Below, piece after piece: positions 1 to 64,000 of a DNA stretch of 64,000 bases; positions within the stretch are counted from its first letter, which is position 1; every line of letters begins with the position of its first letter. A model generated the notes under the pieces. It did no database searches, had not been told where the DNA came from, and saw only the letters and a list, made by a program, of their open reading frames with translations. Origin of the DNA: Acinetobacter sp. 10FS3-1 (GTDB taxonomy: Bacteria > Pseudomonadota > Gammaproteobacteria > Pseudomonadales > Moraxellaceae); contig NZ_CP039143.1 in the NCBI RefSeq assembly GCF_013343215.1, positions 310,001 to 374,000 on the forward strand, given 5' to 3'. Position numbers and translations under genes: made by a program.

Positions 1-1
1 T

Positions 2-232
2 CCAAGTATGCAGGACGGGGGGCTGGATGCTCTGGTGAATCAGCCGGCAACTGCAAAAAACTGGCTACCGGGCGGTTATGTTAAAGGGGGCTATCCAAAA
101 GACAGTTGGGAAAATGAACTGCAATATGTGATGCCGGGAACCGAGGGCCGTGCTTTTGATCTGTACTCATTTGGGGCAGATGGTCAGGCCGGTGGGGATG
201 GAACGGATAGCGATATTTATTATCAGCCTTAA
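2..232 (+). CDS. gspG: 3' end of type II secretion major pseudopilin GspG (partial)
   Basis: The open frame enters from the left edge and ends with TAA at 230-232; the N-terminal prepilin part lies outside the window. The visible 77 residues match the C-terminal globular domain of GspG: a QDGGLDALV segment, NWLPGGYVKGG, a W-N-x-L-QYV-x-PG strand and a terminal FGADGQAGGDGTDSDI loop, which in this family holds the calcium-binding acidic residues. GspG builds the periplasmic pseudopilus that pushes folded substrates through the type II secretin. The rest of the T2SS locus, if present, would be upstream. The identification rests on motifs recalled from the family and is fairly sure. Confidence 0.85.
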   Translation, partial: PSMQDGGLDALVNQPATAKNWLPGGYVKGGYPKDSWENELQYVMPGTEGRAFDLYSFGADGQAGGDGTDSDIYYQP

Positions 233-252
233 TCGAGAATCATTATAAATTC

Positions 253-310
253 TCACTGAATGGAATATATCACTTCACTTTATCGCTTATTTTTGTATTC
301 AGTGAAGTGA
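253..310. other. Two mutually exclusive inverted repeats downstream of gspG
   Basis: TCACTGAAT (253-261) can pair with ATTCAGTGA (297-305), or TCACTTCACT (270-279) with AGTGAAGTGA (301-310). The two stems share bases 301-305, so they exclude each other. The T-rich loop is not followed by a clean U-tract, so this is at best a weak gspG transcription end. The remaining 233-516 stretch is AT-rich and holds no convincing gene. Confidence 0.35.
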
Positions 311-516
311 TAATAGGTATTAATTATAAAATATAATATAAGCTTTTGAAAATTATATAAATTAAATAATAGAAACGATATGCGAGTTATAATAAGAATT
401 ATTCCCATGTTTATCTATTACAATTCTCGTAAGATATGAATAAAGCTACACTTTCTATTTATTTGAAAAAGCTCATAATGCTCTGAAAGGCACCTGACTC
501 GCCAACGGAGAAACAT

Positions 517-852
517 ATGAAAGCATTTATCTTGAAAGATGAAATCAACCAATTTCACTGGTTGATGCTGAAATCTGTTCTTCTGGTTTTAAGCATGTTG
601 CCGGTCAGTCAGGGAATCGTTCATTTATGGCAGAACACCGAAGGTAGCAGCCAGATTATGGTGGCTTTCTTTGCCATCAGTGTGATGAGCAGTTTAATGG
701 CTCTCTGTTTCTGGTCAGCATTAAATGCGAGTGTTATTCGCATTCAGGCCGAGCAAAGCTCAGCATTTGAACAGGCAGTAGTTTACATTTATCGTCATGT
801 ACCGATGCTCACTCTGGCCAGTATGATCTCTTATTTGGCGACTCAACTCTAA
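517..852 (+). CDS. Hypothetical two-helix inner-membrane protein
   Basis: 111 residues, unrecognised. Hydrophobic stretches at about residues 17-40 (LMLKSVLLVLSMLPV) and 47-70 (IMVAFFAISVMSSLMALCF) look like two membrane helices, and a third weaker one covers the C-terminus (MLTLASMISYLA). A purine-rich GGAGAA about 6 bases upstream of the ATG is a plausible ribosome binding site. It stands alone, with an AT-rich upstream region and a strong terminator just after the stop. No catalytic motif is visible and no function can be assigned. It is probably a real small gene because of its codon composition and clean boundaries. Confidence 0.6.
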   Translation: MKAFILKDEINQFHWLMLKSVLLVLSMLPVSQGIVHLWQNTEGSSQIMVAFFAISVMSSLMALCFWSALNASVIRIQAEQSSAFEQAVVYIYRHVPMLTLASMISYLATQL

Positions 853-865
853 ATACTGAAATGAA

Positions 866-894
866 AAAACCGGGACTATAGGTCCCGGTTTTTT
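866..894. terminator. Bidirectional rho-independent terminator
   Basis: Stem AACCGGGAC (868-876) with GTCCCGGTT (882-890), loop TATAG, flanked by A-run and T-run. It lies between the convergent small membrane gene and lnt and can serve both. Confidence 0.85.
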
Positions 895-909
895 GTTTTC
901 TCATTTCAA

Positions 910-2469
910 TTACCGTCTCGACTTGAAGCTGACATCTACCTTACGCGGACGGAAACGCCAGCCGACTAGCAATAGCAGAGCTGAGAAGATCATGACAGGC
1001 CAATCGCTGAGTTTCGTATACAGGGTTTGGCCCTGCATGGCTGGAAGTTCACCCCGTAATATGGCTTCCTGATCCATCGGGGCTTTTTTCACAATATGCC
1101 CCTTGTGATCAATAAACGCGGTTACCCCGGTATTGGTGGCGCGAATAAACCAGCGGCCATTTTCTTTGGCCCGCATTTGTACCATCTGTAAATGCTGCAA
1201 TGGGCCTGCTGTGCCGGTAAACCAGGCATCATTTGAAACAGTGACCAGAAAATCGCTCTGGCTGGCATTACGACGGGTTAAATTGGGATAAGCCACTTCA
1301 TAACAGATAGCCGAACCCAGATGCTGATTTTTCACATTCAGCGGCTGCTGGTTATCAGCACCACGTGAGAAACCACTCATAGACGGGTCATTTTGCAGGC
1401 CAGGCAAAACCCAGCTTAACCAGCCGGAGAGGGGGATATATTCACCAAACGGCACCAGACGCTGTTTCTTATAAAGCCCGCTAGACTCGTCACCTGTGGC
1501 CATAATACTGTTATAGTATTTTGGATAGCCTGCTGTCTTGGACTCTTCCAGATCCCAGTACGGGATTCCAGTAATCCATGCTGTACCTGACTTTTCTGCC
1601 TGTACTTTCATGGACTCTAAAAATTCCTGAATATCGGTCTGGAACATGGGAATTGAGGACTCAGGCCAGACAATCAGGTCACGTCCCCATTCGGTTTTGC
1701 TCAGATTGGCATAGATCAGCAGGGTTTTAACCTGGTATTCGGTTAACCATTTCAGATCCTGAGGAATATTGCCTTGAATCAGGGAAACCGTTAAAGGCTT
1801 CTGATTTTTTTGCTCGACAAAGCTCAATTGTGCTGCGCCCCATGCACCCAATAACAAGATGGCTGAAGGAATAGCCCAGAAAAAGCGTTTGTTTAGAATT
1901 TCGACCAGCGCACATGCCAGAACGATGACCACAAACGACACCCCGAATACCCCAAATAATGGCGCATAGGCATCCAGATAACGCTCGGTAAAGGCATAGC
2001 CGACAAAGAGCCACGGAAAACCGGTAAATACCCAGGTTTTTGCCCATTCAAAAAGTACCCACAATGGGGCAAACGTGAGCGGGGTTTCCGGGAAAAAACG
2101 GCGATAAACAAAGGTCTGAACCGCTGTAAATAAACCCATGACCATGGCCATGATCAGGATCATGACTAGACTCATAACCGCGCTGGTATCACCATAGACA
2201 TGGATAGAGGTATATAGCCAGAACGCTCCCACAAACCAGAGGCCGATTCCATAAGCCCAGCCGATACCGAATGCTTGTTTGGCACTACGTCCGCGTACAC
2301 AGGCATAGAGCAGTGCCGGTGACAAAATGGCCAGCCACCAGTAATGATAAGGTGCCAATGCTAAGCTGAATATGGCTCCTGCAAACAGGGCAATCAATAA
2401 TGGATAAATCAGAGGTAATGGTTTTTGTGGCGATGAAGTATGCACTAACTTGTCAAAAGACGCTCTCAT
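910..2469 (-). CDS. lnt: Apolipoprotein N-acyltransferase Lnt
   Basis: 519 residues, the normal length. Lnt adds the third acyl chain to the N-terminal cysteine of diacylated lipoproteins at the periplasmic face of the inner membrane, before Lol export. The N-terminal 210 residues hold several hydrophobic helices (for example 19-58, 70-118, 165-210), followed by the nitrilase domain. The catalytic triad is visible: E270 in VWPESSIP, K335 in YKKQRLVPFGEY and C389 in SAICYEV. A last helix (PVMIFSALLLLVGW) anchors the C-terminus. Its start codon overlaps the corC stop by four bases (ATGA), so the two are translationally coupled, the common corC-lnt arrangement of gammaproteobacteria. Confidence 0.95.
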   Translation of the reverse strand: MRASFDKLVHTSSPQKPLPLIYPLLIALFAGAIFSLALAPYHYWWLAILSPALLYACVRGRSAKQAFGIGWAYGIGLWFVGAFWLYTSIHVYGDTSAVMSLVMILIMAMVMGLFTAVQTFVYRRFFPETPLTFAPLWVLFEWAKTWVFTGFPWLFVGYAFTERYLDAYAPLFGVFGVSFVVIVLACALVEILNKRFFWAIPSAILLLGAWGAAQLSFVEQKNQKPLTVSLIQGNIPQDLKWLTEYQVKTLLIYANLSKTEWGRDLIVWPESSIPMFQTDIQEFLESMKVQAEKSGTAWITGIPYWDLEESKTAGYPKYYNSIMATGDESSGLYKKQRLVPFGEYIPLSGWLSWVLPGLQNDPSMSGFSRGADNQQPLNVKNQHLGSAICYEVAYPNLTRRNASQSDFLVTVSNDAWFTGTAGPLQHLQMVQMRAKENGRWFIRATNTGVTAFIDHKGHIVKKAPMDQEAILRGELPAMQGQTLYTKLSDWPVMIFSALLLLVGWRFRPRKVDVSFKSRR

Positions 2470-3305
2470 TGGCGTACTGCTCGAATCAGATGAATAGAAC
2501 GGGAATCTGCTGCAAGAATGGTAAATTGCCAGTTATCCAGTTCAATCACCTGACCTTCCAGATCACTTACCAGACCAATTTCCTGTAGCAATAATCCGCC
2601 CATGGTTTCCACTTCATCATCTGAGAACTGGGTATCCAGCATCGTATTAAAATACTCGATCGGGGTCAGAGCCTGAACAATCCAGGTGTTGGCGGTCGCT
2701 GGATCTTGATCTGGTACGATATATTGTGATTCTTCATCCGCATTGTCATGCTCATCTTCAATTTCGCCGACAATTTCTTCCAGAATATCTTCTAGGGTCA
2801 CCAGACCAGAGGTGGTGCCATATTCGTCGATGACGATGGCAATATGAGTCTGGGTATTTTTCAGCATGCGCAGAAGCTGATCCGAACGCGCACTTTCTGG
2901 TACAAACAGCGGCTGGCGCATCAACGCACGGATATCCACTTTTGCAGATGGCTCGGTCAAAAACGGCAATAAATCCTTGGCCAGCAGAATACCCACCACA
3001 TTATCCGGCTGATCCGATGAAAAGACCGGGAAACGTGAGTGTGCGGACTCCACCAGAACATGCAGAATATCCAGCAACTCATCATCTTCTTGCAAGCTGA
3101 TCATGGATGTTCTCGGCGTCATGACCTCGCGAACTTTGGTTGCAGGCAGATCAAGAACGCCTTCAAGCATGGCAACAGTATCGGGTTCTAAAAATCGACG
3201 TGAATCTTGTACTAGTTTTAGCAGTTCGTCGCGAGTTTCGGGTGCAGTTCCCAGCCATTTACGTAAGCCGCGCATACCCCACGACGGGCCTGATTCCTCG
3301 TGCAT
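2466..3305 (-). CDS. corC: CorC/HlyC-type CBS domain protein (magnesium/cobalt efflux accessory)
   Basis: 279 residues. Two CBS domains occupy about residues 60-190 (VMTPRTSMISL ... SRFPVF, then a second from LMRQPLFVPESARSDQLL to YGTTSGLVTLEDILEEIVGEI), followed by a CorC_HlyC domain from about 205 to the end. CBS pairs bind adenine nucleotides; in enterobacteria CorC is linked to Mg/Co resistance together with CorA. It lacks the membrane DUF21 domain, so it is the short soluble form (YbeX type). An AGGAAAGATC sequence precedes the ATG. It is the first gene of the corC-lnt pair. Confidence 0.9.
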   Translation of the reverse strand: MHEESGPSWGMRGLRKWLGTAPETRDELLKLVQDSRRFLEPDTVAMLEGVLDLPATKVREVMTPRTSMISLQEDDELLDILHVLVESAHSRFPVFSSDQPDNVVGILLAKDLLPFLTEPSAKVDIRALMRQPLFVPESARSDQLLRMLKNTQTHIAIVIDEYGTTSGLVTLEDILEEIVGEIEDEHDNADEESQYIVPDQDPATANTWIVQALTPIEYFNTMLDTQFSDDEVETMGGLLLQEIGLVSDLEGQVIELDNWQFTILAADSRSIHLIRAVRQ

Positions 3306-3506
3306 GATCTTTCCTAAAGACTCTTAATATCTAAAAAAACGTGATTTTATCATACCGCAGAAAATACACTTGTCTATTGTAATTGTGCTGTAAAATCCTG
3401 ATCAGATGGGTCAACAAGTATTTCACTGTCCGACTAAAACCGGATGCTGCAATGCCTGAGTCACTTTATGCTAAAATAGCCCGATTTTAAACTCCTGAGT
3501 CTGCCC

Positions 3507-3764
3507 ATGTCTGAAGCTGAAATGACGCCTAGTTTGCAATTAAATACCCGAGGTCTGCGCTGTCCCGAGCCGGTAATGATGCTGCATCAGGCGATCCGTA
3601 AATCCAAAGCCGGTGATGTGATTGAAGTTTTTGCAACGGATAATTCAACGTCTTGGGATATTCCAAAGTTCTGTATGCATCTGGGGCATGAATTGTTGTT
3701 GCAGGAAGAGCGTTTAGATGAAAATGGCAATAAAGAATTTCATTATCTGGTGAAGAAAGGCTAA
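3507..3764 (+). CDS. tusA: TusA-family sulfurtransferase
   Basis: 85 residues, typical for the family. TusA proteins accept persulfide sulfur from IscS on a cysteine and pass it on for tRNA 2-thiouridine synthesis or molybdopterin assembly. The signature LRCPEPVM lies at residues 17-24, with the sulfur-carrying Cys19. The fold continues through GDVIEVFATDNSTSWDIPKFC and LLLQEER. It is monocistronic. A TATGCTAAAAT element about 35 bases upstream could be a -10 region. A second in-frame Met at residue 6 is an alternative start. The exact symbol is likely but paralogues (SirA/YeeD type) exist. Confidence 0.85.
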   Translation: MSEAEMTPSLQLNTRGLRCPEPVMMLHQAIRKSKAGDVIEVFATDNSTSWDIPKFCMHLGHELLLQEERLDENGNKEFHYLVKKG

Positions 3765-4013
3765 TTGGGTTTAGGCAGATGAACTTGATCATTTGCCTTT
3801 TCTATTTAAGTACATACAGGTTCTACGGCTGTGTAAACCCTCTGCATTTAAAATAGAAAACCTGCTTGAACTAAAACAAGAAGAATTAAATAAAAATTTT
3901 TTACTTTCAAGCTCAACTCATAAGGAAAGCAAATAAACAGGTCAGATAAAACAGGCTAGGCTTAATCAATTAAATTCATTATAATGCCGAAAAAATAGTC
4001 ATAAAAATTAAAA

Positions 4014-6830
4014 ATGATAAGAATTTCTATTGCTCAGGTACTTAAACAATTGGGTTTAAGTGCGCAGAAACGTGCTTTACATGTTCAATTTTCTCATCCG
4101 CAACTCAATACAGAAGTTTTCCTGCAACGCATTGATGGTCAGCATGTTCTGAATCGGGGCGTGAAGGTTGAGCTCATCTGTCTATCTACCAATGCCTTGA
4201 TTCCGCTAAAAAAGTTTATAGGCACACAGGTCGCCGTCGATCAGGTGATAGATCAGGGGCAACTGTTTCGCAGTTCCGGGATTATCACCCAGGCTGCTCA
4301 GGGGCAGAGTGATGGAGCCTTAACACTTTATAAACTGACTCTAGAAGATGCAACCTCGCTCTGGCATAAACGCCGTAATAGCCGCGTATTTATGGACAAA
4401 AATGTCCGTGAGATTACTGAAGTTATCTTTAAAGAATGGCAGAGTAAAAGTCCACTATTTGCCGCGGCACTTAAGCTAGATTTATCCGGTTTACAGCAGA
4501 CTTATGATGTGCGTCCTTTTAGCATGCAGTCGAATGAAACCGACTATGATTTTTTAACCCGTTTATGGCGCAGTGAAGGGATTAACTGGCTGATTGATGA
4601 GTCTGAGCTGATGGTCGTGCATTCTTCTGCACCGATTGCAGCGCAAAAGCTCAGACTGATTGATGACAATCGCCACTATCAGGCATTACGTCGCCGGGCA
4701 GTCCGTTTTCATCGTTCCAGTGCGACAGAGCAGGTAGACAGCATTACCAGCTTTATTGCCGAACGGCAGTTACAGCCAACCGCTGTCCATATCCAGCGCT
4801 GGCATGCCGATCGCCTGAGTCAGGAAGAAGGCGCCGGTTCAGTACAAAGCAAGCATCAGCATAGCCAGATGCAGAACAATGCCAGTCTGGGACTGGAACA
4901 AGCCTGGCATATTAGTCCAGCATGGGTGACCGACCTTCAGCAGGAAGATCAGGCCACCCCAGCCTCAGCTGCACAAATCGAGAAGGTCAACCAGAACTTA
5001 CAACATTTTTATGCTGCACAGGCCAAGCAATTTCTAGCGACATCGACGGTACGCGATGCTCAGGTCGGTTACTGGTTCAGACTCGATCAGCATCCTGAAA
5101 TTGACCAGCATGAGGCGGCAGATAAAGAATTTTTAATCATCTCCAAGCACTTCTATAACCAGAATAATTTGCCGAAAGACCTGAATGCACAGGTCAGTGC
5201 GTTAATCCAGCAAAGCCACTGGCAGGTGACAGCAGTTAAGGATGCTGATGAGCGGCAGGCCAATCAGTTAGTCTTGCAACGTCGCAATATTCCCGTCGTG
5301 CCTGAATATCAACCTATATTGCATCGACCCCAGGCCTATCTGCAGCGGGCAAAAGTCGTCGGGCCAGCAGGGGAGGAAATTCATGTCGATAAATGGGGGC
5401 GAATCAAAATCCGTTTTCTATTTACCCGTTCGGATGACCATGCCCATGACAGTGGCGCAGGTAGTAATGACAGCGATACCGATTCAGCCTGGGTGGATGT
5501 TCTGACCCCGTGGGCAGGTGAAGGTTATGGGGTCCGTTTTTTACCACGCATTGGTGAAATTGTGGTGATTGACTTTTTTGATGGCAATATTGACCGGCCT
5601 TTTGTAGTAGGCCGAATTCATGAAGGTCAACGTTCAGCGACCAGATTTGATCAGAAAGGACAGCTACCAGAGACTAAAAAACTCAGTGGTATTCGTTCAC
5701 AAGAAGTGCAGGGGCAAGGTTTTAACCAGCTACGTTTTGACGATACCACCGGGCAGATCAGCGCACAGTTGCAGAGCAGTCATGCAGCCAGTCAGCTCAA
5801 TCTGGGCAACTTGAGTCATCCGAAACAACAGGCTGAAAGTGAAGGACGGGGTGAAGGCTTTGAATTGCGTACTGACCAATGGGGCGCAATTCGTGCCGGT
5901 GAAGGTTTATTGATCTCGACTCATAAACAGCAAGCTGCAGATGGCTCACATATGAATGCTGAACCGGCAAAAAACCAGCTGGAATCAGGTCTGCAGGCGA
6001 GTCAAGCTCTAAGTGAGGTGGCTAAAAATCAGCAAACTGATCCGCTTGAAATCTTTGAGAATTTAAAAAGCTTTATTGAGCAAATTGAACAAAAGGATCA
6101 AGACAAAGCAGCTGCCTTTAAACAGGCGATTATGATTCTGTCAGCCCCACAATCCATTGCGCTGAGTGCCCAGCAGGATATTCATTTATCTGCAGATGGT
6201 CAGATCAGCCATCAGGCAGCAGACAGTATTAACCTGAGTTCGCAGAAAAAGATTATTGGCCATGCCGCTTCAAAAATAAGTTTATTTGCCGCTCAAGAAG
6301 GTGTAAGAGCGTATGCGGCAAAAGGTAAAGTTGAACTACAGGCGCAGAATAATGAGATGGACATTATTGCGCGTAAAGGCGTCAAAATTATCTCTACTGA
6401 AGATCAGATCGAAATTACTGCAGCCAAAAAGATTGTACTAACCGCGGGCGGGTCACAGATTGAAATCAGTAGTGCGGGAATTTTGTCAACAACGGGTGGC
6501 AAGTTTGAGGTAAAGGCGGGGCAGCATTTATTCGTTAATGGAAGTCAGGTAAATACTTCCTTGCCAGCTTTACCTAGCTTTAAAAATCAGAACTGGATTG
6601 CTTTAGAGCATTTGGATGCTGATAATCAGCCATTTTCTAGCGTAGATTATAAAATATTTTTTGAAGGTAATCAAATCATTGAAGGTCAACTCGATGATCA
6701 GGGTAAAGCTCATCATAATAATGTACCTGAAAAGGCGATTAGAGTGGAATATGAGCAGGCTGAGATAATAGATAAACCTTGGGATACTTATGATCTGGTA
6801 TTAGATCGACTCGATAAAATAGAAGAATAA
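4014..6830 (+). CDS. vgrG: Type VI secretion tip protein VgrG with C-terminal extension
   Basis: 938 residues. VgrG trimers cap the Hcp tube of the type VI secretion system and carry effectors into target cells. Layout: gp27-like base domain at about 1-400 (RALHVQFSHPQL, DYDFLTRLWRSEGINWLIDE), gp5-type OB domain at about 440-545 (GRIKIRFLFTRSDD, WVDVLTPWAGEGYGVRFLPRIGEIVVIDFFDGNIDRPFVVG, in segments), a DUF2345-type repetitive beta region at about 560-850, then an extension of about 85 residues after NTSLPALPSF. The extension is more AT-rich than the body and may be a cargo-docking domain. The next gene starts on the base after the stop, so toxin delivery is coupled to this VgrG. The upstream Shine-Dalgarno is poor. 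No other T6SS structural genes are in view. Confidence 0.93.
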   Translation: MIRISIAQVLKQLGLSAQKRALHVQFSHPQLNTEVFLQRIDGQHVLNRGVKVELICLSTNALIPLKKFIGTQVAVDQVIDQGQLFRSSGIITQAAQGQSDGALTLYKLTLEDATSLWHKRRNSRVFMDKNVREITEVIFKEWQSKSPLFAAALKLDLSGLQQTYDVRPFSMQSNETDYDFLTRLWRSEGINWLIDESELMVVHSSAPIAAQKLRLIDDNRHYQALRRRAVRFHRSSATEQVDSITSFIAERQLQPTAVHIQRWHADRLSQEEGAGSVQSKHQHSQMQNNASLGLEQAWHISPAWVTDLQQEDQATPASAAQIEKVNQNLQHFYAAQAKQFLATSTVRDAQVGYWFRLDQHPEIDQHEAADKEFLIISKHFYNQNNLPKDLNAQVSALIQQSHWQVTAVKDADERQANQLVLQRRNIPVVPEYQPILHRPQAYLQRAKVVGPAGEEIHVDKWGRIKIRFLFTRSDDHAHDSGAGSNDSDTDSAWVDVLTPWAGEGYGVRFLPRIGEIVVIDFFDGNIDRPFVVGRIHEGQRSATRFDQKGQLPETKKLSGIRSQEVQGQGFNQLRFDDTTGQISAQLQSSHAASQLNLGNLSHPKQQAESEGRGEGFELRTDQWGAIRAGEGLLISTHKQQAADGSHMNAEPAKNQLESGLQASQALSEVAKNQQTDPLEIFENLKSFIEQIEQKDQDKAAAFKQAIMILSAPQSIALSAQQDIHLSADGQISHQAADSINLSSQKKIIGHAASKISLFAAQEGVRAYAAKGKVELQAQNNEMDIIARKGVKIISTEDQIEITAAKKIVLTAGGSQIEISSAGILSTTGGKFEVKAGQHLFVNGSQVNTSLPALPSFKNQNWIALEHLDADNQPFSSVDYKIFFEGNQIIEGQLDDQGKAHHNNVPEKAIRVEYEQAEIIDKPWDTYDLVLDRLDKIEE

Positions 6831-8372
6831 GTGATAAAAATGGCAGATTTTTTACCTTCGAGACAAGAATTATTAAATGCAATGGCAGCTATAGCTGCTC
6901 CTGTGAATAAAGCAATAAAAAAGGGACAAGAAACTTTAACTGATATTGCAGACTGGCTTTGGGTTGTGATTCAAGGGGATTTTGCTGAAGAGCAGAGTAC
7001 TGCTCAGATTGTTACCGGTACTGTGATCTCTATGATTCCATTTGTAGATCAGATCTGTGATATACGTGACTTATGTGCAAATGCTAAAAAAATTAAAGAC
7101 GATTTAAATAACCCATGGGCATGGATCGGGCTGATATTAACCCTTATTGGATTATTTCCTGTACTAGGTTCCTTATTTAAGGGCATATTTAAAGTACTTT
7201 TGGCTCCTATACGTAGATTTATGATGAGACCAGGAGCAAAATTAGTACAGTTAACTGGCACTAATATTTATAAGTTAGCTGAACCATCTATTGAAAGTGG
7301 GATTACTGAATTAAATAAATTTTTAGCACGTCCCGCAGTAAAAAAAGCTTTAAAAGATGCCAAGATTACCAATATTTATAAAGCAACAGCTGAAAAACTT
7401 AGAGAAATTAAAACTAAATTAACCAAACAAGCATTGCTTGAAGTATTTGATAAATTAATTGGATATTTAAGGCAAACAGTTAACTTTATTGATAAATACG
7501 GTAGCCAAATTATTGGACAGAAAGCTCGAAAAATGTTACAGGATGTATTGGATGTGCGTCAAGTTGCTAACCAAAAATTGGGTGAGTTTTTAAAACCTGT
7601 TCAAGATTTTTTAGAAAAGTTAGCTGCTCGAATAGATAAAGAAGCAGACCATGCGTATAAAGCAAAAACTAATATTAAAAATTTAACCCAATTTAGAAGA
7701 GTATCAGACGATGAAGAGTTAGATGCTTTTAGACAAAGGAAACCTAATTGGGTGCATAAAAAAATTAAAGGTGAAGAATTACCTTTTGAGCCTGCAAGCC
7801 AAGACCCTAAAACAGCAAATACTCCTTTGCATCCCAGCTTAGGAGATACCCAGTTAGCCTTAAAAAGCGGCTATTCTCATCCTCTCCAAGGAAAATATAA
7901 TACTTTTGCTGAAGATATGATTGAAGCTGAAGTTTTTAAAGAAGGCGATGTACTAGTACGTGTAGTCGCACCTGGGAGTTTGGATAATAGTATCTGTTGG
8001 ATGAGAAAATCTGAGTTTGATAAATTGAAAAGCCGTGAGGAATGGAGAGATAAGTTTGCAGTTTGGGCAAGCTGGAATAGTAATGGGGAATATCTTGAGT
8101 ATACTGTTCCAAAAGGTCAGAAACTGTATGGTTGGGAAGGTCCAGCAGCCTCTCAACAGCGAGGTGAGTTTTATTTAAAAGGTGGGGGAATACAAATAGT
8201 CTTGGATCCTAAAAATTTGATCCCTTCCGGCTTAAGTAAACGTAAATTAACTGGATGGGGGTATGGTACAGATACAATAATTGGTGATTTTTCAATTGTA
8301 GGTGTGCCAGCTTTAGAAACACGATTAGGAGATTATACTTTGGCTCCTCGTTCGGAAAATAAATCAAAATAA
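6831..8372 (+). CDS. Putative T6SS toxin effector, TNT/ART-like C-terminal domain
   Basis: 513 residues, starting GTG at 6831 directly after the vgrG stop; ATG at 6840 is an alternative. An N-terminal delivery part (about 1-130) carries hydrophobic segments at 57-73 and 97-125, the second with TLIGLFPVLGSLFKG; a recurrent segment of this kind is remembered from polymorphic-toxin effectors. A helical, lysine-rich middle follows (about 150-290). The C-terminal domain (about 350-513) has a beta-rich pattern: DVLVRVV with R376, ICWM, YLEYTVPKGQKLYGWEGPA, then KGGGIQIVLD at about 449-458. The order R, Y-x-V, W-x-GP, GGG-x-Q resembles tuberculosis-necrotizing-toxin or ADP-ribosyltransferase-fold NAD-consuming toxins. 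That assignment is an inference from memory. The gene is much more AT-rich than vgrG, as expected for swapped cargo. Confidence 0.7.
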   Translation: MIKMADFLPSRQELLNAMAAIAAPVNKAIKKGQETLTDIADWLWVVIQGDFAEEQSTAQIVTGTVISMIPFVDQICDIRDLCANAKKIKDDLNNPWAWIGLILTLIGLFPVLGSLFKGIFKVLLAPIRRFMMRPGAKLVQLTGTNIYKLAEPSIESGITELNKFLARPAVKKALKDAKITNIYKATAEKLREIKTKLTKQALLEVFDKLIGYLRQTVNFIDKYGSQIIGQKARKMLQDVLDVRQVANQKLGEFLKPVQDFLEKLAARIDKEADHAYKAKTNIKNLTQFRRVSDDEELDAFRQRKPNWVHKKIKGEELPFEPASQDPKTANTPLHPSLGDTQLALKSGYSHPLQGKYNTFAEDMIEAEVFKEGDVLVRVVAPGSLDNSICWMRKSEFDKLKSREEWRDKFAVWASWNSNGEYLEYTVPKGQKLYGWEGPAASQQRGEFYLKGGGIQIVLDPKNLIPSGLSKRKLTGWGYGTDTIIGDFSIVGVPALETRLGDYTLAPRSENKSK

Positions 8373-8395
8373 TATATAAATTCTAGGTTTTTAAT

Positions 8396-9346
8396 ATGAA
8401 TAATAGCGTCCATCCTAAAGAAGTCTATTTATTGGAAGAATTTAGTTCTTTAGATTTTTTTGAAATAATGAGAAATAATTATCATAATTTTTTAACAGGA
8501 TTAGAGGGATTATTTGAGCTTTATATTCATAATTTGCCTTATGACCTGAGAACCTTACCTTTTTCAGAGCAGGCAGATATTAATTGGGGAGAAACAGTAT
8601 TGCCAAATCTAAGAAATACGATGGATCGTATTGATATTGCTTATACAAAAATTAAATCAGGCGATTTTACATATCTTGATTGTGCGGCAGAAATTCGATC
8701 AAATGATAAAGGTCTTAGTGAGTTTTCTTTCTATTGGATGAATAATTTACCTCATAACAAAGTTAAACAATGTTGGGATTATTACTTAATTTCGAAAAAA
8801 TATGCTTTAATTATTGAAAAAACATATCCAACATATTGGGATAAAGGGTTTCTTAATAATGAGTTTCCAAAGGCAGAAATATTTAATGGAATAAATATAA
8901 AGTTGCCAGGTTCTTATCCTATTTATCGTTTAGATCCAAGAAATATAGTTAGATCTAAAGAAAAAATAAATAAAACAGGGGTTTATGTATGCAATGAACA
9001 TGATAATAAATTGATATTCCTGGCAAGTAGTAAAGAAGATGATAATGGTTTTGCGCCTAGATATGCATGTAGAAATAAGGAAACTAGAGAAAAATTATAT
9101 TTTGAAACCTCTTGGACTTTAATAGAAAGAATTTCAGATCAAGGGGGTACAGTAGAGTCTATTGTTATAGAAAATTTAAAAGCTTTAGCAGGCCAAAAAT
9201 GTCCGAAAACAGGCTATTGGTGGAGTCCCGCAAATCAGTCTAATTCACGGTATTTTACAGAGGGAGATATTTTCCCTAAATTAGAAAGTGATTGGGGCGA
9301 AACAATTTGGTATTTAGAAGCAACAAATAAAGATTTAATTGGCTAA
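8396..9346 (+). CDS. Putative immunity protein for the upstream effector
   Basis: 316 residues, no signal peptide and no clear membrane segment, so probably cytoplasmic. It is very AT-rich and 23 bases downstream of the effector, with the terminator shortly after. The N-terminal half is helical (FFEIMRNNYHNFLTGLEGLFELY). The C-terminal half has a conserved-looking core with GQKCPKTGYWW and RYFTEGDIFP followed by ETIWYLE. This CP-x-x-G-x-W plus G-D-x-x-P arrangement recalls Imm71/Imm72-type immunity proteins, from memory only. A cytoplasmic immunity protein fits an effector acting on a cytoplasmic cofactor such as NAD. The role is inferred from position; specificity is unknown. Confidence 0.6.
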   Translation: MNNSVHPKEVYLLEEFSSLDFFEIMRNNYHNFLTGLEGLFELYIHNLPYDLRTLPFSEQADINWGETVLPNLRNTMDRIDIAYTKIKSGDFTYLDCAAEIRSNDKGLSEFSFYWMNNLPHNKVKQCWDYYLISKKYALIIEKTYPTYWDKGFLNNEFPKAEIFNGINIKLPGSYPIYRLDPRNIVRSKEKINKTGVYVCNEHDNKLIFLASSKEDDNGFAPRYACRNKETREKLYFETSWTLIERISDQGGTVESIVIENLKALAGQKCPKTGYWWSPANQSNSRYFTEGDIFPKLESDWGETIWYLEATNKDLIG

Positions 9347-9406
9347 AATAAAACAATCGTAACTTGTTTAAATCTAAAAATATTTAGGTATTTAAAATAT
9401 CCTATT

Positions 9407-9438
9407 AAAATAAACCCGCTTTTGAGCGGGTTTATTTT
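9407..9438. terminator. Bidirectional rho-independent terminator closing the T6SS cargo island
   Basis: A perfect 14-bp stem AAAATAAACCCGCT (9407-9420) with AGCGGGTTTATTTT (9425-9438), loop TTTG. It lies between the convergent immunity gene and ETF-QO gene. A second AT-rich inverted repeat (TCATATCAAA at 9442-9451 with TTTGATATGA at 9460-9469) follows on the ETF-QO side. Confidence 0.85.
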
Positions 9439-9500
9439 AATTCATATCAAATTACATATTTTGATATGAGAAGCACTGCTTCGCAAGAATTACCCTAACA

Positions 9501-11213
9501 TTACATATTCGGATAATTCGGACCACCGCCACCTTCCGGTGTTACCCAGGTGATATTCTGGGATGGATCTTTAATGTCACAGGTCTTGCAGTGTACACAG
9601 TTGGCTGCATTAATCTGGAAGCGTTTTGAACCATCATCATTTTCCATAATTTCATACACACCCGCCGGGCAGTAGCGTTGAGCTGGCTCATCCCATTTCG
9701 GCAGGTTCACTTCTACCGGAATTGAAGCATCGGTCAGCTTTAAATGCGCAGGCTGGTTTTCTTCATGCACGGTATTCGATACAAACACTGAAGACAGACG
9801 GTCAAACGTCAGCTTGCCATCCGGTTTTGGATAGTTCGGCTTGAAGTTCACTGCATCAACAGTTTTCAACGTCTTAAAGTCTGGCACCAGGTCATGTAAA
9901 GTGAAGGGTACTTTAAACACGTTCTGGTCGATAAAGTTAAAGGCGCCCCCCATCCATTGACCGAACTTGTGCATTGCCGGGCCAAAGTTACGCGCATTGT
10001 AGAGTTCTTCTTTCAGCCAGCTGTTGTTGAACTTCTCGATATAGGCAGTCAGCTCTTTGATGAAGAAATCTTCACCTTCGCTCACACGGGCAACTGCAAG
10101 ATCACCACCTTTTTCTACACCGGCCTGGATTGCTTCAAATACCGCTTCACCGCAAAGCATGCCAGATTTCATTGCCGTATGTGAGCCTTTGATCTTGGCA
10201 AAGTTCAGGAAACCTGCATCATCACCGATTAAAGAGCCACCCGGGAAAGTGAATTTAGGCAGCGAGTTAAAACCACCCTTGGTCACAGCTCGTGCACCAT
10301 AAGAAATCCGCTTGCCACCTTCCAGATACTGTTTGATTAAAGGATGGGTTTTCCAGCGCTGCATTTCCATAAATGGATACATGTGCGGATTGGTATAGGA
10401 CAGATCCACGATCATGCCCAAAGTTACCTGATTGTTTTCAGCATGGTATAACCACCAGCCGCCTGAAGAACCGGTTTCATTTAAAGGCCAGCCGGCCCCG
10501 TGCATCACCAGACCTGGCTTATGTTTGGCCGGATCAATTTCCCAGAGTTCTTTAATCCCGATCCCGTAGTGCTGTGGATCAGCATCTTTATCCAGATTGA
10601 ATTTTTGAATCAGGCGTTTACCTAAATGGCCACGGCAGCCTTCAGCAAAGATGGTGTATTTGGCATGCAGCTCATAGCCCGGGGTGAAGTTATGCGTCGG
10701 TTCGCCATCTTTGCCAATGCCCATATCACCGGTTTGAATACCTTTCACCGTACCATCTTCATGGTAGAGAATTTCAGCAGCTGCAAAGCCCGGGAAAATG
10801 GAGACTTCCAGCTCTTCGGCTTTCTGGCCTAACCAGCGCACCACGTTGCCGAGGGAAATGACATAGTTGCCATCATTATGCATGGTTTTTGGCACCATCC
10901 AGTGCGGAGCCTGTTTGGAGGTGGTTTCAGACAGCAGGAAGAACGTCTTGTCTTCAGTGACGGGCACATGAAGAGGCGCTCCCTGTTCTTTCCAGTCAGG
11001 GAAGAGTTCATTGATGGCACGAGGTTCGATAATTGCACCGGACAGGATGTGGGCACCGACTTCGGAGCCTTTCTCTACGACACAAACGGACAGATCGTTC
11101 AAGTTGTTTTCAATTGCAAGTTGACGGATTTTAATTGCCGCAGAAAGACCCGCAGGGCCTGCACCTACGATGACTACGTCAAACTCCATCGATTCACGTT
11201 CGATGTGTTCCAT
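9501..11213 (-). CDS. Electron transfer flavoprotein-ubiquinone oxidoreductase
   Basis: 570 residues, full length. ETF-QO is a membrane-associated FAD and 4Fe-4S enzyme that passes electrons from reduced ETF (acyl-CoA and amino-acid dehydrogenases) to ubiquinone. The FAD-binding GxGxxG motif is VVIVGAGPAGLSAAI at about residues 13-27. The C-terminal cluster domain carries RYCPAGVYEI and CVHCKTCDIKDPSQNI, which supply the four cysteines. GGAG eight bases upstream of ATG 11213 supports that start over the internal Met at residue 9. It is transcribed alone and divergently from the DUF1285 gene. It probably serves the fatty acid oxidation to which the acyl-CoA synthetase at 34-36 kb also contributes. 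Confidence 0.95.
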   Translation of the reverse strand: MEHIERESMEFDVVIVGAGPAGLSAAIKIRQLAIENNLNDLSVCVVEKGSEVGAHILSGAIIEPRAINELFPDWKEQGAPLHVPVTEDKTFFLLSETTSKQAPHWMVPKTMHNDGNYVISLGNVVRWLGQKAEELEVSIFPGFAAAEILYHEDGTVKGIQTGDMGIGKDGEPTHNFTPGYELHAKYTIFAEGCRGHLGKRLIQKFNLDKDADPQHYGIGIKELWEIDPAKHKPGLVMHGAGWPLNETGSSGGWWLYHAENNQVTLGMIVDLSYTNPHMYPFMEMQRWKTHPLIKQYLEGGKRISYGARAVTKGGFNSLPKFTFPGGSLIGDDAGFLNFAKIKGSHTAMKSGMLCGEAVFEAIQAGVEKGGDLAVARVSEGEDFFIKELTAYIEKFNNSWLKEELYNARNFGPAMHKFGQWMGGAFNFIDQNVFKVPFTLHDLVPDFKTLKTVDAVNFKPNYPKPDGKLTFDRLSSVFVSNTVHEENQPAHLKLTDASIPVEVNLPKWDEPAQRYCPAGVYEIMENDDGSKRFQINAANCVHCKTCDIKDPSQNITWVTPEGGGGPNYPNM

Positions 11214-11399
11214 GTAGGACTCCTCATATGTCTATTCGGTGGCAACCATAATCAGCTGATTGGGTGCTGCCATGAGTGTTCTGAATTCCTAGACACAAAA
11301 ATGCTAGTGTCTTTCATAATCTGGGCTAGTATAGTTTTAAACCCAGTTTTAGCCAATTGGCTGAAACATATTATTTTTCCGTCATTAAGGTCTTCTTTT

Positions 11400-12011
11400 A
11401 TGGATAAGCCAATGCCAAACACGAATCCGACGAAAAAATTAACTGATCGTGATGATAAAAACTTAATGGACATCGCACAATACTTAAAAGATGCACAGGG
11501 CAGTCACAAAAGGTCAATCCCCCCTCTGGAGCAGTGGCAGCCAAAGCATTGTGGCGCAATGGATCTCAAGGTTTTGGCCAACGGCGAATGGTGGCACGAA
11601 GGTCAATTGATCAAGCGTCAGCCGATGATTGACCTGTTTGCAACGGTGCTCTGGAAAGAAAACGATAAATTCTATCTAAAAACGCCGGTGGAAATGATTG
11701 AAATTGCAGTAGAGGACGAGCCTTTATTTGTCAATCAGGTCGATCAGGTCGAGATTGAAGGCAAAACCTATCTGCAGTTGAGCACCACGACCCAGGACCT
11801 GATAATTGTGGATCAAGCGCACCCGGTATTCATGCGGGAATATCAGGGCGAACTGCGTCCTTATGTGCATGTCCGTTTTGGAATCAATGCCCTGATCCAG
11901 CGTGCTGCCTTTTTACATCTGGTGGAAATGGGAGAGCTCAGTGAAAATGCTGCCGGTGAAACCGTTTTAAGCTTAAAAAGTGGTGATTTAGACTTGCATT
12001 TGAGTACCTGA
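11400..12011 (+). CDS. DUF1285 family protein
   Basis: 203 residues. The open frame extends far upstream but that part is the antisense of ETF-QO. ATG at 11400 has TAAGG ten bases before it and gives the normal family length; ATG 11412 is an alternative. The recognisable core includes SIPPLEQWQPKHCGAMDLKVLANGEW (in parts), EGQLIKRQPMIDLFATVLW and PVEMIEIAVEDEPLFV. DUF1285 proteins are beta-rich and their function is not established. No signal peptide or membrane segment is present. It precedes murI by about 50 bases and may share its transcript. Confidence 0.85.
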   Translation: MDKPMPNTNPTKKLTDRDDKNLMDIAQYLKDAQGSHKRSIPPLEQWQPKHCGAMDLKVLANGEWWHEGQLIKRQPMIDLFATVLWKENDKFYLKTPVEMIEIAVEDEPLFVNQVDQVEIEGKTYLQLSTTTQDLIIVDQAHPVFMREYQGELRPYVHVRFGINALIQRAAFLHLVEMGELSENAAGETVLSLKSGDLDLHLST

Positions 12012-12060
12012 GGTTTAAGCTTTGCTTCAGGTATTTTGACACATCAATCCATTATCCCTT

Positions 12061-12930
12061 ATGAGCGCCATTCAACCAGTTTCTTCAGTTCTTCATCCCA
12101 TGCCCGAAGCGAGTGCAGATGCACCGATTGGTATTTTTGATTCGGGTGTTGGCGGCTTGTCAGTCGCTGTAGAAATCGCCCGTTATCTACCGAATGAGCG
12201 TTTTATTTATTATGCCGATACTGCACATGTGCCTTATGGAGCACGGGATGATCAGGAAATTCGCAACCTGACTGCCAAGGCTGTGGACTGGCTGTATCGT
12301 CAGGGCTGTAAAGTTGTAGTGGTGGCCTGTAATACGGCATCGGCTTTCAGTCTGGATTATTTACGTGATTACTATGGGGAAAACTTTCCGATAATTGGTT
12401 TAGTGCCTGCTTTGAAACCTGCTGTGCTCAATACCCGCTCCAAAACTGTTGCTGTTCTGGCCACGCCTGCCACATTTCGCGGTCAACTGATTAAAGAAGT
12501 TATAACCCGGTTTGCCGAGCCTGCGCAGGTTCGTGTCCTGCCAGTAACCAGTCTGAAGCTGGTTCCTTTTGTAGAAGCAGGAGAGCAGCGAAGTGCGGCC
12601 TGTCTGGAAACTTTAAAACAGATTTTACAGCCTGTTGTCGATCAAGGCGCCGATTATTTAGTCTTAGGATGTACACATTACCCCTTCCTAAAACCCTCAA
12701 TTCAGTATATTTTTGGTCATAAGCTGACACTAATTGACTCAGGATTGGCAGTAGCGAGACAAACCGCCCGTATTTTGATTAAAAATGGGTTACTATTTGA
12801 GCATGGTGATCAGCAAAACTTGAAAATTAGACTGGTTGTGAGTGGGCAGAATGCTGACCAGCTCCAACCTGTTTTACAGCGCCTGATTCCGGCTGACCTC
12901 AGCTGGCAACTTAGCAATATGGATACTTGA
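12061..12930 (+). CDS. murI: Glutamate racemase
   Basis: 289 residues. MurI converts L-glutamate to D-glutamate for peptidoglycan in a cofactor-independent reaction using two cysteines. Both are visible: VVACNTASA at about residue 97-105 and LGCTHYPF at about 202-209. The N-terminal IGIFDSGVGGLSV motif and YYADTAHVPYG are diagnostic. The first about 20 residues before PIGIFDSG are variable, so the start could be the Met of MPEASADA (12100) instead. The spacing places it in a probable operon with the DUF1285 gene. Confidence 0.95.
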   Translation: MSAIQPVSSVLHPMPEASADAPIGIFDSGVGGLSVAVEIARYLPNERFIYYADTAHVPYGARDDQEIRNLTAKAVDWLYRQGCKVVVVACNTASAFSLDYLRDYYGENFPIIGLVPALKPAVLNTRSKTVAVLATPATFRGQLIKEVITRFAEPAQVRVLPVTSLKLVPFVEAGEQRSAACLETLKQILQPVVDQGADYLVLGCTHYPFLKPSIQYIFGHKLTLIDSGLAVARQTARILIKNGLLFEHGDQQNLKIRLVVSGQNADQLQPVLQRLIPADLSWQLSNMDT

Positions 12931-13052
12931 TTCCAACCGGCGCAGTAAAAATTATTTCTATAAATTTGGAAAAGTATTTTTTAATACTGGGGGAGTCATA
13001 GGCTGCAAATGCGAAAGCTTTTTTGTGCCTATGCGGTAGAAGAGGATAACCC

Positions 13053-14081
13053 ATGCTCGATAAACGCTATCAGGTATTCATTTCCACTTCTGGGGCAGAC
13101 ATGCGGCCAGAGCGGATTATTTTGTCTCAAACACTGGTGGGTATGGGGTTCTTTTCCTGGGGACTGGAACAGCGTACTCCGCTCAATACGGCATTTGCAC
13201 GCCGCCAGATTGATGACTGTGATTATGTCGTGATCCTGCTGGGCAGCCAATATGGGGAGCAATCGGTTTCCGGTGTGGGCTATATGCACTTGGAATATAT
13301 TTATGCGGTCGCGAAACAGAAGCCTATAATTGTCTTTATGCATGAGGACCCGGACTCACGTGATCCTGATCTGCATGATAGCAAGCCGGAATTAAAAGAA
13401 AAATTTAAGGAATTTCGTCAGTTACTCCAAAATGAAGCAGATCAGGTGTTTAGGTATCGCAGCCTGCGTGATCTGGAAATGGCGGTACGTCTGAACATGT
13501 CACAAATTCTGGAGCATTATCCGGTAGCGGGCTGGGTGCGTCCGCAAAATACCCAAGCCTTGCATGATGAAATTGACCAGTTGAAGACCAGACTGGCGCA
13601 ACTGGAGCAGGAAATGGGAACACGCGAGATTGATCCATTTCTGAGCCTGCCTAAAGTCTCCATGCATGAGCTACTTTCTTTTGAATATCGTATGCATGCC
13701 TATCAGGATGGCAACTTTAAAGAATTGAAGGTCCAGAAGAAATTGACCTGGGCACAATTACTGCAGATCTTGGGCTCGACTTTTATCAATCCGACGCCTG
13801 AAGAATTTTTTTCCAAACGCATGAATGAATATTTAAATGAAACCGGACTGGAAGATGCCCACGCAGAAATGCCGCGTGCACATGCGGTGGCTCGCGCCCA
13901 AATCAATATCCGTGCGCTGCATAGCATAAAAATGCAAATGCGCCAGAATGACTGGATTATTCCTTCGGGTCGTGATGATCGCCAGCGTCTGCTTTGGCAG
14001 GTGACCCCAAAAGCACGTAAACTTCTGGACAGTCAGTTATTGGGTAAAGATCGTACTTTTCCATATAAGTCAGCCTACTAA
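13053..14081 (+). CDS. DUF4062 domain protein
   Basis: 342 residues. The N-terminal about 110 residues match DUF4062: YQVFISTSGADMRPER, LGMGF-like LVGMGFFSWGL, DDCDYVVILLGSQYGE, and an H-L-E-Y-x-YA helix. This domain has a flavodoxin/TIR-like fold and is often found at the front of multidomain signalling or defence proteins. Here it is followed by a short coiled coil (DEIDQLKTRLAQLEQEM, about 171-187) and a winged-helix-like C-terminal region ending in a WQVTPKARKLLDSQL strand. No nuclease or ATPase domain follows. It sits between murI and hemH in a housekeeping neighbourhood with similar composition, so it looks resident, not recently acquired. Function unknown. Confidence 0.8.
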   Translation: MLDKRYQVFISTSGADMRPERIILSQTLVGMGFFSWGLEQRTPLNTAFARRQIDDCDYVVILLGSQYGEQSVSGVGYMHLEYIYAVAKQKPIIVFMHEDPDSRDPDLHDSKPELKEKFKEFRQLLQNEADQVFRYRSLRDLEMAVRLNMSQILEHYPVAGWVRPQNTQALHDEIDQLKTRLAQLEQEMGTREIDPFLSLPKVSMHELLSFEYRMHAYQDGNFKELKVQKKLTWAQLLQILGSTFINPTPEEFFSKRMNEYLNETGLEDAHAEMPRAHAVARAQINIRALHSIKMQMRQNDWIIPSGRDDRQRLLWQVTPKARKLLDSQLLGKDRTFPYKSAY

Positions 14082-14146
14082 TCTATATAGAGAATAAGGC
14101 AAAAGCTGTTAAAGTAAGCGGGTTGATACCATGACGGATGCACTGA

Positions 14147-15160
14147 ATGTTTTCTACAGCCAAACCTAAAGTCTCGATTATATTGGCAAATTTAGGCACG
14201 CCAGATGAACCGACCGTGCCAGCGGTACGCCGTTTCCTGAAACAGTTTTTGTCTGATCAGCGCGTGATTGAAATTCCCAAACCAATTTGGCAAATCATTT
14301 TGCGTTTATTCATTCTGCCTTTTCGTCCCAAGCGTGTTTCTCATGCTTATGCGCAGGTCTGGCAGCAGGATTCTCCCATGCGTGAGATTCTGTTGCAGCA
14401 GGTCGAGGCTGTAAAAGCCCAGCTGGCCGCGCGTTACCCACAGTTTGAGCTGAATGTGGTACCAGCCATGACTTATGGCAATCCAAATATTCAAGATGTG
14501 CTCCATCAGTTATCGGCCCAGCCCCAAGACCATATTATTCTGTTTCCCTTATTTCCCCAGTATTCGGCGACATCGACTGCGCCATTGTATGATGCGATAG
14601 CGAACTGGATTCCCAAACAGCGTAATCTGCCAGGTATCTCGATGATTCGGGACTATTATCAACACCCACTTTTTATTCGCTCTTTAGCGCAAAGTGTGCG
14701 GGATTATCAGGCAGTACATGGACAAGCAGAAAAGTTATTGATGTCTTTTCATGGTATTCCACAGCCTTATGCAGATAAAGGCGATCCCTATGCCGATCGT
14801 TGCCGGATTACCGGTCATCTGGTTGCGCAGGAACTGGGCTTGACTGAAGATCAATATGCGATCAGCTTTCAGTCGCGTTTTGGCAAGCAGGAATGGGTCA
14901 AGCCCTATACCGATGTACTGATTGAAGAGTGGGCCAGACAAGGGGTGAAATCCGTGCAGGTCATGAGTCCGGCTTTTTCAGCAGATTGTCTGGAAACCCT
15001 GGAAGAACTGGCCATCCAGAACGCCGAGCTGTTTAGCTCGCTAGGTGGTGGGCAGTATAGCTATATTCCAGCGCTGAATAATCGTGAAGATCATTTGCAA
15101 TTGCTCAATACATTGTTAGAAGCTAATCTTGAGGCGTTGACTCAAACTCTCGCCCATTAA
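14147..15160 (+). CDS. hemH: Ferrochelatase
   Basis: 337 residues. HemH inserts Fe(II) into protoporphyrin IX, the last step of heme synthesis. Landmarks are [11 protein letters not shown] near the N-terminus, [11 protein letters not shown], the catalytic histidine in SFHGIPQPY and the acidic partner in [11 protein letters not shown]. The length is normal for proteobacterial enzymes. It is followed 23 bases later by the metallo-hydrolase gene, probably co-transcribed. The heme supports the catalase at the far right of the window, though no regulatory link is visible. Confidence 0.95.
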
Positions 15161-15183
15161 AATATCTCGAGGTATTTCGTTCT

Positions 15184-15828
15184 ATGCTACAAGTCAAAAT
15201 TGTTCCTGTAACGGCCTTTCAGCAAAACTGTTCGATACTTTGGGATACGGACACTCAAGAAGCCATTTTGATCGATGCAGGAGGGGAGCCGGAAAAGCTG
15301 ATAGCTGAGGTGGAAGCACTGGGTGTAACGGTCAAAGCCCTGTGGCTCACACATGGTCATCTGGATCATGCCGGTGCAGTAGGTGCCCTACAAAAAAAAT
15401 GGAATATTCCGGTTATAGGCCCGCATCGTGAAGACGCATTCTGGCTTGACATGATTCAGGAAGTTTCTGCACGTTATGGCTTTCCGATTCCTGAAAAAGT
15501 CGAGGTGACCCAATGGCTGGAAGGTGGGGAAGTCTTGCAACTGGGTGATGAGGAGTTTGAAGTACGCTTTGCACCAGGTCATACCCCGGGCCATGTCATG
15601 TTCTATAACCAGAATCATGGCTTGTTATGGACCGGTGATGTGCTCTTTAAGGGTTCAATCGGTCGCACGGACTTTCCACGAGGCGATCATCAGCAATTAC
15701 TGGACTCGATTCAACGAGAATGTTTTAGCTTACCTGATGACACTCGCTTTATTTCGGGGCATGGGCCCATAAGTAGCATTGGTTTTGAAAAACAGCATAA
15801 CCCTTTTGTGGCGGGAAAGGCGGGTTGA
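15184..15828 (+). CDS. MBL-fold metallo-hydrolase (glyoxalase II-like, YcbL type)
   Basis: 214 residues. The zinc-binding signature THGHLDHAG is at about residues 57-65. Further metal ligands are in PGHTPGHVMFY and WTGDVLF, with the closing ISGHGP. The size and the NCSILWDTDT beginning match the YcbL group of small glyoxalase-II-like hydrolases, which act on thioesters such as S-lactoylglutathione. The exact substrate is not determined by sequence. It is downstream of hemH and ends just before a terminator. Confidence 0.85.
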   Translation: MLQVKIVPVTAFQQNCSILWDTDTQEAILIDAGGEPEKLIAEVEALGVTVKALWLTHGHLDHAGAVGALQKKWNIPVIGPHREDAFWLDMIQEVSARYGFPIPEKVEVTQWLEGGEVLQLGDEEFEVRFAPGHTPGHVMFYNQNHGLLWTGDVLFKGSIGRTDFPRGDHQQLLDSIQRECFSLPDDTRFISGHGPISSIGFEKQHNPFVAGKAG

Positions 15829-15850
15829 GATAGCAGGCTAATTGTTAAAA

Positions 15851-15874
15851 AGACCAGCATTCGCTGGTTTTTTT
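15851..15874. terminator. Rho-independent terminator after the hemH pair
   Basis: Stem ACCAGC (15853-15858) with GCTGGT (15863-15868), loop ATTC, followed by seven T. It lies at the end of the metallo-hydrolase gene and just overlaps the stop of the convergent small membrane gene. Confidence 0.8.
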
Positions 15875-16055
15875 ATCTGGAAAAAGGATTGTTAGGAAGC
15901 TGACGGGCTTGCATAGGCAAGAACCCGCTTAGAAAGGCAAATAAAAAGCCTACCACAATAAACAGAACAGCTTGCTGAAAAATTCCAATACTCAGGCAAA
16001 GAAGGGCCGAGAAAAACATCCCCATAAAAACAGCTTTTAAGAGGATATAGCCCAT
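15873..16055 (-). CDS. Small two-helix membrane protein
   Basis: 60 residues, unrecognised. Almost the whole protein is hydrophobic: helices at about 5-22 (LLKAVFMGMFFSALLCLS) and 26-46 (QQAVLFIVVGFLFAFLSGFL), then a short polar tail. The ribosome binding site is weak (AGAG about 11 bases upstream). The ORF is convergent with the metallo-hydrolase gene and uses the far side of its terminator. The clean membrane-helix pattern argues for a real gene, but the evidence is limited. Confidence 0.5.
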   Translation of the reverse strand: MGYILLKAVFMGMFFSALLCLSIGIFQQAVLFIVVGFLFAFLSGFLPMQARQLPNNPFSR

Positions 16056-16224
16056 ATGAATGCTCTAAAAATAATGTAATGGTTAAGTTCAGAGTAGGAA
16101 TGTGATTAGGCGATCAATATGGTTAACTTGCGTGTAATTTTCGCTTAACTTGATCAGGTTTATATGAGTATGCCAGCTATATTTCTATCTAGGGATAAGG
16201 AAAAAAAGCAGACTTTCTCCGGTT

Positions 16225-16398
16225 TTAGTCTTCTGGAGCATCGGCTTGAGGCGCATCTTGGGTGGGCAGTTTATAGTCTTCATTGGCCCATGCCCCCAGA
16301 TCAATCATTTTGCAGCGCTCTGAACAAAAGGGACGGAATTCATTATTTTCCCAAGTGGTGAGTTTGCCACAACGTGGACATTTTAAACTGGTAGACAT
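16225..16398 (-). CDS. yacG: DNA gyrase inhibitor / zinc-ribbon protein YacG
   Basis: 57 residues, starting at ATG 16398 with GGGAG about 8 bases upstream; a longer upstream frame to 16596 has no support. YacG is a small zinc protein that binds GyrB and inhibits gyrase. The four zinc cysteines are clear: CPRCG near the N-terminus (Cys7, Cys10) and FCSERCK (Cys25, Cys29), followed by the conserved IDLGAWANEDYKLP. It is transcribed alone and divergently from the TrmB-like gene. Confidence 0.9.
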   Translation of the reverse strand: MSTSLKCPRCGKLTTWENNEFRPFCSERCKMIDLGAWANEDYKLPTQDAPQADAPED

Positions 16399-16488
16399 GG
16401 TTAAACTCCCGATAAATATGCAGCTTCGATTAGGCAAATATAGCCGCAGTTGGTAGACTGATGCGGTTTTTATTAGTTTGATCTGATT

Positions 16489-17127
16489 ATGCCGATTCGT
16501 CAATTTCAAGCACAGCGTATGCATGCGCCTCGTAATTTTCAAAGTATCAGTCCTGAGCCGATTTGTCTTGAAATCGGAGCGGGCAAGGGAAAACATGCTT
16601 TACTCTTTAGCCGGACACATCCGCAGAGTCAATTGATTGCGATTGAACGAACCCGGGAAAAATTTCTGGCCATGCAAAAACAGCACGCGCTTGAAGGTCA
16701 GGCCAATCTGCAACCGGTTCATGCCGATGCGCTACCGTGGATTGTACATGCCCTTTATCCACAGCAAGTGGAACAGTGTTTTATTTTATATCCCAATCCG
16801 GAGCCGCATAATCCGGCACAGCGCTGGTTAAATATGCCATTTTTTGAATTCTTGTTATCCCGTTTAAAAAGCGGCGGTATGATCACTTTGGCCAGTAATA
16901 TTCCGGAATATATTGCGGAAGCAGAACAACAGTTAGTGCAAGTCTGGCACTTGCCATTTAAAAAAGAAGTGATTGCTCAGGATTCGGCGCGTACACATTT
17001 TGAAATTAAATATTTGGAGCGGGGGGAGCTGTGTCAGCAGTTAATCATTCGTAAACCAGAAGGTTATATCACCCGCTTTGACAAGTTTCAGCCTCTGCAA
17101 GGCCAGAACGCTCAAGTGATGGAATAA
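16489..17127 (+). CDS. TrmB-like SAM-dependent methyltransferase
   Basis: 212 residues. The order of motifs follows tRNA (guanine-N7) methyltransferase: a SAM-binding LEIGAGKGKHALLF, IAIERTREKF, a DALPW loop, then YPNPEPHNPAQRW, where classical TrmB has a P-D-P-W-x-K-x-R-H motif. The TrmB N-terminal extension is missing and the substrate loop is altered, so this may be a divergent paralogue with another RNA target. It ends five bases before the following flavoprotein gene, so the two form an operon. Confidence 0.7.
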   Translation: MPIRQFQAQRMHAPRNFQSISPEPICLEIGAGKGKHALLFSRTHPQSQLIAIERTREKFLAMQKQHALEGQANLQPVHADALPWIVHALYPQQVEQCFILYPNPEPHNPAQRWLNMPFFEFLLSRLKSGGMITLASNIPEYIAEAEQQLVQVWHLPFKKEVIAQDSARTHFEIKYLERGELCQQLIIRKPEGYITRFDKFQPLQGQNAQVME

Positions 17128-17132
17128 TTTGC

Positions 17133-18329
17133 ATGAGCCAGCGTATTGCAATTGTCGGTGCAGGTCCGGCTGGATTGATGGCGGCTGAAGTATTAAGCCA
17201 GTGGCATTATGAGGTGCATGTATATGAGCAAAAACCTTCGGCAGCGCGCAAGTTTTTAATGGCAGGAAAAACGGGGCTGAATATTTCCCATGCTGAACCT
17301 ATTGAGCAGTTTATTCTGCGTTATGATCAGGCCGACTGGCTGGCGCCGTGGCTAAGACAATGGGATGCTGCGTGGATTCAGAACTGGATGAAAAATTTGG
17401 GGATTGAACCTTATATTGGCTCCTCAGGCCGGGTCTTTCCCACCGAAATGAAGGCTGCACCGCTACTGCGTGCCTGGTTACAGCGCCTGACCGAGCAAGG
17501 TATTCAGTTTCATTATCGGCATCAGGTGGAACAGGTACAGCAGCAATACCTGCAACTTCAGGATATGAAGACTAAGCAAAGCCGGACCGAAGCGTTCGAT
17601 GCGATTATTCTGGCCTGCGGGGCAGTCTCGTGGTCGCAGCTGGGCAGTGATGGAGCATGGCAAAGCTGGTTAGCAGCTGAAGAAGTGGAGCCATTTCAGC
17701 CGAGTAATGCCGGGGTGGAGTATGTCTGGTCCCAGTTTATGCAGCCTGTGTTCGGGCAGCCGCTGAAGTGTGTGGCGGCTTGGGTAGGGCAGGGAGATAA
17801 AAGCACTGGCGATATCGTTATTAGTCACTATGGTCTGGAAAGTGGACTGATCTATAAACAGGGCCGGGGGCTGCGTGAGCAATTAAAGGCTGGCCAGCCG
17901 ATGCTGCTTGAGCTGGATTTATTTCCGGATCAAACGGTAGAGCAGCTGGCCAAAAAACTGCAACCCGGCAAAAAACAGTCTCTGGCCAATGTCTGGCGTA
18001 AAGCGGGTCTGGAAGGAGCAAAAGCCGCCCTAGTGCGAGAACTGGTGGCGAAATCCATCTGGCAGGATGCAGACCAATTGGCCCAAAAAATCAAACAGCT
18101 GTCTATCACTTTAAGTGGCTTTCGGCCAATTGAAGAAGCAATCAGCTGTGCAGGCGGAGTGAAGCGTGAAGCGCTTTCGGAACAGCTGCAACTTAAATCC
18201 AATCCGCAGGTATTTTTTTGCGGCGAGATGCTGGATTGGGATGCACCGACTGGCGGCTATTTACTGACCGCCTGTTTTGCCACAGGCCGTGCAGCCGGAG
18301 AAGGAGTGCATCAGTTTCTGTCGAATTAA
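17133..18329 (+). CDS. HI0933/TIGR03862-type flavoprotein
   Basis: 398 residues. The N-terminal Rossmann motif IAIVGAGPAGLMAAEVL binds FAD. KFLMAGKTGLNISH and the C-terminal FCGEMLDWDAPTGGYLL with an ACFATGRAAG helix are characteristic of the BaiN/HI0933 family. BaiN-like enzymes reduce steroid or enoate double bonds, but most members have no known substrate. It is translated in an operon with the TrmB-like methyltransferase. Confidence 0.85.
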   Translation: MSQRIAIVGAGPAGLMAAEVLSQWHYEVHVYEQKPSAARKFLMAGKTGLNISHAEPIEQFILRYDQADWLAPWLRQWDAAWIQNWMKNLGIEPYIGSSGRVFPTEMKAAPLLRAWLQRLTEQGIQFHYRHQVEQVQQQYLQLQDMKTKQSRTEAFDAIILACGAVSWSQLGSDGAWQSWLAAEEVEPFQPSNAGVEYVWSQFMQPVFGQPLKCVAAWVGQGDKSTGDIVISHYGLESGLIYKQGRGLREQLKAGQPMLLELDLFPDQTVEQLAKKLQPGKKQSLANVWRKAGLEGAKAALVRELVAKSIWQDADQLAQKIKQLSITLSGFRPIEEAISCAGGVKREALSEQLQLKSNPQVFFCGEMLDWDAPTGGYLLTACFATGRAAGEGVHQFLSN

Positions 18330-18401
18330 AGCCGGGCTGAATAGCTAAATCAGACCAGAAACGGCTCAAATCCCCGGCTTCCTGTAAAGATGAAAAATGG
18401 T

Positions 18402-18986
18402 TTATTTCTGGGTGCTTTTTGCTGGGGGTTGCGTATTTTGAGGATACTGCAAGCGCCAATGTTCTAACTGTTCCTGAGCATGCAGATATTTACCCAGTCC
18501 CTGTACATTCTTGCTGGCTTCAGTGACGGTGCTGGCCTGACGTTCTGAACGCTTCAGTAGCTGTTCCTGATGTTCCCAGTATTGATACATCAAGCCCTGA
18601 ATATAACGGCCCTGTTCAGTTTTAAGCTCCAGAGCCTTGAGCATGTTCAGGGCAGAACGAATATGGTCACGCTGACGTTGCTGGATAAATTCTTCAGTCA
18701 GATTTTCGTCTTTGCGCATCTGGTTCATTTCTGCTTCCAGATCCGCACTCATTTCCTGAAAGCGTAGCTCATAGTCCGTTAATACAGCAATGTCATGAGG
18801 ATCATCAGCCGTTTGGGGGAAGGCTTTGACCGGATCGGTTTGCAGTTCTTTCATTACCTGTTCTGAGGCAGATGAATCTGGACTCGGCTCAGTATTTTCT
18901 GTATTTTTCTGATCACAGGCCATGAGAAATATGGCACTGCTCAAAAGCACAGTGCGTGTCATCCATTGCATTTTATTCATGATCAA
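18402..18986 (-). CDS. Hypothetical lipoprotein
   Basis: 194 residues. A lipoprotein signal peptide ends in the lipobox LMAC at about residues 21-24 (ATG 18980 would shorten it by two residues). The mature part begins with a Ser/Glu/Asn-rich linker and then is highly helical (ELRFQEMSADLEAEMNQM, RQRDHIRSALNMLKALEL), likely coiled-coil. Residue +2 is Asp, which in enterobacteria favours retention in the inner membrane, but this rule is not established for this genus. No known family is recognised. The next gene upstream on the same strand is a methyltransferase that ends 10 bases before it. Confidence 0.7.
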   Translation of the reverse strand: MIMNKMQWMTRTVLLSSAIFLMACDQKNTENTEPSPDSSASEQVMKELQTDPVKAFPQTADDPHDIAVLTDYELRFQEMSADLEAEMNQMRKDENLTEEFIQQRQRDHIRSALNMLKALELKTEQGRYIQGLMYQYWEHQEQLLKRSERQASTVTEASKNVQGLGKYLHAQEQLEHWRLQYPQNTQPPAKSTQK

Positions 18987-18995
18987 ATCCCATTT

Positions 18996-19772
18996 TTAGT
19001 CACTTCGCTGAAATACATATACATAAGTCCGATAGGGAAAATCTATCAGATCGTGGGCTTGTTTGGTCGTATATTGTTCAATCATCTGTTCAAATTTTTG
19101 TTTAAGCTGCTGCCGCTGTGTTTCTGGCATCGCTGCAATAAAACTGGTCGATAGCAGACGCTTGGACACCACCTGTTCCACAGGACCATGCTGCACGTGC
19201 TGCATATGTGTTTCTGCATACGGCTGGAATAAGGTTTGTTGTTTAAATACCTCCTGCCATTGGCCATGATGAAAACGTGGCGTCTTGCCTTCCAGGGGTG
19301 CGATATAATCTGCGAGAGCTTTTACCCAGTCTATCTCAATATCATGCTGGTTCCAGACCAGAACCAGATAACCCTGCGGTTTAAGTACCCGATAAATGTC
19401 TTTTAAAGTATCCAGGTGGGCAAACCAGTGAAATGACTGTGCACAAAACACGGCATTCACGCTATGATCCGGCAAGGGAAGCTGATGGCTCAGACCTTCC
19501 AGGGTGTGAATATCTGGATGGGCCTGTTGCAGTTGGTTTAGCATTTCCGGCACAGGATCAATCGCTGTGATCCGGCTGCCGAGCGGGCGTAAGGATGGGA
19601 TAAATTTTCCCGTCCCACTGCCGAGATCTAAAAGATGCGCATCCTCTGGCAAAGACAGGGTGGCGGCCAGCCAGTGGCTGAGATCTGCCGGATAGTCAGG
19701 CCGGACCTGCTGATAAAGCTCGGCCGCTGCACTAAACCCCTGTTGCGCTGCAGGATGTAATGATTGTGTCAT
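18996..19772 (-). CDS. Class I SAM-dependent methyltransferase
   Basis: 258 residues. Motif I LLDLGSGTGKF at about 44-54, motif II ITAIDPVPEML, motif post-I/III VFCAQSFHWF and VLKPQGYLVLVW show a class I Rossmann methyltransferase of the UbiE/small-molecule type (Methyltransf_11). The QSFHWF segment is common in trans-aconitate-like and related enzymes; the substrate cannot be read from sequence. It precedes the lipoprotein gene on the same strand and its start overlaps an upstream frame of the divergent hydrolase gene. Confidence 0.8.
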   Translation of the reverse strand: MTQSLHPAAQQGFSAAAELYQQVRPDYPADLSHWLAATLSLPEDAHLLDLGSGTGKFIPSLRPLGSRITAIDPVPEMLNQLQQAHPDIHTLEGLSHQLPLPDHSVNAVFCAQSFHWFAHLDTLKDIYRVLKPQGYLVLVWNQHDIEIDWVKALADYIAPLEGKTPRFHHGQWQEVFKQQTLFQPYAETHMQHVQHGPVEQVVSKRLLSTSFIAAMPETQRQQLKQKFEQMIEQYTTKQAHDLIDFPYRTYVYVFQRSD

Positions 19773-19885
19773 ATTTTGCGCTTTTTAATCTTTTTCATCG
19801 TTATAAAATAGCATATTCACTTTTTCGGCCGCATTCATTGACTGAATTGTTGCCGAAGGGTTCGATTAACCAGCACGGGAAAGTT

Positions 19886-21157
19886 ATGGATAAGCAGATT
19901 GTTTTTGAAGATGAGCATATACGTGCGGTTTTTATGCCGGGATCATCTTCAGAATTGATTTTTTCATTTGGAGATTTGATTACCCGTGCGAAGGGCTTGA
20001 GTATCAATGCCGAGAAATCCTTGGCAAAATTTGAATTTAATGTACTCGGTATTATGCCTAAGCATAAATCCTGGTTTCCACAAGGTTCCATGTGGAACAT
20101 GTTGCAGGCTATTGCCGAGCTGATTGCACCTTTTCAGCAGAGGATTGCCTATGGCGGCTCGATGGGCGGCTATGCGGCAATCAAATATTCCAATGCCTTA
20201 GATGTACAGCGCGTGGTGGCCATGGTGCCACAATATTCGATTGATCCTCAAGATGTCGAAGATCGCCGTTATAACATGTTCTATCAGCCGGAGCTTAATC
20301 AGGGCATGCGGATTGAAGTAGAAGATGTCAGTGCAGCGCGTGAATATATTATTATCTACGATCCTTATTGCGCCGAAGACCGTGCCCATTATCTGAAATT
20401 GCAGGCGGTCATTCCGCAGCACCATGTCTTGCATTTGCCTTTTACCGGCCATGATGCCATCGCTGTGCTGGCCAGTTCCGAGTTGCTCTATGACTTTTTG
20501 GTACGGGATTATGATGCCAGCTATTTTTACCAGAAAATGCGCAAGGTCAAGAAAAACAGCAAGTTCTATTATCGTAAGGTGATCGAAAATATCCTGCCGC
20601 GCCATCGTCAGGCCCTGGGACGCATTTTAAAAAATAACGATCTGCTGCTGGATACCCAGTTTTTTGATGCGGCCCAGAAACAGGTCATTTTGCGGGAATT
20701 ACTCAGCAATAAACAGGTAGATCAGCAGGATCTGCTGAAACTGGGGATTCATTTGAATCTGCCGCAGGAAAACCGTCAGCTATTGCTGGATGCTTATGGT
20801 CATGGGCTGGTGTTTAATGTGATCAGTAATAAAATTGAGAGCTATGCGGATGGCGCGATTGCACTGAACCATAAATTCCTGATTCCGATTTATGCCAAAG
20901 GCAACGGCTTGTTAACGATTAGCCTGAATGATGAGCGCTATCTGGTGGTGATGAATGACCGGCATATCATGAAACTGGTCAAGGAACAGGATACGCTCAG
21001 TCTGGGTATGCATCCGATTTTAATGAAGCGCTATGAAGACTTTTATATCTTCAGCTATAAACAGCTTAATCTGAGTACCAATGAATATGGCGCAGCCAGC
21101 TTTGTCGATTCAAGTGACAAGAATGTGCAGTTTGTGACTAAAAATGAGCTGGATTAA
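19886..21157 (+). CDS. Uncharacterised alpha/beta-hydrolase-fold protein with C-terminal extension
   Basis: 423 residues from ATG 19886, which has GGGAAA five bases upstream; the longer frame from 19760 overlaps the divergent methyltransferase start and is not needed. The nucleophile elbow YGGSMGGYAA at about residues 91-100 and a late TGHDA (candidate His) suggest an alpha/beta hydrolase of about 220 residues. The remaining 200 residues have a basic helical segment (KKNSKFYYRKVIENILPRHR) and a beta-rich tail. Similar hydrolase cores occur near glycan and capsule genes, but no such genes are here. No signal peptide. Function unknown. Confidence 0.65.
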   Translation: MDKQIVFEDEHIRAVFMPGSSSELIFSFGDLITRAKGLSINAEKSLAKFEFNVLGIMPKHKSWFPQGSMWNMLQAIAELIAPFQQRIAYGGSMGGYAAIKYSNALDVQRVVAMVPQYSIDPQDVEDRRYNMFYQPELNQGMRIEVEDVSAAREYIIIYDPYCAEDRAHYLKLQAVIPQHHVLHLPFTGHDAIAVLASSELLYDFLVRDYDASYFYQKMRKVKKNSKFYYRKVIENILPRHRQALGRILKNNDLLLDTQFFDAAQKQVILRELLSNKQVDQQDLLKLGIHLNLPQENRQLLLDAYGHGLVFNVISNKIESYADGAIALNHKFLIPIYAKGNGLLTISLNDERYLVVMNDRHIMKLVKEQDTLSLGMHPILMKRYEDFYIFSYKQLNLSTNEYGAASFVDSSDKNVQFVTKNELD

Positions 21158-21279
21158 CCAAAAAAGTTAATCTAAAACAAATATTTGACATAAAGCTAAG
21201 GTGGCTTAAGATGTATTTAGGTGGCAGGCTAGGGGGGCTTGCCACTCCCGAAGCTGAAAACAGAAAGAGGGGATACAGA

Positions 21280-21471
21280 ATGCAGTCTATGCCGATGAAG
21301 ATTGGTTTGATCCTGACTGTGATGCTGCCAAATCTGGCCTATGCAGAAAGTGTGCATCCTAAAGTTATTTTATTCAGTGCATCTATTATTTTTGTGATTA
21401 TTCTGGCGATTTATGTGATGTGCAAAATGCGGACTTCCTTGCGTAATTATATCGATAAGCCGCTCGACTAA
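21280..21471 (+). CDS. Small single-span membrane protein
   Basis: 63 residues from ATG 21280, preceded by AGAGGGG at a good distance; the frame from 21211 lacks such a site. An N-terminal hydrophobic stretch ending NLAYA resembles a cleavable signal peptide, and VILFSASIIFVIILAIYVMCKM (two parts of one helix) is a membrane anchor with a short basic cytoplasmic tail. No family is recognised. Confidence 0.55.
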   Translation: MQSMPMKIGLILTVMLPNLAYAESVHPKVILFSASIIFVIILAIYVMCKMRTSLRNYIDKPLD

Positions 21472-21566
21472 AAAAACAGGCAGTGAAACGCCAGCACTAA
21501 CTTGCTTTGTATGCCAATAGCGGTTAAATCATGAGGTTATTGTCGAACAGGAACAAGGGAATTTAT

Positions 21567-22520
21567 ATGAACGGCGTTTTTCTGGACTATACATCCTTAG
21601 ATAAGCAAGATCTGGATATGCAGGCTCTTCGGGCCGCTTTTGATGCACTGACCCTTTATCCGCTGACTTCTGCCGATGTGCTGCTGGAACGTGTGGCCGA
21701 TGCCGAAGTGATCATCACCAATAAGGTGGTCATCAATGCCGAGACGATCCGGCAGTGTCCCCAGCTTAAACTCATTCTGATTTCAGCCACTGGCACCAAT
21801 AATGTTGATCTGGCTGAGGCCAGGGCACGCGGTATTGTGGTATGTAACTGTCAGGCGTATGGAACCTCGGCTGTGGCACAGCATACCTTAATGTTGATGC
21901 TGAATCTGGCCACTTCATTTTTAAGCTATCAGCGTGCGATACAGCAGGGAGAATGGCAAAAATCTACCCAGTTCTGTTTGCTGGATGCACCGATTGTTGA
22001 GCTGGCTGGAAAAACGCTTGGAATTGTAGGTTATGGTGAATTGGGCCAGGCGGTCGCCCGACTGGCCGAAGCCTTTGGCATGCAGATCCGGATTGCTGCC
22101 TTGCCTGGTCGTCCTGCGGATGAATCGCGTATTCCATTTGCAGCGCTTTTGCCACAGGTAGATTTCCTCAGTCTGCATTGTCCGCTCACTGAAGATACTC
22201 ATCATTTAATCAGTCATGCTGAGCTGGATGCGATGAAGCCCGGTGCATTTTTGCTGAACTGTGCACGCGGCGGCATTGTGGATGAACAGGCACTGGCACA
22301 GGCCTTGCGTGAAGGCAAGATTGCAGGTGCAGCGACCGATGTGCTCTCGGTTGAACCGCCTAAAGAGGGCAATGTCCTGCTTGATGCTTCAATTCCGAAC
22401 CTGATTGTGACGCCACATAATGCCTGGGGCAGTGTGGATGCACGTCAGCGAATCGTGGACCAGTTGCTGGAAAATGTCGAAGCCTTTAAACAGGGCCAGC
22501 CGATTCGGCAGGTGAATTGA
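21567..22520 (+). CDS. D-isomer-specific 2-hydroxyacid dehydrogenase
   Basis: 317 residues from ATG 21567 (AAGGGA just upstream). These NAD(P)-dependent enzymes interconvert 2-hydroxy and 2-oxo acids. The dinucleotide motif GIVGYGELGQAV is at about 149-160. The catalytic set is present: Arg in NCARGGIVDE, Glu in ATDVLSVEPP and His in VTPHNAWGS. The profile is closest to glycerate/hydroxypyruvate reductases, but the substrate is not certain. Monocistronic with its own terminator. Confidence 0.85.
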   Translation: MNGVFLDYTSLDKQDLDMQALRAAFDALTLYPLTSADVLLERVADAEVIITNKVVINAETIRQCPQLKLILISATGTNNVDLAEARARGIVVCNCQAYGTSAVAQHTLMLMLNLATSFLSYQRAIQQGEWQKSTQFCLLDAPIVELAGKTLGIVGYGELGQAVARLAEAFGMQIRIAALPGRPADESRIPFAALLPQVDFLSLHCPLTEDTHHLISHAELDAMKPGAFLLNCARGGIVDEQALAQALREGKIAGAATDVLSVEPPKEGNVLLDASIPNLIVTPHNAWGSVDARQRIVDQLLENVEAFKQGQPIRQVN

Positions 22521-22567
22521 TTCTCGCCATTTGTGTGCAGCTAAAATTTTCCTGCTACACAAGATGT

Positions 22568-22590
22568 AAAAAGCCCATGAGGGGCTTTTT
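22568..22590. terminator. Bidirectional rho-independent terminator
   Basis: Stem AAAAGCCC (22569-22576) with GGGCTTTT (22582-22589), loop ATGAG, T-run after. It separates the convergent dehydrogenase and the periplasmic protein gene. Confidence 0.8.
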
Positions 22591-23070
22591 TTATAGATCA
22601 GTCACCGCATAACTGGTGGCTGCGCCTGCCTGCGGTTGAGCTTGTGGCATAGTTGGACTTTCGGTCACTGTTGACGACTGGCTTAAAGGTTGCTGTTGAA
22701 TGGGTGCAGGCTGTTGAGGATTGCCACCCCACACCTCTTTAGTTTGCTGAATTTTTTGATTGGCCTGTTGAGCAGCCTGCTGGGCGCCCTGATCTACTTT
22801 TTGTACCGTATCAGAGGTTACGCTCTTGGTATTGTCCCAGGCACGATCGACCCCCGGCTTAATTTTGGCAATACCTTTTTCAGTCACTTCACCGACTTTT
22901 TCGGCAGTATGGATTACGCCTTCCTGCGCTTTATAGGCAAACACATGCAACAGGTTCGGGTTTTCACCATAGGGTTTAACCGGTTTAGCGGGCTGAGTCG
23001 TGGTCTGTGCAAATGCCGGTATAGACAGCATTAAAGCTGCGCTTAAAAGAAGAGGAGTTTTGATATTCAT
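22591..23070 (-). CDS. Hypothetical periplasmic protein, Gln/Pro-rich
   Basis: 159 residues. A signal peptide (LLLSAALMLSIPAFA, cleavage after AFA at about residue 21) directs export. The mature part has an amphipathic alternating helix (AEKVGEVTEKGIAKIKPGVDRAWDN in segments, then QQAAQQANQKIQQTKEVW) and a low-complexity Gln/Pro tail. No known family. It is transcribed alone. Confidence 0.65.
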   Translation of the reverse strand: MNIKTPLLLSAALMLSIPAFAQTTTQPAKPVKPYGENPNLLHVFAYKAQEGVIHTAEKVGEVTEKGIAKIKPGVDRAWDNTKSVTSDTVQKVDQGAQQAAQQANQKIQQTKEVWGGNPQQPAPIQQQPLSQSSTVTESPTMPQAQPQAGAATSYAVTDL

Positions 23071-23291
23071 TATGGAGCGACCTCGAATTTGTCTAAGAAT
23101 GGTCTGAGTTTGTTTTTAGTGTAGCGGATGAAGGGTTGAAAACAATGAATATCCTGTGAAGAAGATATTAAAATAGAGAGATCCAAAGCATTGTCATTTT
23201 TATACTAAAGAAAAAAGAGGAAGAAATAATTTTAAATTTTAGGCGGCTTAAAGAAATAGCCCTATTTTTTTATCAAAATAGGGCCATCCAT

Positions 23292-23681
23292 TTACTCACA
23301 TTGGCTCAGGGCATCTTTCGCGAAATGTTCTCTTAAGGTGACAAAGTTCTTTTGTACACCTGCGTCATGCAGATTGAATTTTTGCGCGGTGCTGGTGCCG
23401 TCGCGCTGGAAAGTTGCCGAACCGGCATCCATCAAGGTCATGCCTTTAAATGACCATTGTTCAATAATGCGGTTATTTTCAATATCGCCTGTAAATTCAA
23501 TCACACACTTATCGAGGAATTTGGTCAGTTTTGCCTGATTGTTGGTGGTTTCAGGAGATACGTCGAGGTTTTGTACTTCCTGTAAGACGCCAACTTCAAG
23601 CTGCGGAACTTTGGGTGCAGATGTACACGCTGTAAGAGCAATACTCGCAAGACCCGTCAAAATAAGAGCTTTAAATTTCAT
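23292..23681 (-). CDS. Small hypothetical lipoprotein
   Basis: 129 residues. The signal peptide ends in lipobox LTAC at about 16-19. The mature domain is beta-like with two cysteines (DKCVIEF and SQCE at the C-terminus) that may form a disulfide. The family is unrecognised. An upstream sequence AAGAAAGAATC could be a ribosome binding site. The 23071-23291 gap before it is AT-rich with no visible gene. Confidence 0.65.
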   Translation of the reverse strand: MKFKALILTGLASIALTACTSAPKVPQLEVGVLQEVQNLDVSPETTNNQAKLTKFLDKCVIEFTGDIENNRIIEQWSFKGMTLMDAGSATFQRDGTSTAQKFNLHDAGVQKNFVTLREHFAKDALSQCE

Positions 23682-23766
23682 ATGATTCTTTCTTGTTGAG
23701 TGTTGTTGAGTTGAGTATAGGGAATATAAAGTGAAATGCCTATATGTTTTGCTATCTGCAAATGAA

Positions 23767-23795
23767 AGAGAAAAGTATTCAATATACTTTTCTCT
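23767..23795. other. AT-rich hairpin downstream of the HNH gene
   Basis: AGAGAAAAGTAT (23767-23778) pairs with ATACTTTTCTCT (23784-23795), loop TCAAT. It lies just after the HNH gene stop and could end its transcript, although no clean U-tract follows on the minus strand. Confidence 0.4.
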
Positions 23796-23814
23796 ATGAA
23801 AAAAAATATGTCTA

Positions 23815-24912
23815 TTACAGCTCTTTAGATTTATTTTGCTCTAAAAAAAATTTAATTTCTTCAATTTCATAAGCTGGAATTTTACGATGAATCATAGCAT
23901 GGCAATTTGCACAGACAGGTATTAAATCATTTATTGGATCTAACTCATATTCTTCTCTTATTTCGGAAAGAGGTTTTTTATGATGAACATGAATAAAGTT
24001 TTTTCCAATTTCACCGTAAGTCTTTTCAAAGTCAAAACCACAACATTGGCATTTATATTTCCAATGTTTTAAGCACTTTTTACGAGCCTCGGGGTTTCGT
24101 TCATAAGCATTAATAGTGATCTGTTTAATACTACCTTCTTTATAGACAGTATCGTTCGAAATAATTTCATCTTGAAACGGATTGAAGGCTAAGGAATAAC
24201 TTAAACTTTCATTAGTATTAATTTGTTTTAATTTATACTTATCATGCCACTCTGAAACTATTTCTGAGTTTTGAAGCAATTCCTTTGAAAAATAATTCAC
24301 CATATCTTCAGCAATAGATGAAATAGGCTTACCAGAATTTTTTGATATTTTTTCAAAGGTCGAATTATATTGATCTATCAATACTTTAACAATTTTATCT
24401 TGATGTACTGATTCCCGCTGTATCAATAAGGAGTCTATTGTCTCGGCAATAATTGGAAAGTAGATTTTCTTTTCAAATAAGATTGAGCTATTTTCTTTAT
24501 TAATTTGACTTAAAATTTTGTGAAAAATCGAGGCTGGAATAGCATTTCCATTACCTTCTGGTGTCCAATGTATATTAGGATCAATCTTATCTAACTCTTC
24601 TAATGAAATTAGAGGATTTAGTGATAATTTTTCAAATTCAAGATCCACAAAATTAACTTGTTCTATATTTTTAATAACATCTTTATCTTTATAAACATTA
24701 GAAACAATTTTTCCAAAACCGATTATTCCCTTATCACTTTTTTCTAAATTGCCTAATTTTACTAATAAGAAATTATCTCCATATCCAATCTTATGTTTAC
24801 GATTAGTTTTCCACTTATGGATAGGTTTTTTATCAGGAATTTGAGAGATCATTTCTTTAATATTTGGCCAATTCCAGCGATCCGGATTCCATGCGAATAA
24901 ATATGTGTTCAT
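23815..24912 (-). CDS. HNH endonuclease with EVE/PUA-like N-terminal domain (putative type IV restriction enzyme)
   Basis: 365 residues, strikingly AT-rich compared with its neighbours. The C-terminal about 90 residues form an HNH nuclease: zinc cysteines in YKCQCCGFDF, the catalytic HVHHKKPLSEI, and CANCHAMIHR. The N-terminal about 130 residues (YLFAWNPDRWNW, KIGYGDNFLLVKLG, GIIGFGKIVS) look like an EVE/PUA-like fold that in modification-dependent restriction enzymes recognises modified bases; this is an inference. The gene starts about 15 bases beyond the glyS terminator and no good promoter or Shine-Dalgarno is obvious. No methyltransferase partner is nearby, consistent with a solitary type IV enzyme. 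It was probably acquired by transfer. Confidence 0.75.
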   Translation of the reverse strand: MNTYLFAWNPDRWNWPNIKEMISQIPDKKPIHKWKTNRKHKIGYGDNFLLVKLGNLEKSDKGIIGFGKIVSNVYKDKDVIKNIEQVNFVDLEFEKLSLNPLISLEELDKIDPNIHWTPEGNGNAIPASIFHKILSQINKENSSILFEKKIYFPIIAETIDSLLIQRESVHQDKIVKVLIDQYNSTFEKISKNSGKPISSIAEDMVNYFSKELLQNSEIVSEWHDKYKLKQINTNESLSYSLAFNPFQDEIISNDTVYKEGSIKQITINAYERNPEARKKCLKHWKYKCQCCGFDFEKTYGEIGKNFIHVHHKKPLSEIREEYELDPINDLIPVCANCHAMIHRKIPAYEIEEIKFFLEQNKSKEL

Positions 24913-24926
24913 ACTTCATTTGATAT

Positions 24927-24960
24927 TAAAAACCCCGCTAATGTTATAGCGGGGTTTCAT
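24927..24960 (-). terminator. Terminator of the glyQS operon
   Basis: Stem AAACCCCGCTA (24930-24940) with TAGCGGGGTTT (24947-24957), loop ATGTTA, with a T-run in the minus direction. It lies between glyS and the HNH gene. Confidence 0.85.
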
Positions 24961-24982
24961 GTATTTTACAACCAATTGGGCT

Positions 24983-27052
24983 TTAGTGTTGAAGCACCGA
25001 AATATCTGCAACTTTCGTGAACAGATCACGGAGCTGAGCAAGCAGACGTAAACGGTTTGCTTTTAGCTCAGCATCATCCGCCATGACCATGACACCGTCA
25101 AAGAATGCATCGACTGGCGCACGCAGGGCAGCCAATGCAGACAAGGCAGCCGTGTAATCCTTAGAAGCAAATAGCGGCTCAACCACTGGTGTGATTTTCG
25201 CAAGTTCAGCGAATAATGCTTTTTCAGCATCTTCCACCAGATTTGCTTCAACAACTTCACCAGCAGGAGCAGCCTCTTTGGCAAGAATATTCGCAACACG
25301 TTTGTTGGCAGCAGCTAGAGCAGCAGCTTCAGGCAATGTACGGAAGTGATTAACCGCATTGACACGCTTGTCAAAATCCAGCGGGGATTTTGGTGTCAAC
25401 GCCTGAACCGCTTGAATCACGTCAACAGCAACGCCTTTGTCTTCATATTTGGCACGGTAACGACCTTCAAGGAAGGCAACAGCATCGGCTAGAGTCTTCG
25501 CCGGATCTTTCAGTACAGCGCCGTAGGCAGCCAAAGCCAGTTTGATCAGTTCTTCAATTGAAACATCCAGCTCATTTTCAGTCACCAGACGCAGGATACC
25601 AATCGCAGAACGACGCAGTGCAAACGGGTCTTTAGAGCCAGTCGGTGCCTGACCAATACCGAAAATCCCCGTCAAGGTATCTAAACGGTCCGCCAGGGCA
25701 ATCGTCGTACCGGTTTTGGTTTTCGGTAAAACGTCACCTGCAAATTTAGGTAAATATTGTTCACCTAAAGCTTCTGCAACTTCATCATTTTCGCCTTCAA
25801 GACGTGCGTAGTAAGTACCCGCAATCCCTTGAAGTTCAGGGAATTCGCCCACCAGCTCAGAGGTCAAATCGCATTTTGCCAGCAGCGCGGCTTTTTCAGC
25901 ATCAGCAGCATTTGCACCGGTAATGGGCGCCAGTGCCACAGCCAGTTTGGCGATACGTGCAGACTTGTTCCAAAGCGTCCCCAATTCTATCTGGAAGATC
26001 ATATTGGCCAGTTTCTCTTTACGAGAAGCCAGTGGCTGCTTCTGATCTTGCAGGAAGAAGAATTCAGCATCAGATAGACGCGGACGAACAACTTTCTCGT
26101 TACCTTCAATAATCTGGGCCGGATCTTTAGATTCGATATTCGATACAGTAATGAAGTAAGGCTGTAATTTATTTTCAGCATTTACCAGACAGAAGTACTT
26201 CTGGTTGTCCTGCATGGTGGTGATCAGCGCTTCTTGCGGCACGGTCAGGAAGCGCTCTTCAAAGCTGGCACGTAAAGCCACCGGCCATTCAACCAGCGCA
26301 GTCACTTCATCACGAAGGTCGCTTGGTACAATTGCAATCGCATTCACTTCATCCGCCAGTGCTTTGACTTGCTGGTCGATAATGGCTTGGCGCTCTTCAA
26401 AAGACGCCACAACGTAAGCTGCTTTTAACTTTGGAAGATATTCTTCCGCATGGGCCAGAGTAATCGCTTCAGGCGCATGGAAACGGTGACCATAGCTCAG
26501 GTTACCGGCTTGGTGGTCCTGAATAGTCGCTTCAATCACTTGATCATCTTTGAGCAATACCACCCATTTCACTGGACGTACAAACTCGGTACGGCTTGCC
26601 GCAGAGCGCATACGTTTAGCGATAGGTAAGTTGTCCAGCGCATTTTGTAGAATTTGCGGTAACAGCGCATCCAGGCTTTGACCTTTGACATCTTTGTAGT
26701 AGCACACTTTTTCAACTTTACCGGCCTGAAAAGTAGAGACCTGATCAACGCTAATCCCTTGACCACGCATAAAGCCTTCTAGGGCTTTCGTCGGTTTGCC
26801 TTCTGCATCATACGCCGCCTGTACAGCAGGACCATCAAAACGTTTTTGTGTATCGGCTTGCGCAGCGTCAACATTGACAATTTTTAAAGCCAGACGACGG
26901 GGCGCTGCGTATGCTTCGATAGAATCAAAAGCCAGTCCAGCATCGTTTAAGCCTTTTACAGTTTCTGCTTGCAGCGCATCACGTAATTTTTTCAGGCTTT
27001 TTGGTGGAAGTTCTTCACAGCCAAGTTCAAATAAAATGGTATGTTTAGACAT
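24983..27052 (-). CDS. glyS: Glycine-tRNA ligase beta subunit
   Basis: 689 residues, full length. The bacterial alpha2beta2 glycyl-tRNA synthetase needs both subunits; beta contributes tRNA binding. Diagnostic segments are [14 protein letters not shown] at the N-terminus, RRLALKI, an [11 protein letters not shown] motif, DNQKYFCL and [16 protein letters not shown], with the C-terminal DALR-type helical domain. Its start codon overlaps the last base of the glyQ stop (TAATG), so translation is coupled. Confidence 0.97.
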
Positions 27053-28047
27053 TATTTGTTCTCCGCTGATTTTTCTGCTTGGGCTGCTTCTGCTTCCACT
27101 TGGGCTTTTAATTGTGCCAAGACTTCATCACGCAGATGCGGTTCAGCCATTGGGAAGCCCAGTTTGGCACGTGCAGCGACATAACTTTGTGCAATAGAAC
27201 GTGCAAGCGTGCGTACACGTAAAATATAGCGCTGACGCTCAGTCACCGAGATTGCACCGCGTGCATCGAGCAAGTTAAAGCAATGAGATGCTTTAATGAC
27301 TTGTTCATAAGCAGGCAAGGGCAGTTCAGCTTCAATCAGGCGAGATGCTTCAACTTCATAAAAGTCGAACAGATCGAGCATCTTCTCGATCGGGGCATAT
27401 TCAAAGTTATAAGTCGATTGCTCTACTTCATTTTGATGGAATACATCGCCATAAGTCACTGTACCGAACTGGCCTTTGGTCCAGACCAGGTCGTAAACCG
27501 AATCTACCCCTTGTAAATACATGGCCAGACGTTCCAGACCATAGGTGATTTCACCAGTGACCGGGTAGCATTCAACACCACCGACTTGCTGGAAGTACGT
27601 GAACTGCGTCACTTCCATACCGTTGAGCCATACTTCCCAGCCTAAGCCCCATGCGCCCAGTGTTGGCGATTCCCAGTTGTCTTCCACGAAACGGATGTCG
27701 TGTACCAATGGATCAATGCCAATCGCTTTTAAAGAATCCAGATAAAGCTGCTGGATGTTGTCCGGGTTGGGTTTTAGTACCACCTGGAACTGGTAGTAGT
27801 GTTGCAAACGGTTCGGGTTTTCACCATAACGGCCATCTTTGGGACGGCGTGAAGGCTGTACATAGGCCGCGTTCCAGGTTTCAGGACCCAGCGCACGCAG
27901 GAAGGTTGCAGTGTGGAATGTTCCTGCACCCATTTCCATGTCGTAAGGTTGTAACACAACGCAGCCTTGCTCCGCCCAGTAGTTTTGTAAGGCAAGAATT
28001 AAGCCTTGGAAAGTATCAATATGCGATATGGCGCGACTCATGGTCAT
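27052..28047 (-). CDS. glyQ: Glycine-tRNA ligase alpha subunit
   Basis: 331 residues. The class II catalytic subunit forms glycyl-adenylate. The family hallmarks are [52 protein letters not shown] and [16 protein letters not shown], in that order, with motif-3-type [11 protein letters not shown] start at the second Met (residue 3) is possible. First gene of glyQS. Confidence 0.97.
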
Positions 28048-28156
28048 CCACTTAAAATTAGAGAAAAATTGTGCTCAATTATAAGGACTTTGCCGGAGTG
28101 TGGCAAAGGTTTAAGCTCTGATCCCTGTTTTTAAATCGTTTATGCGCTACCTGATT

Positions 28157-28605
28157 TCAAATGCACAGTTGGGATGGTTTTTTAGCCAAATCGCTAAACA
28201 TCCAGGTAAAATCCAATAGCGTTTTATCATCAAAAGGTTCTAGCTCGATAGTAACTTTTGGTTCATACATTAAGCTAAATCTCTGTGCAAATCTCAGTAC
28301 AAGACGATGAAAATTCTGTAATTCTACATGAGTGATTGTGATTGACTCTTTGAACTTGTCCTCCATTCCACTATGACGAGTAGCTGTTCTTCAGCCTTCA
28401 TCTGACAAAAACGCATAATTTTTTCAGTGAGATCCGGAACAGGCAGGCAGATAGTGAGGTCTTTTACTTGAGCTAAAAGATGGATCAGTTCAGCTTGAGA
28501 TAATAGTTGCTGAGTGGAATAGAAAAGAATGATGAGACTTTTTAGCACTGATTCTATTTGATATGATTTTAAGTATTTGATATTTATTTGTTTTATTTTA
28601 AGCAT
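28157..28605 (-). pseudogene. Small hypothetical gene, probably split by a frameshift
   Basis: Two minus-strand frames overlap: 28324-28605 (93 residues, from MLKIKQINIKYLKSYQ) and 28157-28366 (69 residues, from MEDKFKESITITHVE). The first reads well to LLVIVEW and then turns into low-complexity SSKSQSQSLM. The second reads well from its Met, while its upstream continuation (RTATRHSG) is poor. A single-base slip near 28365-28375 would join them into one protein of about 150 residues. Two short overlapping genes remain possible. No family is recognised. Confidence 0.45.
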
Positions 28606-28716
28606 TGTGGTATCAGTAAAAAAATCAATTTAGAAAAGATATAAAATGAATACATCTTCAATAACACTTGGTTTTATAATACGCAAAATTTGTAAAAAAA
28701 TCAGACCAGGCAAAGC

Positions 28717-29829
28717 GTGTTTCACTCAAATCTCGAATGGCTTAATACCTTAAAACCCAATTTTAAAGTTCTTCCTTTTAAAGATCGTTTGTTATGTGGA
28801 ATCGGTGCATTGCTGGGTCTTGGAGTATCCTCCCTGCTGAGTTACTGGATACTGGGAGACTTTGAGGCTTGGTATATTGCGCCGATGGGTGCGTCTTCGG
28901 TCCTACTTTTTGCTGTTCCAGCCAGTCCCCTGGCACAGCCCTGGAACATTATGGTGGGAAATACCATTGCTGCGGTGATTGGTGTGACCTGTGCCTTGTA
29001 TATTGCCAATCCGACCGAAGCCTTTAGTCTGGCAGTGGCTCTAGCAATTATCCTGATGATGACCACGGATTCCCTGCATCCACCCAGTGGTGCGGTGGCT
29101 ATTACAGCAGTACTGGGCGGTAGTGCGGTACATGAATTGGGCTATGCCTTTGTTTTTTATCCGGTACTGCTCAATTCGGTCTTGTTGATGGTGATTGCAA
29201 TTATTTTTAACCGGATGATTGGCAAGCGTTATCCACAGCAACAGGCCCAGCTGAATACTCGCTCCAAAGACCCAACACCGACCCAGAAAGTGACAATTCG
29301 GCCGCAAGATATTCAGGACGTGCTGGACCATCAGACCGAGCTGCTGGACATTAGTGAATATGATTTGCAAAAGATTATTTTAGAGGCACAAGACCTGGCC
29401 AATGCGCGTGCAGTTACCCAGTTCAGCTGTCAGGATATTATGACCAAGGATGTGGTCACATTACATGAAACAGATAATATTCAGCATGCTCTGGACAAGT
29501 TTAAGCAGATGAACCTGATGAGCCTGCCAGTGGTCAATGCCAATGAAAAACTGGTCGGAACCCTGGCGATGTATGAGGTGGTGGAATGGTTGAAGCACGC
29601 TGGTGATCTTCGCAGCAGCTGGGAACATCCGGTCAAAAACATTATGACCCGTAAGGTGGTGACAGTGCAGCCCTTGCAACTGATTCAGGATCTGGTGCCT
29701 TATTTTGTTGAACGTTCTTTTAATTATATTCCAGTGGTGAGTGAGCAGCAGCTGGTGGGGATTATTAGCCGGGCCGATATTATTGCCGCCTTAAATCAGG
29801 AACTGAACCATTTTAAAATGAAAGCTTAG
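28717..29829 (+). CDS. HPP-family membrane protein with tandem CBS domains
   Basis: 370 residues starting GTG at 28717. The N-terminal part (about 20-165) has four to five membrane helices and the eponymous LHPPSGAVA motif; HPP proteins have been linked to nitrite transport in plastids and cyanobacteria. The C-terminal half carries two CBS motifs: CQDIMTKDVVTLHE at about 237-250 and VKNIMTRKVVTVQP at about 307-320, each with a following VGxxx-x-D/E segment (GTLAMYEVV, GIISRADII). The CBS pair likely senses adenine nucleotides. Single gene; substrate not known. Confidence 0.85.
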   Translation: MFHSNLEWLNTLKPNFKVLPFKDRLLCGIGALLGLGVSSLLSYWILGDFEAWYIAPMGASSVLLFAVPASPLAQPWNIMVGNTIAAVIGVTCALYIANPTEAFSLAVALAIILMMTTDSLHPPSGAVAITAVLGGSAVHELGYAFVFYPVLLNSVLLMVIAIIFNRMIGKRYPQQQAQLNTRSKDPTPTQKVTIRPQDIQDVLDHQTELLDISEYDLQKIILEAQDLANARAVTQFSCQDIMTKDVVTLHETDNIQHALDKFKQMNLMSLPVVNANEKLVGTLAMYEVVEWLKHAGDLRSSWEHPVKNIMTRKVVTVQPLQLIQDLVPYFVERSFNYIPVVSEQQLVGIISRADIIAALNQELNHFKMKA

Positions 29830-29964
29830 ACACTCAATTGCCTATAGCAGGGATGAGGCCTGTATTTTATTGAGTCTGCTTATCAGCCAGTTTTATAGAA
29901 TTTGAGGTGTAGAAAAAAACAGGGCTTATCTTTTTGCAGACTAGAACAATTTGGAGATTCCCAT

Positions 29965-29989
29965 AAAAAAGCACACCGGAGTGTGCTTT
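29965..29989 (-). terminator. Terminator of the DASS transporter gene
   Basis: Stem AAGCACAC (29969-29976) with GTGTGCTT (29981-29988), tetraloop CGGA, T-run in the minus direction. Confidence 0.8.
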
Positions 29990-30011
29990 GGTCTGTATTT
30001 GAAAAGATAGA

Positions 30012-31421
30012 TTAAATAAAGAACCAGTAAATAAATAGGGAAATCAGGAAAATACACATGATGTTCAGGACAAAGCCTACTTTCATCATTTCACTTTGCT
30101 GGATATGACCGGTACCAAACACAATCGCATTTGGCGGGGTGGCTACAGGTAGCATGAAGGCACAGGAAGCACCGATACCAATTACAATCACCAGAATTTC
30201 TTTAGGCATACCCATTTGGGCAGCAATGGCGGCAAAGACCGGAACCAGAAGTGCGGCAGAGGCTGTATTACTGGTAAATTCGGTCAGGAAAATAATGAAG
30301 GTTGCTACCACGAAAATAATCAGTAGTGGAGAGGCATCCCCAAAGGCATTGGCCAGAGTCTGACCCAGCACCAGTGAACTGCCTGAATCTTTCAGAACGG
30401 CACTTAATGTTAGGCCACCACCGAACAGATAGAGCACGCCCCAGTCGGTATTCTCTGAAATCTGTTTCCATGTCGCGGTGCCCAGAATGACCACCATACA
30501 AGCTGCTAAAATGGCAATCCAGGTATCGGGCTGGCTGATCCCGAAATTTTCCGTCAGCTTCTTGCTGAAAATCCAGGCGGTTGCAGTACATAGGAACAGA
30601 ATCATGGTGGCGATACGGGTGCCGGTCCAGGGAATATCTTCAGTGATAAACTGGACCTTATGATTCAGTTTGGGACGCAGCACCAGATACAGACTGACCA
30701 GCATGGCAGGTAGGATAATCAGCATCATCGGTAAACCGATTTTCATCCAGTCGGCAAAATCATAGTCGAGCGCCTTGGCCGCAATCGCATTGGGCGGTGA
30801 GCCAACCATGGTGCCAAGACCGCCGATACTGGCGGAATAGGCAATCCCGAGCAGAATAAAAACAAAGGTTTTGCGTTCATGCTGCACATCCAGATGTGCA
30901 AGTAAGCCCAGTGCCAGCGGTAACATCATTGCTGCTGTGGCAGTATTGGAAATCCACATGGAAAGCAAGGCGGTAACGATAAAAATTGCGAGCACCGAGA
31001 CGCCAAGATGCCCACCGGAGAGTGAAATAATCCACATAGCAATTTTCTTGTCGAGTTTCTGGATATGCAGCGCCGTTGCCAAAGCAAAACCGCCGAAGAA
31101 CAGGAAAATTACCGGATCAGCAAACGTGGCCAATGCTGCCTGAGTTGTGATGGGAACCAGTTCCTCACCCGAGGCCATGGGCATGCCCAGCAGTACCGCC
31201 AGCACGGGAACCAGTAGTGCAGTAATCGTAATATGTAAGGCTTCGGTCAGCCATAAAATACCAATAAAGATTAATAGGGCTAAGCCCTTATTGGCATTTT
31301 CATCATAGGGCAAAATGTTATACAGACCATAGGCAATCAGGGTGGAAAGAATAATCAGAATCCAACCCTTACGGCTTCCTTTGGGCATGACATTGGTCGG
31401 GGTGGTTAAATTAACACTCAT
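30012..31421 (-). CDS. SLC13/DASS family sodium:dicarboxylate (or sulfate) symporter
   Basis: 469 residues with about eleven to twelve hydrophobic helices. Family signatures are a first SNT-type motif (MWISNTATAAMMLPLALGL), GTMVGSPPNAIA, and the second repeat FTSNTASAALLVPVFAAIA with PVATPPNAIVFG. These two SNT/P-P-N-A regions form the sodium and carboxylate site in VcINDY-type carriers. Probable substrate: C4-dicarboxylates or related anions. A possible purine-rich RBS (GGAG) precedes the ATG. Confidence 0.9.
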   Translation of the reverse strand: MSVNLTTPTNVMPKGSRKGWILIILSTLIAYGLYNILPYDENANKGLALLIFIGILWLTEALHITITALLVPVLAVLLGMPMASGEELVPITTQAALATFADPVIFLFFGGFALATALHIQKLDKKIAMWIISLSGGHLGVSVLAIFIVTALLSMWISNTATAAMMLPLALGLLAHLDVQHERKTFVFILLGIAYSASIGGLGTMVGSPPNAIAAKALDYDFADWMKIGLPMMLIILPAMLVSLYLVLRPKLNHKVQFITEDIPWTGTRIATMILFLCTATAWIFSKKLTENFGISQPDTWIAILAACMVVILGTATWKQISENTDWGVLYLFGGGLTLSAVLKDSGSSLVLGQTLANAFGDASPLLIIFVVATFIIFLTEFTSNTASAALLVPVFAAIAAQMGMPKEILVIVIGIGASCAFMLPVATPPNAIVFGTGHIQQSEMMKVGFVLNIMCIFLISLFIYWFFI

Positions 31422-31508
31422 ACAATCTCCTTACTCCATATTTTATTTGAAAGAATTTGTCCTGGTTATTATCGATCTAATGTAATGGATATTGTCCTGA
31501 AAAATATA

Positions 31509-32291
31509 CTACTTAATGAGTAGCGCAGAATGTTGTAATAGTGCAGTACTTTGCCAGAGTGCATGCAGGCCAAAGATCAGCAGCAGTCCTAAGACCAGAG
31601 ATCTAAAATGTTGTAGTGATAGCCGATGGCGAATCTTTCCACCTATCCAGACGCCGGCCAGCGCAAATATTGTGATCCAGACTAAAATATACTGCTGTTG
31701 GGGATTGAGCTGTAGCAGAAGAGGGAAGAGCACACAGAGCTGCACCAGTTTACTGACAATAAAATTCAGGTTGCTGACCATCACGACTTCAGTGGTAGAA
31801 ATCTTGCAGCTCAGCAGATACATCATTAAAAAAGGGGCCATGGCATTGGTGGCTCCACCAATTGTCCCTGCCAGCAGACCGAACCCGAGCATGCTGCATA
31901 CAGTGGGGCTGGCCTGAAAAGGCTGGTGGCGCAGCTGGTCCAGCACATAAAACAGGATCACTGCGCCGAGTAATAATTTAAGATAGCCCTCATTCAGCCA
32001 AAGCAGTAATTTTACACCGAGCAGGCTGCCCAACAGGCTGCTCAGAATCAGTGGCCAGTATTTTTTAAAATGATAAGTGATGCTTGCGAGCATCCCCCGG
32101 GAAGGATCGGCTTTGAGTAAGATCAGGTTAAGCAGCAGGCAGGGCAGAATGACCAGAGCGATGGCCAGACTTAAGGAGTATTGCGTCGAGAGTAACGCCG
32201 TACTCATCATTGGAAAGCCAAAGCCACTTAATCCGTGTAACAGCGCGGCAAATGCACAAAGACATAAGATGATCCATTCTGCCTGCGTCAT
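31509..32291 (-). CDS. TauE/SafE family membrane permease
   Basis: 260 residues, with seven to eight hydrophobic helices. The duplicated family core is visible as LLHGLSGFGFPMMSTALL near the N-terminus and GFGLLAGTIGGATNAMAPFLMMYLL in the middle (read in parts). TauE/SafE proteins export or import sulfite, sulfoacetate or related organic anions; the substrate is not evident here. It is upstream of the DASS gene on the same strand, 87 bases apart, possibly co-transcribed. Confidence 0.85.
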   Translation of the reverse strand: MTQAEWIILCLCAFAALLHGLSGFGFPMMSTALLSTQYSLSLAIALVILPCLLLNLILLKADPSRGMLASITYHFKKYWPLILSSLLGSLLGVKLLLWLNEGYLKLLLGAVILFYVLDQLRHQPFQASPTVCSMLGFGLLAGTIGGATNAMAPFLMMYLLSCKISTTEVVMVSNLNFIVSKLVQLCVLFPLLLQLNPQQQYILVWITIFALAGVWIGGKIRHRLSLQHFRSLVLGLLLIFGLHALWQSTALLQHSALLIK

Positions 32292-32391
32292 TGAATATCC
32301 ATTTCTAGAAATACATGACTAAGTTATAGCGAATCTGCGGTAGGGTAAATAGCCAGCTTGAGATCGGCTTTAAAAAATAGAAAGAAAAATC

Positions 32392-32430
32392 AATAAAAAA
32401 ACCGCAATAATTTGGGGGAATTATTGCGGT
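32392..32430 (-). terminator. Terminator after pspC-like gene
   Basis: Perfect 12-bp stem ACCGCAATAATT (32401-32412) with AATTATTGCGGT (32419-32430), followed by a T-run on the minus strand. Confidence 0.8.
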
Positions 32431-32481
32431 ATAAAAGTTCACCACATTCAATCTGGGTGAAAAGTTAAAGGAAAATAAGGG

Positions 32482-32691
32482 TTATTCTTCCAGCATCAGG
32501 TTCTTTTTTGGAATCACCAGCCATAAGACCAGATACACCAAAATACCCGGAAAGGCTGCGCTCATCACCGAGAGCAAAACAAAAATAAGACGTAATAGGG
32601 TGACGTTCCAACCAAAACGTTCAGCAATACCGCCCATGACACCTGCAATCATATTGGAGCGGTTTGAGCGATATAAACCAACATTGGTCAT
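32482..32691 (-). CDS. PspC-domain envelope-stress protein
   Basis: 69 residues. The whole protein is one PspC domain: LYRSNRSNMIAGVMGGIAERFGWN (in parts), then a membrane helix LLRLIFVLLSVMSAAFPGILVYLVLWLVIP (in parts). PspC proteins sense envelope damage and recruit PspA in enterobacteria; no pspA or pspB is adjacent. An AGGAGA sequence lies about 5 bases before the start. Monocistronic with its own terminator. Confidence 0.85.
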   Translation of the reverse strand: MTNVGLYRSNRSNMIAGVMGGIAERFGWNVTLLRLIFVLLSVMSAAFPGILVYLVLWLVIPKKNLMLEE

Positions 32692-32934
32692 ACATATCTC
32701 CTGAAAAAAAATAAGCTTGAATCTTTACAAAATGATTCATGAATTAAAAGATGGAGCTTTTTTGCAAATTTTAAAGCGTATCCTCCCGATTAATTCGTTA
32801 AGTAATGTTAATAAAGATTAATTATTTAGGCTCCAGCCTCTAACATAATGAAAAATTCATTGATTTATGTCAAAAATTTATACAACTCTTATAAGCCCTA
32901 TGGCATATATAGCCCTATTGCGGTGCGTGAAAAG

Positions 32935-33621
32935 ATGAAATCAATTGTGTCAGTTTATGCATTCAATACTTTGAGTCGGCTGGGTCTGGTATTCGCTGGT
33001 ATAGCGGGGTTGTTGGCCTGTGATCGTCATCAGGTTCAGCCTATGCAGGAAATTGGCAGATCGGAACAGGCCAGTGGGATCAGCATAACGGCGGCCAATA
33101 CCGTGCCTACAGAGCCGGTGGTCGCCAAGTCCTTGACCCAGATCGCCTCCCAGACCAATTTTCGGGCCGAAACAGCCGGGGAGTCTCAGCCTGTACCTGA
33201 ATATGCTCAGGATTTTGTAGGACGCTATTGCGCTAAAATTCAGTGTGATGGCCGTTTTGTACCCTGTCTCGAGGGAACAGCTGAATTTATTCTGACTTTA
33301 TTGGCAGATGGTACAGTGCATCGCAGTATTGTGCAGCATGGTAAAATTTTTATTGATAATTCAAAGAACTCCGATGATGGCAATATCACCTATCGTAAAG
33401 ATCGCTGGATCGTGAATCCGGAACGTACCGAGCTGATTATCCAGCGTAAAGAAGGTGCCAGCTTTTATTACATTATTAAAAATAGCAATCAGCTGGTGAT
33501 GAATCTGGAAAAAATTCACAGTGAAAAAGAAACCATCAATCAGGAATTATTTGAGCGTGGCTATCCGGCACCCTCTAAAGCTTATGTGTTGAGCAAAAAA
33601 GATAATTTCCCGCCGCAATAA
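32935..33621 (+). CDS. Hypothetical lipoprotein
   Basis: 228 residues from ATG 32935, chosen because it places a signal peptide with lipobox GLLAC at about residues 24-28; the frame is open from 32848 but those 29 residues give no signal sequence and have no ribosome binding site. The mature protein has a variable linker and then a compact domain with a CAKIQCDGRFVPC cysteine cluster, and a beta-rich pattern (TAEFILTLLADGTVHRSI, RWIVNPERTELIIQRK) similar to NlpE-type or copper-resistance lipoprotein folds. That resemblance is an inference. Confidence 0.65.
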   Translation: MKSIVSVYAFNTLSRLGLVFAGIAGLLACDRHQVQPMQEIGRSEQASGISITAANTVPTEPVVAKSLTQIASQTNFRAETAGESQPVPEYAQDFVGRYCAKIQCDGRFVPCLEGTAEFILTLLADGTVHRSIVQHGKIFIDNSKNSDDGNITYRKDRWIVNPERTELIIQRKEGASFYYIIKNSNQLVMNLEKIHSEKETINQELFERGYPAPSKAYVLSKKDNFPPQ

Positions 33622-33778
33622 GCGATCAGACCTTGAATAAGGTCATGGGCATCGAAGGGTAAAAGCGGATTGGCTTGTTCGAACTTAGAATATACTTATA
33701 AAAATTAACAAGATAGGCGTTATGATCTAAATAGTAATGATCGGTTGATCAATAGAAAATTATTCTGAGGGGGGAGAA

Positions 33779-33854
33779 TGGTGGGTCGTCCGCGATTCGA
33801 ACGCGGGACCAACGGATTAAAAGTCCGCTGCTCTACCGACTGAGCTAACGACCC
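33779..33854 (-). tRNA. tRNA-Lys (TTT), copy 3 in transcription order
   Basis: 76 bases including encoded CCA. Acceptor GGGTCGT pairs with ACGACCC. The anticodon loop CTTTTAA gives anticodon TTT. The T-arm GTTCGAATC is canonical. It is identical to the two copies upstream. Confidence 0.95.
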
Positions 33855-33910
33855 ATTCAAGATATTGCTTTAAAAGCGAAAAGAGCTTCGTATCAGAAGC
33901 CTTTAAAAGA

Positions 33911-33986
33911 TGGTGGGTCGTCCGCGATTCGAACGCGGGACCAACGGATTAAAAGTCCGCTGCTCTACCGACTGAGCTAACGACCC
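33911..33986 (-). tRNA. tRNA-Lys (TTT), copy 2
   Basis: Identical 76-base gene with encoded CCA, separated by 56 bases from copy 3 and 23 bases from copy 1. All three are probably processed from one transcript. Confidence 0.95.
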
Positions 33987-34009
33987 ATCTCTAGGTACAT
34001 CAAAATAAA

Positions 34010-34085
34010 TGGTGGGTCGTCCGCGATTCGAACGCGGGACCAACGGATTAAAAGTCCGCTGCTCTACCGACTGAGCTAACGACCC
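34010..34085 (-). tRNA. tRNA-Lys (TTT), copy 1
   Basis: First copy of the tandem array in transcription order, identical to the others, including anticodon TTT and 3' CCA. Confidence 0.95.
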
Positions 34086-34167
34086 TGAACCAACACTCAA
34101 ACTTGGTCTGAATGTGCAGTGCAAGAAAAAGAGATTTCCTCAACACCACTTCGTTTTGATGGAGCGT

Positions 34168-34195
34168 ATTGTAGCAAGTTATCAACTGAGCGCAA
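34168..34195 (-). promoter_or_regulatory. Candidate sigma70 promoter of the tRNA-Lys array
   Basis: On the minus strand TTGCGC (34195-34190) and TACAAT (34173-34168) are 16 bases apart. This would give a leader of about 75 bases before the first tRNA. Pattern match only. Confidence 0.45.
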
Positions 34196-34275
34196 GTAAA
34201 AATTAGCAAACTTGTGGATGTTTGTTTATAAATGCAACAAATTCACTCAATCTCTTTAAAAAATACGCTTTGAAA

Positions 34276-36117
34276 CTAAAAACGGTATTGATAGGCTTGA
34301 ATATTGTTGAATATTTCCTGGGTCAATTCGCAATATTCTGTCGCATTTGGAAGCAAAACCAGCAAGCGTTCATCGGTTTTTTGAGGATCAAACGCCTGTT
34401 CTTTAAGCTGGTTTTTCTGGTATTTAAAGGTACCCGTAGTTTCCACTTGCTGCTGGATACGCAAGAACACCGGAATTGCATAAGCAGGCAAGCATTGCTT
34501 AAAGGTACTCACCATCTGTTTCAGGTCCTGTTCGTTCAGTTCACTGCCTGGCTGCAGGGTAATGGCCGCCATGCCGGCACGGCCATTGGTATTGGGAATT
34601 TCTACGCCATAGACCACTGCTTCAACGATCTTGTCATATTCGGTCAGCATGTTTTCAACTTCAGTAGTCGAGACATTTTCGCCTTTCCAGCGGAAAGTGT
34701 CACCGAGACGGTCTACAAACTGGGCATGCCGAAAGCCGATATCACGCACCAGATCACCGGTATTGAAATAGGCATCTCCCTTAGTGAAAACGTCGGTCAT
34801 AATCACGGACTTGTTTTTTTCCGGATCGGTATAGCCATCAAAAGGCGAACGACGGGTAATCTTGCCAATTAACAGGCCAGTTTCACCTTTTTTTACCCGT
34901 TTGCAGTGACCCTTGGTATCACGGACTGGTTCATTTCTCTCTTTATCAAATTCGATAATTGCATAGGGCGTGGGCGAAAAGCCGACCGTATTGTCAAAAT
35001 TAAACACATTACTAAAGCCGACATTGCCTTCGCTGGAGGCATATAGCTCGAGAACTTCTTTAATCCCAAAACGTGCCTTGAACTTGTCCCAGATATTCGG
35101 GCGCATGCCGTTGCCAATCATTTTGGTGACGCGGTGGCCGTGTTCCTGCTCCGAAGGCGGTGCATCCATCAGATAACGGCATAATTCGCCGACATACCCA
35201 ATTGCGGATGCATCGAATTTTTTGACATCTTTCCAAAATGAGGAAGTCGAGAATTTACGCCGAATGGCCAGTGCGCTGCTTCCTGCAATCACGCCACACC
35301 AGCACACGACCATCCCCGTGGCATGATAAAGTGGCAGGGTGCAATACATCACATCCTCTTGATTCAGGTTCAGTACATGACCATAGGTGCCATAGGCCAG
35401 TGTCCAGCGTCCATTGCTAAAGATGACAGCTTTTGGCAAGCCGGTGGTTCCCGAAGTATAAATATAGAACAGGCCGTCTTTGCCCTGCACTGAGCCGGTG
35501 GTAGACGGGTTGAATTTCGGGAACAGGTCGATTTTTTCTGCTAGATTGACAAAGCCTTCGGGTGCCTGTCCAGCATCTGTTTGTGTATCTTGGTCTGCAA
35601 ACCAGTGGAAGTGACCCGCAGCAATAGCCAGCTCATGCCGGATTTCATCAAGTGCGACACGGCACTCTTCCCCGGCGATCACAGCAAACGGCTTGACCAG
35701 GTTGATGCTATGCGCAAGGACTTTGCCAACCTGTGAGGTATTGAGCAGGGCAATGGTCACGCCAATTTTTGCCAGACCAATAACTGTCGCGATGAGTTCG
35801 GGGCGGTTTTCGATCATGACCGCCACCACATCACCTTTTTGTGCGCCTAAGGAAAGATAGAAATGAGCAATCTGATTGGCCCAGGCATTTAAATGCGCAT
35901 AGCTATAACGCTGTTCTTCAAACAGTAAGGCGTTTCCGTCCGGATTACGCAGGACCGCTTTCTCAAAAGCCATACCTAGACCGGTTGGGGTATTGGGAGT
36001 ACGTAAATAAGCCTGTTTTAGTCCATGCAGCAGGTTTGGTATTTTATTTAAAAAAGCTGGAATTTTGGCTGCGACATCTGCAATACCAATCAGATCGGGT
36101 TGGTTCATCTGGCTCAT
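34276..36117 (-). CDS. FATP-type long-chain acyl-CoA synthetase
   Basis: 613 residues. Acyl-CoA synthetases of the very-long-chain/FATP group activate fatty acids with ATP and CoA. The AMP-binding motif YIYTSGTTGLPKAVI is at about residues 211-225. The ELYASSEGNVGF segment, FNTGDLVRDIGF and DRLGDTFRWKGENVSTTEVE complete the ANL enzyme core, and TTGTFKYQK carries the late catalytic lysine region. AGGAAG lies just before ATG 36117; ATG 36108 is an alternative. It feeds beta-oxidation, and ETF-QO would take the electrons. Confidence 0.9.
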   Translation of the reverse strand: MSQMNQPDLIGIADVAAKIPAFLNKIPNLLHGLKQAYLRTPNTPTGLGMAFEKAVLRNPDGNALLFEEQRYSYAHLNAWANQIAHFYLSLGAQKGDVVAVMIENRPELIATVIGLAKIGVTIALLNTSQVGKVLAHSINLVKPFAVIAGEECRVALDEIRHELAIAAGHFHWFADQDTQTDAGQAPEGFVNLAEKIDLFPKFNPSTTGSVQGKDGLFYIYTSGTTGLPKAVIFSNGRWTLAYGTYGHVLNLNQEDVMYCTLPLYHATGMVVCWCGVIAGSSALAIRRKFSTSSFWKDVKKFDASAIGYVGELCRYLMDAPPSEQEHGHRVTKMIGNGMRPNIWDKFKARFGIKEVLELYASSEGNVGFSNVFNFDNTVGFSPTPYAIIEFDKERNEPVRDTKGHCKRVKKGETGLLIGKITRRSPFDGYTDPEKNKSVIMTDVFTKGDAYFNTGDLVRDIGFRHAQFVDRLGDTFRWKGENVSTTEVENMLTEYDKIVEAVVYGVEIPNTNGRAGMAAITLQPGSELNEQDLKQMVSTFKQCLPAYAIPVFLRIQQQVETTGTFKYQKNQLKEQAFDPQKTDERLLVLLPNATEYCELTQEIFNNIQAYQYRF

Positions 36118-36235
36118 GATCTTCCTATTTATTTTTCGTATCCACTACATGTGATTTATATGCAATAAACGCTTAACTATTATCTTTTAACGTTTAAAGT
36201 CTAGTGCAATCAACCTATTCTGACTAAATTTAGCA

Positions 36236-36272
36236 AAAAAAACCTAGTCACCGAAATGACTAGGTTTTTTTA
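36236..36272. terminator. Bidirectional terminator between rne and the acyl-CoA synthetase gene
   Basis: Stem AAACCTAGTCA (36240-36250) with TGACTAGGTTT (36257-36267), loop CCGAAA, A-run before and T-run after. It ends rne on the minus strand. Confidence 0.85.
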
Positions 36273-36292
36273 TCTTCCTACAATTGGGCGAA

Positions 36293-39200
36293 TTATGACT
36301 CCGTTGCAGGATTTGCTTTTTTAGGTGGACGGCCACGTGGACGGCGTGGACGAGCAGCCTGCTTGTCGGCTTTCTCCGCCTCTGCTGCTTCAGTCGCTGT
36401 TTGATCTGCGGCAGGTGAATCCGCAGTTTCAGTGATAGGCGCTTTCTGTTCAGCTTGAGGCTTTTCTTCACGAGCTTCGCTGACTTCGGCCACTTCTGCA
36501 GCTGCTGGCGTGTCCGTCACTTCTTCAGCTGTTACGGCTTCTTCGGGCACTGACTCGACTGCTGTGTTTTCCGGGACTTCAGCAGTTACAGTCGCACTTG
36601 TTGGCGCTTTCGCCACATCGGCCTGAACTGTCTCAGCGCTGGTCACTTCAGCTTGCTCTGCTTTTACTGCCTCAGCCTCTTCAACAGATGCATCAGCCAG
36701 TTTTTTTGCCGACCCGGCCTGAGCTTGCTGCTTCGCCTGCTGTAAGGCTTGCTCTGCTGCAAGTTTAGCTAAACGACGGCGCTCTCGCGGGTCATTGGCT
36801 ACACGCGCGGTTGGCGTAGGCGCTGGCGGTGTTAAATCCAGAACTGGTGCAGGCTCTGCTTCAGGCTGTGCCTTGGCAACTTCTACATCCCGGGTGACAG
36901 GCTTTTTCTCAGGCTCAGGCGCTGCTGCTTTGGCTACAGTCGCATTATATTCCTGCGTAAACTTCAGCAAGGCACGGTTAAAGGTGGGTAATAGACCAAA
37001 CTGTTCAATCAGCACAGAACAGTCTTCACCATATACATGGCGAATCAGGCTGCCCACTGTAAACTGACCCAGAGTCGGAATTTGCGACGCAGTCAATTGT
37101 GGTGTTTTGGCCTGGTGAGATCGACCTTCACGCTGTTGACGACGGCGCTGACGCGGATCATTGCTGGCACGTGGCTTGGTCGACTGAGCTTCAGCCTTGA
37201 CTTGTGGTTCTTCTGCTTCAGTTGTCTTCACCTCAGCCAAGAACTCTTTAGCCGGTGGAGCCTCTACAGGTGCATCAGCTGGCGCAGTCACTTCAGGAGC
37301 TGGTGTTGCAACCGGTGCTGCTGTGCCGTTTAATGCGACAATTTCACTGCTTGCCTGGTCAATATTCACCACCATAGCTGTCGGCATAATGTCCTGACGC
37401 GGTGCATCTATCATCTCAACCTGAGGCTGTTTCTGGTTGATAGCTGCTGCTTCAGGCACTACCGGTGTTTCCACTGCTGGTTCTTCATTCAGCACGCTTG
37501 GATCGCGGTGACGATTCGGGCGTTCCGGACGTTGCTGGTTGCGGCGGTCACGACGTGGCACATTCTGTTGCTGCTCATTGTTCTGAGCATCATGGCTCTG
37601 TGCAGTGTCGTTATGATGCTGACGGCGAGAATGACGTTTATGTTCACGTGCTTCTTGACGTTGCTCTTGACGTGATACCTGCACTACTTCTTCCACCACC
37701 TGATGAGAGGTGTTGGCGTGAGATGTCGATACAGTAGAATTTTCAGACTGAGTGTGTTCACGTGTGTCTTTATGACGGCTAGGGCGCTGCTTTTTATGCG
37801 GACGCTGTGATTTTTCTTCACGCTCTACCAGTTTTTCAGTCTGCTCAGGCTCTTGCTTGTGTGCCACGGTAGAGGGCGCAAGATACACATTACTTGATGT
37901 TGCTGGTGCCACGCTGGCTACTGGTTGCGCCGGAGCTGCTGCATTGACCCGGCCAAACTGACCACGGCTAACCGCACCGCCATTTACCATTTGCTCAATC
38001 GCGGCAGCAGCATTATTTGCTGTACGGGACTGATCTACAGTGGCTGCCTGTTTTTGTACAAACAGGTTTTCTAACCATGCACATGGGCTGCTTGATGCTA
38101 CAGGAGCTGCTGCCTGAACAGGGGCCTGCTGTGCAACTTGCGGTTGAGCCGGCTGGTTTTGCTGATTACGACGTTTATTGTGATTGCGGCCGTTGTTTTG
38201 TTGTGGCTGTGCAGGCGCTGGTGCAGCATGTTGCGCATGCTGTTCTTCTTCTAGATGCCATTCAGAAGACTCATAACCTAACTCTTTCTCACTTGAACGA
38301 GTGGCTTCCGTACGCTCATAGCTGGTCGGCGCAAAGCCTTCAGCATTATACGTGATTTCATAATGCGGAGTTTCCAGGTGGGGGTGCGGCAGCACAGTCA
38401 CCCGTACATTGGAGGTTTGTTCCAGATAAACTAGGCTGTGACGCTTTTCATTCAGCATGAAAGCCGCGATTTCAACCGGAACTTCAACCTGTACTTCACC
38501 ATGACGTTCACGTAGGGCAATTTCTTCGACTTTACGCATGATTGACAGGGAAAGTGAGCGTAAATCACGTACCATACCGGTGCCATGACAGCGAGGGCAA
38601 ACATAGCCAGTCGCTTCTTCCAAAGACGGACGCAAACGCTGACGGCTCATTTCCATCAGGCCGAAACGGGATAATTGACCGAACTGGATACGTGCGCGGT
38701 CACTTTGGGTCGCTTCGCGCAGTTTGGCTTCGACCATACGCTGGTTGCGGTCTTTGGTCATGTCGATAAAGTCGATCACGACTAAGCCGCCAATATCACG
38801 TAAACGTAATTGACGTGCGATTTCTTCAGCGGCTTCCAAGTTGGTGTTGAGTGCGGTGTCTTCAACGTCCTGACCACGGGTCGACTTTGCCGAGTTGATG
38901 TCAATTGACACCAGGGCTTCAGTCTGGTCAATCACGATTGAACCACCAGACGGAAGTTTGACTTCACGCTCATAAGCGGTCTGAATTTGGCTTTCAACAC
39001 CGAAATGGGCAAATAAAGGCTCATTTAAGGTATAGGTTTTCAGCTTGTCAATTTGACGCGGCATGACGGCTTTTACAAAATTATAAGCTTCGTTATAGGC
39101 CTGCTCTGAGTCAATCAGGATTTCAGCAACATCATCACGTAAATAGTCACGAATGGCACGGGTTACGACACCAGCTTCTTGGTGCACCAGCATTGGGGAT

Positions 39201-39799
39201 GGACCAGAATTGGCTGTGCTCTGGATTTGAGCCCAAAGATCCATCAAGTGTTGCAGATCAAGTTGTAACTCTTCCTGAGAACGGCCAATACCGGCAGTAC
39301 GAACAATCACGCTCATACCACGCGGCACGTTCAGGGAAGCCAGCATTTCTTTGAGTTCTTCACGTACTGCACCTGAAATCTGACGGCTGATACCGCCACC
39401 TTTCGGGTTATTTGGCATCAGCACCAGATAACGACCCGCCAGTGAAATAAACGTAGAAAGGGCAGCGCCTTTATTGCCACGTTCTTCTTTTTCCACCTGA
39501 ACCAGAAGTTCGGTGCCTTCAGTGATCAGTTCGCGGATGTTTGACGTTTGGCGAGGATCGGCTTTGTAATAAGAATTGGCGATTTCACGCATCGACAGGA
39601 AGCCTTGGCGACCTGCACCGTATTCAACGAATACAGCTTCTAAAGAAGGTTCAACGCGAGTCACGTGACCTTTATAGATATTAGATTTTTTTTGTTCACG
39701 GGTACGGTTTTCTAAGTCGAAATCGTAAAGACGCTGACCAGTGACAAGTGCAACGCGAATTTCCTCGGCATGTGTTGCATTAATCAACATACGTTTCAT
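36293..39799 (-). CDS. rne: Ribonuclease E
   Basis: 1168 residues. RNase E is the membrane-associated endonuclease that starts mRNA decay and processes rRNA and tRNA, and scaffolds the degradosome. The N-terminal half has the S1 domain (about 36-120: [18 protein letters not shown]...GRQGFLS), 5' sensor, and DNase-I-like site with catalytic aspartates in [13 protein letters not shown] and [16 protein letters not shown]. The Zn-link is CPRCHGTG at about 404-411. From about residue 520 the protein is disordered: Gln/Asn/Ala/Pro-rich with several Arg-rich RNA-binding blocks ([29 protein letters not shown]) and an acidic Ala/Glu tail ending in an [12 protein letters not shown] stretch. Divergent from rluC, as in other gammaproteobacteria. 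Confidence 0.96.
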
Positions 39800-40569
39800 G
39801 GGTGTAACACCTTATAGTGATACACAGCAAAAAATCGCTAGACACGTAGCGAACATCACACATCACGGATCAACGGCCCAGATACTAAATGTAAAGACAT
39901 TGTGGTCTGAGTCTTTTTTTACCGGCTGCTACCTGTATAGATCAGCTTCGGCTTTGATTCACGTATTGAGGATGACAATACGGCTTCAATCTTTAAATGA
40001 TTAAAGTCACCTGAACGCTTCACTGGCGGACGAGCGGTGCATTGGATGTGAGTAACTTTCACTGTCACGTTGTTCGAAGATCAACCCTTCTCTGTAGATA
40101 GGGGGTCTTGATACGGAATTATCATCGTATCTTTACAAACGGTGCAGATCCAATGCATCAAACACTGTAGCCTGAAGTCGTTTCCAGGGTGCGACTAATC
40201 TGATGTGTATCAGTTTACGTTTAAAAACCAACTAGGTTGGCGACATATTTTTTCAGACAAACTGATTTATGTACCTGAGGTACAATTAAACGCAACAGTT
40301 TGCTTTGTTTGCCGATATAATAAGCCTTCGGCGTCGGCATAATTCTTTGGGGACCTTCCCGTATCATGTGAGTCTTTAATTGAATAATCAAATTCAGAAA
40401 AAAATCTGAAATGCTTCAATTTTTATTCACAAACGATGGTTTCCGTGCGCTGACTATATCAAACCTTGCATCATCTGCCTATGGGCTAAGCTTATGTTTC
40501 TTGTGTAAAGCATAATCTAAATGATCATTTTTTATTCAATTTAAGTCAATTTCAGGTCACAGTAACTGT
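39800..40569 (-). promoter_or_regulatory. Structured rne leader and rne-rluC divergent intergenic region
   Basis: 770 bases without a gene. Several inverted repeats on the rne side suggest a folded 5' UTR: TGCATTGGAT (40038-40047) with ATCCAATGCA (40148-40157); GATACG (40110-40115) with CGTATC (40126-40131); CAAACTG (40258-40264) with CAGTTTG (40296-40302) enclosing GTACC (40271-40275)/GGTAC (40279-40283); and GCCGA (40311-40315) with TCGGC (40334-40338) enclosing GCC-TTC-GGC. In E. coli the rne leader mediates RNase E autoregulation through hairpins; the same role here is inferred. The rluC promoter should be in the right-hand AT-rich part. Confidence 0.5.
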
Positions 40570-41538
40570 ATGAATTCTACGCAACAATGGCAAAGTGTCA
40601 CTTGGTTTGAAGTGGATGAGCACCAGGATGGTCAGCGAATCGATAATTTCCTGTTTAGTCGTCTGAAAGGCGTGCCCAAAAGCCGTATCTATCGCTTGAT
40701 TCGGGAAGGCCAGGTTCGTGTGAATAAAAAACGGATTAAGGCAGAAACCAAACTTTCGATTGGGGATCAAATTCGTGTAGCACCGATCCGTTATGAGCAG
40801 AAAGATGAAACTGCAGCGCCCGTCTCCGACAAGGTCGCTCAAGGTCTGTTGGCCCGTGTGATTTATGAAGATGAAGGCTTAATGGTGGTGAACAAGCCTT
40901 CCGGTATTGCCGTACATGGCGGTAGTGGTGTGGCCTATGGCCTGATAGAGGGGTTACGTGCTGCAACCGGGAAAAAATATCTGGAGCTGATTCATCGTAT
41001 TGACCGTGACACTTCCGGCTTGGTGATGATTTCTAAAAAACGGAGCACTTTAAAAACCCTGCAAGACCTGCTGCGAGAACATAAAATTCACAAGACCTAT
41101 GCTGCGGTGGTCAAAGGCCAGGTGAGTCTGGACAAGCAGTTGATTGATGCCCCTTTGTATCGTTATGAGCTGCCAAATGGCGAACGTCGCGTGCGGGTGT
41201 CTAAAGAAGGCAAAGAGTCCAAAACCCAGTGGAATGTGCAAGAGCGCTTTATGCATGCCACATTGGTCTATGCCTCTCCGCTGTCGGGGCGTACCCACCA
41301 GATCCGTGTGCATGGTTTTAGTATTGGTCATCCTTTGGTGGGGGATGAAAAATATGGTCACGAAACCGAATATAGAGGACCTAAACCACGCCGTTTGTGC
41401 TTGCATGCCATGCGTCTGGATATTCCAGGCTATCCGACAATTGAGGCGCCCTTGCCTGAAGATATGCAAAGTCTGGTGGCGCAGCTCAGAGTGCAGAAGG
41501 CGGATAAGCTGGTCACACTTGCCGAAGATGAAGAGTAA
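40570..41538 (+). CDS. rluC: 23S rRNA pseudouridine synthase RluC-type
   Basis: 322 residues. An N-terminal S4 RNA-binding domain (about 18-80: RIDNFLFSRLKGVPKSRIYRLIREGQVRVN in parts) precedes the RluA-family catalytic domain. The catalytic Asp is in HRIDRDTSGLVMISK at about 141-155, and SGRTHQIRVHGFSIGHPLVGDEKYG (in parts) closes the active site. RluC modifies positions 955, 2504 and 2580 of 23S rRNA in E. coli. The divergent rne-rluC pairing supports rluC over rluD. Confidence 0.92.
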   Translation: MNSTQQWQSVTWFEVDEHQDGQRIDNFLFSRLKGVPKSRIYRLIREGQVRVNKKRIKAETKLSIGDQIRVAPIRYEQKDETAAPVSDKVAQGLLARVIYEDEGLMVVNKPSGIAVHGGSGVAYGLIEGLRAATGKKYLELIHRIDRDTSGLVMISKKRSTLKTLQDLLREHKIHKTYAAVVKGQVSLDKQLIDAPLYRYELPNGERRVRVSKEGKESKTQWNVQERFMHATLVYASPLSGRTHQIRVHGFSIGHPLVGDEKYGHETEYRGPKPRRLCLHAMRLDIPGYPTIEAPLPEDMQSLVAQLRVQKADKLVTLAEDEE

Positions 41539-41645
41539 TCTTTAGCTTTTTAATGAGTCTTCCTGATTTTGCTTTATTTGAGTGAGGAAAATTCCCTTCT
41601 TTATTAAAGGTAGAGATGATTCAAGACAATTTCTAAATCAATGAA

Positions 41646-41737
41646 GGGCGACATGGATGTCGCCGTTACTCTGTGGTACAAGGACGTGCCATCAGAGTAA
41701 CAAAGGATTTTTGCTACTTTTCATCCTTGAAAAGTAG
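41646..41737 (+). repeat. Three-hairpin structured intergenic element, copy 1
   Basis: Hairpin I GGCGAC/GTCGCC (41647-41652, 41659-41664; loop ATGGAT). Hairpin II GTTACTCTG/CAGAGTAAC (41665-41673, 41693-41701) with inner TGGTAC/GTGCCA, a bulged T (41692) and loop AAGGAC. A linker AAAGGATTTTTG follows. Hairpin III CTACTTTTCA/TGAAAAGTAG (41714-41723, 41728-41737; loop TCCT). The same layout with different stem bases is on the minus strand at 58098-58189. Function unknown. Confidence 0.75.
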
Positions 41738-41800
41738 ATAATACCTATACGAAAACAGCTGCTCACTGACATTAATTGTGGTAGTGAATTAAATTTAACT

Positions 41801-41838
41801 AACCTCTCCCAAACCCTCTCCTAGAAGGAGAGGGCTTA
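41801..41838. repeat. REP-like CCCTCTCC palindrome
   Basis: CCCTCTCCT (41814-41822) pairs with AGGAGAGGG (41826-41834); a second CCTCTCCC at 41803-41810 can compete for the same arm. Similar C/T-rich palindromes are common dispersed elements in gammaproteobacterial intergenic DNA. No U-tract follows. It lies just upstream of the HAD gene. Confidence 0.55.
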
Positions 41839-41868
41839 AAGATACTGAATCAAATATTAGGACCTTAT

Positions 41869-42537
41869 ATGAACTCACCTGTAAAACTGGTTATTTTTGA
41901 TTGGGATGGCACCTTATTCGATTCAGTCGGTCAGATTGTGGCAAGTCTCCAGTTTGCAGCCCAGCAATTTAATCAGCCGCTGACCGATGCCGATGCCAAA
42001 AGTATTATCGGTCTGGGTTTGCCTGAAGTTGCCCAGCGTCTGTTTCCGACAGTGCCAGAATTACATAGCGATATTTTACAGGCTTATTCTGAACATTATG
42101 TGGCGAACTCTACTGAAGATTGCTGGTTCGCTGGTGTGGCGGAGATGTTACAAGAGCTGGCAGAGCAGGGCGTAAAACTGGCGGTCGCGACCGGAAAAAG
42201 CCGTAAAGGGCTGGATCGGGTCCTAAAGCAAACCGAGAGTGTCGAGCTGTTTGCAGTTACCCGCGCGGCCAGTGAAACCCGCTCCAAACCTGATCCGCTG
42301 ATGCTGGCTGAGATTCTGTCTGAAACTGGTGTGGCGTCGCATGAGGCGATTATGGTGGGAGATACCTCCTATGACCTGGAGATGGCACAGAAGATTGCGA
42401 TGCCGAGTGTGGGGGTGAGTTATGGCGTGCATACGCCTGAAACGCTGGCACAGTTTAATCCCTTGACCATCGTGCATGATATTCGCAGCCTGAATAGCTT
42501 TTTATTGGCTAAAGTTCAATGGAAAGAAGCGATTTAA
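41869..42537 (+). CDS. HAD-superfamily hydrolase, phosphoglycolate-phosphatase-like
   Basis: 222 residues. HAD motif I FDWDGTLFDS at about 9-18 carries the two aspartates. Motif II threonine is in LAVATGKSRKGLD, motif III lysine near ETRSKPDP and motif IV in MVGDTSYDLEMA. A helical cap lies between motifs I and II, which makes it subfamily IA, as in Gph. Phosphoglycolate phosphatase or another small phosphate-ester phosphatase is likely; substrate not certain. In Acinetobacter-type genomes such a gene commonly follows rluC. Confidence 0.85.
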   Translation: MNSPVKLVIFDWDGTLFDSVGQIVASLQFAAQQFNQPLTDADAKSIIGLGLPEVAQRLFPTVPELHSDILQAYSEHYVANSTEDCWFAGVAEMLQELAEQGVKLAVATGKSRKGLDRVLKQTESVELFAVTRAASETRSKPDPLMLAEILSETGVASHEAIMVGDTSYDLEMAQKIAMPSVGVSYGVHTPETLAQFNPLTIVHDIRSLNSFLLAKVQWKEAI

Positions 42538-42944
42538 TCGCTTATCTTGAGATCGGTAAACTTGCAGGCACTCGGTTTGAAAAGAGTGCCTGTAAATGCA
42601 CTCAACTGCCGGATATGTTCTTATCTTTTAGTCTAAAGCTGCAAACTTGATCAATTTAAGCGTAGAGCAATGTTGATGAATTTGCTGTGGATTTAGTCGA
42701 ATTCATAACTTAAGTCGCTGTTTTATTTAAAATAATATTGGATTTATTAATAGTTAATAGCTATAGCGAAAAATAAAATAACTATTGGCATTCATCTCTT
42801 AATTTTCAGATTCTTAGATTGTATATGTTTATGTCTTATTCAGGACGGCCAATCCCAGCTCATTGTCAGGTCGTTTCCAGCTTGCTGAACGACTTCTTCT
42901 GGATGTAGGCATAAACTTCATTTTTGCAGTTTAAGGAAACACTG
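42538..42944 (+). promoter_or_regulatory. Intergenic region with candidate operator of mhpDFE
   Basis: 407 bases without a gene. CAGGCACTC (42565-42573) pairs with GAGTGCCTG (42584-42592) and may end the HAD transcript, but lacks a U-tract. Further on, AATAGTTA (42749-42756) and TAACTATT (42779-42786) form an inverted repeat 22 bases apart, with palindrome ATAGCTAT (42757-42764) next to it. These are plausible LysR-type sites for the catabolic operon. The ribosome binding site AAGGAAA directly precedes the mhpD start. Confidence 0.45.
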
Positions 42945-43742
42945 ATGTCGAATTCTGCTGTTGTTGAATCAGTTGCACACGCCCTTCGTCGCGCTGAATT
43001 ATCACAAACTGCGATCGCACCGATTCGCCCTGAACTTGGTGGTGAAAGTGCGGACGTGGATATTGCCTATGCCGTTCAAGAAGTCAATACAGCGCGTGCG
43101 TTGTCTGAAGGCCGCCGTCTGGTGGGTCGTAAAATCGGGCTGACATCTAAAGTGGTTCAGACACAACTCGGCGTAGATCAGCCTGACTTTGGCATGTTGT
43201 TTGCAGACATGGCCTATGGCGATGGTGAAGCAATTCCTGCCGGTCTGTTGATTCAGCCTAAAGTTGAAGCGGAAATTGCATTGGTGATCAAAGAAGATTT
43301 AACCAAAGAAAAACACACCTATGCAGACATTATCAGTGCAACTGATTATGCACTTCCTGCAGTTGAAGTGGTCGATAGCCGTATCGAGAACTGGAAAATC
43401 AGCCTGATTGATACCGTGGCAGATAATGCCTCTTCGGCTGCATTCGTTTTGGGTTCACGTCCGGTGAAGCTCGACAACCTTGACCTGGTGAACTGCAAGA
43501 TGGTCATGACTCGCGGTGCTGAAGTGGTCTCACAAGGGGTGGGTAAAGCATGTTTGGCCAATCCTTTAAATGCAGCGGTCTGGCTTGCAGATGAGATGGT
43601 ACGCCGTGGTCGCCCATTGCTTAAAGGTGACATCATTCTGACCGGTGCTTTAGGCCCAATGGTGGTTGCTCAGCCAGGCGATGAGTTCAAGGTTGAGATT
43701 GAAGGCTTTGGTTCAGTAACAGCTGCTTTTGCTGCTGAATAA
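42945..43742 (+). CDS. mhpD: 2-keto-4-pentenoate hydratase
   Basis: 265 residues from ATG 42945, which has AAGGAAAC upstream; a start seven codons earlier is not supported. MhpD hydrates 2-oxopent-4-enoate (2-hydroxypenta-2,4-dienoate) to 4-hydroxy-2-oxovalerate. Family landmarks: GRRLVGRKIGLTSKVVQ, LGVDQPDFGMLFADM, PKVEAEIALV with metal-binding Glu residues, DTVADNASSAAFVLG and DIILTGALGPMV. It closely follows the known E. coli protein as remembered. First gene of the mhpDFE operon, 21 bases before mhpF. Confidence 0.92.
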   Translation: MSNSAVVESVAHALRRAELSQTAIAPIRPELGGESADVDIAYAVQEVNTARALSEGRRLVGRKIGLTSKVVQTQLGVDQPDFGMLFADMAYGDGEAIPAGLLIQPKVEAEIALVIKEDLTKEKHTYADIISATDYALPAVEVVDSRIENWKISLIDTVADNASSAAFVLGSRPVKLDNLDLVNCKMVMTRGAEVVSQGVGKACLANPLNAAVWLADEMVRRGRPLLKGDIILTGALGPMVVAQPGDEFKVEIEGFGSVTAAFAAE

Positions 43743-43763
43743 TGGAATTTTGAGAGTACATTC

Positions 43764-44660
43764 ATGAAAAAGATTAAATGTGCAATGATCGGTCCCGGCA
43801 ACATTGGTACGGACTTGCTTTATAAATTACAGCGTAGCGAATGGTTGGAGCCAGTGTGGATGGTGGGCATTGACCCAACGTCTGAAGGTCTGGCACGTGC
43901 AGCGAAAATGGGTTTAAAAACCACGGCTGAAGGGGTAAACGGTCTGCTGCCGCATGTTCTGGAAGATGACATCAAAATTGCCTTTGATGCGACTTCTGCA
44001 TACGTTCACGCAGAAAACAGCCGCAAGCTGAATGAGCTGGGCGTATTGATGATTGATTTGACACCTGCAGCGATTGGTCCGTTCTGTGTGCCGCCTGTAA
44101 ACTTAGAAGCGTTATTGGCTGCTGGCGAAGTGCCGAACGTAAACATGGTAACGTGTGGTGGTCAGGCGACCATTCCGATGGTCGCTGCGGTTTCCCGTGT
44201 TCAACCGGTTGAATATGGTGAGATCATTGCAACCGTATCCACCAAGTCGGTGGGTCCGGGTACACGTAAGAATATTGACGAATTTACCCGTACCACTGCC
44301 GGTGCAATCGAAAAAGTCGGTGGTGCAAAACAAGGCAAGGCGATCATCATCATTAACCCGGCTGAACCACCTTTAATGATGCGCGATACCGTACATTGCT
44401 TGGTTGAAGGTGAGCCGGATCAGGCGGCAATCACTGAATCAGTGCATGCCATGATCAAAGAAGTCCAAAAATATGTACCGGGCTACAAGCTGGTCAATGG
44501 TCCTGTGTTTGATGGCAACCGTGTGTCGATCTTCATGGAAGTCGAAGGTCTGGGTGACTTCTTGCCAAAATATGCGGGTAACCTGGACATCATGACTGCG
44601 GCGGCTGCACGTACTGCAGAAATGTTTGCTGAACACGTATTTGCAAAAGAACAGGCTTAA
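43764..44660 (+). CDS. mhpF: Acetaldehyde dehydrogenase (acylating)
   Basis: 298 residues, slightly shorter than the usual about 312. The enzyme oxidises acetaldehyde to acetyl-CoA with NAD and CoA and forms a channelling complex with the aldolase MhpE. The dinucleotide motif [15 protein letters not shown] starts at residue 8. The catalytic Cys is in [14 protein letters not shown], and the [16 protein letters not shown] segment is typical. The order mhpD-mhpF-mhpE matches E. coli. RBS lies in the 21-base gap to mhpD. Confidence 0.93.
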
Positions 44661-44671
44661 GGAGCAACCAC

Positions 44672-45691
44672 ATGTCTAAGATTATTGTTCATGATATGAC
44701 TTTGCGTGATGGTATGCATCCACAGCGCCATCAAACCACTGTCGAGCAGATGATTGCGATTTCAACTGCACTTGATGAGGCGGGCGTACCGTTAATCGAG
44801 GTGACACATGGTGACGGGCTGGGTGGCTCATCAGTAAACTATGGTTTTGCTGCGGCAACAGATGAAGAATACCTGTCTGCTGTAGTGCCACGCATGAAGA
44901 ATGCCAAAGTATCTGCATTGCTTTTGCCGGGTATCGGAACAGTTGACCATCTAAAAATGGCCCATGAGATTGGTGTATCAACCATCCGTGTGGCAACGCA
45001 CTGTACGGAAGCGGATTGTTCTGAACAGCACATCACGGCTGCGCGTAAGCTGGAGATGGATACTGTAGGCTTCCTGATGCTGGCCCATATGGCAACTCCG
45101 GCTCAACTGCTTGAAGAAGCGAAGAAGATGGTGTCGTATGGTGCAAACTGTATCTATGTAACGGATTCTGCAGGTTATATGCTTCCTCATGATGTAACCG
45201 ATCGCGTTGCATGCTTGCGTGATGCGCTTGATCCAAGTATTGAACTAGGTTTCCACGGTCATCACAACTTAGGCATGGGCGTGGCAAACACGGTTGCTGC
45301 GGTGGATGCCGGTGCAGTGCGTGTCGATTTGGCCTCTGCCGGTTTGGGCGCAGGTGCAGGAAATACACCTCTTGAACTGTTCATTGCCGTTGCCAACCGT
45401 ATGGGGATGGACACCGGGGTTGACCTGTTTAAAGTACAAGACGTGGCAGAAGACCTAGTAATTCCAATGATGCACAACCCGATCCGTGCAGACCGCGATG
45501 CGGCAACACTGGGCTATGCAGGCGTTTACTCATCATTCCTATTGTTTGCGAAACGTGCAGAAGCCAAATATGGCGTATCTGCACGCGAAATTCTGCTGGA
45601 ACTGGGCCGCCGTGGCACAGTCGGTGGTCAGGAAGACATGATTGAAGATCTGGCATTGACCATGTCCAAAGCCAAAGAAGCCGAAGCTTAA
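44672..45691 (+). CDS. mhpE: 4-hydroxy-2-oxovalerate aldolase
   Basis: 339 residues. It splits 4-hydroxy-2-oxovalerate to pyruvate and acetaldehyde using a divalent metal in a TIM barrel. Key pieces: [15 protein letters not shown] at the start (metal Asp and catalytic Arg/His), [32 protein letters not shown] with the metal-binding HxH, and [18 protein letters not shown] near the C-terminus. The start lies 11 bases after mhpF with AAGGAGCAACC as an excellent RBS. A terminator follows the gene. Confidence 0.95.
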
Positions 45692-45743
45692 TGTGTTTTT
45701 AACTGTCTAGCCTTTAAACCGCTGCGCAGTTATTTTCAGATCA

Positions 45744-45775
45744 ACGTCCGATGTAGGTCATCGGGCGTTTTGTAT
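45744..45775 (+). terminator. Terminator of mhpDFE
   Basis: Stem ACGTCCGATG (45744-45753) with CATCGGGCGT (45759-45768), loop TAGGT, then TTTGTATTTT. Confidence 0.8.
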
Positions 45776-45823
45776 TTTAAGAAGAGGAGCGCGAAGTAGA
45801 AGCGTTACTTGCTTAAATTTAAA

Positions 45824-45861
45824 TTATAGCTAAAGCATATCGGGTTATAGCTGAAGTATAT
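45824..45861. promoter_or_regulatory. Tandem 17-bp direct repeat upstream of the porin gene
   Basis: TTATAGCTAAAGCATAT (45824-45840) and TTATAGCTGAAGTATAT (45845-45861) differ at two bases and repeat with a period of 21 bases, two helical turns, so both face the same side of DNA. This suits a regulator dimer pair. The rest of the 480-base gap (45692-46171) is AT-rich and has no visible gene. Confidence 0.45.
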
Positions 45862-46171
45862 TAATATAATCAATTGCTTAGAAGAATTAATATGGGGATT
45901 TAAACTTAAAAGCGCTTAATTTTCTTGTTTTATATTTAAAAAACTAAAATTTTGTTAAAAATAAATGACAGAACAAGGGTTTAGAAAAAACCCCACGAAT
46001 ATCGAGCAAAATATCTTATTGTTTAAAGCTCTTAACCTGAGCGGAGGGTGAGTCAGGAAAAAACAAAAATAGGGTGCATGACTTAAATCTTAATACTCTG
46101 GTCGGATTCCGTTTCTGGCCATTGTTCAGCATGATGGCGCCCTAGCTTTATTTGATTATTGGGAATAAGTC

Positions 46172-47440
46172 ATGCGTCGTCAAAATTTATGGATAGCAAT
46201 GCTGGCTGCAACAGCAACTTTAGGAACCACTGCAACTCAGGCAGATTTTATTGACGACAGTCAGGTCCAGCTCAAATTTAAAAATTTTTACCTAGACCGC
46301 CAGATTAAAGACGATTCCGCTAAAAACTGGGGTTCGTGGTCTCAGGGGGTGATGCTGGATGCCAAATCTGGCTATCACGATATTGGCGGCGGTATTCAGG
46401 TTGGTGCAGACCTGTTGGTGCAGCATGCCTTTAAGCTGAATGGCCGTGACAGAAATCCAGACTTTATTTTGCCGCATGATGGTAAAGAGTCGAAAGACAA
46501 TTTTGGTAAAGTCGGTGCCACCTTAAAAGCCAAAGTATCGCAAACTGAATTGAAAGTGGGTGAATTATTGCCGGTTTCTCCAGTCTTAGTGTTTGATCCA
46601 TCGCGTCAGTTACTTACCACGTTTAGCGGTGCATGGTTAGAATCTAAGGACCTGAAAGATACCAAGTTAACGCTGGCCTATATTGACGGCATTAACAACC
46701 GTTATGACAACCAGTTTCGTGACTTGACCTTGTTTGCACCTGGGAAAACTTTACCGGATCAAACAAAAGGGCACTTTGATCAGGGCCCTACATCTGACGG
46801 AATGTGGATTGCAGGAGTAGACCATCAATTTACTCAGGAACTGGGTGCAAGCTATTGGTACGCAGATGTACAAGACATCTATCAGCAACATTTTGTGGGT
46901 TTAAACCATACTGCTGCTTTAGGTGAAAAAAGCAAACTGACCAGCCATGTACGTTACTTCGATAACTCGGATTCAGGTAACAAACTCTATGGTGAGATTG
47001 ATAACCAGGCTTTATCAGTAGGCACTAAACTTAATCATGGTGCGCATACGGTTGGTTTGGGCTATCAGCAAATGCTGGGCGATTCAGCATTCCCGACATT
47101 AGGGGGATGGGTGCCACAGCCTTATCTGGTCAACTGGGGAGTTGCGACTTTTACCAATCCTGATGAAAAATCATTGGGTTTAACCTATGGTTATGATTTC
47201 TCTGAACTGGGTGCCAAGGGCTTGAATGCCACCGCCGTATATATGCTCGGGAAGGATGCAACTTACGGCACCAAAAAAGATCAGGATTCAGACGAGTTGA
47301 ACCTGATTGTGAATTACACAGTGCCAGAGGGCAAATTAAAAGGCTTAGGCGTCCAGGCCATGTATATCGATGCTGATTTTGATTATAAGTCAGATTTGCA
47401 GGAATACCGTGTGGCGACCACCTATACCTATAAATTCTAA
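46172..47440 (+). CDS. OprD-family outer-membrane porin
   Basis: 422 residues. A signal peptide ends TTATQA at about residue 24. The mature protein shows the alternating aromatic strands of an 18-strand barrel, with OprD landmarks: IDDSQVQLKFKNFYLDR, QGVMLDAKSGY, VGADLLVQH, KVGELLPVSPVLVFDPSRQLL, and a terminal YRVATTYTYKF with C-terminal Phe for BAM recognition. OprD proteins import small carboxylates such as benzoate or amino acids. Its place between mhpDFE and mhpC suggests uptake of 3-phenylpropionate or related aromatic acids; this substrate is inferred from context. Confidence 0.85.
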   Translation: MRRQNLWIAMLAATATLGTTATQADFIDDSQVQLKFKNFYLDRQIKDDSAKNWGSWSQGVMLDAKSGYHDIGGGIQVGADLLVQHAFKLNGRDRNPDFILPHDGKESKDNFGKVGATLKAKVSQTELKVGELLPVSPVLVFDPSRQLLTTFSGAWLESKDLKDTKLTLAYIDGINNRYDNQFRDLTLFAPGKTLPDQTKGHFDQGPTSDGMWIAGVDHQFTQELGASYWYADVQDIYQQHFVGLNHTAALGEKSKLTSHVRYFDNSDSGNKLYGEIDNQALSVGTKLNHGAHTVGLGYQQMLGDSAFPTLGGWVPQPYLVNWGVATFTNPDEKSLGLTYGYDFSELGAKGLNATAVYMLGKDATYGTKKDQDSDELNLIVNYTVPEGKLKGLGVQAMYIDADFDYKSDLQEYRVATTYTYKF

Positions 47441-47460
47441 GCATTCAGCAGATTTAAACC

Positions 47461-47485
47461 GGCGATGCAACAGCATCGCCTTTTT
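47461..47485 (+). terminator. Terminator of the porin gene
   Basis: Perfect stem GGCGATGC (47461-47468) with GCATCGCC (47473-47480), loop AACA, then TTTTT. Confidence 0.9.
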
Positions 47486-47569
47486 AAGCCCTAAAGTCTG
47501 AGAAAACCTAAGGAATTAAAATAAAATATTTATGTAAAACAAATATTTAAATTATATTTTTTTTATAGC

Positions 47570-47589
47570 ATACAATCGTAATTTTGTAT
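47570..47589. promoter_or_regulatory. Inverted repeat upstream of mhpC
   Basis: ATACAA (47570-47575) and TTGTAT (47584-47589) are 8 bases apart, directly after TATAGC (47565-47570). Candidate LysR-type operator about 120 bases before the mhpC start. Pattern only. Confidence 0.3.
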
Positions 47590-47711
47590 CAGTTGACTCG
47601 GCTGCAGCGGTTAAGATAAGGGTGTAAAGAAGTCATTGTTAATGAGTCAACTTGGCGTTGACCTCTGTTATCAGATGGACACGCAAGCTAAAAACTGTAA
47701 GAGGAATCAAC

Positions 47712-48572
47712 ATGAGCACTGTTCAAATCCCAGAATACAAAACAGATCCATTTTTTGGTTTAGAAGACAAATGGATTGAAACGGCAGAAGGTGAGTTGAC
47801 GCACTATCACGAGATTGGTGAAGGTACACCAATTCTGTTCCTGCACGGTTCAGGTACTGGTGTATCTGCGGCGGCAAACTGGTGGTTAAACCTTCCAGCC
47901 ATTGGTGAGCAGGCACGTTGTATCGCCATTGATACCATTGGTTATGGTCAGACTGTGGTAGCGCCTGGTACGGCTTATGGTATTCGTGCCTGGGTTGATC
48001 ATGCGGTGCGTACTTTAGATGCACTGGGTATTGAAAAAACCTGGTTGGTCGGTAACTCACTGGGTGGCTGGTTGGCTTTCCAGATGGCACTTGACTATCC
48101 AGAACGTGTTCTTGGTATTGTTTCTATGGGGACCGGCGGTGCGAAACAAACTGCTGCATTGAAGGCGCATGCAAATCCGGTGCTTACTGAAGAAGGGATC
48201 AAGAAAACTCTGTCGATGTTTGTCGTAAACAAAGACCTGATTACTGATGAACTGGTAAAAGTACGTTTTGCGTCTGCTGCAAATGACTATGCATCAAATC
48301 GTTTGATGGATGTGGTGGGTGCACGTGACCGTGACCGTTTTGAATTCCCACTTGATTTTGAAAAAATGAAAGAGATCACAGTTCCTGTGCTGTTGATCCA
48401 CGGTACGCAAGACGTGGTAATTCCTGTATCACGGACCTGGGATATTCTGAATATTGTGCCAAATGCCGATGCCCACATTTTCAGCCAGTGCGGCCACTGG
48501 TCCCAGGTGGAAAAAGCAGAAGAGTTTAATACCATTATCAAAAACTACCTGCTGGCACACGGCGTAAAATAA
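47712..48572 (+). CDS. mhpC: Meta-cleavage product hydrolase
   Basis: 286 residues from ATG 47712 with GAGGAATCAAC upstream; the frame is open 20 codons further but without an RBS. This alpha/beta hydrolase cleaves the C-C bond of the ring-fission product (2-hydroxy-6-oxonona-2,4-diene-1,9-dioate for MhpC), giving 2-oxopent-4-enoate and succinate. LFLHGSGTGVSAAANW forms the oxyanion region, S116 in WLVGNSLGGW is the nucleophile, Asp is in IHGTQDVVIP and His in SQCGHWSQVE. It resembles the TodF/CumD/XylF group about as much as E. coli MhpC; the symbol rests on pathway context. Own terminator follows. Confidence 0.82.
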   Translation: MSTVQIPEYKTDPFFGLEDKWIETAEGELTHYHEIGEGTPILFLHGSGTGVSAAANWWLNLPAIGEQARCIAIDTIGYGQTVVAPGTAYGIRAWVDHAVRTLDALGIEKTWLVGNSLGGWLAFQMALDYPERVLGIVSMGTGGAKQTAALKAHANPVLTEEGIKKTLSMFVVNKDLITDELVKVRFASAANDYASNRLMDVVGARDRDRFEFPLDFEKMKEITVPVLLIHGTQDVVIPVSRTWDILNIVPNADAHIFSQCGHWSQVEKAEEFNTIIKNYLLAHGVK

Positions 48573-48588
48573 GCCCGAGTAAAAATAT

Positions 48589-48617
48589 AAAAAAAGGATG
48601 CCTTGCATCCTTTTTTT
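48589..48617 (+). terminator. Terminator of mhpC
   Basis: Stem GGATGC (48596-48601) with GCATCC (48605-48610), extended by an A-run and T-run that can also pair; loop CTT. The IS begins about 65 bases later. Confidence 0.85.
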
Positions 48618-48672
48618 ATGGCTAAACGATTTTATGGGGACAGCTAAAGCAGTCACCTTTCTCGTGTAGCAA

Positions 48673-48680
48673 GTTTGATA
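48673..48680. repeat. Left target-site duplication of the IS66 element
   Basis: GTTTGATA flanks the left end and is repeated exactly at 51213-51220. An 8-bp duplication is standard for IS66. Confidence 0.95.
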
Positions 48681-48766
48681 GTAAGCATCCGGCTAACACA
48701 GCCTTACCAAGCGATCCTATAAGCCTTAATTTAGTTCCCACCTAAAAACAAGTGGGGACTTAATCC

Positions 48767-49150
48767 ATGAACATGGATATATATTCAGCAACACCTCCTG
48801 TTGCTAAAAAACGCAGAACATACAGCAAAGAATTCAAACTCAGTATTGTCAATGCCTGCAAAAATCCTAATACCTCGATCGCTTCGGTCGCACTGCAACA
48901 TAGTATTAATGCCAACCTTGTCAGTCGTTGGATCAGGATCTTCAGCCATCATGAGGGTGCCGTGCAGGATCCTACTCATGTGAATCCAGCATTTATTGCT
49001 TTGCCTTACACTGCTGCAATCAGCCAACCTATTGATGAGAGGATCACGTTGTGTATCACCGTGCCTCATACGAATAATGATATTCAGCTAAAATGGCAGA
49101 CATCAGAAATACCTGCCTTGGCAGAATTACTCAAGGCACTTGCAACATGA
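48767..49150 (+). CDS. tnpA: IS66 accessory protein TnpA
   Basis: 127 residues. The N-terminal half is a helix-turn-helix of the IS66 OrfA/IS3-like type (RRTYSKEFKLSIVNACKNPN, VALQHSINANLVSRWIR). In IS66, TnpA is one of three proteins needed for transposition but is not the DDE enzyme. The last bases overlap the tnpB start (ATGA), a translational coupling typical of the family. Confidence 0.9.
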   Translation: MNMDIYSATPPVAKKRRTYSKEFKLSIVNACKNPNTSIASVALQHSINANLVSRWIRIFSHHEGAVQDPTHVNPAFIALPYTAAISQPIDERITLCITVPHTNNDIQLKWQTSEIPALAELLKALAT

Positions 49151-49482
49151 TCCGCATTGATGAAATCTGGTTGTCTACTCAGCCCATGGACATGCGTGCA
49201 GGTATGGATACGACCATGGCTCAGGTGGTGAGAGCCTTTGGCTACATCAAACCGCATTGTGCTTACCTGTTCTGTAATAAACGTGGCCATCGCATGAAAG
49301 TACTGGTACATGATGGATTGGGCATCTGGCTGTGTGCCAGGCGGCTGGAACAGGGCAAATTTCACTGGGCTCAAGTTCACCAAGGTGAAAGCGTGGCCCT
49401 CAGCCCGGAACAGTTACAGGCACTGATCCAAGGTTTGCCCTGGCAGCGCATTGGACGACAGCAGGTGGTGACGATGCTTTAA
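49147..49482 (+). CDS. tnpB: IS66 accessory protein TnpB
   Basis: 111 residues from ATG 49147, which overlaps the tnpA stop; the longer frame from 49093 lies inside tnpA. The family core is visible: IWLSTQPMDMRAGMDT, AYLFCNKRGHRMKVLVHDGLGIWL in parts, RRLEQGKFHW, and the C-terminal LIQGLPWQRI. IS66 OrfB proteins are required for transposition but their exact role is not settled. They are unrelated to the TnpB nuclease of IS200/IS605. Confidence 0.95.
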   Translation: MIRIDEIWLSTQPMDMRAGMDTTMAQVVRAFGYIKPHCAYLFCNKRGHRMKVLVHDGLGIWLCARRLEQGKFHWAQVHQGESVALSPEQLQALIQGLPWQRIGRQQVVTML

Positions 49483-49556
49483 ACCAGGCTGTTCCATTCT
49501 GCTATTCTCCAAACGTTCTATTTCATTCTTCTCATGACCTCAGGCATACTGCGGTC

Positions 49557-51182
49557 ATGAATACGCTGCCTGACTTAAGCCAACTGACCCATGAACAACT
49601 GCTGGAATTCACCAGGCAGTTGGCGCTGCAGCATCAGTCTCTAGCACAATCAAACCAGCAATTAGATGCCAGAGTTCAACATCTTGAAGTCACCAATCAG
49701 CAATTAGATTCTAAAGTTCAACATCTTTCTATTCTCAATCAAAAATACGAGCATGAACTCGCACTATTTAAACAGCACAAATTCGGCAGTAAAAACGAAC
49801 ATCTCACTGCAAAACAAATCCATCTTTGGGATGAAGCGGTCGAAGAAGATATTGCAGCCGTTGATCTGGAACTGGAACGGCTGAATGCAGATAAAACCGA
49901 TGCAGCGACACACAAAGCCAAAGCAAATAAACCTAAACGTCGACTGCTGCCCGATCATCTACACACCATCCGTATTGAGCATGAACCTGCATCAACCCAA
50001 TGCAGTTGTGGCTGCCAGTTACGTCGTATCGGCGAAGATATCAGTGAAAAACTGCATTTCAGACCGGCACAGTTCTACAAGGAACAGCATGTCCGTGGCA
50101 AATGGGTCTGTGATCAGTGTGACACCCTGACTCAGCAAGCGATGCCTGCCTATGTGATTGATAAAGGCATTGCTTCACCTGAACTGCTCAGCCATGTGCT
50201 GGTATCGAAGTATGCCGATCATTTACCGCTGTACCGTCAGCGTCTGATCTATCAGCGGGCGGGAATCGAGCTTTCTAGATCAACGTTATCTGACTGGATA
50301 GGTCGCTGCGGTGTAGAACTGGAGCCTCTGGCCAATGCCTTAAAAGAGGTGGTACTACAACAGCAGGTGCTGCATGCAGATGAAACACCGGTCACCATCA
50401 TGCGGATGGGTGAGAATGATAAAAAACCGAAGAAAGGTTATGTCTGGGCCTATGCCACTACACAGTACAATCCAGTTCAGGCGGTGATCTATGACTTTCA
50501 GGATAGTCGTTCAGGCCAGCATGCTGCAGAGTTCTTGAAAGGCTGGCAGGGTTATCTAGTCTGTGATGATTACAGTGGTTATAAAGCACGCTTTAAATCA
50601 GGCCAGGTCATTGAGGTGGGCTGCATGGCCCATGCACGTCGTAAATTCCATGAACTGCATGTAACTGGGAAAAGTCAGGTCGCTGAACAGGCATTAGTGC
50701 TGATTCAGAAACTGTATGCGATAGAAGCAGAGCTCAGGAAAAAGACCGATGGTACAGCGGAAGACCGCCGCGAATACCGACAACAGCATAGTCAACCAGT
50801 GATGCAACAACTATATGAATGGCTCAACCAACATCATCTGACGGTGCCATCGAGTTCTCCCACCGCCAAGGCCATCAATTACACTCTGAAGCGTTGGCCA
50901 GCTTTAAGCCGCTATTTGGATGATGGCAATCTACCGATTTGCAATAATTGGGTAGAGAATCAAATGCGACCTTGGGCCTTAGGGCGCAAGAACTGGCTGT
51001 TTGCTGGCTCGCTGCGCAGCGGCCAGCGAGCGGCGAATATCATGACTTTAATCCAGTCAGCAAAGCTGAATGGCTTGGATCCGTATGCCTATTTAAGTGA
51101 TGTGCTGAAAAGGCTGCCGACACATAAAGTGACCCAGATTGAAGAGTTACTGCCACACTGCTGGAAACCTAAATCGAATTAA
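49557..51182 (+). CDS. tnpC: IS66 DDE transposase TnpC
   Basis: 541 residues. An N-terminal leucine-zipper coiled coil (about 20-75) includes a nearly exact internal repeat of NQQLD-x-x-VQHL. A zinc-finger region follows (CSCGCQLRRI ... WVCDQCDTL). The DDE catalytic core has Asp in LHADETPV, Asp in LVCDDYSGYK and Glu in NWVENQMRPWALGRKNWLF, the IS66 hallmark. The C-terminal DPYAYLSDVLKRLPTH tail is present, so the protein is full length. It starts 74 bases after tnpB. Confidence 0.95.
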   Translation: MNTLPDLSQLTHEQLLEFTRQLALQHQSLAQSNQQLDARVQHLEVTNQQLDSKVQHLSILNQKYEHELALFKQHKFGSKNEHLTAKQIHLWDEAVEEDIAAVDLELERLNADKTDAATHKAKANKPKRRLLPDHLHTIRIEHEPASTQCSCGCQLRRIGEDISEKLHFRPAQFYKEQHVRGKWVCDQCDTLTQQAMPAYVIDKGIASPELLSHVLVSKYADHLPLYRQRLIYQRAGIELSRSTLSDWIGRCGVELEPLANALKEVVLQQQVLHADETPVTIMRMGENDKKPKKGYVWAYATTQYNPVQAVIYDFQDSRSGQHAAEFLKGWQGYLVCDDYSGYKARFKSGQVIEVGCMAHARRKFHELHVTGKSQVAEQALVLIQKLYAIEAELRKKTDGTAEDRREYRQQHSQPVMQQLYEWLNQHHLTVPSSSPTAKAINYTLKRWPALSRYLDDGNLPICNNWVENQMRPWALGRKNWLFAGSLRSGQRAANIMTLIQSAKLNGLDPYAYLSDVLKRLPTHKVTQIEELLPHCWKPKSN

Positions 51183-51212
51183 AAATTGGTATGGGATTCA
51201 GCGGACGCTTAC

Positions 51213-51220
51213 GTTTGATA
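51213..51220. repeat. Right target-site duplication of the IS66 element
   Basis: GTTTGATA, the exact copy of 48673-48680. Confidence 0.95.
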
Positions 51221-51485
51221 GATATTTTTAATCTGTTTTAAGTCTAGATTGAGGCTTTTTTAGAAGAAAAAACACTTAAATTTTCATTAGACTTAAGTTG
51301 TAAAGCAGATGATTTTTGAGCGGCAGTTCCTCATCTGTAGCCCAGGTTGAGGCTGATTTTGAGGCACCAAAAAGCTGGTCGTTATGAAAAAACCAGAATA
51401 CAAAGCGGGTTTTAATAAGAAAATAATAAAAGCAAATAGCACAGGTATGTATGGCGCAACCTGTGCTGTCAAAAAAGGGGGAAAT
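51221..51485 (-). terminator. Region behind hcaR with its terminator hairpin
   Basis: No gene is seen between the IS and hcaR. GCACAGGT (51439-51446) pairs with ACCTGTGC (51459-51466) and is followed on the minus strand by a T-rich tract, so it probably ends hcaR. Another repeat CAGATGA (51306-51312)/TCATCTG (51331-51337) lies further away. Confidence 0.6.
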
Positions 51486-52394
51486 TTATTTTTGTTCGTC
51501 GCGATTGATATTGAGATAGAACACGTGGGTCAGTAACTCCAGGAACTTGTCCACGGCCATTGAATTTCCAGCTTTGCGGTAACTCACGTATAAATCCAGA
51601 TAAGGCAGTTCAACGTCAAGCGGACGAATGACCGTATTATTCATGGTCAACGGGGCAATATAGCCCGGTAAAATCGTGCAACCTAAGCCCATACCAATCG
51701 AGTTGATGTTGAACAGGATATTGTCAGCTTTTTGCACAATGTTGAATTCAAGATTGTTGGCCTTGGCAAAGTCTAAAATCGCATTGTGCAGGGTCAGTGA
51801 CTGTTCGGCAGCAGGAATAATAAAGTCTATGCCATTCAACTCTTTAACCGGAATTCGTTCATGTTTGGCCAGTGGATGATCTTTAGGCAAAATAAAGATT
51901 AGCGGCTCACGCAGGACAAACTGGCTTTCAATTTCGTCGCTATGGAAGTTGTGACGGGTAAAGGTGAGATCTAGATCGCCTTTTTTCAGTAATCTCATTT
52001 GCTCGGTATTGTTCAGGCTGAGCAGTTCAATTTTCAGATCCGGGTTTTGGACACGCAGGTTGGGCAGAATATACGGAAAAATCTTCATTTCGGCCACCGG
52101 CACAAAGCCGATGCGCAGCATCTGCTGCTTGGCCTGCGACACCTGACGCGCCATGGCAACCGCTTTATCGGCCTGAGCTAGGGTCAGACGGGCCTGTTCC
52201 AGAAATACAGCACCTTCTTCTGTCAGCTCGACCTTGCGTTTGGTACGGTACAGCAGTTGTACGCCGACATCTTCTTCCAGATCCTTAATCTGCTGGCTGA
52301 GAGAGGGTTGCGCTGTATAAAGTTTGAGTGCTGCCTTACTAAAGTTCAGTTCTTCAGCAACAGTGATAAAGTAGCGAAGGTGTCTTAATTCCAT
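51486..52394 (-). CDS. hcaR: LysR-family regulator, HcaR-like
   Basis: 302 residues. The N-terminal winged helix (MELRHLRYFITVAEELNFSKAA, AQPSLSQQIKDLEEDVG in parts) matches the LysR family and is close to E. coli HcaR as remembered. The effector domain (about 90-290) contains LRIGFVPVAEMKIFP and GMGLGCTILPGYIAPL, both shared with HcaR. It is divergent from the dioxygenase operon, the classical LysR layout, so it probably activates hcaE-D in response to 3-phenylpropionate or cinnamate and represses itself. CatM/BenM-type regulators share the MELRHLRYF start, so family membership is firmer than the symbol. Confidence 0.82.
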   Translation of the reverse strand: MELRHLRYFITVAEELNFSKAALKLYTAQPSLSQQIKDLEEDVGVQLLYRTKRKVELTEEGAVFLEQARLTLAQADKAVAMARQVSQAKQQMLRIGFVPVAEMKIFPYILPNLRVQNPDLKIELLSLNNTEQMRLLKKGDLDLTFTRHNFHSDEIESQFVLREPLIFILPKDHPLAKHERIPVKELNGIDFIIPAAEQSLTLHNAILDFAKANNLEFNIVQKADNILFNINSIGMGLGCTILPGYIAPLTMNNTVIRPLDVELPYLDLYVSYRKAGNSMAVDKFLELLTHVFYLNINRDEQK

Positions 52395-52429
52395 GTCATC
52401 AGCCCAAAGAGTAATCCAAAAAATGTCTT

Positions 52430-52453
52430 ACTATAATTTGATAGGAGTATAGT
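52430..52453. promoter_or_regulatory. Candidate HcaR operator in the hcaR-hcaE divergent region
   Basis: ACTATA (52430-52435) and TATAGT (52448-52453) form a perfect inverted repeat with a 12-base spacer, about 40 bases from the hcaR start. This is the position and symmetry expected of a LysR-type recognition site. Inferred from sequence only. Confidence 0.5.
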
Positions 52454-52674
52454 CCATAAACAACTATGTCGTGAAGATGATTTTGTCATTTAGGAACTAA
52501 ATACCTTAGAGGGGTTGATTGGTGTTTTAATATAAAAATAAGCGTGGTCAATAATTGCTTAAACCTATTAATTAAAACAAAAAAAATATTTCCCCAAAAT
52601 CCTGCAAAAATCCATTATCCATTCGAGTTGAGTCTATTTATTGTGTGTCCATAGTGGCCACAGGAGAGCTTTTC

Positions 52675-54042
52675 ATGAGTGGAAAAATTGATGTGCGCGA
52701 AATCGACGCTTTGGTCGATGCACAAAATGGACGTATCACGCCATCGATCTATACTGATCCTGACATTTACGAATTAGAACTTGAACGTGTCTTCGGTCGT
52801 ACATGGTTATTTCTATGCCATGAAAGCCAAATTCCTAAGGCTGGTGATTTCTTCAATACCTATATGGGTGAAGATCCAATTATTGTGGCACGCCAAAAAG
52901 ACGGCTCAATCAAAGCATTTTTAAACCAGTGCCGTCACCGTTCGATGCGGGTCAGCTTCGCAGACTGCGGTAATACCCGTGCATTTACTTGCCCATACCA
53001 CGGCTGGTCATACGGTATTGATGGTTCACTCAAAGATATCCCGCTTGAAGAACGTGCTTATCCACATGGGGCATGTAAAGAACAATGGGGTCTGGTTGAA
53101 GTCAATCGTGTGAAGTCTTACAAAGGCTTAGTCTTCGGTTGCTGGGATGAAACCACACCTGATTTAGAAGAATACATGGGCGACATCGCCTGGTATCTGG
53201 ATGGTGTGGTAGATCGTCGTCCGGGCGGGACAGAAATCATCGGTGGTGTACACAAATGGGAAATCGACTGTAACTGGAAATTTGCAGCGGAACAGTTTGC
53301 TTCTGACCAATACCATGCTTTGTTCTCTCACGCTTCTGCGATTCAAGTTCTGGGGGCAAAACCGGATGATGAATCCTCGAAGAAACTCGGTGCTGCGCAA
53401 ACAGCGCGTCCGGTGTGGGAAACCGCCAAAGACGCGATTCAATATGGTTCACGCGGTCATGGTTCAGGCTTCTTCTTTACTGAAAAGCCGGATGCCAACG
53501 TATGGGTGGATGGTGAGGTAGCGAACTATTTCCGTGAAACTTATGAAGAAGTCAAAGAGCGTTTAGGTGAAGTGCGTGCGCTGCGTCTTGCAGGTCACAA
53601 CACCATGTTCCCGACATTATCTTGGTTAAACGGTACGGCAACACTGCGCGTATGGCACCCACGTGGTCCAAACAAAACTGAAGTTTGGGCATTCTGTATT
53701 GCGGATGCTGAAGCGTCGCAGGAAGTAAAAGAAGCTTTTGAACGTTCGGCAACGCGTGCCTTCGGTCCGGCCGGTTTCCTTGAGCAGGATGACTCGGAAA
53801 ACTGGATCGAAATCCAGAAAGTGCTTCGGGGTTATAAAGCGCGTCAAAACCGCCTGATCATGGAAATGGGTAAAGGCAATGAGAAAGTTCGTGAAGATGA
53901 TATTCCGGGCATTACCAACTACATTTTCTCAGAAACTGCAGCACGTGGCATGTACCGTCGCTGGGCAGATTTATTGATCCATGAAAAATGGGAAGACGTG
54001 GAAAAAGCCGCTGACGAATACGAGAAGGAGCTTGTGAAATGA
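52675..54042 (+). CDS. hcaE: 3-phenylpropionate/cinnamate dioxygenase alpha subunit
   Basis: 455 residues from ATG 52675 with CAGGAGAG upstream; E. coli HcaE has a similar length. With HcaF, HcaC and HcaD it adds O2 to the 2,3 positions of the ring. The Rieske 2Fe-2S ligands are C86, H88, C106 and H109 (QCRHRS ... [11 protein letters not shown]). The mononuclear iron site has D211, H214 and H219 (DQYHALFSH), with the third ligand Asp in [11 protein letters not shown]. Many stretches ([36 protein letters not shown]) match HcaE as remembered, better than biphenyl or toluene dioxygenases. First gene of the operon; its end overlaps hcaF by 4 bases. Confidence 0.93.
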
Positions 54043-54557
54043 GTCAAATCAGCTTAGAACTGCATCACCAGATCAGTCAGTTCCTGTATCGCGAAGCAAA
54101 ATTGCTGGACGACTGGAAGTTCCGCGAATGGCTGGATGTATTGGCAGAAGATATTTCGTATACGCTGCGTACGACACCGAATGCGCAAACCCGTGACCGT
54201 CGCCGTTCGATTGAGCCGCCAACGACCTGGGTATTTAACGATTCTAAAGACCTGCTGGAACGCCGCGTTGCCCGTTTGGAAACCGGTATGGCCTGGGCGG
54301 AAGAACCTCCTTCACGTACTACACATATGGTGTCTAACATTATTGTGGAGCCGACTGAAGTTGACGGTGAATACGACGTGTATGTCACTTACCTGTTGTA
54401 CCGCACCCAGAAAGAAAAAGATGTCACCATCTACTGCGGTAAGCGTCACGACAAAATCCGTCAGGTCGATTCCGAGCAAGGCTTCCAGATCTTCAACCGT
54501 AAGATCACACTGGACCAGGCGACTTATAATTCACACAACCTGAGCGTGTTCTTCTAA
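54039..54557 (+). CDS. hcaF: 3-phenylpropionate dioxygenase beta subunit
   Basis: 172 residues. The small, non-catalytic subunit of the alpha3beta3 ring-hydroxylating oxygenase. The fold is the cystatin-like SnoaL/NTF2 type, with [25 protein letters not shown] (in parts), [13 protein letters not shown] and a terminal [11 protein letters not shown] typical of this subunit family. Overlaps of 4 bases with hcaE and 1 base with hcaC show tight translational coupling. Confidence 0.92.
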
Positions 54558-54883
54558 TGAATAAGATTTTTGTTTGCCAAGTTGACGAACTGGACGAAGG
54601 CGAAGCGTTAAAAGTAGATTGTGGCGTAAACGGTATTGAAGCGCTGGCAGTATTCAATAACGGTGGTGAGTTTTTCGCCATGAATGACCGCTGTTCACAT
54701 GGTAATGCCTCAATGTCTGAAGGTTATCTGGAAGATGACGGCACGGTGGAATGTCCACTTCATTCAGCGCGTTTCTGTCTAAAAACTGGTACAGCACTCT
54801 GCTTGCCAGCAACTGATCCGATTCAGACTTTCCCGGTAATTGTGGAAGATGGTCAGTTATTTGTTGAGATGGCAGGAGAGTAA
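54557..54883 (+). CDS. hcaC: Rieske-type ferredoxin of the dioxygenase
   Basis: 108 residues. A small 2Fe-2S electron carrier between HcaD and HcaE. Rieske ligands are C46 and H48 in DRCSHGNASM and C66 and H69 in ECPLHSARF. It matches the BphF/HcaC ferredoxin group in length and pattern. Starts on the last base of the hcaF stop and is followed by hcaB after two bases. Confidence 0.92.
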   Translation: MNKIFVCQVDELDEGEALKVDCGVNGIEALAVFNNGGEFFAMNDRCSHGNASMSEGYLEDDGTVECPLHSARFCLKTGTALCLPATDPIQTFPVIVEDGQLFVEMAGE

Positions 54884-54885
54884 GC

Positions 54886-55701
54886 ATGGGTTGGCTACAA
54901 GGCGAAGTTGCACTGATCACGGGTGGCGGTTCAGGTCTCGGTTGGGCTCTGGTCGAACGTTTTCTGGAAGAGGGCGCACAAGTGGCGGTTCTTCAGCGCT
55001 CCCAGTCAAAAGTCGATGCGCTGAAAGCACACTTCGGAGATCGCGTGCTCGCAATCGCAGGTGATGTGGCCAGCTATGAAGACAACGTCCGTGCGGTGAA
55101 TGCAACCGTAGCGCATTACGGAAAACTCGACTGTTTCGTGGGCAATGCCGGGATCTGGGATCATTATGCCGATATCGTCAATACTTCGGGCGAGCAGCTG
55201 GAAAAAGCCTTTGACGAAATCATGGGTATTAATACCAAATCTTTAATCCTAGGAGCGAAGGCTGCGCTGGATGCATTGATCGCTTCTGAAGGTTCTATCA
55301 TATTTACTTTGTCTAATTCAGCACTGTACTCCGCTGGCGGAGGCCCTGTATATACTGCATCCAAGCATGCCGGTGTCGGGGTGATGAAGGAACTGGCTTA
55401 TGAGCTTGCGCCTAAAGTACGAGTGAATGCGGTTGCACCCTCAGGTATGAATGTGAATATCAAAGGCGCGGCATCCTTGGGTCAGGATAATCTGGGCCTG
55501 CTGGATGCTCGCGACCCTGAGAAAATCGCACGTGGTATGCCACTGAATTTCTTGCCTGAACCGGAAGACATGACCGGTTCATACGTGCTCTTGGCATCGC
55601 GTCAAAATAACCGTCCACTGACCGGTGTTCTGATTAATGCAGAATGTGGTTTGGGAATTCGTGGCTTACGCCAGCCACGCGCCGGTTTCTTTGACGACTA
55701 A
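54886..55701 (+). CDS. hcaB: cis-dihydrodiol dehydrogenase (SDR)
   Basis: 271 residues. This NAD-dependent short-chain dehydrogenase aromatises the cis-dihydrodiol to 2,3-dihydroxyphenylpropionate. The coenzyme motif is TGGGSGLG at about 13-20, with GNAGIWDHY and the catalytic YTASKHAG (Tyr-x-x-x-Lys) with a preceding SNSALYSAGGG. The C-terminal NAECGLGIRGL tail is typical of BphB/HcaB enzymes. It lies two bases behind hcaC. A GC-rich hairpin follows before mhpB. Confidence 0.92.
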   Translation: MGWLQGEVALITGGGSGLGWALVERFLEEGAQVAVLQRSQSKVDALKAHFGDRVLAIAGDVASYEDNVRAVNATVAHYGKLDCFVGNAGIWDHYADIVNTSGEQLEKAFDEIMGINTKSLILGAKAALDALIASEGSIIFTLSNSALYSAGGGPVYTASKHAGVGVMKELAYELAPKVRVNAVAPSGMNVNIKGAASLGQDNLGLLDARDPEKIARGMPLNFLPEPEDMTGSYVLLASRQNNRPLTGVLINAECGLGIRGLRQPRAGFFDD

Positions 55702-55729
55702 AAATCTAGTCTAGTCGAATGGACTTATC

Positions 55730-55750
55730 GGCAGCCTGTTCTGGGCTGCC
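55730..55750 (+). other. Intra-operon GC-rich hairpin between hcaB and mhpB
   Basis: GGCAGCC (55730-55736) pairs with GGCTGCC (55744-55750), loop TGTTCTG, followed by TTCCTTATT. It may be a weak terminator, attenuator or RNA-processing site that lowers expression of mhpB-hcaD relative to hcaEFCB. Confidence 0.55.
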
Positions 55751-55771
55751 TTCCTTATTCAGGAGTCTCTC

Positions 55772-56737
55772 ATGGCCGTTAAACTCATTTGTGCATCGCA
55801 CAGTCCGTTAATGGAATTTGCTTCACCGCAGGATCAATCCAAAGAGCAGAAAGTACGTGCTGCTTTTGAACAGTTGTCTGCTGAAGTAAAAGCCTATGAT
55901 CCCACTCTCATTATCACATTTGGTCCAGACCATTTTAACGGTTTCTTCTATGACCTGATGCCAAGCTTCTGTGTGGGGATTCGTGCCAAAGCCGCAGGCG
56001 ACTGGGATTATGGCAAAGACAATGACCATATTGATGTACCGGAAGATCGGGCACTGGCACTGGTTCGCTGGGTGCTGGATGAAGGGGTCGACGTTGCATA
56101 CTCCTACCGTATGCAGGCGGACCACGGGGTGACTCAGCCATTACATTTCCTGTGTGCAGGCAAGCTTGATCGTTATCCAACAATTCCGATTTTTATTAAT
56201 GGCGCTGCAGCACCGATGCCGACCACCAAGCGTACCATCGCTTTGGGCCGTGCAGTTGGCCAGTTTATCAAGTCCTTAAACCTTGAAAATGAGCGCGTAC
56301 TGGTGCTGGGTACAGGGGGGCTGTCCCATGATCCACCGACACCACAAATGGGTTCAGTACCACCAGAAGTGGAAGAGTTTCTGATCGCCGGCCGTCACCC
56401 AACAGTTGAAGCCCGGGAGGCGCGTCAGGCAAAAATTATTGCTGTTGGTCAGAAACTCGCAGCAGGGGATACCTCGGTTGCAGTGCCACTCAGTCCGGAA
56501 TGGGATGTCGCATTACTTGAAAAATTCAAGCAGGCCGACTTCGCTGCACTGGAAGCCATGACTGAAGCTGACATTCGCCGTGATGGTGGCCGTGGCGGTC
56601 AGGAAGTCCGTTCCTGGATGGCGGCTTTTGCTGCTTTAAGCGAAATAGGCGAATACGACATGACCACGCATTGCTATGAAGATATCAGTGAATGGATTGC
56701 GGGCTTTGGCATCGTATCTGCAGAGTTAAAAGGTTAA
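55772..56737 (+). CDS. mhpB: 2,3-dihydroxyphenylpropionate 1,2-dioxygenase (class III extradiol)
   Basis: 321 residues. MhpB opens the catechol ring of 2,3-dihydroxyphenylpropionate at the meta position with Fe(II) and O2. The N-terminal CASHSPLMEF has the metal-binding histidine, followed by FGPDHFNGFFYDLMPSFC. H118 in MQADHGVTQPL and H186 in GGLSHDPP correspond to the catalytic acid/base and metal regions known in E. coli MhpB. The C-terminal EWIAGFGIVSAE is shared. An AGGAGT site precedes the ATG. In E. coli mhpB belongs to the mhp operon, not hca; here it is embedded in the dioxygenase operon. Confidence 0.92.
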   Translation: MAVKLICASHSPLMEFASPQDQSKEQKVRAAFEQLSAEVKAYDPTLIITFGPDHFNGFFYDLMPSFCVGIRAKAAGDWDYGKDNDHIDVPEDRALALVRWVLDEGVDVAYSYRMQADHGVTQPLHFLCAGKLDRYPTIPIFINGAAAPMPTTKRTIALGRAVGQFIKSLNLENERVLVLGTGGLSHDPPTPQMGSVPPEVEEFLIAGRHPTVEAREARQAKIIAVGQKLAAGDTSVAVPLSPEWDVALLEKFKQADFAALEAMTEADIRRDGGRGGQEVRSWMAAFAALSEIGEYDMTTHCYEDISEWIAGFGIVSAELKG

Positions 56738-56741
56738 TGAC

Positions 56742-57971
56742 ATGAGCAACATCGAAAGCATCGTGATTGTAGGCGCAGGCCAGGCAGGTGCAAGCGCGAT
56801 TTTAGAACTGCGTGGCAACAAGTTTGAAGGCAACATCATTCTGATTGGTGATGAAATACATCTGCCTTATGAACGTCCACCACTGTCTAAAGACGTGATT
56901 CTAAAACCTGAAGAAACCAAAATTGAAATCCTGTCCGAAGAAAAACTGGCAGATTTGGGTGTCGAGCATATCCGCGGCAATGGCGTGGTGAAAATCAATG
57001 CTGAAGCGCACACGGTTGAGCTGCAAAATGGTGACGTTGTTGCTTATGACAAGCTCTTGCTGGCCACCGGTGGTGCAGCACGCCGTTTGCCAAACTTCGA
57101 TGCCTTAGGCAAGCACGTCTACACTTTGCGTAATCTGGAAGATTCACAAGCGCTGGTGCCTGTATTACAGCCGGGTCGCCGTATCATCCTGATCGGTGGT
57201 GGCGTGATCGGTCTGGAACTGGCCTCCAGTGCTCGCTTCAAAGACTGCGAAGTGACTGTGATTGAAATGGGTCCAATGGTCATGGGGCGTTCATCTCCAC
57301 GTATATTGAGCGAGTTTTTATTGGCCCAGCAGCGTCTGGCTGGGGTCAATGTGCGTCTTGAAACCAAGATTGCAGACTGCCGTCTTGAAGGTGAAGAAGT
57401 TGTCGTTACTCTTGAAGGTGGTGAAGAGCTGCGTGCTGATGCAGTTGTTTACGGTATCGGGATTGTGCCAAATGCACAGCTGGCGCTTGATGCCGGTTTA
57501 GCGGTGGATTGTGCGATTCAGGTGAATGAACACTGTCAAACGTCTCATCCTGATATTTATGCTGCAGGCGATGTAGCGACCCAGCTGCGTGACTGTGGCA
57601 ATCATCGCCGTGTCGAAACCTGGGAAAATGCCAATCTGCAAGCCGGAATTTTTGCCCGTCATGTGATGGGGCTCGAGCAGCCAACCCCTAATCCGGCGTG
57701 GTTCTGGACCGATCAGCTCAATATCAACTACCAGTTCGTGGGTGATATGACAGCAAGCGAGTGGGTTGTACGTGGTGAAATGAATGCCGAGCAGGGGGCT
57801 GATTCATCCTTTGTATTGTTTGGTGTCACAGATGGCATCATCGTCGGTGGCATCACGGTGAATGCGGCCAAAGACATGCGTCATCTGAAAAAACTGATCA
57901 GCAAGCAGGCGGCTTTTGAGGCGGATAAATATCTGGATTTAAGCCAGGATTTGCGTAAGCTGGTGAAGTAA
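56742..57971 (+). CDS. hcaD: Dioxygenase ferredoxin-NAD reductase
   Basis: 409 residues. A FAD enzyme that passes electrons from NADH to HcaC. The FAD motif IVIVGAGQAGASAILEL begins at residue 7, the NAD motif IILIGGGVIGLELAS at about 148-162, and the second FAD site is IYAAGDVATQL. LPYERPPLSKDV is typical of this BphG/HcaD/rubredoxin-reductase group. Four bases separate it from mhpB. It is the last gene of the operon, followed by a terminator. Confidence 0.92.
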   Translation: MSNIESIVIVGAGQAGASAILELRGNKFEGNIILIGDEIHLPYERPPLSKDVILKPEETKIEILSEEKLADLGVEHIRGNGVVKINAEAHTVELQNGDVVAYDKLLLATGGAARRLPNFDALGKHVYTLRNLEDSQALVPVLQPGRRIILIGGGVIGLELASSARFKDCEVTVIEMGPMVMGRSSPRILSEFLLAQQRLAGVNVRLETKIADCRLEGEEVVVTLEGGEELRADAVVYGIGIVPNAQLALDAGLAVDCAIQVNEHCQTSHPDIYAAGDVATQLRDCGNHRRVETWENANLQAGIFARHVMGLEQPTPNPAWFWTDQLNINYQFVGDMTASEWVVRGEMNAEQGADSSFVLFGVTDGIIVGGITVNAAKDMRHLKKLISKQAAFEADKYLDLSQDLRKLVK

Positions 57972-57985
57972 GCTGAATGTTTAAC

Positions 57986-58022
57986 AAAGGCAGATCTTGG
58001 GGAACTGGGGTCTGCTTTTTTT
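57986..58022 (+). terminator. Terminator of the hcaEFCB-mhpB-hcaD operon
   Basis: Stem GCAGATC (57990-57996) with GGTCTGC (58009-58015), one T-G wobble, followed by seven T. The A-run before it also pairs with the T-run. Confidence 0.75.
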
Positions 58023-58097
58023 ATGGCTACTTTATTTATTGTTTTGGCATGACCACTATTTATATTGCGACGTTTAATTACTTTGTGCAGTTGTGTC

Positions 58098-58189
58098 TTA
58101 CTTTTCAAAGATGAAAAGTAACAAAAATCTTTTGAGCGTTTGAGGATACTTCCTTGTATCCCAAACGCTCGAGCGGCATCCATGCCGCT
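58098..58189 (-). repeat. Three-hairpin structured intergenic element, copy 2
   Basis: Read on the minus strand: hairpin I AGCGGC/GCCGCT with loop ATGGAT; hairpin II GAGCGTTTG/CAAACGCTC with inner GGATAC/GTATCC, a bulged T and loop AAGGAA; linker AAAAGATTTTTG; hairpin III TTACTTTTCA/TGAAAAGTAA with loop TCTT. It has the same order, loop motifs and bulge as 41646-41737, but different stem bases that keep pairing. It lies between the hca terminator and the EamA gene. Confidence 0.75.
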
Positions 58190-58263
58190 TGTAATACTGC
58201 TAATCGTGGATTTGAACAGAACTTTTGGTTTAATTCTTTTTATTATATTTAATTGAGTCATTT

Positions 58264-59172
58264 ATGAATTCAAATTCATCTTCTATGCTGGTGACGGCAA
58301 GTATATATGCGCTTTTGGTGCTGATCTGGGCAGCGACGCCGCTGGCGATTGTCTGGAGTGTGGCGGAGGTGCATCCGATGTGGGTGCTGATTATCCGCTA
58401 TTTTGGTGCCTCCATCATTGCGCTGCTAGTGCTCAAGCTGATGCGCGGTCCATTACCTTTTGACCGGACCTCGATGCAAAGCTATCTGGCCGGAAGCTTG
58501 AATTTAATTGGCGCCCAGCTGTTTATTTATCTGGCTGCCAACTATTTAACCTCAGGTCTGATGGCCCTGATTTTTGGATTCTCACCGCTGATTGCCGGCT
58601 TGATCGGGCATGTGATTTTAAAAACCCATCGGCTGGTATGGCTGCAATGGCTGGGAATGGCGGTTGCGGTAGCTGGCCTGAGTTTTGTCTTTGCCGATTC
58701 GGCAGATTCAAAAATTAACCCGTGGGGCGTGGTCCTGATGCTGATCAGTATGGTGTCGTATATCAGTTCGATTTTCTGGGTCAAACAGATTAATGCACCG
58801 CTAAAACCAATGTCGCAAGCCACCGGTTCATTATTGGTGTCTGCGGCAGGTTCACTGTTGTTAATCCCGTTTATCTGGCAGCATTTTCCCACACAGATGC
58901 CAGGTACCCATGCCATGATCGGGTTCCTGTTTACCATGATCATGTCATCAATTGTGGCCATGCTGTGCTATTTCTGGCTGATCCGCCGTCTGGCTGCGTC
59001 TACCGTCTCTTTAAGTAATGTAATGACCCCGGTGATTGCCTTGGTGTTGGGAGCCACACTTAACAATGAAATTATTAGCAGTCATGCTTTCGCCGGAATT
59101 GCGGTGGTGATGTTGGGCATTGTCATGTATTTCTGGAAAGAATGGCGCGAACAGTATTTTTCCAGAACTTAG
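58264..59172 (+). CDS. EamA-family (DMT) transporter
   Basis: 302 residues with ten hydrophobic helices in two EamA repeats (about 10-135 and 150-290). Visible motifs are LIWAATPLAIVWSVAEVHP at the start, a LGMAVAVAGLSFVFAD end of the first repeat and LSNVMTPVIALVLGATLNNE in the second. Most such proteins export metabolites or amino acids. Its place directly behind the catabolic operon is not strong evidence of a link, because a terminator and the structured repeat lie between. Confidence 0.85.
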   Translation: MNSNSSSMLVTASIYALLVLIWAATPLAIVWSVAEVHPMWVLIIRYFGASIIALLVLKLMRGPLPFDRTSMQSYLAGSLNLIGAQLFIYLAANYLTSGLMALIFGFSPLIAGLIGHVILKTHRLVWLQWLGMAVAVAGLSFVFADSADSKINPWGVVLMLISMVSYISSIFWVKQINAPLKPMSQATGSLLVSAAGSLLLIPFIWQHFPTQMPGTHAMIGFLFTMIMSSIVAMLCYFWLIRRLAASTVSLSNVMTPVIALVLGATLNNEIISSHAFAGIAVVMLGIVMYFWKEWREQYFSRT

Positions 59173-59345
59173 CGGCACAGCAAACAGGAAGGGCCTCAGC
59201 TGTTCTTTTTAGAACTTCAGTGGATCATCTCTCAATCTCACGACGCTACAACAATTTGTAAAACAACTGCTGCTTATAAACTGATTAAAATACTGGTACA
59301 TAAGACAAGAAAAGCTGAATGCAGCTTGTTTAGGACAGTTTCAGG

Positions 59346-60281
59346 ATGTCTGAATCAAATAAAGTTGTGGTCTATGCTGCCCTGTTTGGGAATCTGACGA
59401 TTGCAGTGGTGAAGTTTATTGCAGCCTATATGACCAGCAGTTCAGCAATGCTGAGCGAAGCCATCCATTCCGTGGTGGATACTTTAAATGAAATTCTGCT
59501 GCTGTATGGCATGAAAACCTCCCAAAAACCGGCAGATGCCCAACATCCTTTTGGCTATGGTCGCGAGTTGTATTTCTGGGCATTTATTGTGGCTCTGATG
59601 GTCTTTGCCCTAGGCGCCATCGTTTCCATTTATCAGGGCATACAGCATATTTTACAGCCTGAGGAAATGCAGGACCCTGTCATTAACTATATTGTGCTGG
59701 GTATCGCAATTGTATGTGAAGGGTTTTCCTGGTGGATGGCTTTAAAAGCCTTTCGCAAGCAGAAAGGCAAGCTCGGATATTTTGCCGCATTCCGACGCAG
59801 TAAAGATCCCACCACTTTTACCGTATTATTTGAAGATACTGCTGCCTTGACCGGCTTATTGATTGCCCTGGTCGGAATTTTCCTGGCCCATCAACTGAAT
59901 ATTCCCGAGCTGGATGGTGCAGCATCAATTCTGATTGGCGTTGTACTGGCGATTTCAGCCTGGCTTTTGGCGCAGAAAACCAAAGGTCTGTTACTCGGCG
60001 AAGTTGCAGATCCCAAACTGCGAGACCATGTTTTAAAAGTAGCCCAGCAGGATCATGCCGTTCATAGCGCCAACGGTCTGCTGACTGAACAGATGGGCGC
60101 GCATCAGGTGATTGTATTTTTAAGTCTGGAATTTAAAGATGATCTGACTTCAGATGAAATTGAACACTGTGTCAATCGGATAGAAGCCCAGATCAAACAG
60201 TTACATCCTGAAATTATTGCCCTCTTTGTCAAGCCGCAAACCAAGGCAGTATGGCTGGAACGCACCCGGGGCCGGGTCTAA
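59346..60281 (+). CDS. Cation diffusion facilitator family transporter
   Basis: 311 residues. Six membrane helices and a C-terminal cytoplasmic domain. The first metal site is in SSSAMLSEAIHSVVDTLNE (the usual S-x-x-x-x-x-D replaced in part by E-x-x-H-x-x-x-D), followed by HPFGYGRELYFWAFIVAL. A second half-site is LFEDTAALTG. This belongs to the subgroup of large SLC30A9-like CDF exporters that move Zn, Co or Mn in exchange for protons. The metal specificity is not certain. Confidence 0.85.
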   Translation: MSESNKVVVYAALFGNLTIAVVKFIAAYMTSSSAMLSEAIHSVVDTLNEILLLYGMKTSQKPADAQHPFGYGRELYFWAFIVALMVFALGAIVSIYQGIQHILQPEEMQDPVINYIVLGIAIVCEGFSWWMALKAFRKQKGKLGYFAAFRRSKDPTTFTVLFEDTAALTGLLIALVGIFLAHQLNIPELDGAASILIGVVLAISAWLLAQKTKGLLLGEVADPKLRDHVLKVAQQDHAVHSANGLLTEQMGAHQVIVFLSLEFKDDLTSDEIEHCVNRIEAQIKQLHPEIIALFVKPQTKAVWLERTRGRV

Positions 60282-60646
60282 ACACCCCGCTTATCAGGTG
60301 AGGCTTCAGCTTAAGTGGATAGCGCCTGTTTTAAAAGGATGGTTTAGGCGTTCAAGCTGGCTTTCTTTGAGAGCCAAAAGGCTGCTATATTTGAGCTGGG
60401 GTGTACATCAGGGCAGCATATCGAAAGTCTGTTTAATCCGACCAGTAACTACTCGCAAAGTTTCGAAGCTCTTCCTTTTTTTGTTTTTTTTGCTAAAAAT
60501 AACAAAAACATAAATGAATACCCTGATCAGATTTCATAGTATGCTTAGATACGCAGGTATAGAAGTTGGTATGCTAATAACAAAGATACTTCGCTTGAGC
60601 GCCTCAAGTCGATGCTGTCTTGCATATAGCAAATAATAAATAGTGG
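60282..60646. other. Intergenic region, 365 bp
   Basis: No supported gene. The left half is moderately GC-rich and could be decayed coding sequence, but no frame is convincing; the right half is T-rich (for example 60472-60491) and precedes the metallo-hydrolase gene. No clear terminator or repeat is visible. Confidence 0.4.
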
Positions 60647-61708
60647 ATGTTTATGCAAGATTTTTTTAAAACTAAAAAGTTTCAGCTTGAGACCGAATCC
60701 AGTTGGAAGCATCTCTGGTCCAAGCCGGTATTTGACTATTTGCATTCAGCGCATTTTGATGGTCAACGGTTCAAAAATCTGGAGCCCTCTTCGCTTGAGC
60801 AGAGCCGCTTCGACTTGTATAAATGGTTATTTACCAGAAAGTCCAAAACCTGGGAAGTGAACCTGAAACAGGAGCAGGCCGACTTCCTGTCGCGTCCGCG
60901 TGCCTTGCCACATCACCGCCCCGATGCTTCTTTGGATGACTGGCAAATCTGGTTTATCGGCCATGCCACGGTCCTGATTCAGATTGGGCCTTATAACTTT
61001 CTGACCGATCCGGTCTGGTCAGAATATGCCAGCCCGTTTTCATCCCGCGGTCCACAACGGGTGATTCCTGCTGGGATTGCCCTGGATGAATTGCCTCCGA
61101 TTGATGCGGTGCTGCTTAGCCATAACCATTATGATCATATGGATCTGGCCACACTTGGCTGGTTGCATCACAATTTTAAGATGCCGATCTATACCGGTCT
61201 GGGAAATGCCTGGTATCTGCCTAAAGACTATAATGTGATTGAAATGGACTGGTGGGAAAACAGCTTTTTCCAAAACATCCGGATTGTGTATACACCTGCG
61301 CAGCATGCCTCAGGACGCGGCACGCGTGATCAGAACTGTGCCTTATGGGGAGGATTTTCCTTGCTGCATGGTAAGGAACACTGTTTCTTTGCCGGCGACA
61401 GTGGCTATTCTTCGCATTTCAAGGAAATCCGCAAACGTCTGGGTGAACCGCGAATTGCATTATTGCCTATCGGGGCCTATGAGCCGCGTGAGCTGATGCG
61501 TTATATCCATATGAACCCCGAAGATGCCTTTCATGCCCATCAGGACCTGCATGCGCGCTGTTCTCTGGCCATTCATTACCGGACTTTCCAGTTGACCGAT
61601 GAAGACCGTGACCAGCCTGAAAATGTTTTGCAGGATATTATCCAACATTCTTCCAAGCTGATTAACCCGTTTTACTGTATTCGTGAAGGCAAGCGCATTA
61701 TTGTCTAG
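60647..61708 (+). CDS. MBL-fold metallo-hydrolase, NAPE-PLD/UlaG-like
   Basis: 353 residues. The zinc motif SHNHYDHMDLATL at about 156-168 and the earlier WFIGHATVLIQIGPYNFLTDPVWSEYASPFS (in parts) are typical of the NAPE-hydrolyzing phospholipase D-like and UlaG-like group. Further ligands are in PAQHASGRG, FAGDSGYS and the terminal LAIHYRTF. The Arg/Glu-rich N-terminus has no signal peptide, so it is cytoplasmic or peripheral. The substrate may be a phospholipid or lactone, undetermined. ATG 60653 is an alternative start. Confidence 0.85.
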   Translation: MFMQDFFKTKKFQLETESSWKHLWSKPVFDYLHSAHFDGQRFKNLEPSSLEQSRFDLYKWLFTRKSKTWEVNLKQEQADFLSRPRALPHHRPDASLDDWQIWFIGHATVLIQIGPYNFLTDPVWSEYASPFSSRGPQRVIPAGIALDELPPIDAVLLSHNHYDHMDLATLGWLHHNFKMPIYTGLGNAWYLPKDYNVIEMDWWENSFFQNIRIVYTPAQHASGRGTRDQNCALWGGFSLLHGKEHCFFAGDSGYSSHFKEIRKRLGEPRIALLPIGAYEPRELMRYIHMNPEDAFHAHQDLHARCSLAIHYRTFQLTDEDRDQPENVLQDIIQHSSKLINPFYCIREGKRIIV

Positions 61709-61925
61709 CTGCTGGATGCTGTTCTAGGACAATGAGAAGAATCAGCAGGGCAGGCTTCATGATCGGTGGGCTAAATCCTGCTGTCCGTGTGATAGGGGAG
61801 CTAAGCCCCATCAGCCAAAAAACATTCATCTCTCCAGAAAGTTCAAGCTGGAGTTTTCGCATAGCTCCCCCGATTCAGCCACCGTCCAACAATCCTGAGC
61901 CAAACCGTACAAAGTAGCTAAAAAC

Positions 61926-62402
61926 TTAAGACTCATCCATCACATCTTCCAGAAAATGGCGCTTATTTTCACTAGAAGGTAGCAGGCAGGTATTGGTTTT
62001 TCCAAACCACTGATAACGGTTTAAAGCAACCTGACGATACAGAAAATCGCGTGCAACGCGTGGAATAATATACCCGATATTCATGAATGAAAAAGGCAAG
62101 CCGAGTTGCTGCATGACTTTTAGCACAGCAGTCGATTCGGTATAGAGCTGCCCCTCTTTAATGACGAGCAGCGTCGTATACTGCTCCGTTGACATCTGAT
62201 AATGCTGAAGCAGGGCAGAGCCTAAGGGAGATTGTGCAGAGACCAATTTAAACTGGATTTTTCGGTCATATCGGATTAAAAAACGTGCCCAGCGCGTGCA
62301 GATGACACACACGGCATCAAATAAAATAATGTCGTATTCTTGAATGATGTCTTCTAGCGTCTTGCGCATGGTTATACTTGTTTTGTGATGGGCTGTTTTC
62401 AT
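61926..62402 (-). CDS. DCC-family (DUF393) thiol-disulfide protein
   Basis: 158 residues from ATG 62402; a start at 62369 (MRKTLEDI) would also leave the whole domain. The DUF393 signature D-G-x-C-x-x-C appears here as FDAVCVICTRWARFLI, with Ala in place of the usual Gly after Asp, and the rest of the domain (FKLVSAQSPLG, YTESTAVLKVMQQLG, RDFLYRQVALNRYQWFG) is normal. A CxxC thioredoxin-like redox role is presumed for the family but not shown. It lies upstream of nothing else on this strand in view; a T-rich palindrome separates it from the catalase gene. Confidence 0.8.
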   Translation of the reverse strand: MKTAHHKTSITMRKTLEDIIQEYDIILFDAVCVICTRWARFLIRYDRKIQFKLVSAQSPLGSALLQHYQMSTEQYTTLLVIKEGQLYTESTAVLKVMQQLGLPFSFMNIGYIIPRVARDFLYRQVALNRYQWFGKTNTCLLPSSENKRHFLEDVMDES

Positions 62403-62420
62403 ATTGCATGAACGACCAAC

Positions 62421-62446
62421 AAAAAACCACCCGAAGGTGGTTTTTT
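62421..62446. terminator. Terminator between catalase and DCC-family genes
   Basis: Perfect 11-bp stem AAAAAACCACC (62421-62431) with GGTGGTTTTTT (62436-62446), tetraloop CGAA. It terminates the catalase transcript on the minus strand. Confidence 0.9.
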
Positions 62447-62464
62447 AGGCTCTTCACTCAAGTT

Positions 62465-63985
62465 TTAGAGAAAACTTGGTAAGTTTTTCGCAGGATCACT
62501 TTCACGCGCGGCTTGTGCATCGGCCACAGTCATGCCCAATGCTTTGGCGACACCTTCACCGTATGCAGGTTCACATGCATAGCAATTACGGATATGGCGG
62601 TATTTGATGAAATCCAGTGCATCCCCCATCGCGCCGGCAGTGTTATTGAACAAGGCCTGTTTTTGTTCATCGTTCATCAAGTTGAACAGGGCTCGTGGCT
62701 GGCTGAAATAATCGTTGTCGTCTTGGCGATAATCCCAGAAATCCGCATCACCGGTAATTTTCAGTGGAGGTTCTCTGAACTCTGGTTGTTCCTGCCACTG
62801 GCTGAAACTGTTTGGCTCATAATGGGGCAATGAACCATAGTTGCCATCCATACGGCCCTGACCGTCACGGCGGTTCGAATGCACAGGACAACGCGCAGCA
62901 TTGACCGGAATTTGTGAATGATTCACGCCAACACGGTAGCGCACAGCATCGGCATAGTTCACCAAACGGGCCTGTAACATGCGGTCCGGTGAATAGCTGA
63001 TTCCTGGAACCAGATTACTTGGCGCAAATGCCGCCTGTTCCACATCCTGGAAATAGTTTTCAGGGTTGCGGTTCAACTCGAACTCACCCACTTCAATCAG
63101 TGGATAGTCGCCTTTTGGCCAGACTTTGGTCAGGTCAAATGGATGATAGGGGACTTTTTCTGCCTCTGTTTCCGGCATGATCTGCACGTACATTGTCCAT
63201 TTCGGGAAATCACCACGCTCAATGGCATCAAATAGGTCGGTCTGGCTGCTTTCCCGGTCTTTGGCAATCAGCGCTGCTGCTTCCGCATCGGTCAGGTTTT
63301 GAATGCCTTGCTGGGTGCGCATGTGGAATTTCACCCAGAAGCGCTCATTTTGGGCATTAATAAAACTGTAGGTATGGCTGCCGAAACCGTGCATATGACG
63401 GTAGCCATCTGGAATGCCGCGATCTGACATCACAATCGTCACCTGATGCAGGGCTTCAGGCAATAAAGTCCAGAAATCCCAGTTATTGGTGGCACTGCGC
63501 TTGTTGGTTTTTGGATCGCGTTTAACCGCTTTGTTTAAGTCCGGGAATTTGCGAGGATCACGCAGGAAGAATACTGGGGTATTGTTGCCGACTAAGTCCC
63601 AGTTCCCTTCTTCCGTATAGAATTTCAGGGCAAAACCGCGAATATCACGTTCTGCATCAGCTGCGCCGCGTTCACCTGCTACGGTAGAAAAACGCGCGAA
63701 CATCTCGGTTTTTTTGCCTACTGCAGAGAAGATCTTGGCACGGGTATAGCGGGTAATGTCATGGGTGACGGTAAAGGTACCGAAAGCGCCCGAACCTTTG
63801 GCATGCATACGACGCTCAGGAATCACTTCACGCACAAAATTTGCCAGTTTTTCATTCAGCCATAAATCTTGGGCAAGCACGGGGCCACGTGTACCAGCTG
63901 TCATGCTGTTCTGATTGTCTACAACAGGCGCACCAGCTTCAGTGGTAAGGTGCGTGACAGGACATTTTTTAGAGTCATCGCTCAT
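62465..63985 (-). CDS. katA: Monofunctional heme catalase (small-subunit, clade 3 type)
   Basis: 506 residues, complete; GGAG lies ten bases before the ATG. Catalase breaks down H2O2 in the cytoplasm. The distal His is in [13 protein letters not shown], the distal Asn in [10 protein letters not shown], and the proximal heme Tyr in [15 protein letters not shown]. The N-terminal start [26 protein letters not shown] (in parts) is typical of short catalases, and no C-terminal flavodoxin-like domain is present. An oxyR-type regulator is not seen in the window. Confidence 0.92.
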
Positions 63986-64000
63986 TGTATATCTCCATTA

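Follow-up and report, generated by a model that had tools for sequence, protein, structure and literature searches.

What kind of element occupies two intergenic gaps in Acinetobacter sp. 10FS3-1, and on which molecule does selection act there? The window (the whole stretch of 64,000 nucleotides that was analyzed) comes from a host genome of 3.65 Mb. An earlier note on it had described the same order of three hairpins at 41646 to 41737 and, on the other strand, at 58098 to 58189, and had proposed either a mobile REP-like element or a structured RNA family of the genus. The sequences confirmed both copies and their common order. Both also folded as claimed, with z scores of −7.75 to −8.30 against dinucleotide shuffles for the two copies on either strand and with none of 200 shuffles equal to them.

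Copy 1 is on the forward strand between a pseudouridine synthase gene (40570 to 41538) and a gene for an HAD-like hydrolase (41869 to 42537), both forward. Copy 2 is on the reverse strand between two forward genes, one for a reductase (56742 to 57971) and one for an EamA transporter (58264 to 59172). A reverse-strand open reading frame of 126 amino acids (57881 to 58261) overlaps copy 2; it matches no Pfam family and is unlikely to be a gene. The parts of both copies are collected in Table 1. A second dispersed repeat (CTCTCCCAAACCCTCTCCTAGAAGGAGAGGG) lies 3' of copy 1 at 41804 to 41834, and pieces of it are present in other genomes of the genus, sometimes alongside the three-hairpin element. 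Elsewhere in the window, three consecutive tRNA genes with equal scores occupy 33782 to 34085 on the reverse strand.

Table 1. Parts of the two copies, in window coordinates. The consensus given for the 3' tail comes from the downstream sequence of 45 site representatives.
Feature	Position	Strand	Description	Basis
Copy 1 hairpin I	41647-41664	+	Loop (A)TGGA(T), CsrA-type GGA	Sequence, fold, pairs
Copy 1 hairpin II	41665-41701	+	Bulged T at 41692; loop AAGGAC at 41680-41685	Fold, pairs
Copy 1 linker between hairpins II and III		+	AAAGGATTTTTG	
Copy 1 pseudoknot strand S1a	41703-41708	+	AAGGAT, complement of 41723-41728	Family covariation
Copy 1 crossing loop L1	41709-41713	+	TTTTG	T-run conserved
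Copy 1 hairpin III	41714-41737	+	Stem S2 CTACTTTTC/GAAAAGTAG; loop ATCCTT at 41723-41728 = S1b	
Copy 1 presumed 3' tail	41738-41790 (end approximate)	+	Near TGCCTATACAAA ... AGGCnnTG	Weak family consensus
Copy 2 hairpin I	58189-58172	−	Loop (A)TGGA(T)	Sequence, fold
Copy 2 hairpin II	58170-58134	−	Bulged T at 58143; loop AAGGAA at 58150-58155	Fold
Copy 2 linker between hairpins II and III		−	AAAAGATTTTTG	
Copy 2 pseudoknot strand S1a	58127-58132	−	AAAGAT, complement of 58107-58112	Family covariation
Copy 2 crossing loop L1	58122-58126	−	TTTTG	Sequence
Copy 2 hairpin III	58121-58098	−	Loop ATCTTT at 58107-58112 = S1b	Fold

A loose pattern search of genus genomes gave a match in 56 of 119, with three matches for the reversed control pattern; inspection by eye indicated that at least three of the matching genomes are chance cases (L021, L031, and the G019 match). 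From 27 nonredundant copies, 20 were aligned and used to build a covariance model. The search of the host and related genomes that the earlier note had suggested was run with this model and found further copies. The element is shared as described, but not by two copies only: the host genome holds nine model matches, seven above 60 bits and two weak. In a same-family sample, with at most 26 candidates scored per genome, 39 of 149 genomes had a match at E 0.01 or better. Genus genomes in the sample matched in 31 of 41 cases with up to 13 matches each, in keeping with a structured family of the genus, and one A. baumannii record had eight. In three other genera of the family, eight genomes had weak matches (best E, 8.1e-6). 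The fetched loci comprised 157 matches, 150 of them distinct, and 141 were kept after nine weak or wrong-strand ones were removed. Since many Acinetobacter genomes carry copies and the knotted part also occurs in distantly related bacteria (see below), the scattered element is a genuine structured one that has been under-described, rather than a repeat produced by chance.

Pairing was maintained while the stems changed. In the 20-copy alignment, the named pairs were formed in 98.0% of cells, a flattering value because the seven copies outside the alignment include ones with an odd hairpin III, compared to 81.1% in shuffles. Changes on both sides were seen in 22 of 36 pairs, compared to 13.4 in shuffles, and none of 500 shuffles reached either value. 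When the partner was shifted by one to three columns, pairing fell to 36 to 48%. At several positions of stem II, every one of the four Watson-Crick pair types occurs, and stem III is almost invariant except for its outermost and innermost pairs.

The same was seen when copies at orthologous sites (32 groups) were compared. There, 499 pair cells had changed on both sides, compared to 63.6 expected under independence, in a test that used 199 of 200 ortholog pairs, not independent of each other, with alignments fitted to the structure and some groups fusing adjacent inverted copies. Pairing was kept in 484 of these double changes and lost in 15; one-sided changes kept it in 168 cases and lost it in 79. 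Copy 1 and its ortholog in another genus genome (L148, G197) differ at three pairs, all of which remain paired. The double changes suggest selection in place or conversion, and such rapid paired drift of the stems makes orthologous sites a good natural test of structure-based selection. Among 58 site representatives, there were 31 G-U pairs and 9 A-C mismatches, an excess that favors the named strand as the functional one. Taken together, covariation across copies bore out both the compensatory stem changes and the idea of selection on a folded single strand as opposed to simple duplication, and we take the structure, pseudoknot included, to be shown by covariation, which is seen in all four helices.

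The fourth of these helices adds a pseudoknot between the linker and the loop of hairpin III and makes the element larger than first described. Hairpin III stands as such, but its loop, previously given as TCCT or TCTT, is better drawn as the six bases ATCCTT or ATCTTT, which are complementary to the linker. The linker before the T-run and the loop read AAAGGAT/ATCCTT in copy 1 and AAAAGAT/ATCTTT in copy 2, and other copies have AAAAGGT/ACCTTT, AAAGAC/GTCTTT, GGGG/CCCC, TGAG/CTCA, or TGCA/TGCA. For 57 linker/loop types, parsed from 134 of 141 copies and including some that pair over 2 or 3 bases only, the mean longest Watson-Crick run was 4.44, compared to 3.50 with the loops shuffled (0 of 2,000 shuffles). 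Seven copies (L010, L024, L027, and similar ones) are without loop III. Where an extra hairpin is inserted before S1b, the complement is kept in L009, L022, and L153 and not clearly in L011. Comparison of the copies thus shows a 3' H-type pseudoknot composed of the linker (S1a) and the hairpin III loop (S1b), with stem III as S2.

The crossing loop of this pseudoknot is a conserved T4-5(G) stretch. It would cross stem III beside the T4/A4 part, which allows for U·A-U triples; the case for a triple helix is one of geometry, because nearly all of stem III is conserved, beyond its U-A part. Telomerase RNA contains an H-type triple-helix pseudoknot with a U-rich loop 1. The U-rich loop 1 of the element would similarly lie alongside the A strand of stem 2 in parallel orientation, whereas its triples are predicted ones and its function is unrelated as far as known.

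What could such an RNA bind? The loops of hairpins I and II have the form N-GGA-N, which we take to be that of a CsrA/RsmA site. In 108 copies (loci L035 and later, six BLAST-led and the rest from the model), we looked on the 5' side of the linker for hairpins with a GGA loop. Such hairpins occur in 106 copies, two in 72 and one in 34, compared to 73 of 1,849 control windows, which at 160 bases were longer; the copy counts are biased upward, since the search patterns and the model themselves carry GGA. Loops were parsed in 136 of 141 copies in all, with some loops II misassigned by the script. A six-base loop II was parsed in 63 copies; of these, 63, 59, and 62 have the G, G, and A, respectively, and the neighboring bases vary. 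The GGA can be lost with the stems kept, as in loop II of L055, L056, L058, and L127 (TGAAC or AGAAC) and loop I of L066 (TAGAT). In copy 1, the GGAs of hairpins I and II are 27 nucleotides apart. We found csrA in all 41 genus genomes, the 10 with no element match among them, and once in the host genome. N-GGA-N hairpin loops and csrA, the two features looked for in a CsrA-binding RNA, thus occur in the same genome, and CsrA binding is the best-supported function predicted for the element.

Our main reading, to which we give a probability of roughly 0.58, is that the element is a dispersed intergenic, putative CsrA-binding RNA, capped by a pseudoknot and related to the TwoAYGGAY family. It draws on the two hairpins, the second with a drifting stem that keeps its pairing, and on the N-GGA-N loops of most copies. 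The element would act as RNA on the named strand, with a CsrA dimer bound to hairpins I and II. The U-run would occupy the deep groove of stem III along its U4-A4 part, forming U·A-U triples, and the pseudoknot may protect the RNA or set where it ends on the 3' side. Overall, the element would titrate CsrA, or recruit it locally, on transcripts that stop within the intergenic gap or extend across it. Its spread would be by a route other than RayT.

CsrB/CsrC and RsmX/RsmY/RsmZ carry GGA hairpin loops at several sites per RNA. The element resembles them in its GGA hairpin loops and differs in having two GGA hairpins only, a 3' pseudoknot, and a dispersed distribution over varying sites. Could it still be a stand-alone CsrA-sponge sRNA gene of the RsmY/RsmZ/CsrB kind, present in several copies? 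Such a gene would fit the GGA hairpins, the presence of csrA in all 41 genus genomes, and Rfam clan CL00106, which includes both CsrB and TwoAYGGAY. However, consensus scans for promoter- or terminator-like sites, limited to the consensus types scanned, were at chance level in both window copies, our script finds at most two GGA hairpins, and both sites and orientation vary, so we consider this reading quite improbable. A stand-alone sRNA with its own promoter and terminator was set aside, as the scans gave no signal.

The closest described family is TwoAYGGAY (RF01731), predicted to bind CsrA according to a passage of PMC4333381. It led the Rfam matches at copy 2. At copy 1 it had the top bit score, with a lower E-value for an unrelated short family. 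Its scores of 24.7 (copy 1) and 26.8 bits (copy 2) are below the gathering cutoff of 43, and there was no match above the cutoff in the whole host genome. The window copies resemble TwoAYGGAY in their two consecutive GGA-loop hairpins. They differ in loop II, which is AAGGAC or AAGGAA and not AYGGAY (loop I is ATGGAT, and GGA is kept in both), and in the bulged T of stem II. The Rfam model also includes an outer stem and shows no pseudoknot in its structure line; copy 1 fits the outer stem only with many nonstandard pairs, and copy 2 matched the two-hairpin core only. The element is therefore a relative of TwoAYGGAY with a common 3' domain and, by score and loop II, not a member. We recognized no description of the repeat or its sequence among the literature matches listed.

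We also looked for the element beyond the family. A scan of named genomes (TGGATG and then TTTTGGTTACTTTTG) returned 39 stretches, several of which look like chance, with nine in Acinetobacter, four in Pseudomonas, and others in Sphingobacterium, Saprospiraceae, and Parcubacteria. Whole-genome counts of the 3' module, for which the reversed control gave 0, were 25 in S. mizutaii, 11 in P. mediterranea, and 33 in P. kilonensis, and among metagenome-assembled genomes (MAGs) 13 in Parcubacteria, 7 in Saprospiraceae, and 2 in Bacillota. The Parcubacteria genome with 13 copies is very small (0.8 Mb). In the 31 linker/loop types of these relatives, which are related within one genome and in some cases pair over 2 or 3 bases only, the complement was 4.06 compared to 3.13 (0 of 5,000). 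P. kilonensis and P. mediterranea gave four TwoAYGGAY matches (two loci) of 47 to 60.7 bits, above the cutoff of 43, and the 3' pseudoknot module directly adjoins all four, each match lying on its 5' side. No Rfam family covered the 3' module in seven loci tested at E 0.1.

The 5' part of these relatives varied with csrA. Three csrA copies were found in each of P. kilonensis and P. mediterranea, and none in the other four of the six module-bearing genomes, several of which are incomplete. Upstream GGA hairpins were present in 12 of 12 and 8 of 8 distinct upstreams in the two Pseudomonas genomes, compared to 0 of 7, 0 of 6, 0 of 10, and 1 of 2 in the four genomes where csrA was not found. Among single copies in genomes outside the csrA comparison, Pseudomonas KBW05 had a GGA hairpin; by the same test, it was absent from Pseudomonas REP124 (whose copy pairs poorly), a second Sphingobacterium, a Buchananbacteria MAG, and a viral contig. 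The pseudoknot is therefore separable from CsrA, being also present in genomes that yielded no csrA. In a genome of another genus of the family (G125; L184 and L190), we observed a 3' pseudoknot AAAGAC/GTCTTT with GGA hairpins absent by eye.

Tentatively, these relatives may form a superfamily across phyla, made up of dispersed RNA elements with a common U-rich, possibly triple-helical 3' pseudoknot and an exchangeable 5' part. Bacteria with CsrA would have CsrA-binding hairpins as the 5' part, so that the elements plug into the CsrA system of the host; without CsrA, other sequences would replace the hairpins, and TwoAYGGAY would be the previously seen 5' part. If the readings proposed here are true, one pseudoknot recurs as dispersed repeats in several phyla, TwoAYGGAY is extended by a 3' domain, and Acinetobacter gains a whole family of candidate CsrA-antagonist RNAs, of which none described for the genus appeared among the literature matches listed. 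Four points go beyond the earlier note: the pairing of linker and loop III into a pseudoknot, the loops of CsrA type, the kinship with TwoAYGGAY, and the occurrence of the 3' module well outside the genus.

With genes taken from a simple ORF script and orthologs counted separately, 50 of the 108 copies lie between converging genes, one between diverging genes, and one in an ORF. Between genes of the same direction, 38 copies are antisense and 18 sense; because the antisense copies outnumber the sense ones, many copies are not sense 3' untranslated regions. The 3' side faces the 3' end of a gene in 88 of 107 intergenic copies. Transcription or mRNA 3'-end punctuation, with the element as a stabilizer or terminator between converging genes and without a role for CsrA, would explain the 50 of 107 convergent placements, this 3' bias, and a 3' module present where no csrA was found. 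It would leave the conserved N-GGA-N loops unexplained and runs against the negative terminator scan, and we regard it as unlikely.

Comparison of sites indicated that sites gain or lose copies or have them turned over, for the most part close to the 3' ends of genes. At the rluC-HAD site of copy 1, there was no model match in G009 and G023, the sampled genomes with the most similar flanks, and a copy in the opposite orientation was found in G011, G012, G013, and G016. Copies at aqpZ and crcB-HopJ have opposite orientations in other species and A. baumannii; for crcB-HopJ, the alignment matched the element and not the flanks, and the orientation was taken from separate comparisons. At the yaaA and acnA sites, other species have a copy, and in A. 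baumannii there is no match and different DNA takes the place. Close inverted pairs, with starts about 130 to 180 bases apart, were seen at L152, L167, L175, and L063. We found no clean empty site or target duplication at the sites compared, where the element ends are only roughly bounded.

Mobile-like behavior, which had been part of the original REP-like proposal, is therefore seen in the dispersal and the varying sites. The RayT-type partner that had been suggested is not: of the genus genomes, 7 of the 31 that carry the element and 5 of the 10 that lack it have Y1_Tnp proteins, and we rejected a RayT/REP partner as the driver because Y1_Tnp is not associated with the element. Like REP/REPIN sequences with their RAYT, the element is dispersed, palindromic, extragenic, and sometimes in inverted pairs. 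Unlike them, it is longer, has three hairpins and a pseudoknot, and is without a RAYT association. The base of its stem II is mostly GTT and not a GTAG or CGTC tag, as the tags are given in the title of PMC3733652.

A selfish, non-autonomous DNA element (REP- or MITE-like) would have its folded strand read by a DNA transposase or the replication machinery, with the RNA-like features incidental. It would account for several dispersed copies per genome, close inverted pairs, opposite orientations at the same site (rluC-HAD, aqpZ, and crcB-HopJ), sites where one species has a copy and another lacks it (yaaA and acnA), and just 1 of 107 intergenic copies between divergent genes. We consider it somewhat unlikely, given the Y1_Tnp counts and the failure to find a clean empty site or target duplication at the sites compared. 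In addition, GGA loops and csrA go together across the six genomes compared, apart from a single copy in a MAG where csrA was not found, the strand-specific G-U excess fits RNA, although single-stranded DNA allows G-T as well, and the double changes at orthologous sites point to selection in place or conversion. A putative CsrA-binding RNA thus remains our preferred reading.

An integron attC-like site, prompted by the GTT...AAC base of hairpin II, was discarded: the order is opposite to what we take to be that of attC, and the bases are variable. Between inverted Pseudomonas copies, no shared gene cargo was seen by eye in the ORF listing; in P. mediterranea, a C4 antisense RNA with an a1/b1 target lies between two inverted element copies (L273, 1596 to 1797). 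Plasmid matches came from six records, three of them of chromosome size. The eight matches in the phage collection were all named "Acinetobacter phage MD-2021a" and were taken as host sequence, and the exact 3' module had one viral-contig match. Among the genus genomes, the one with the copy 1 ortholog (G197) had 23 Y1_Tnp matches, most with identical scores.
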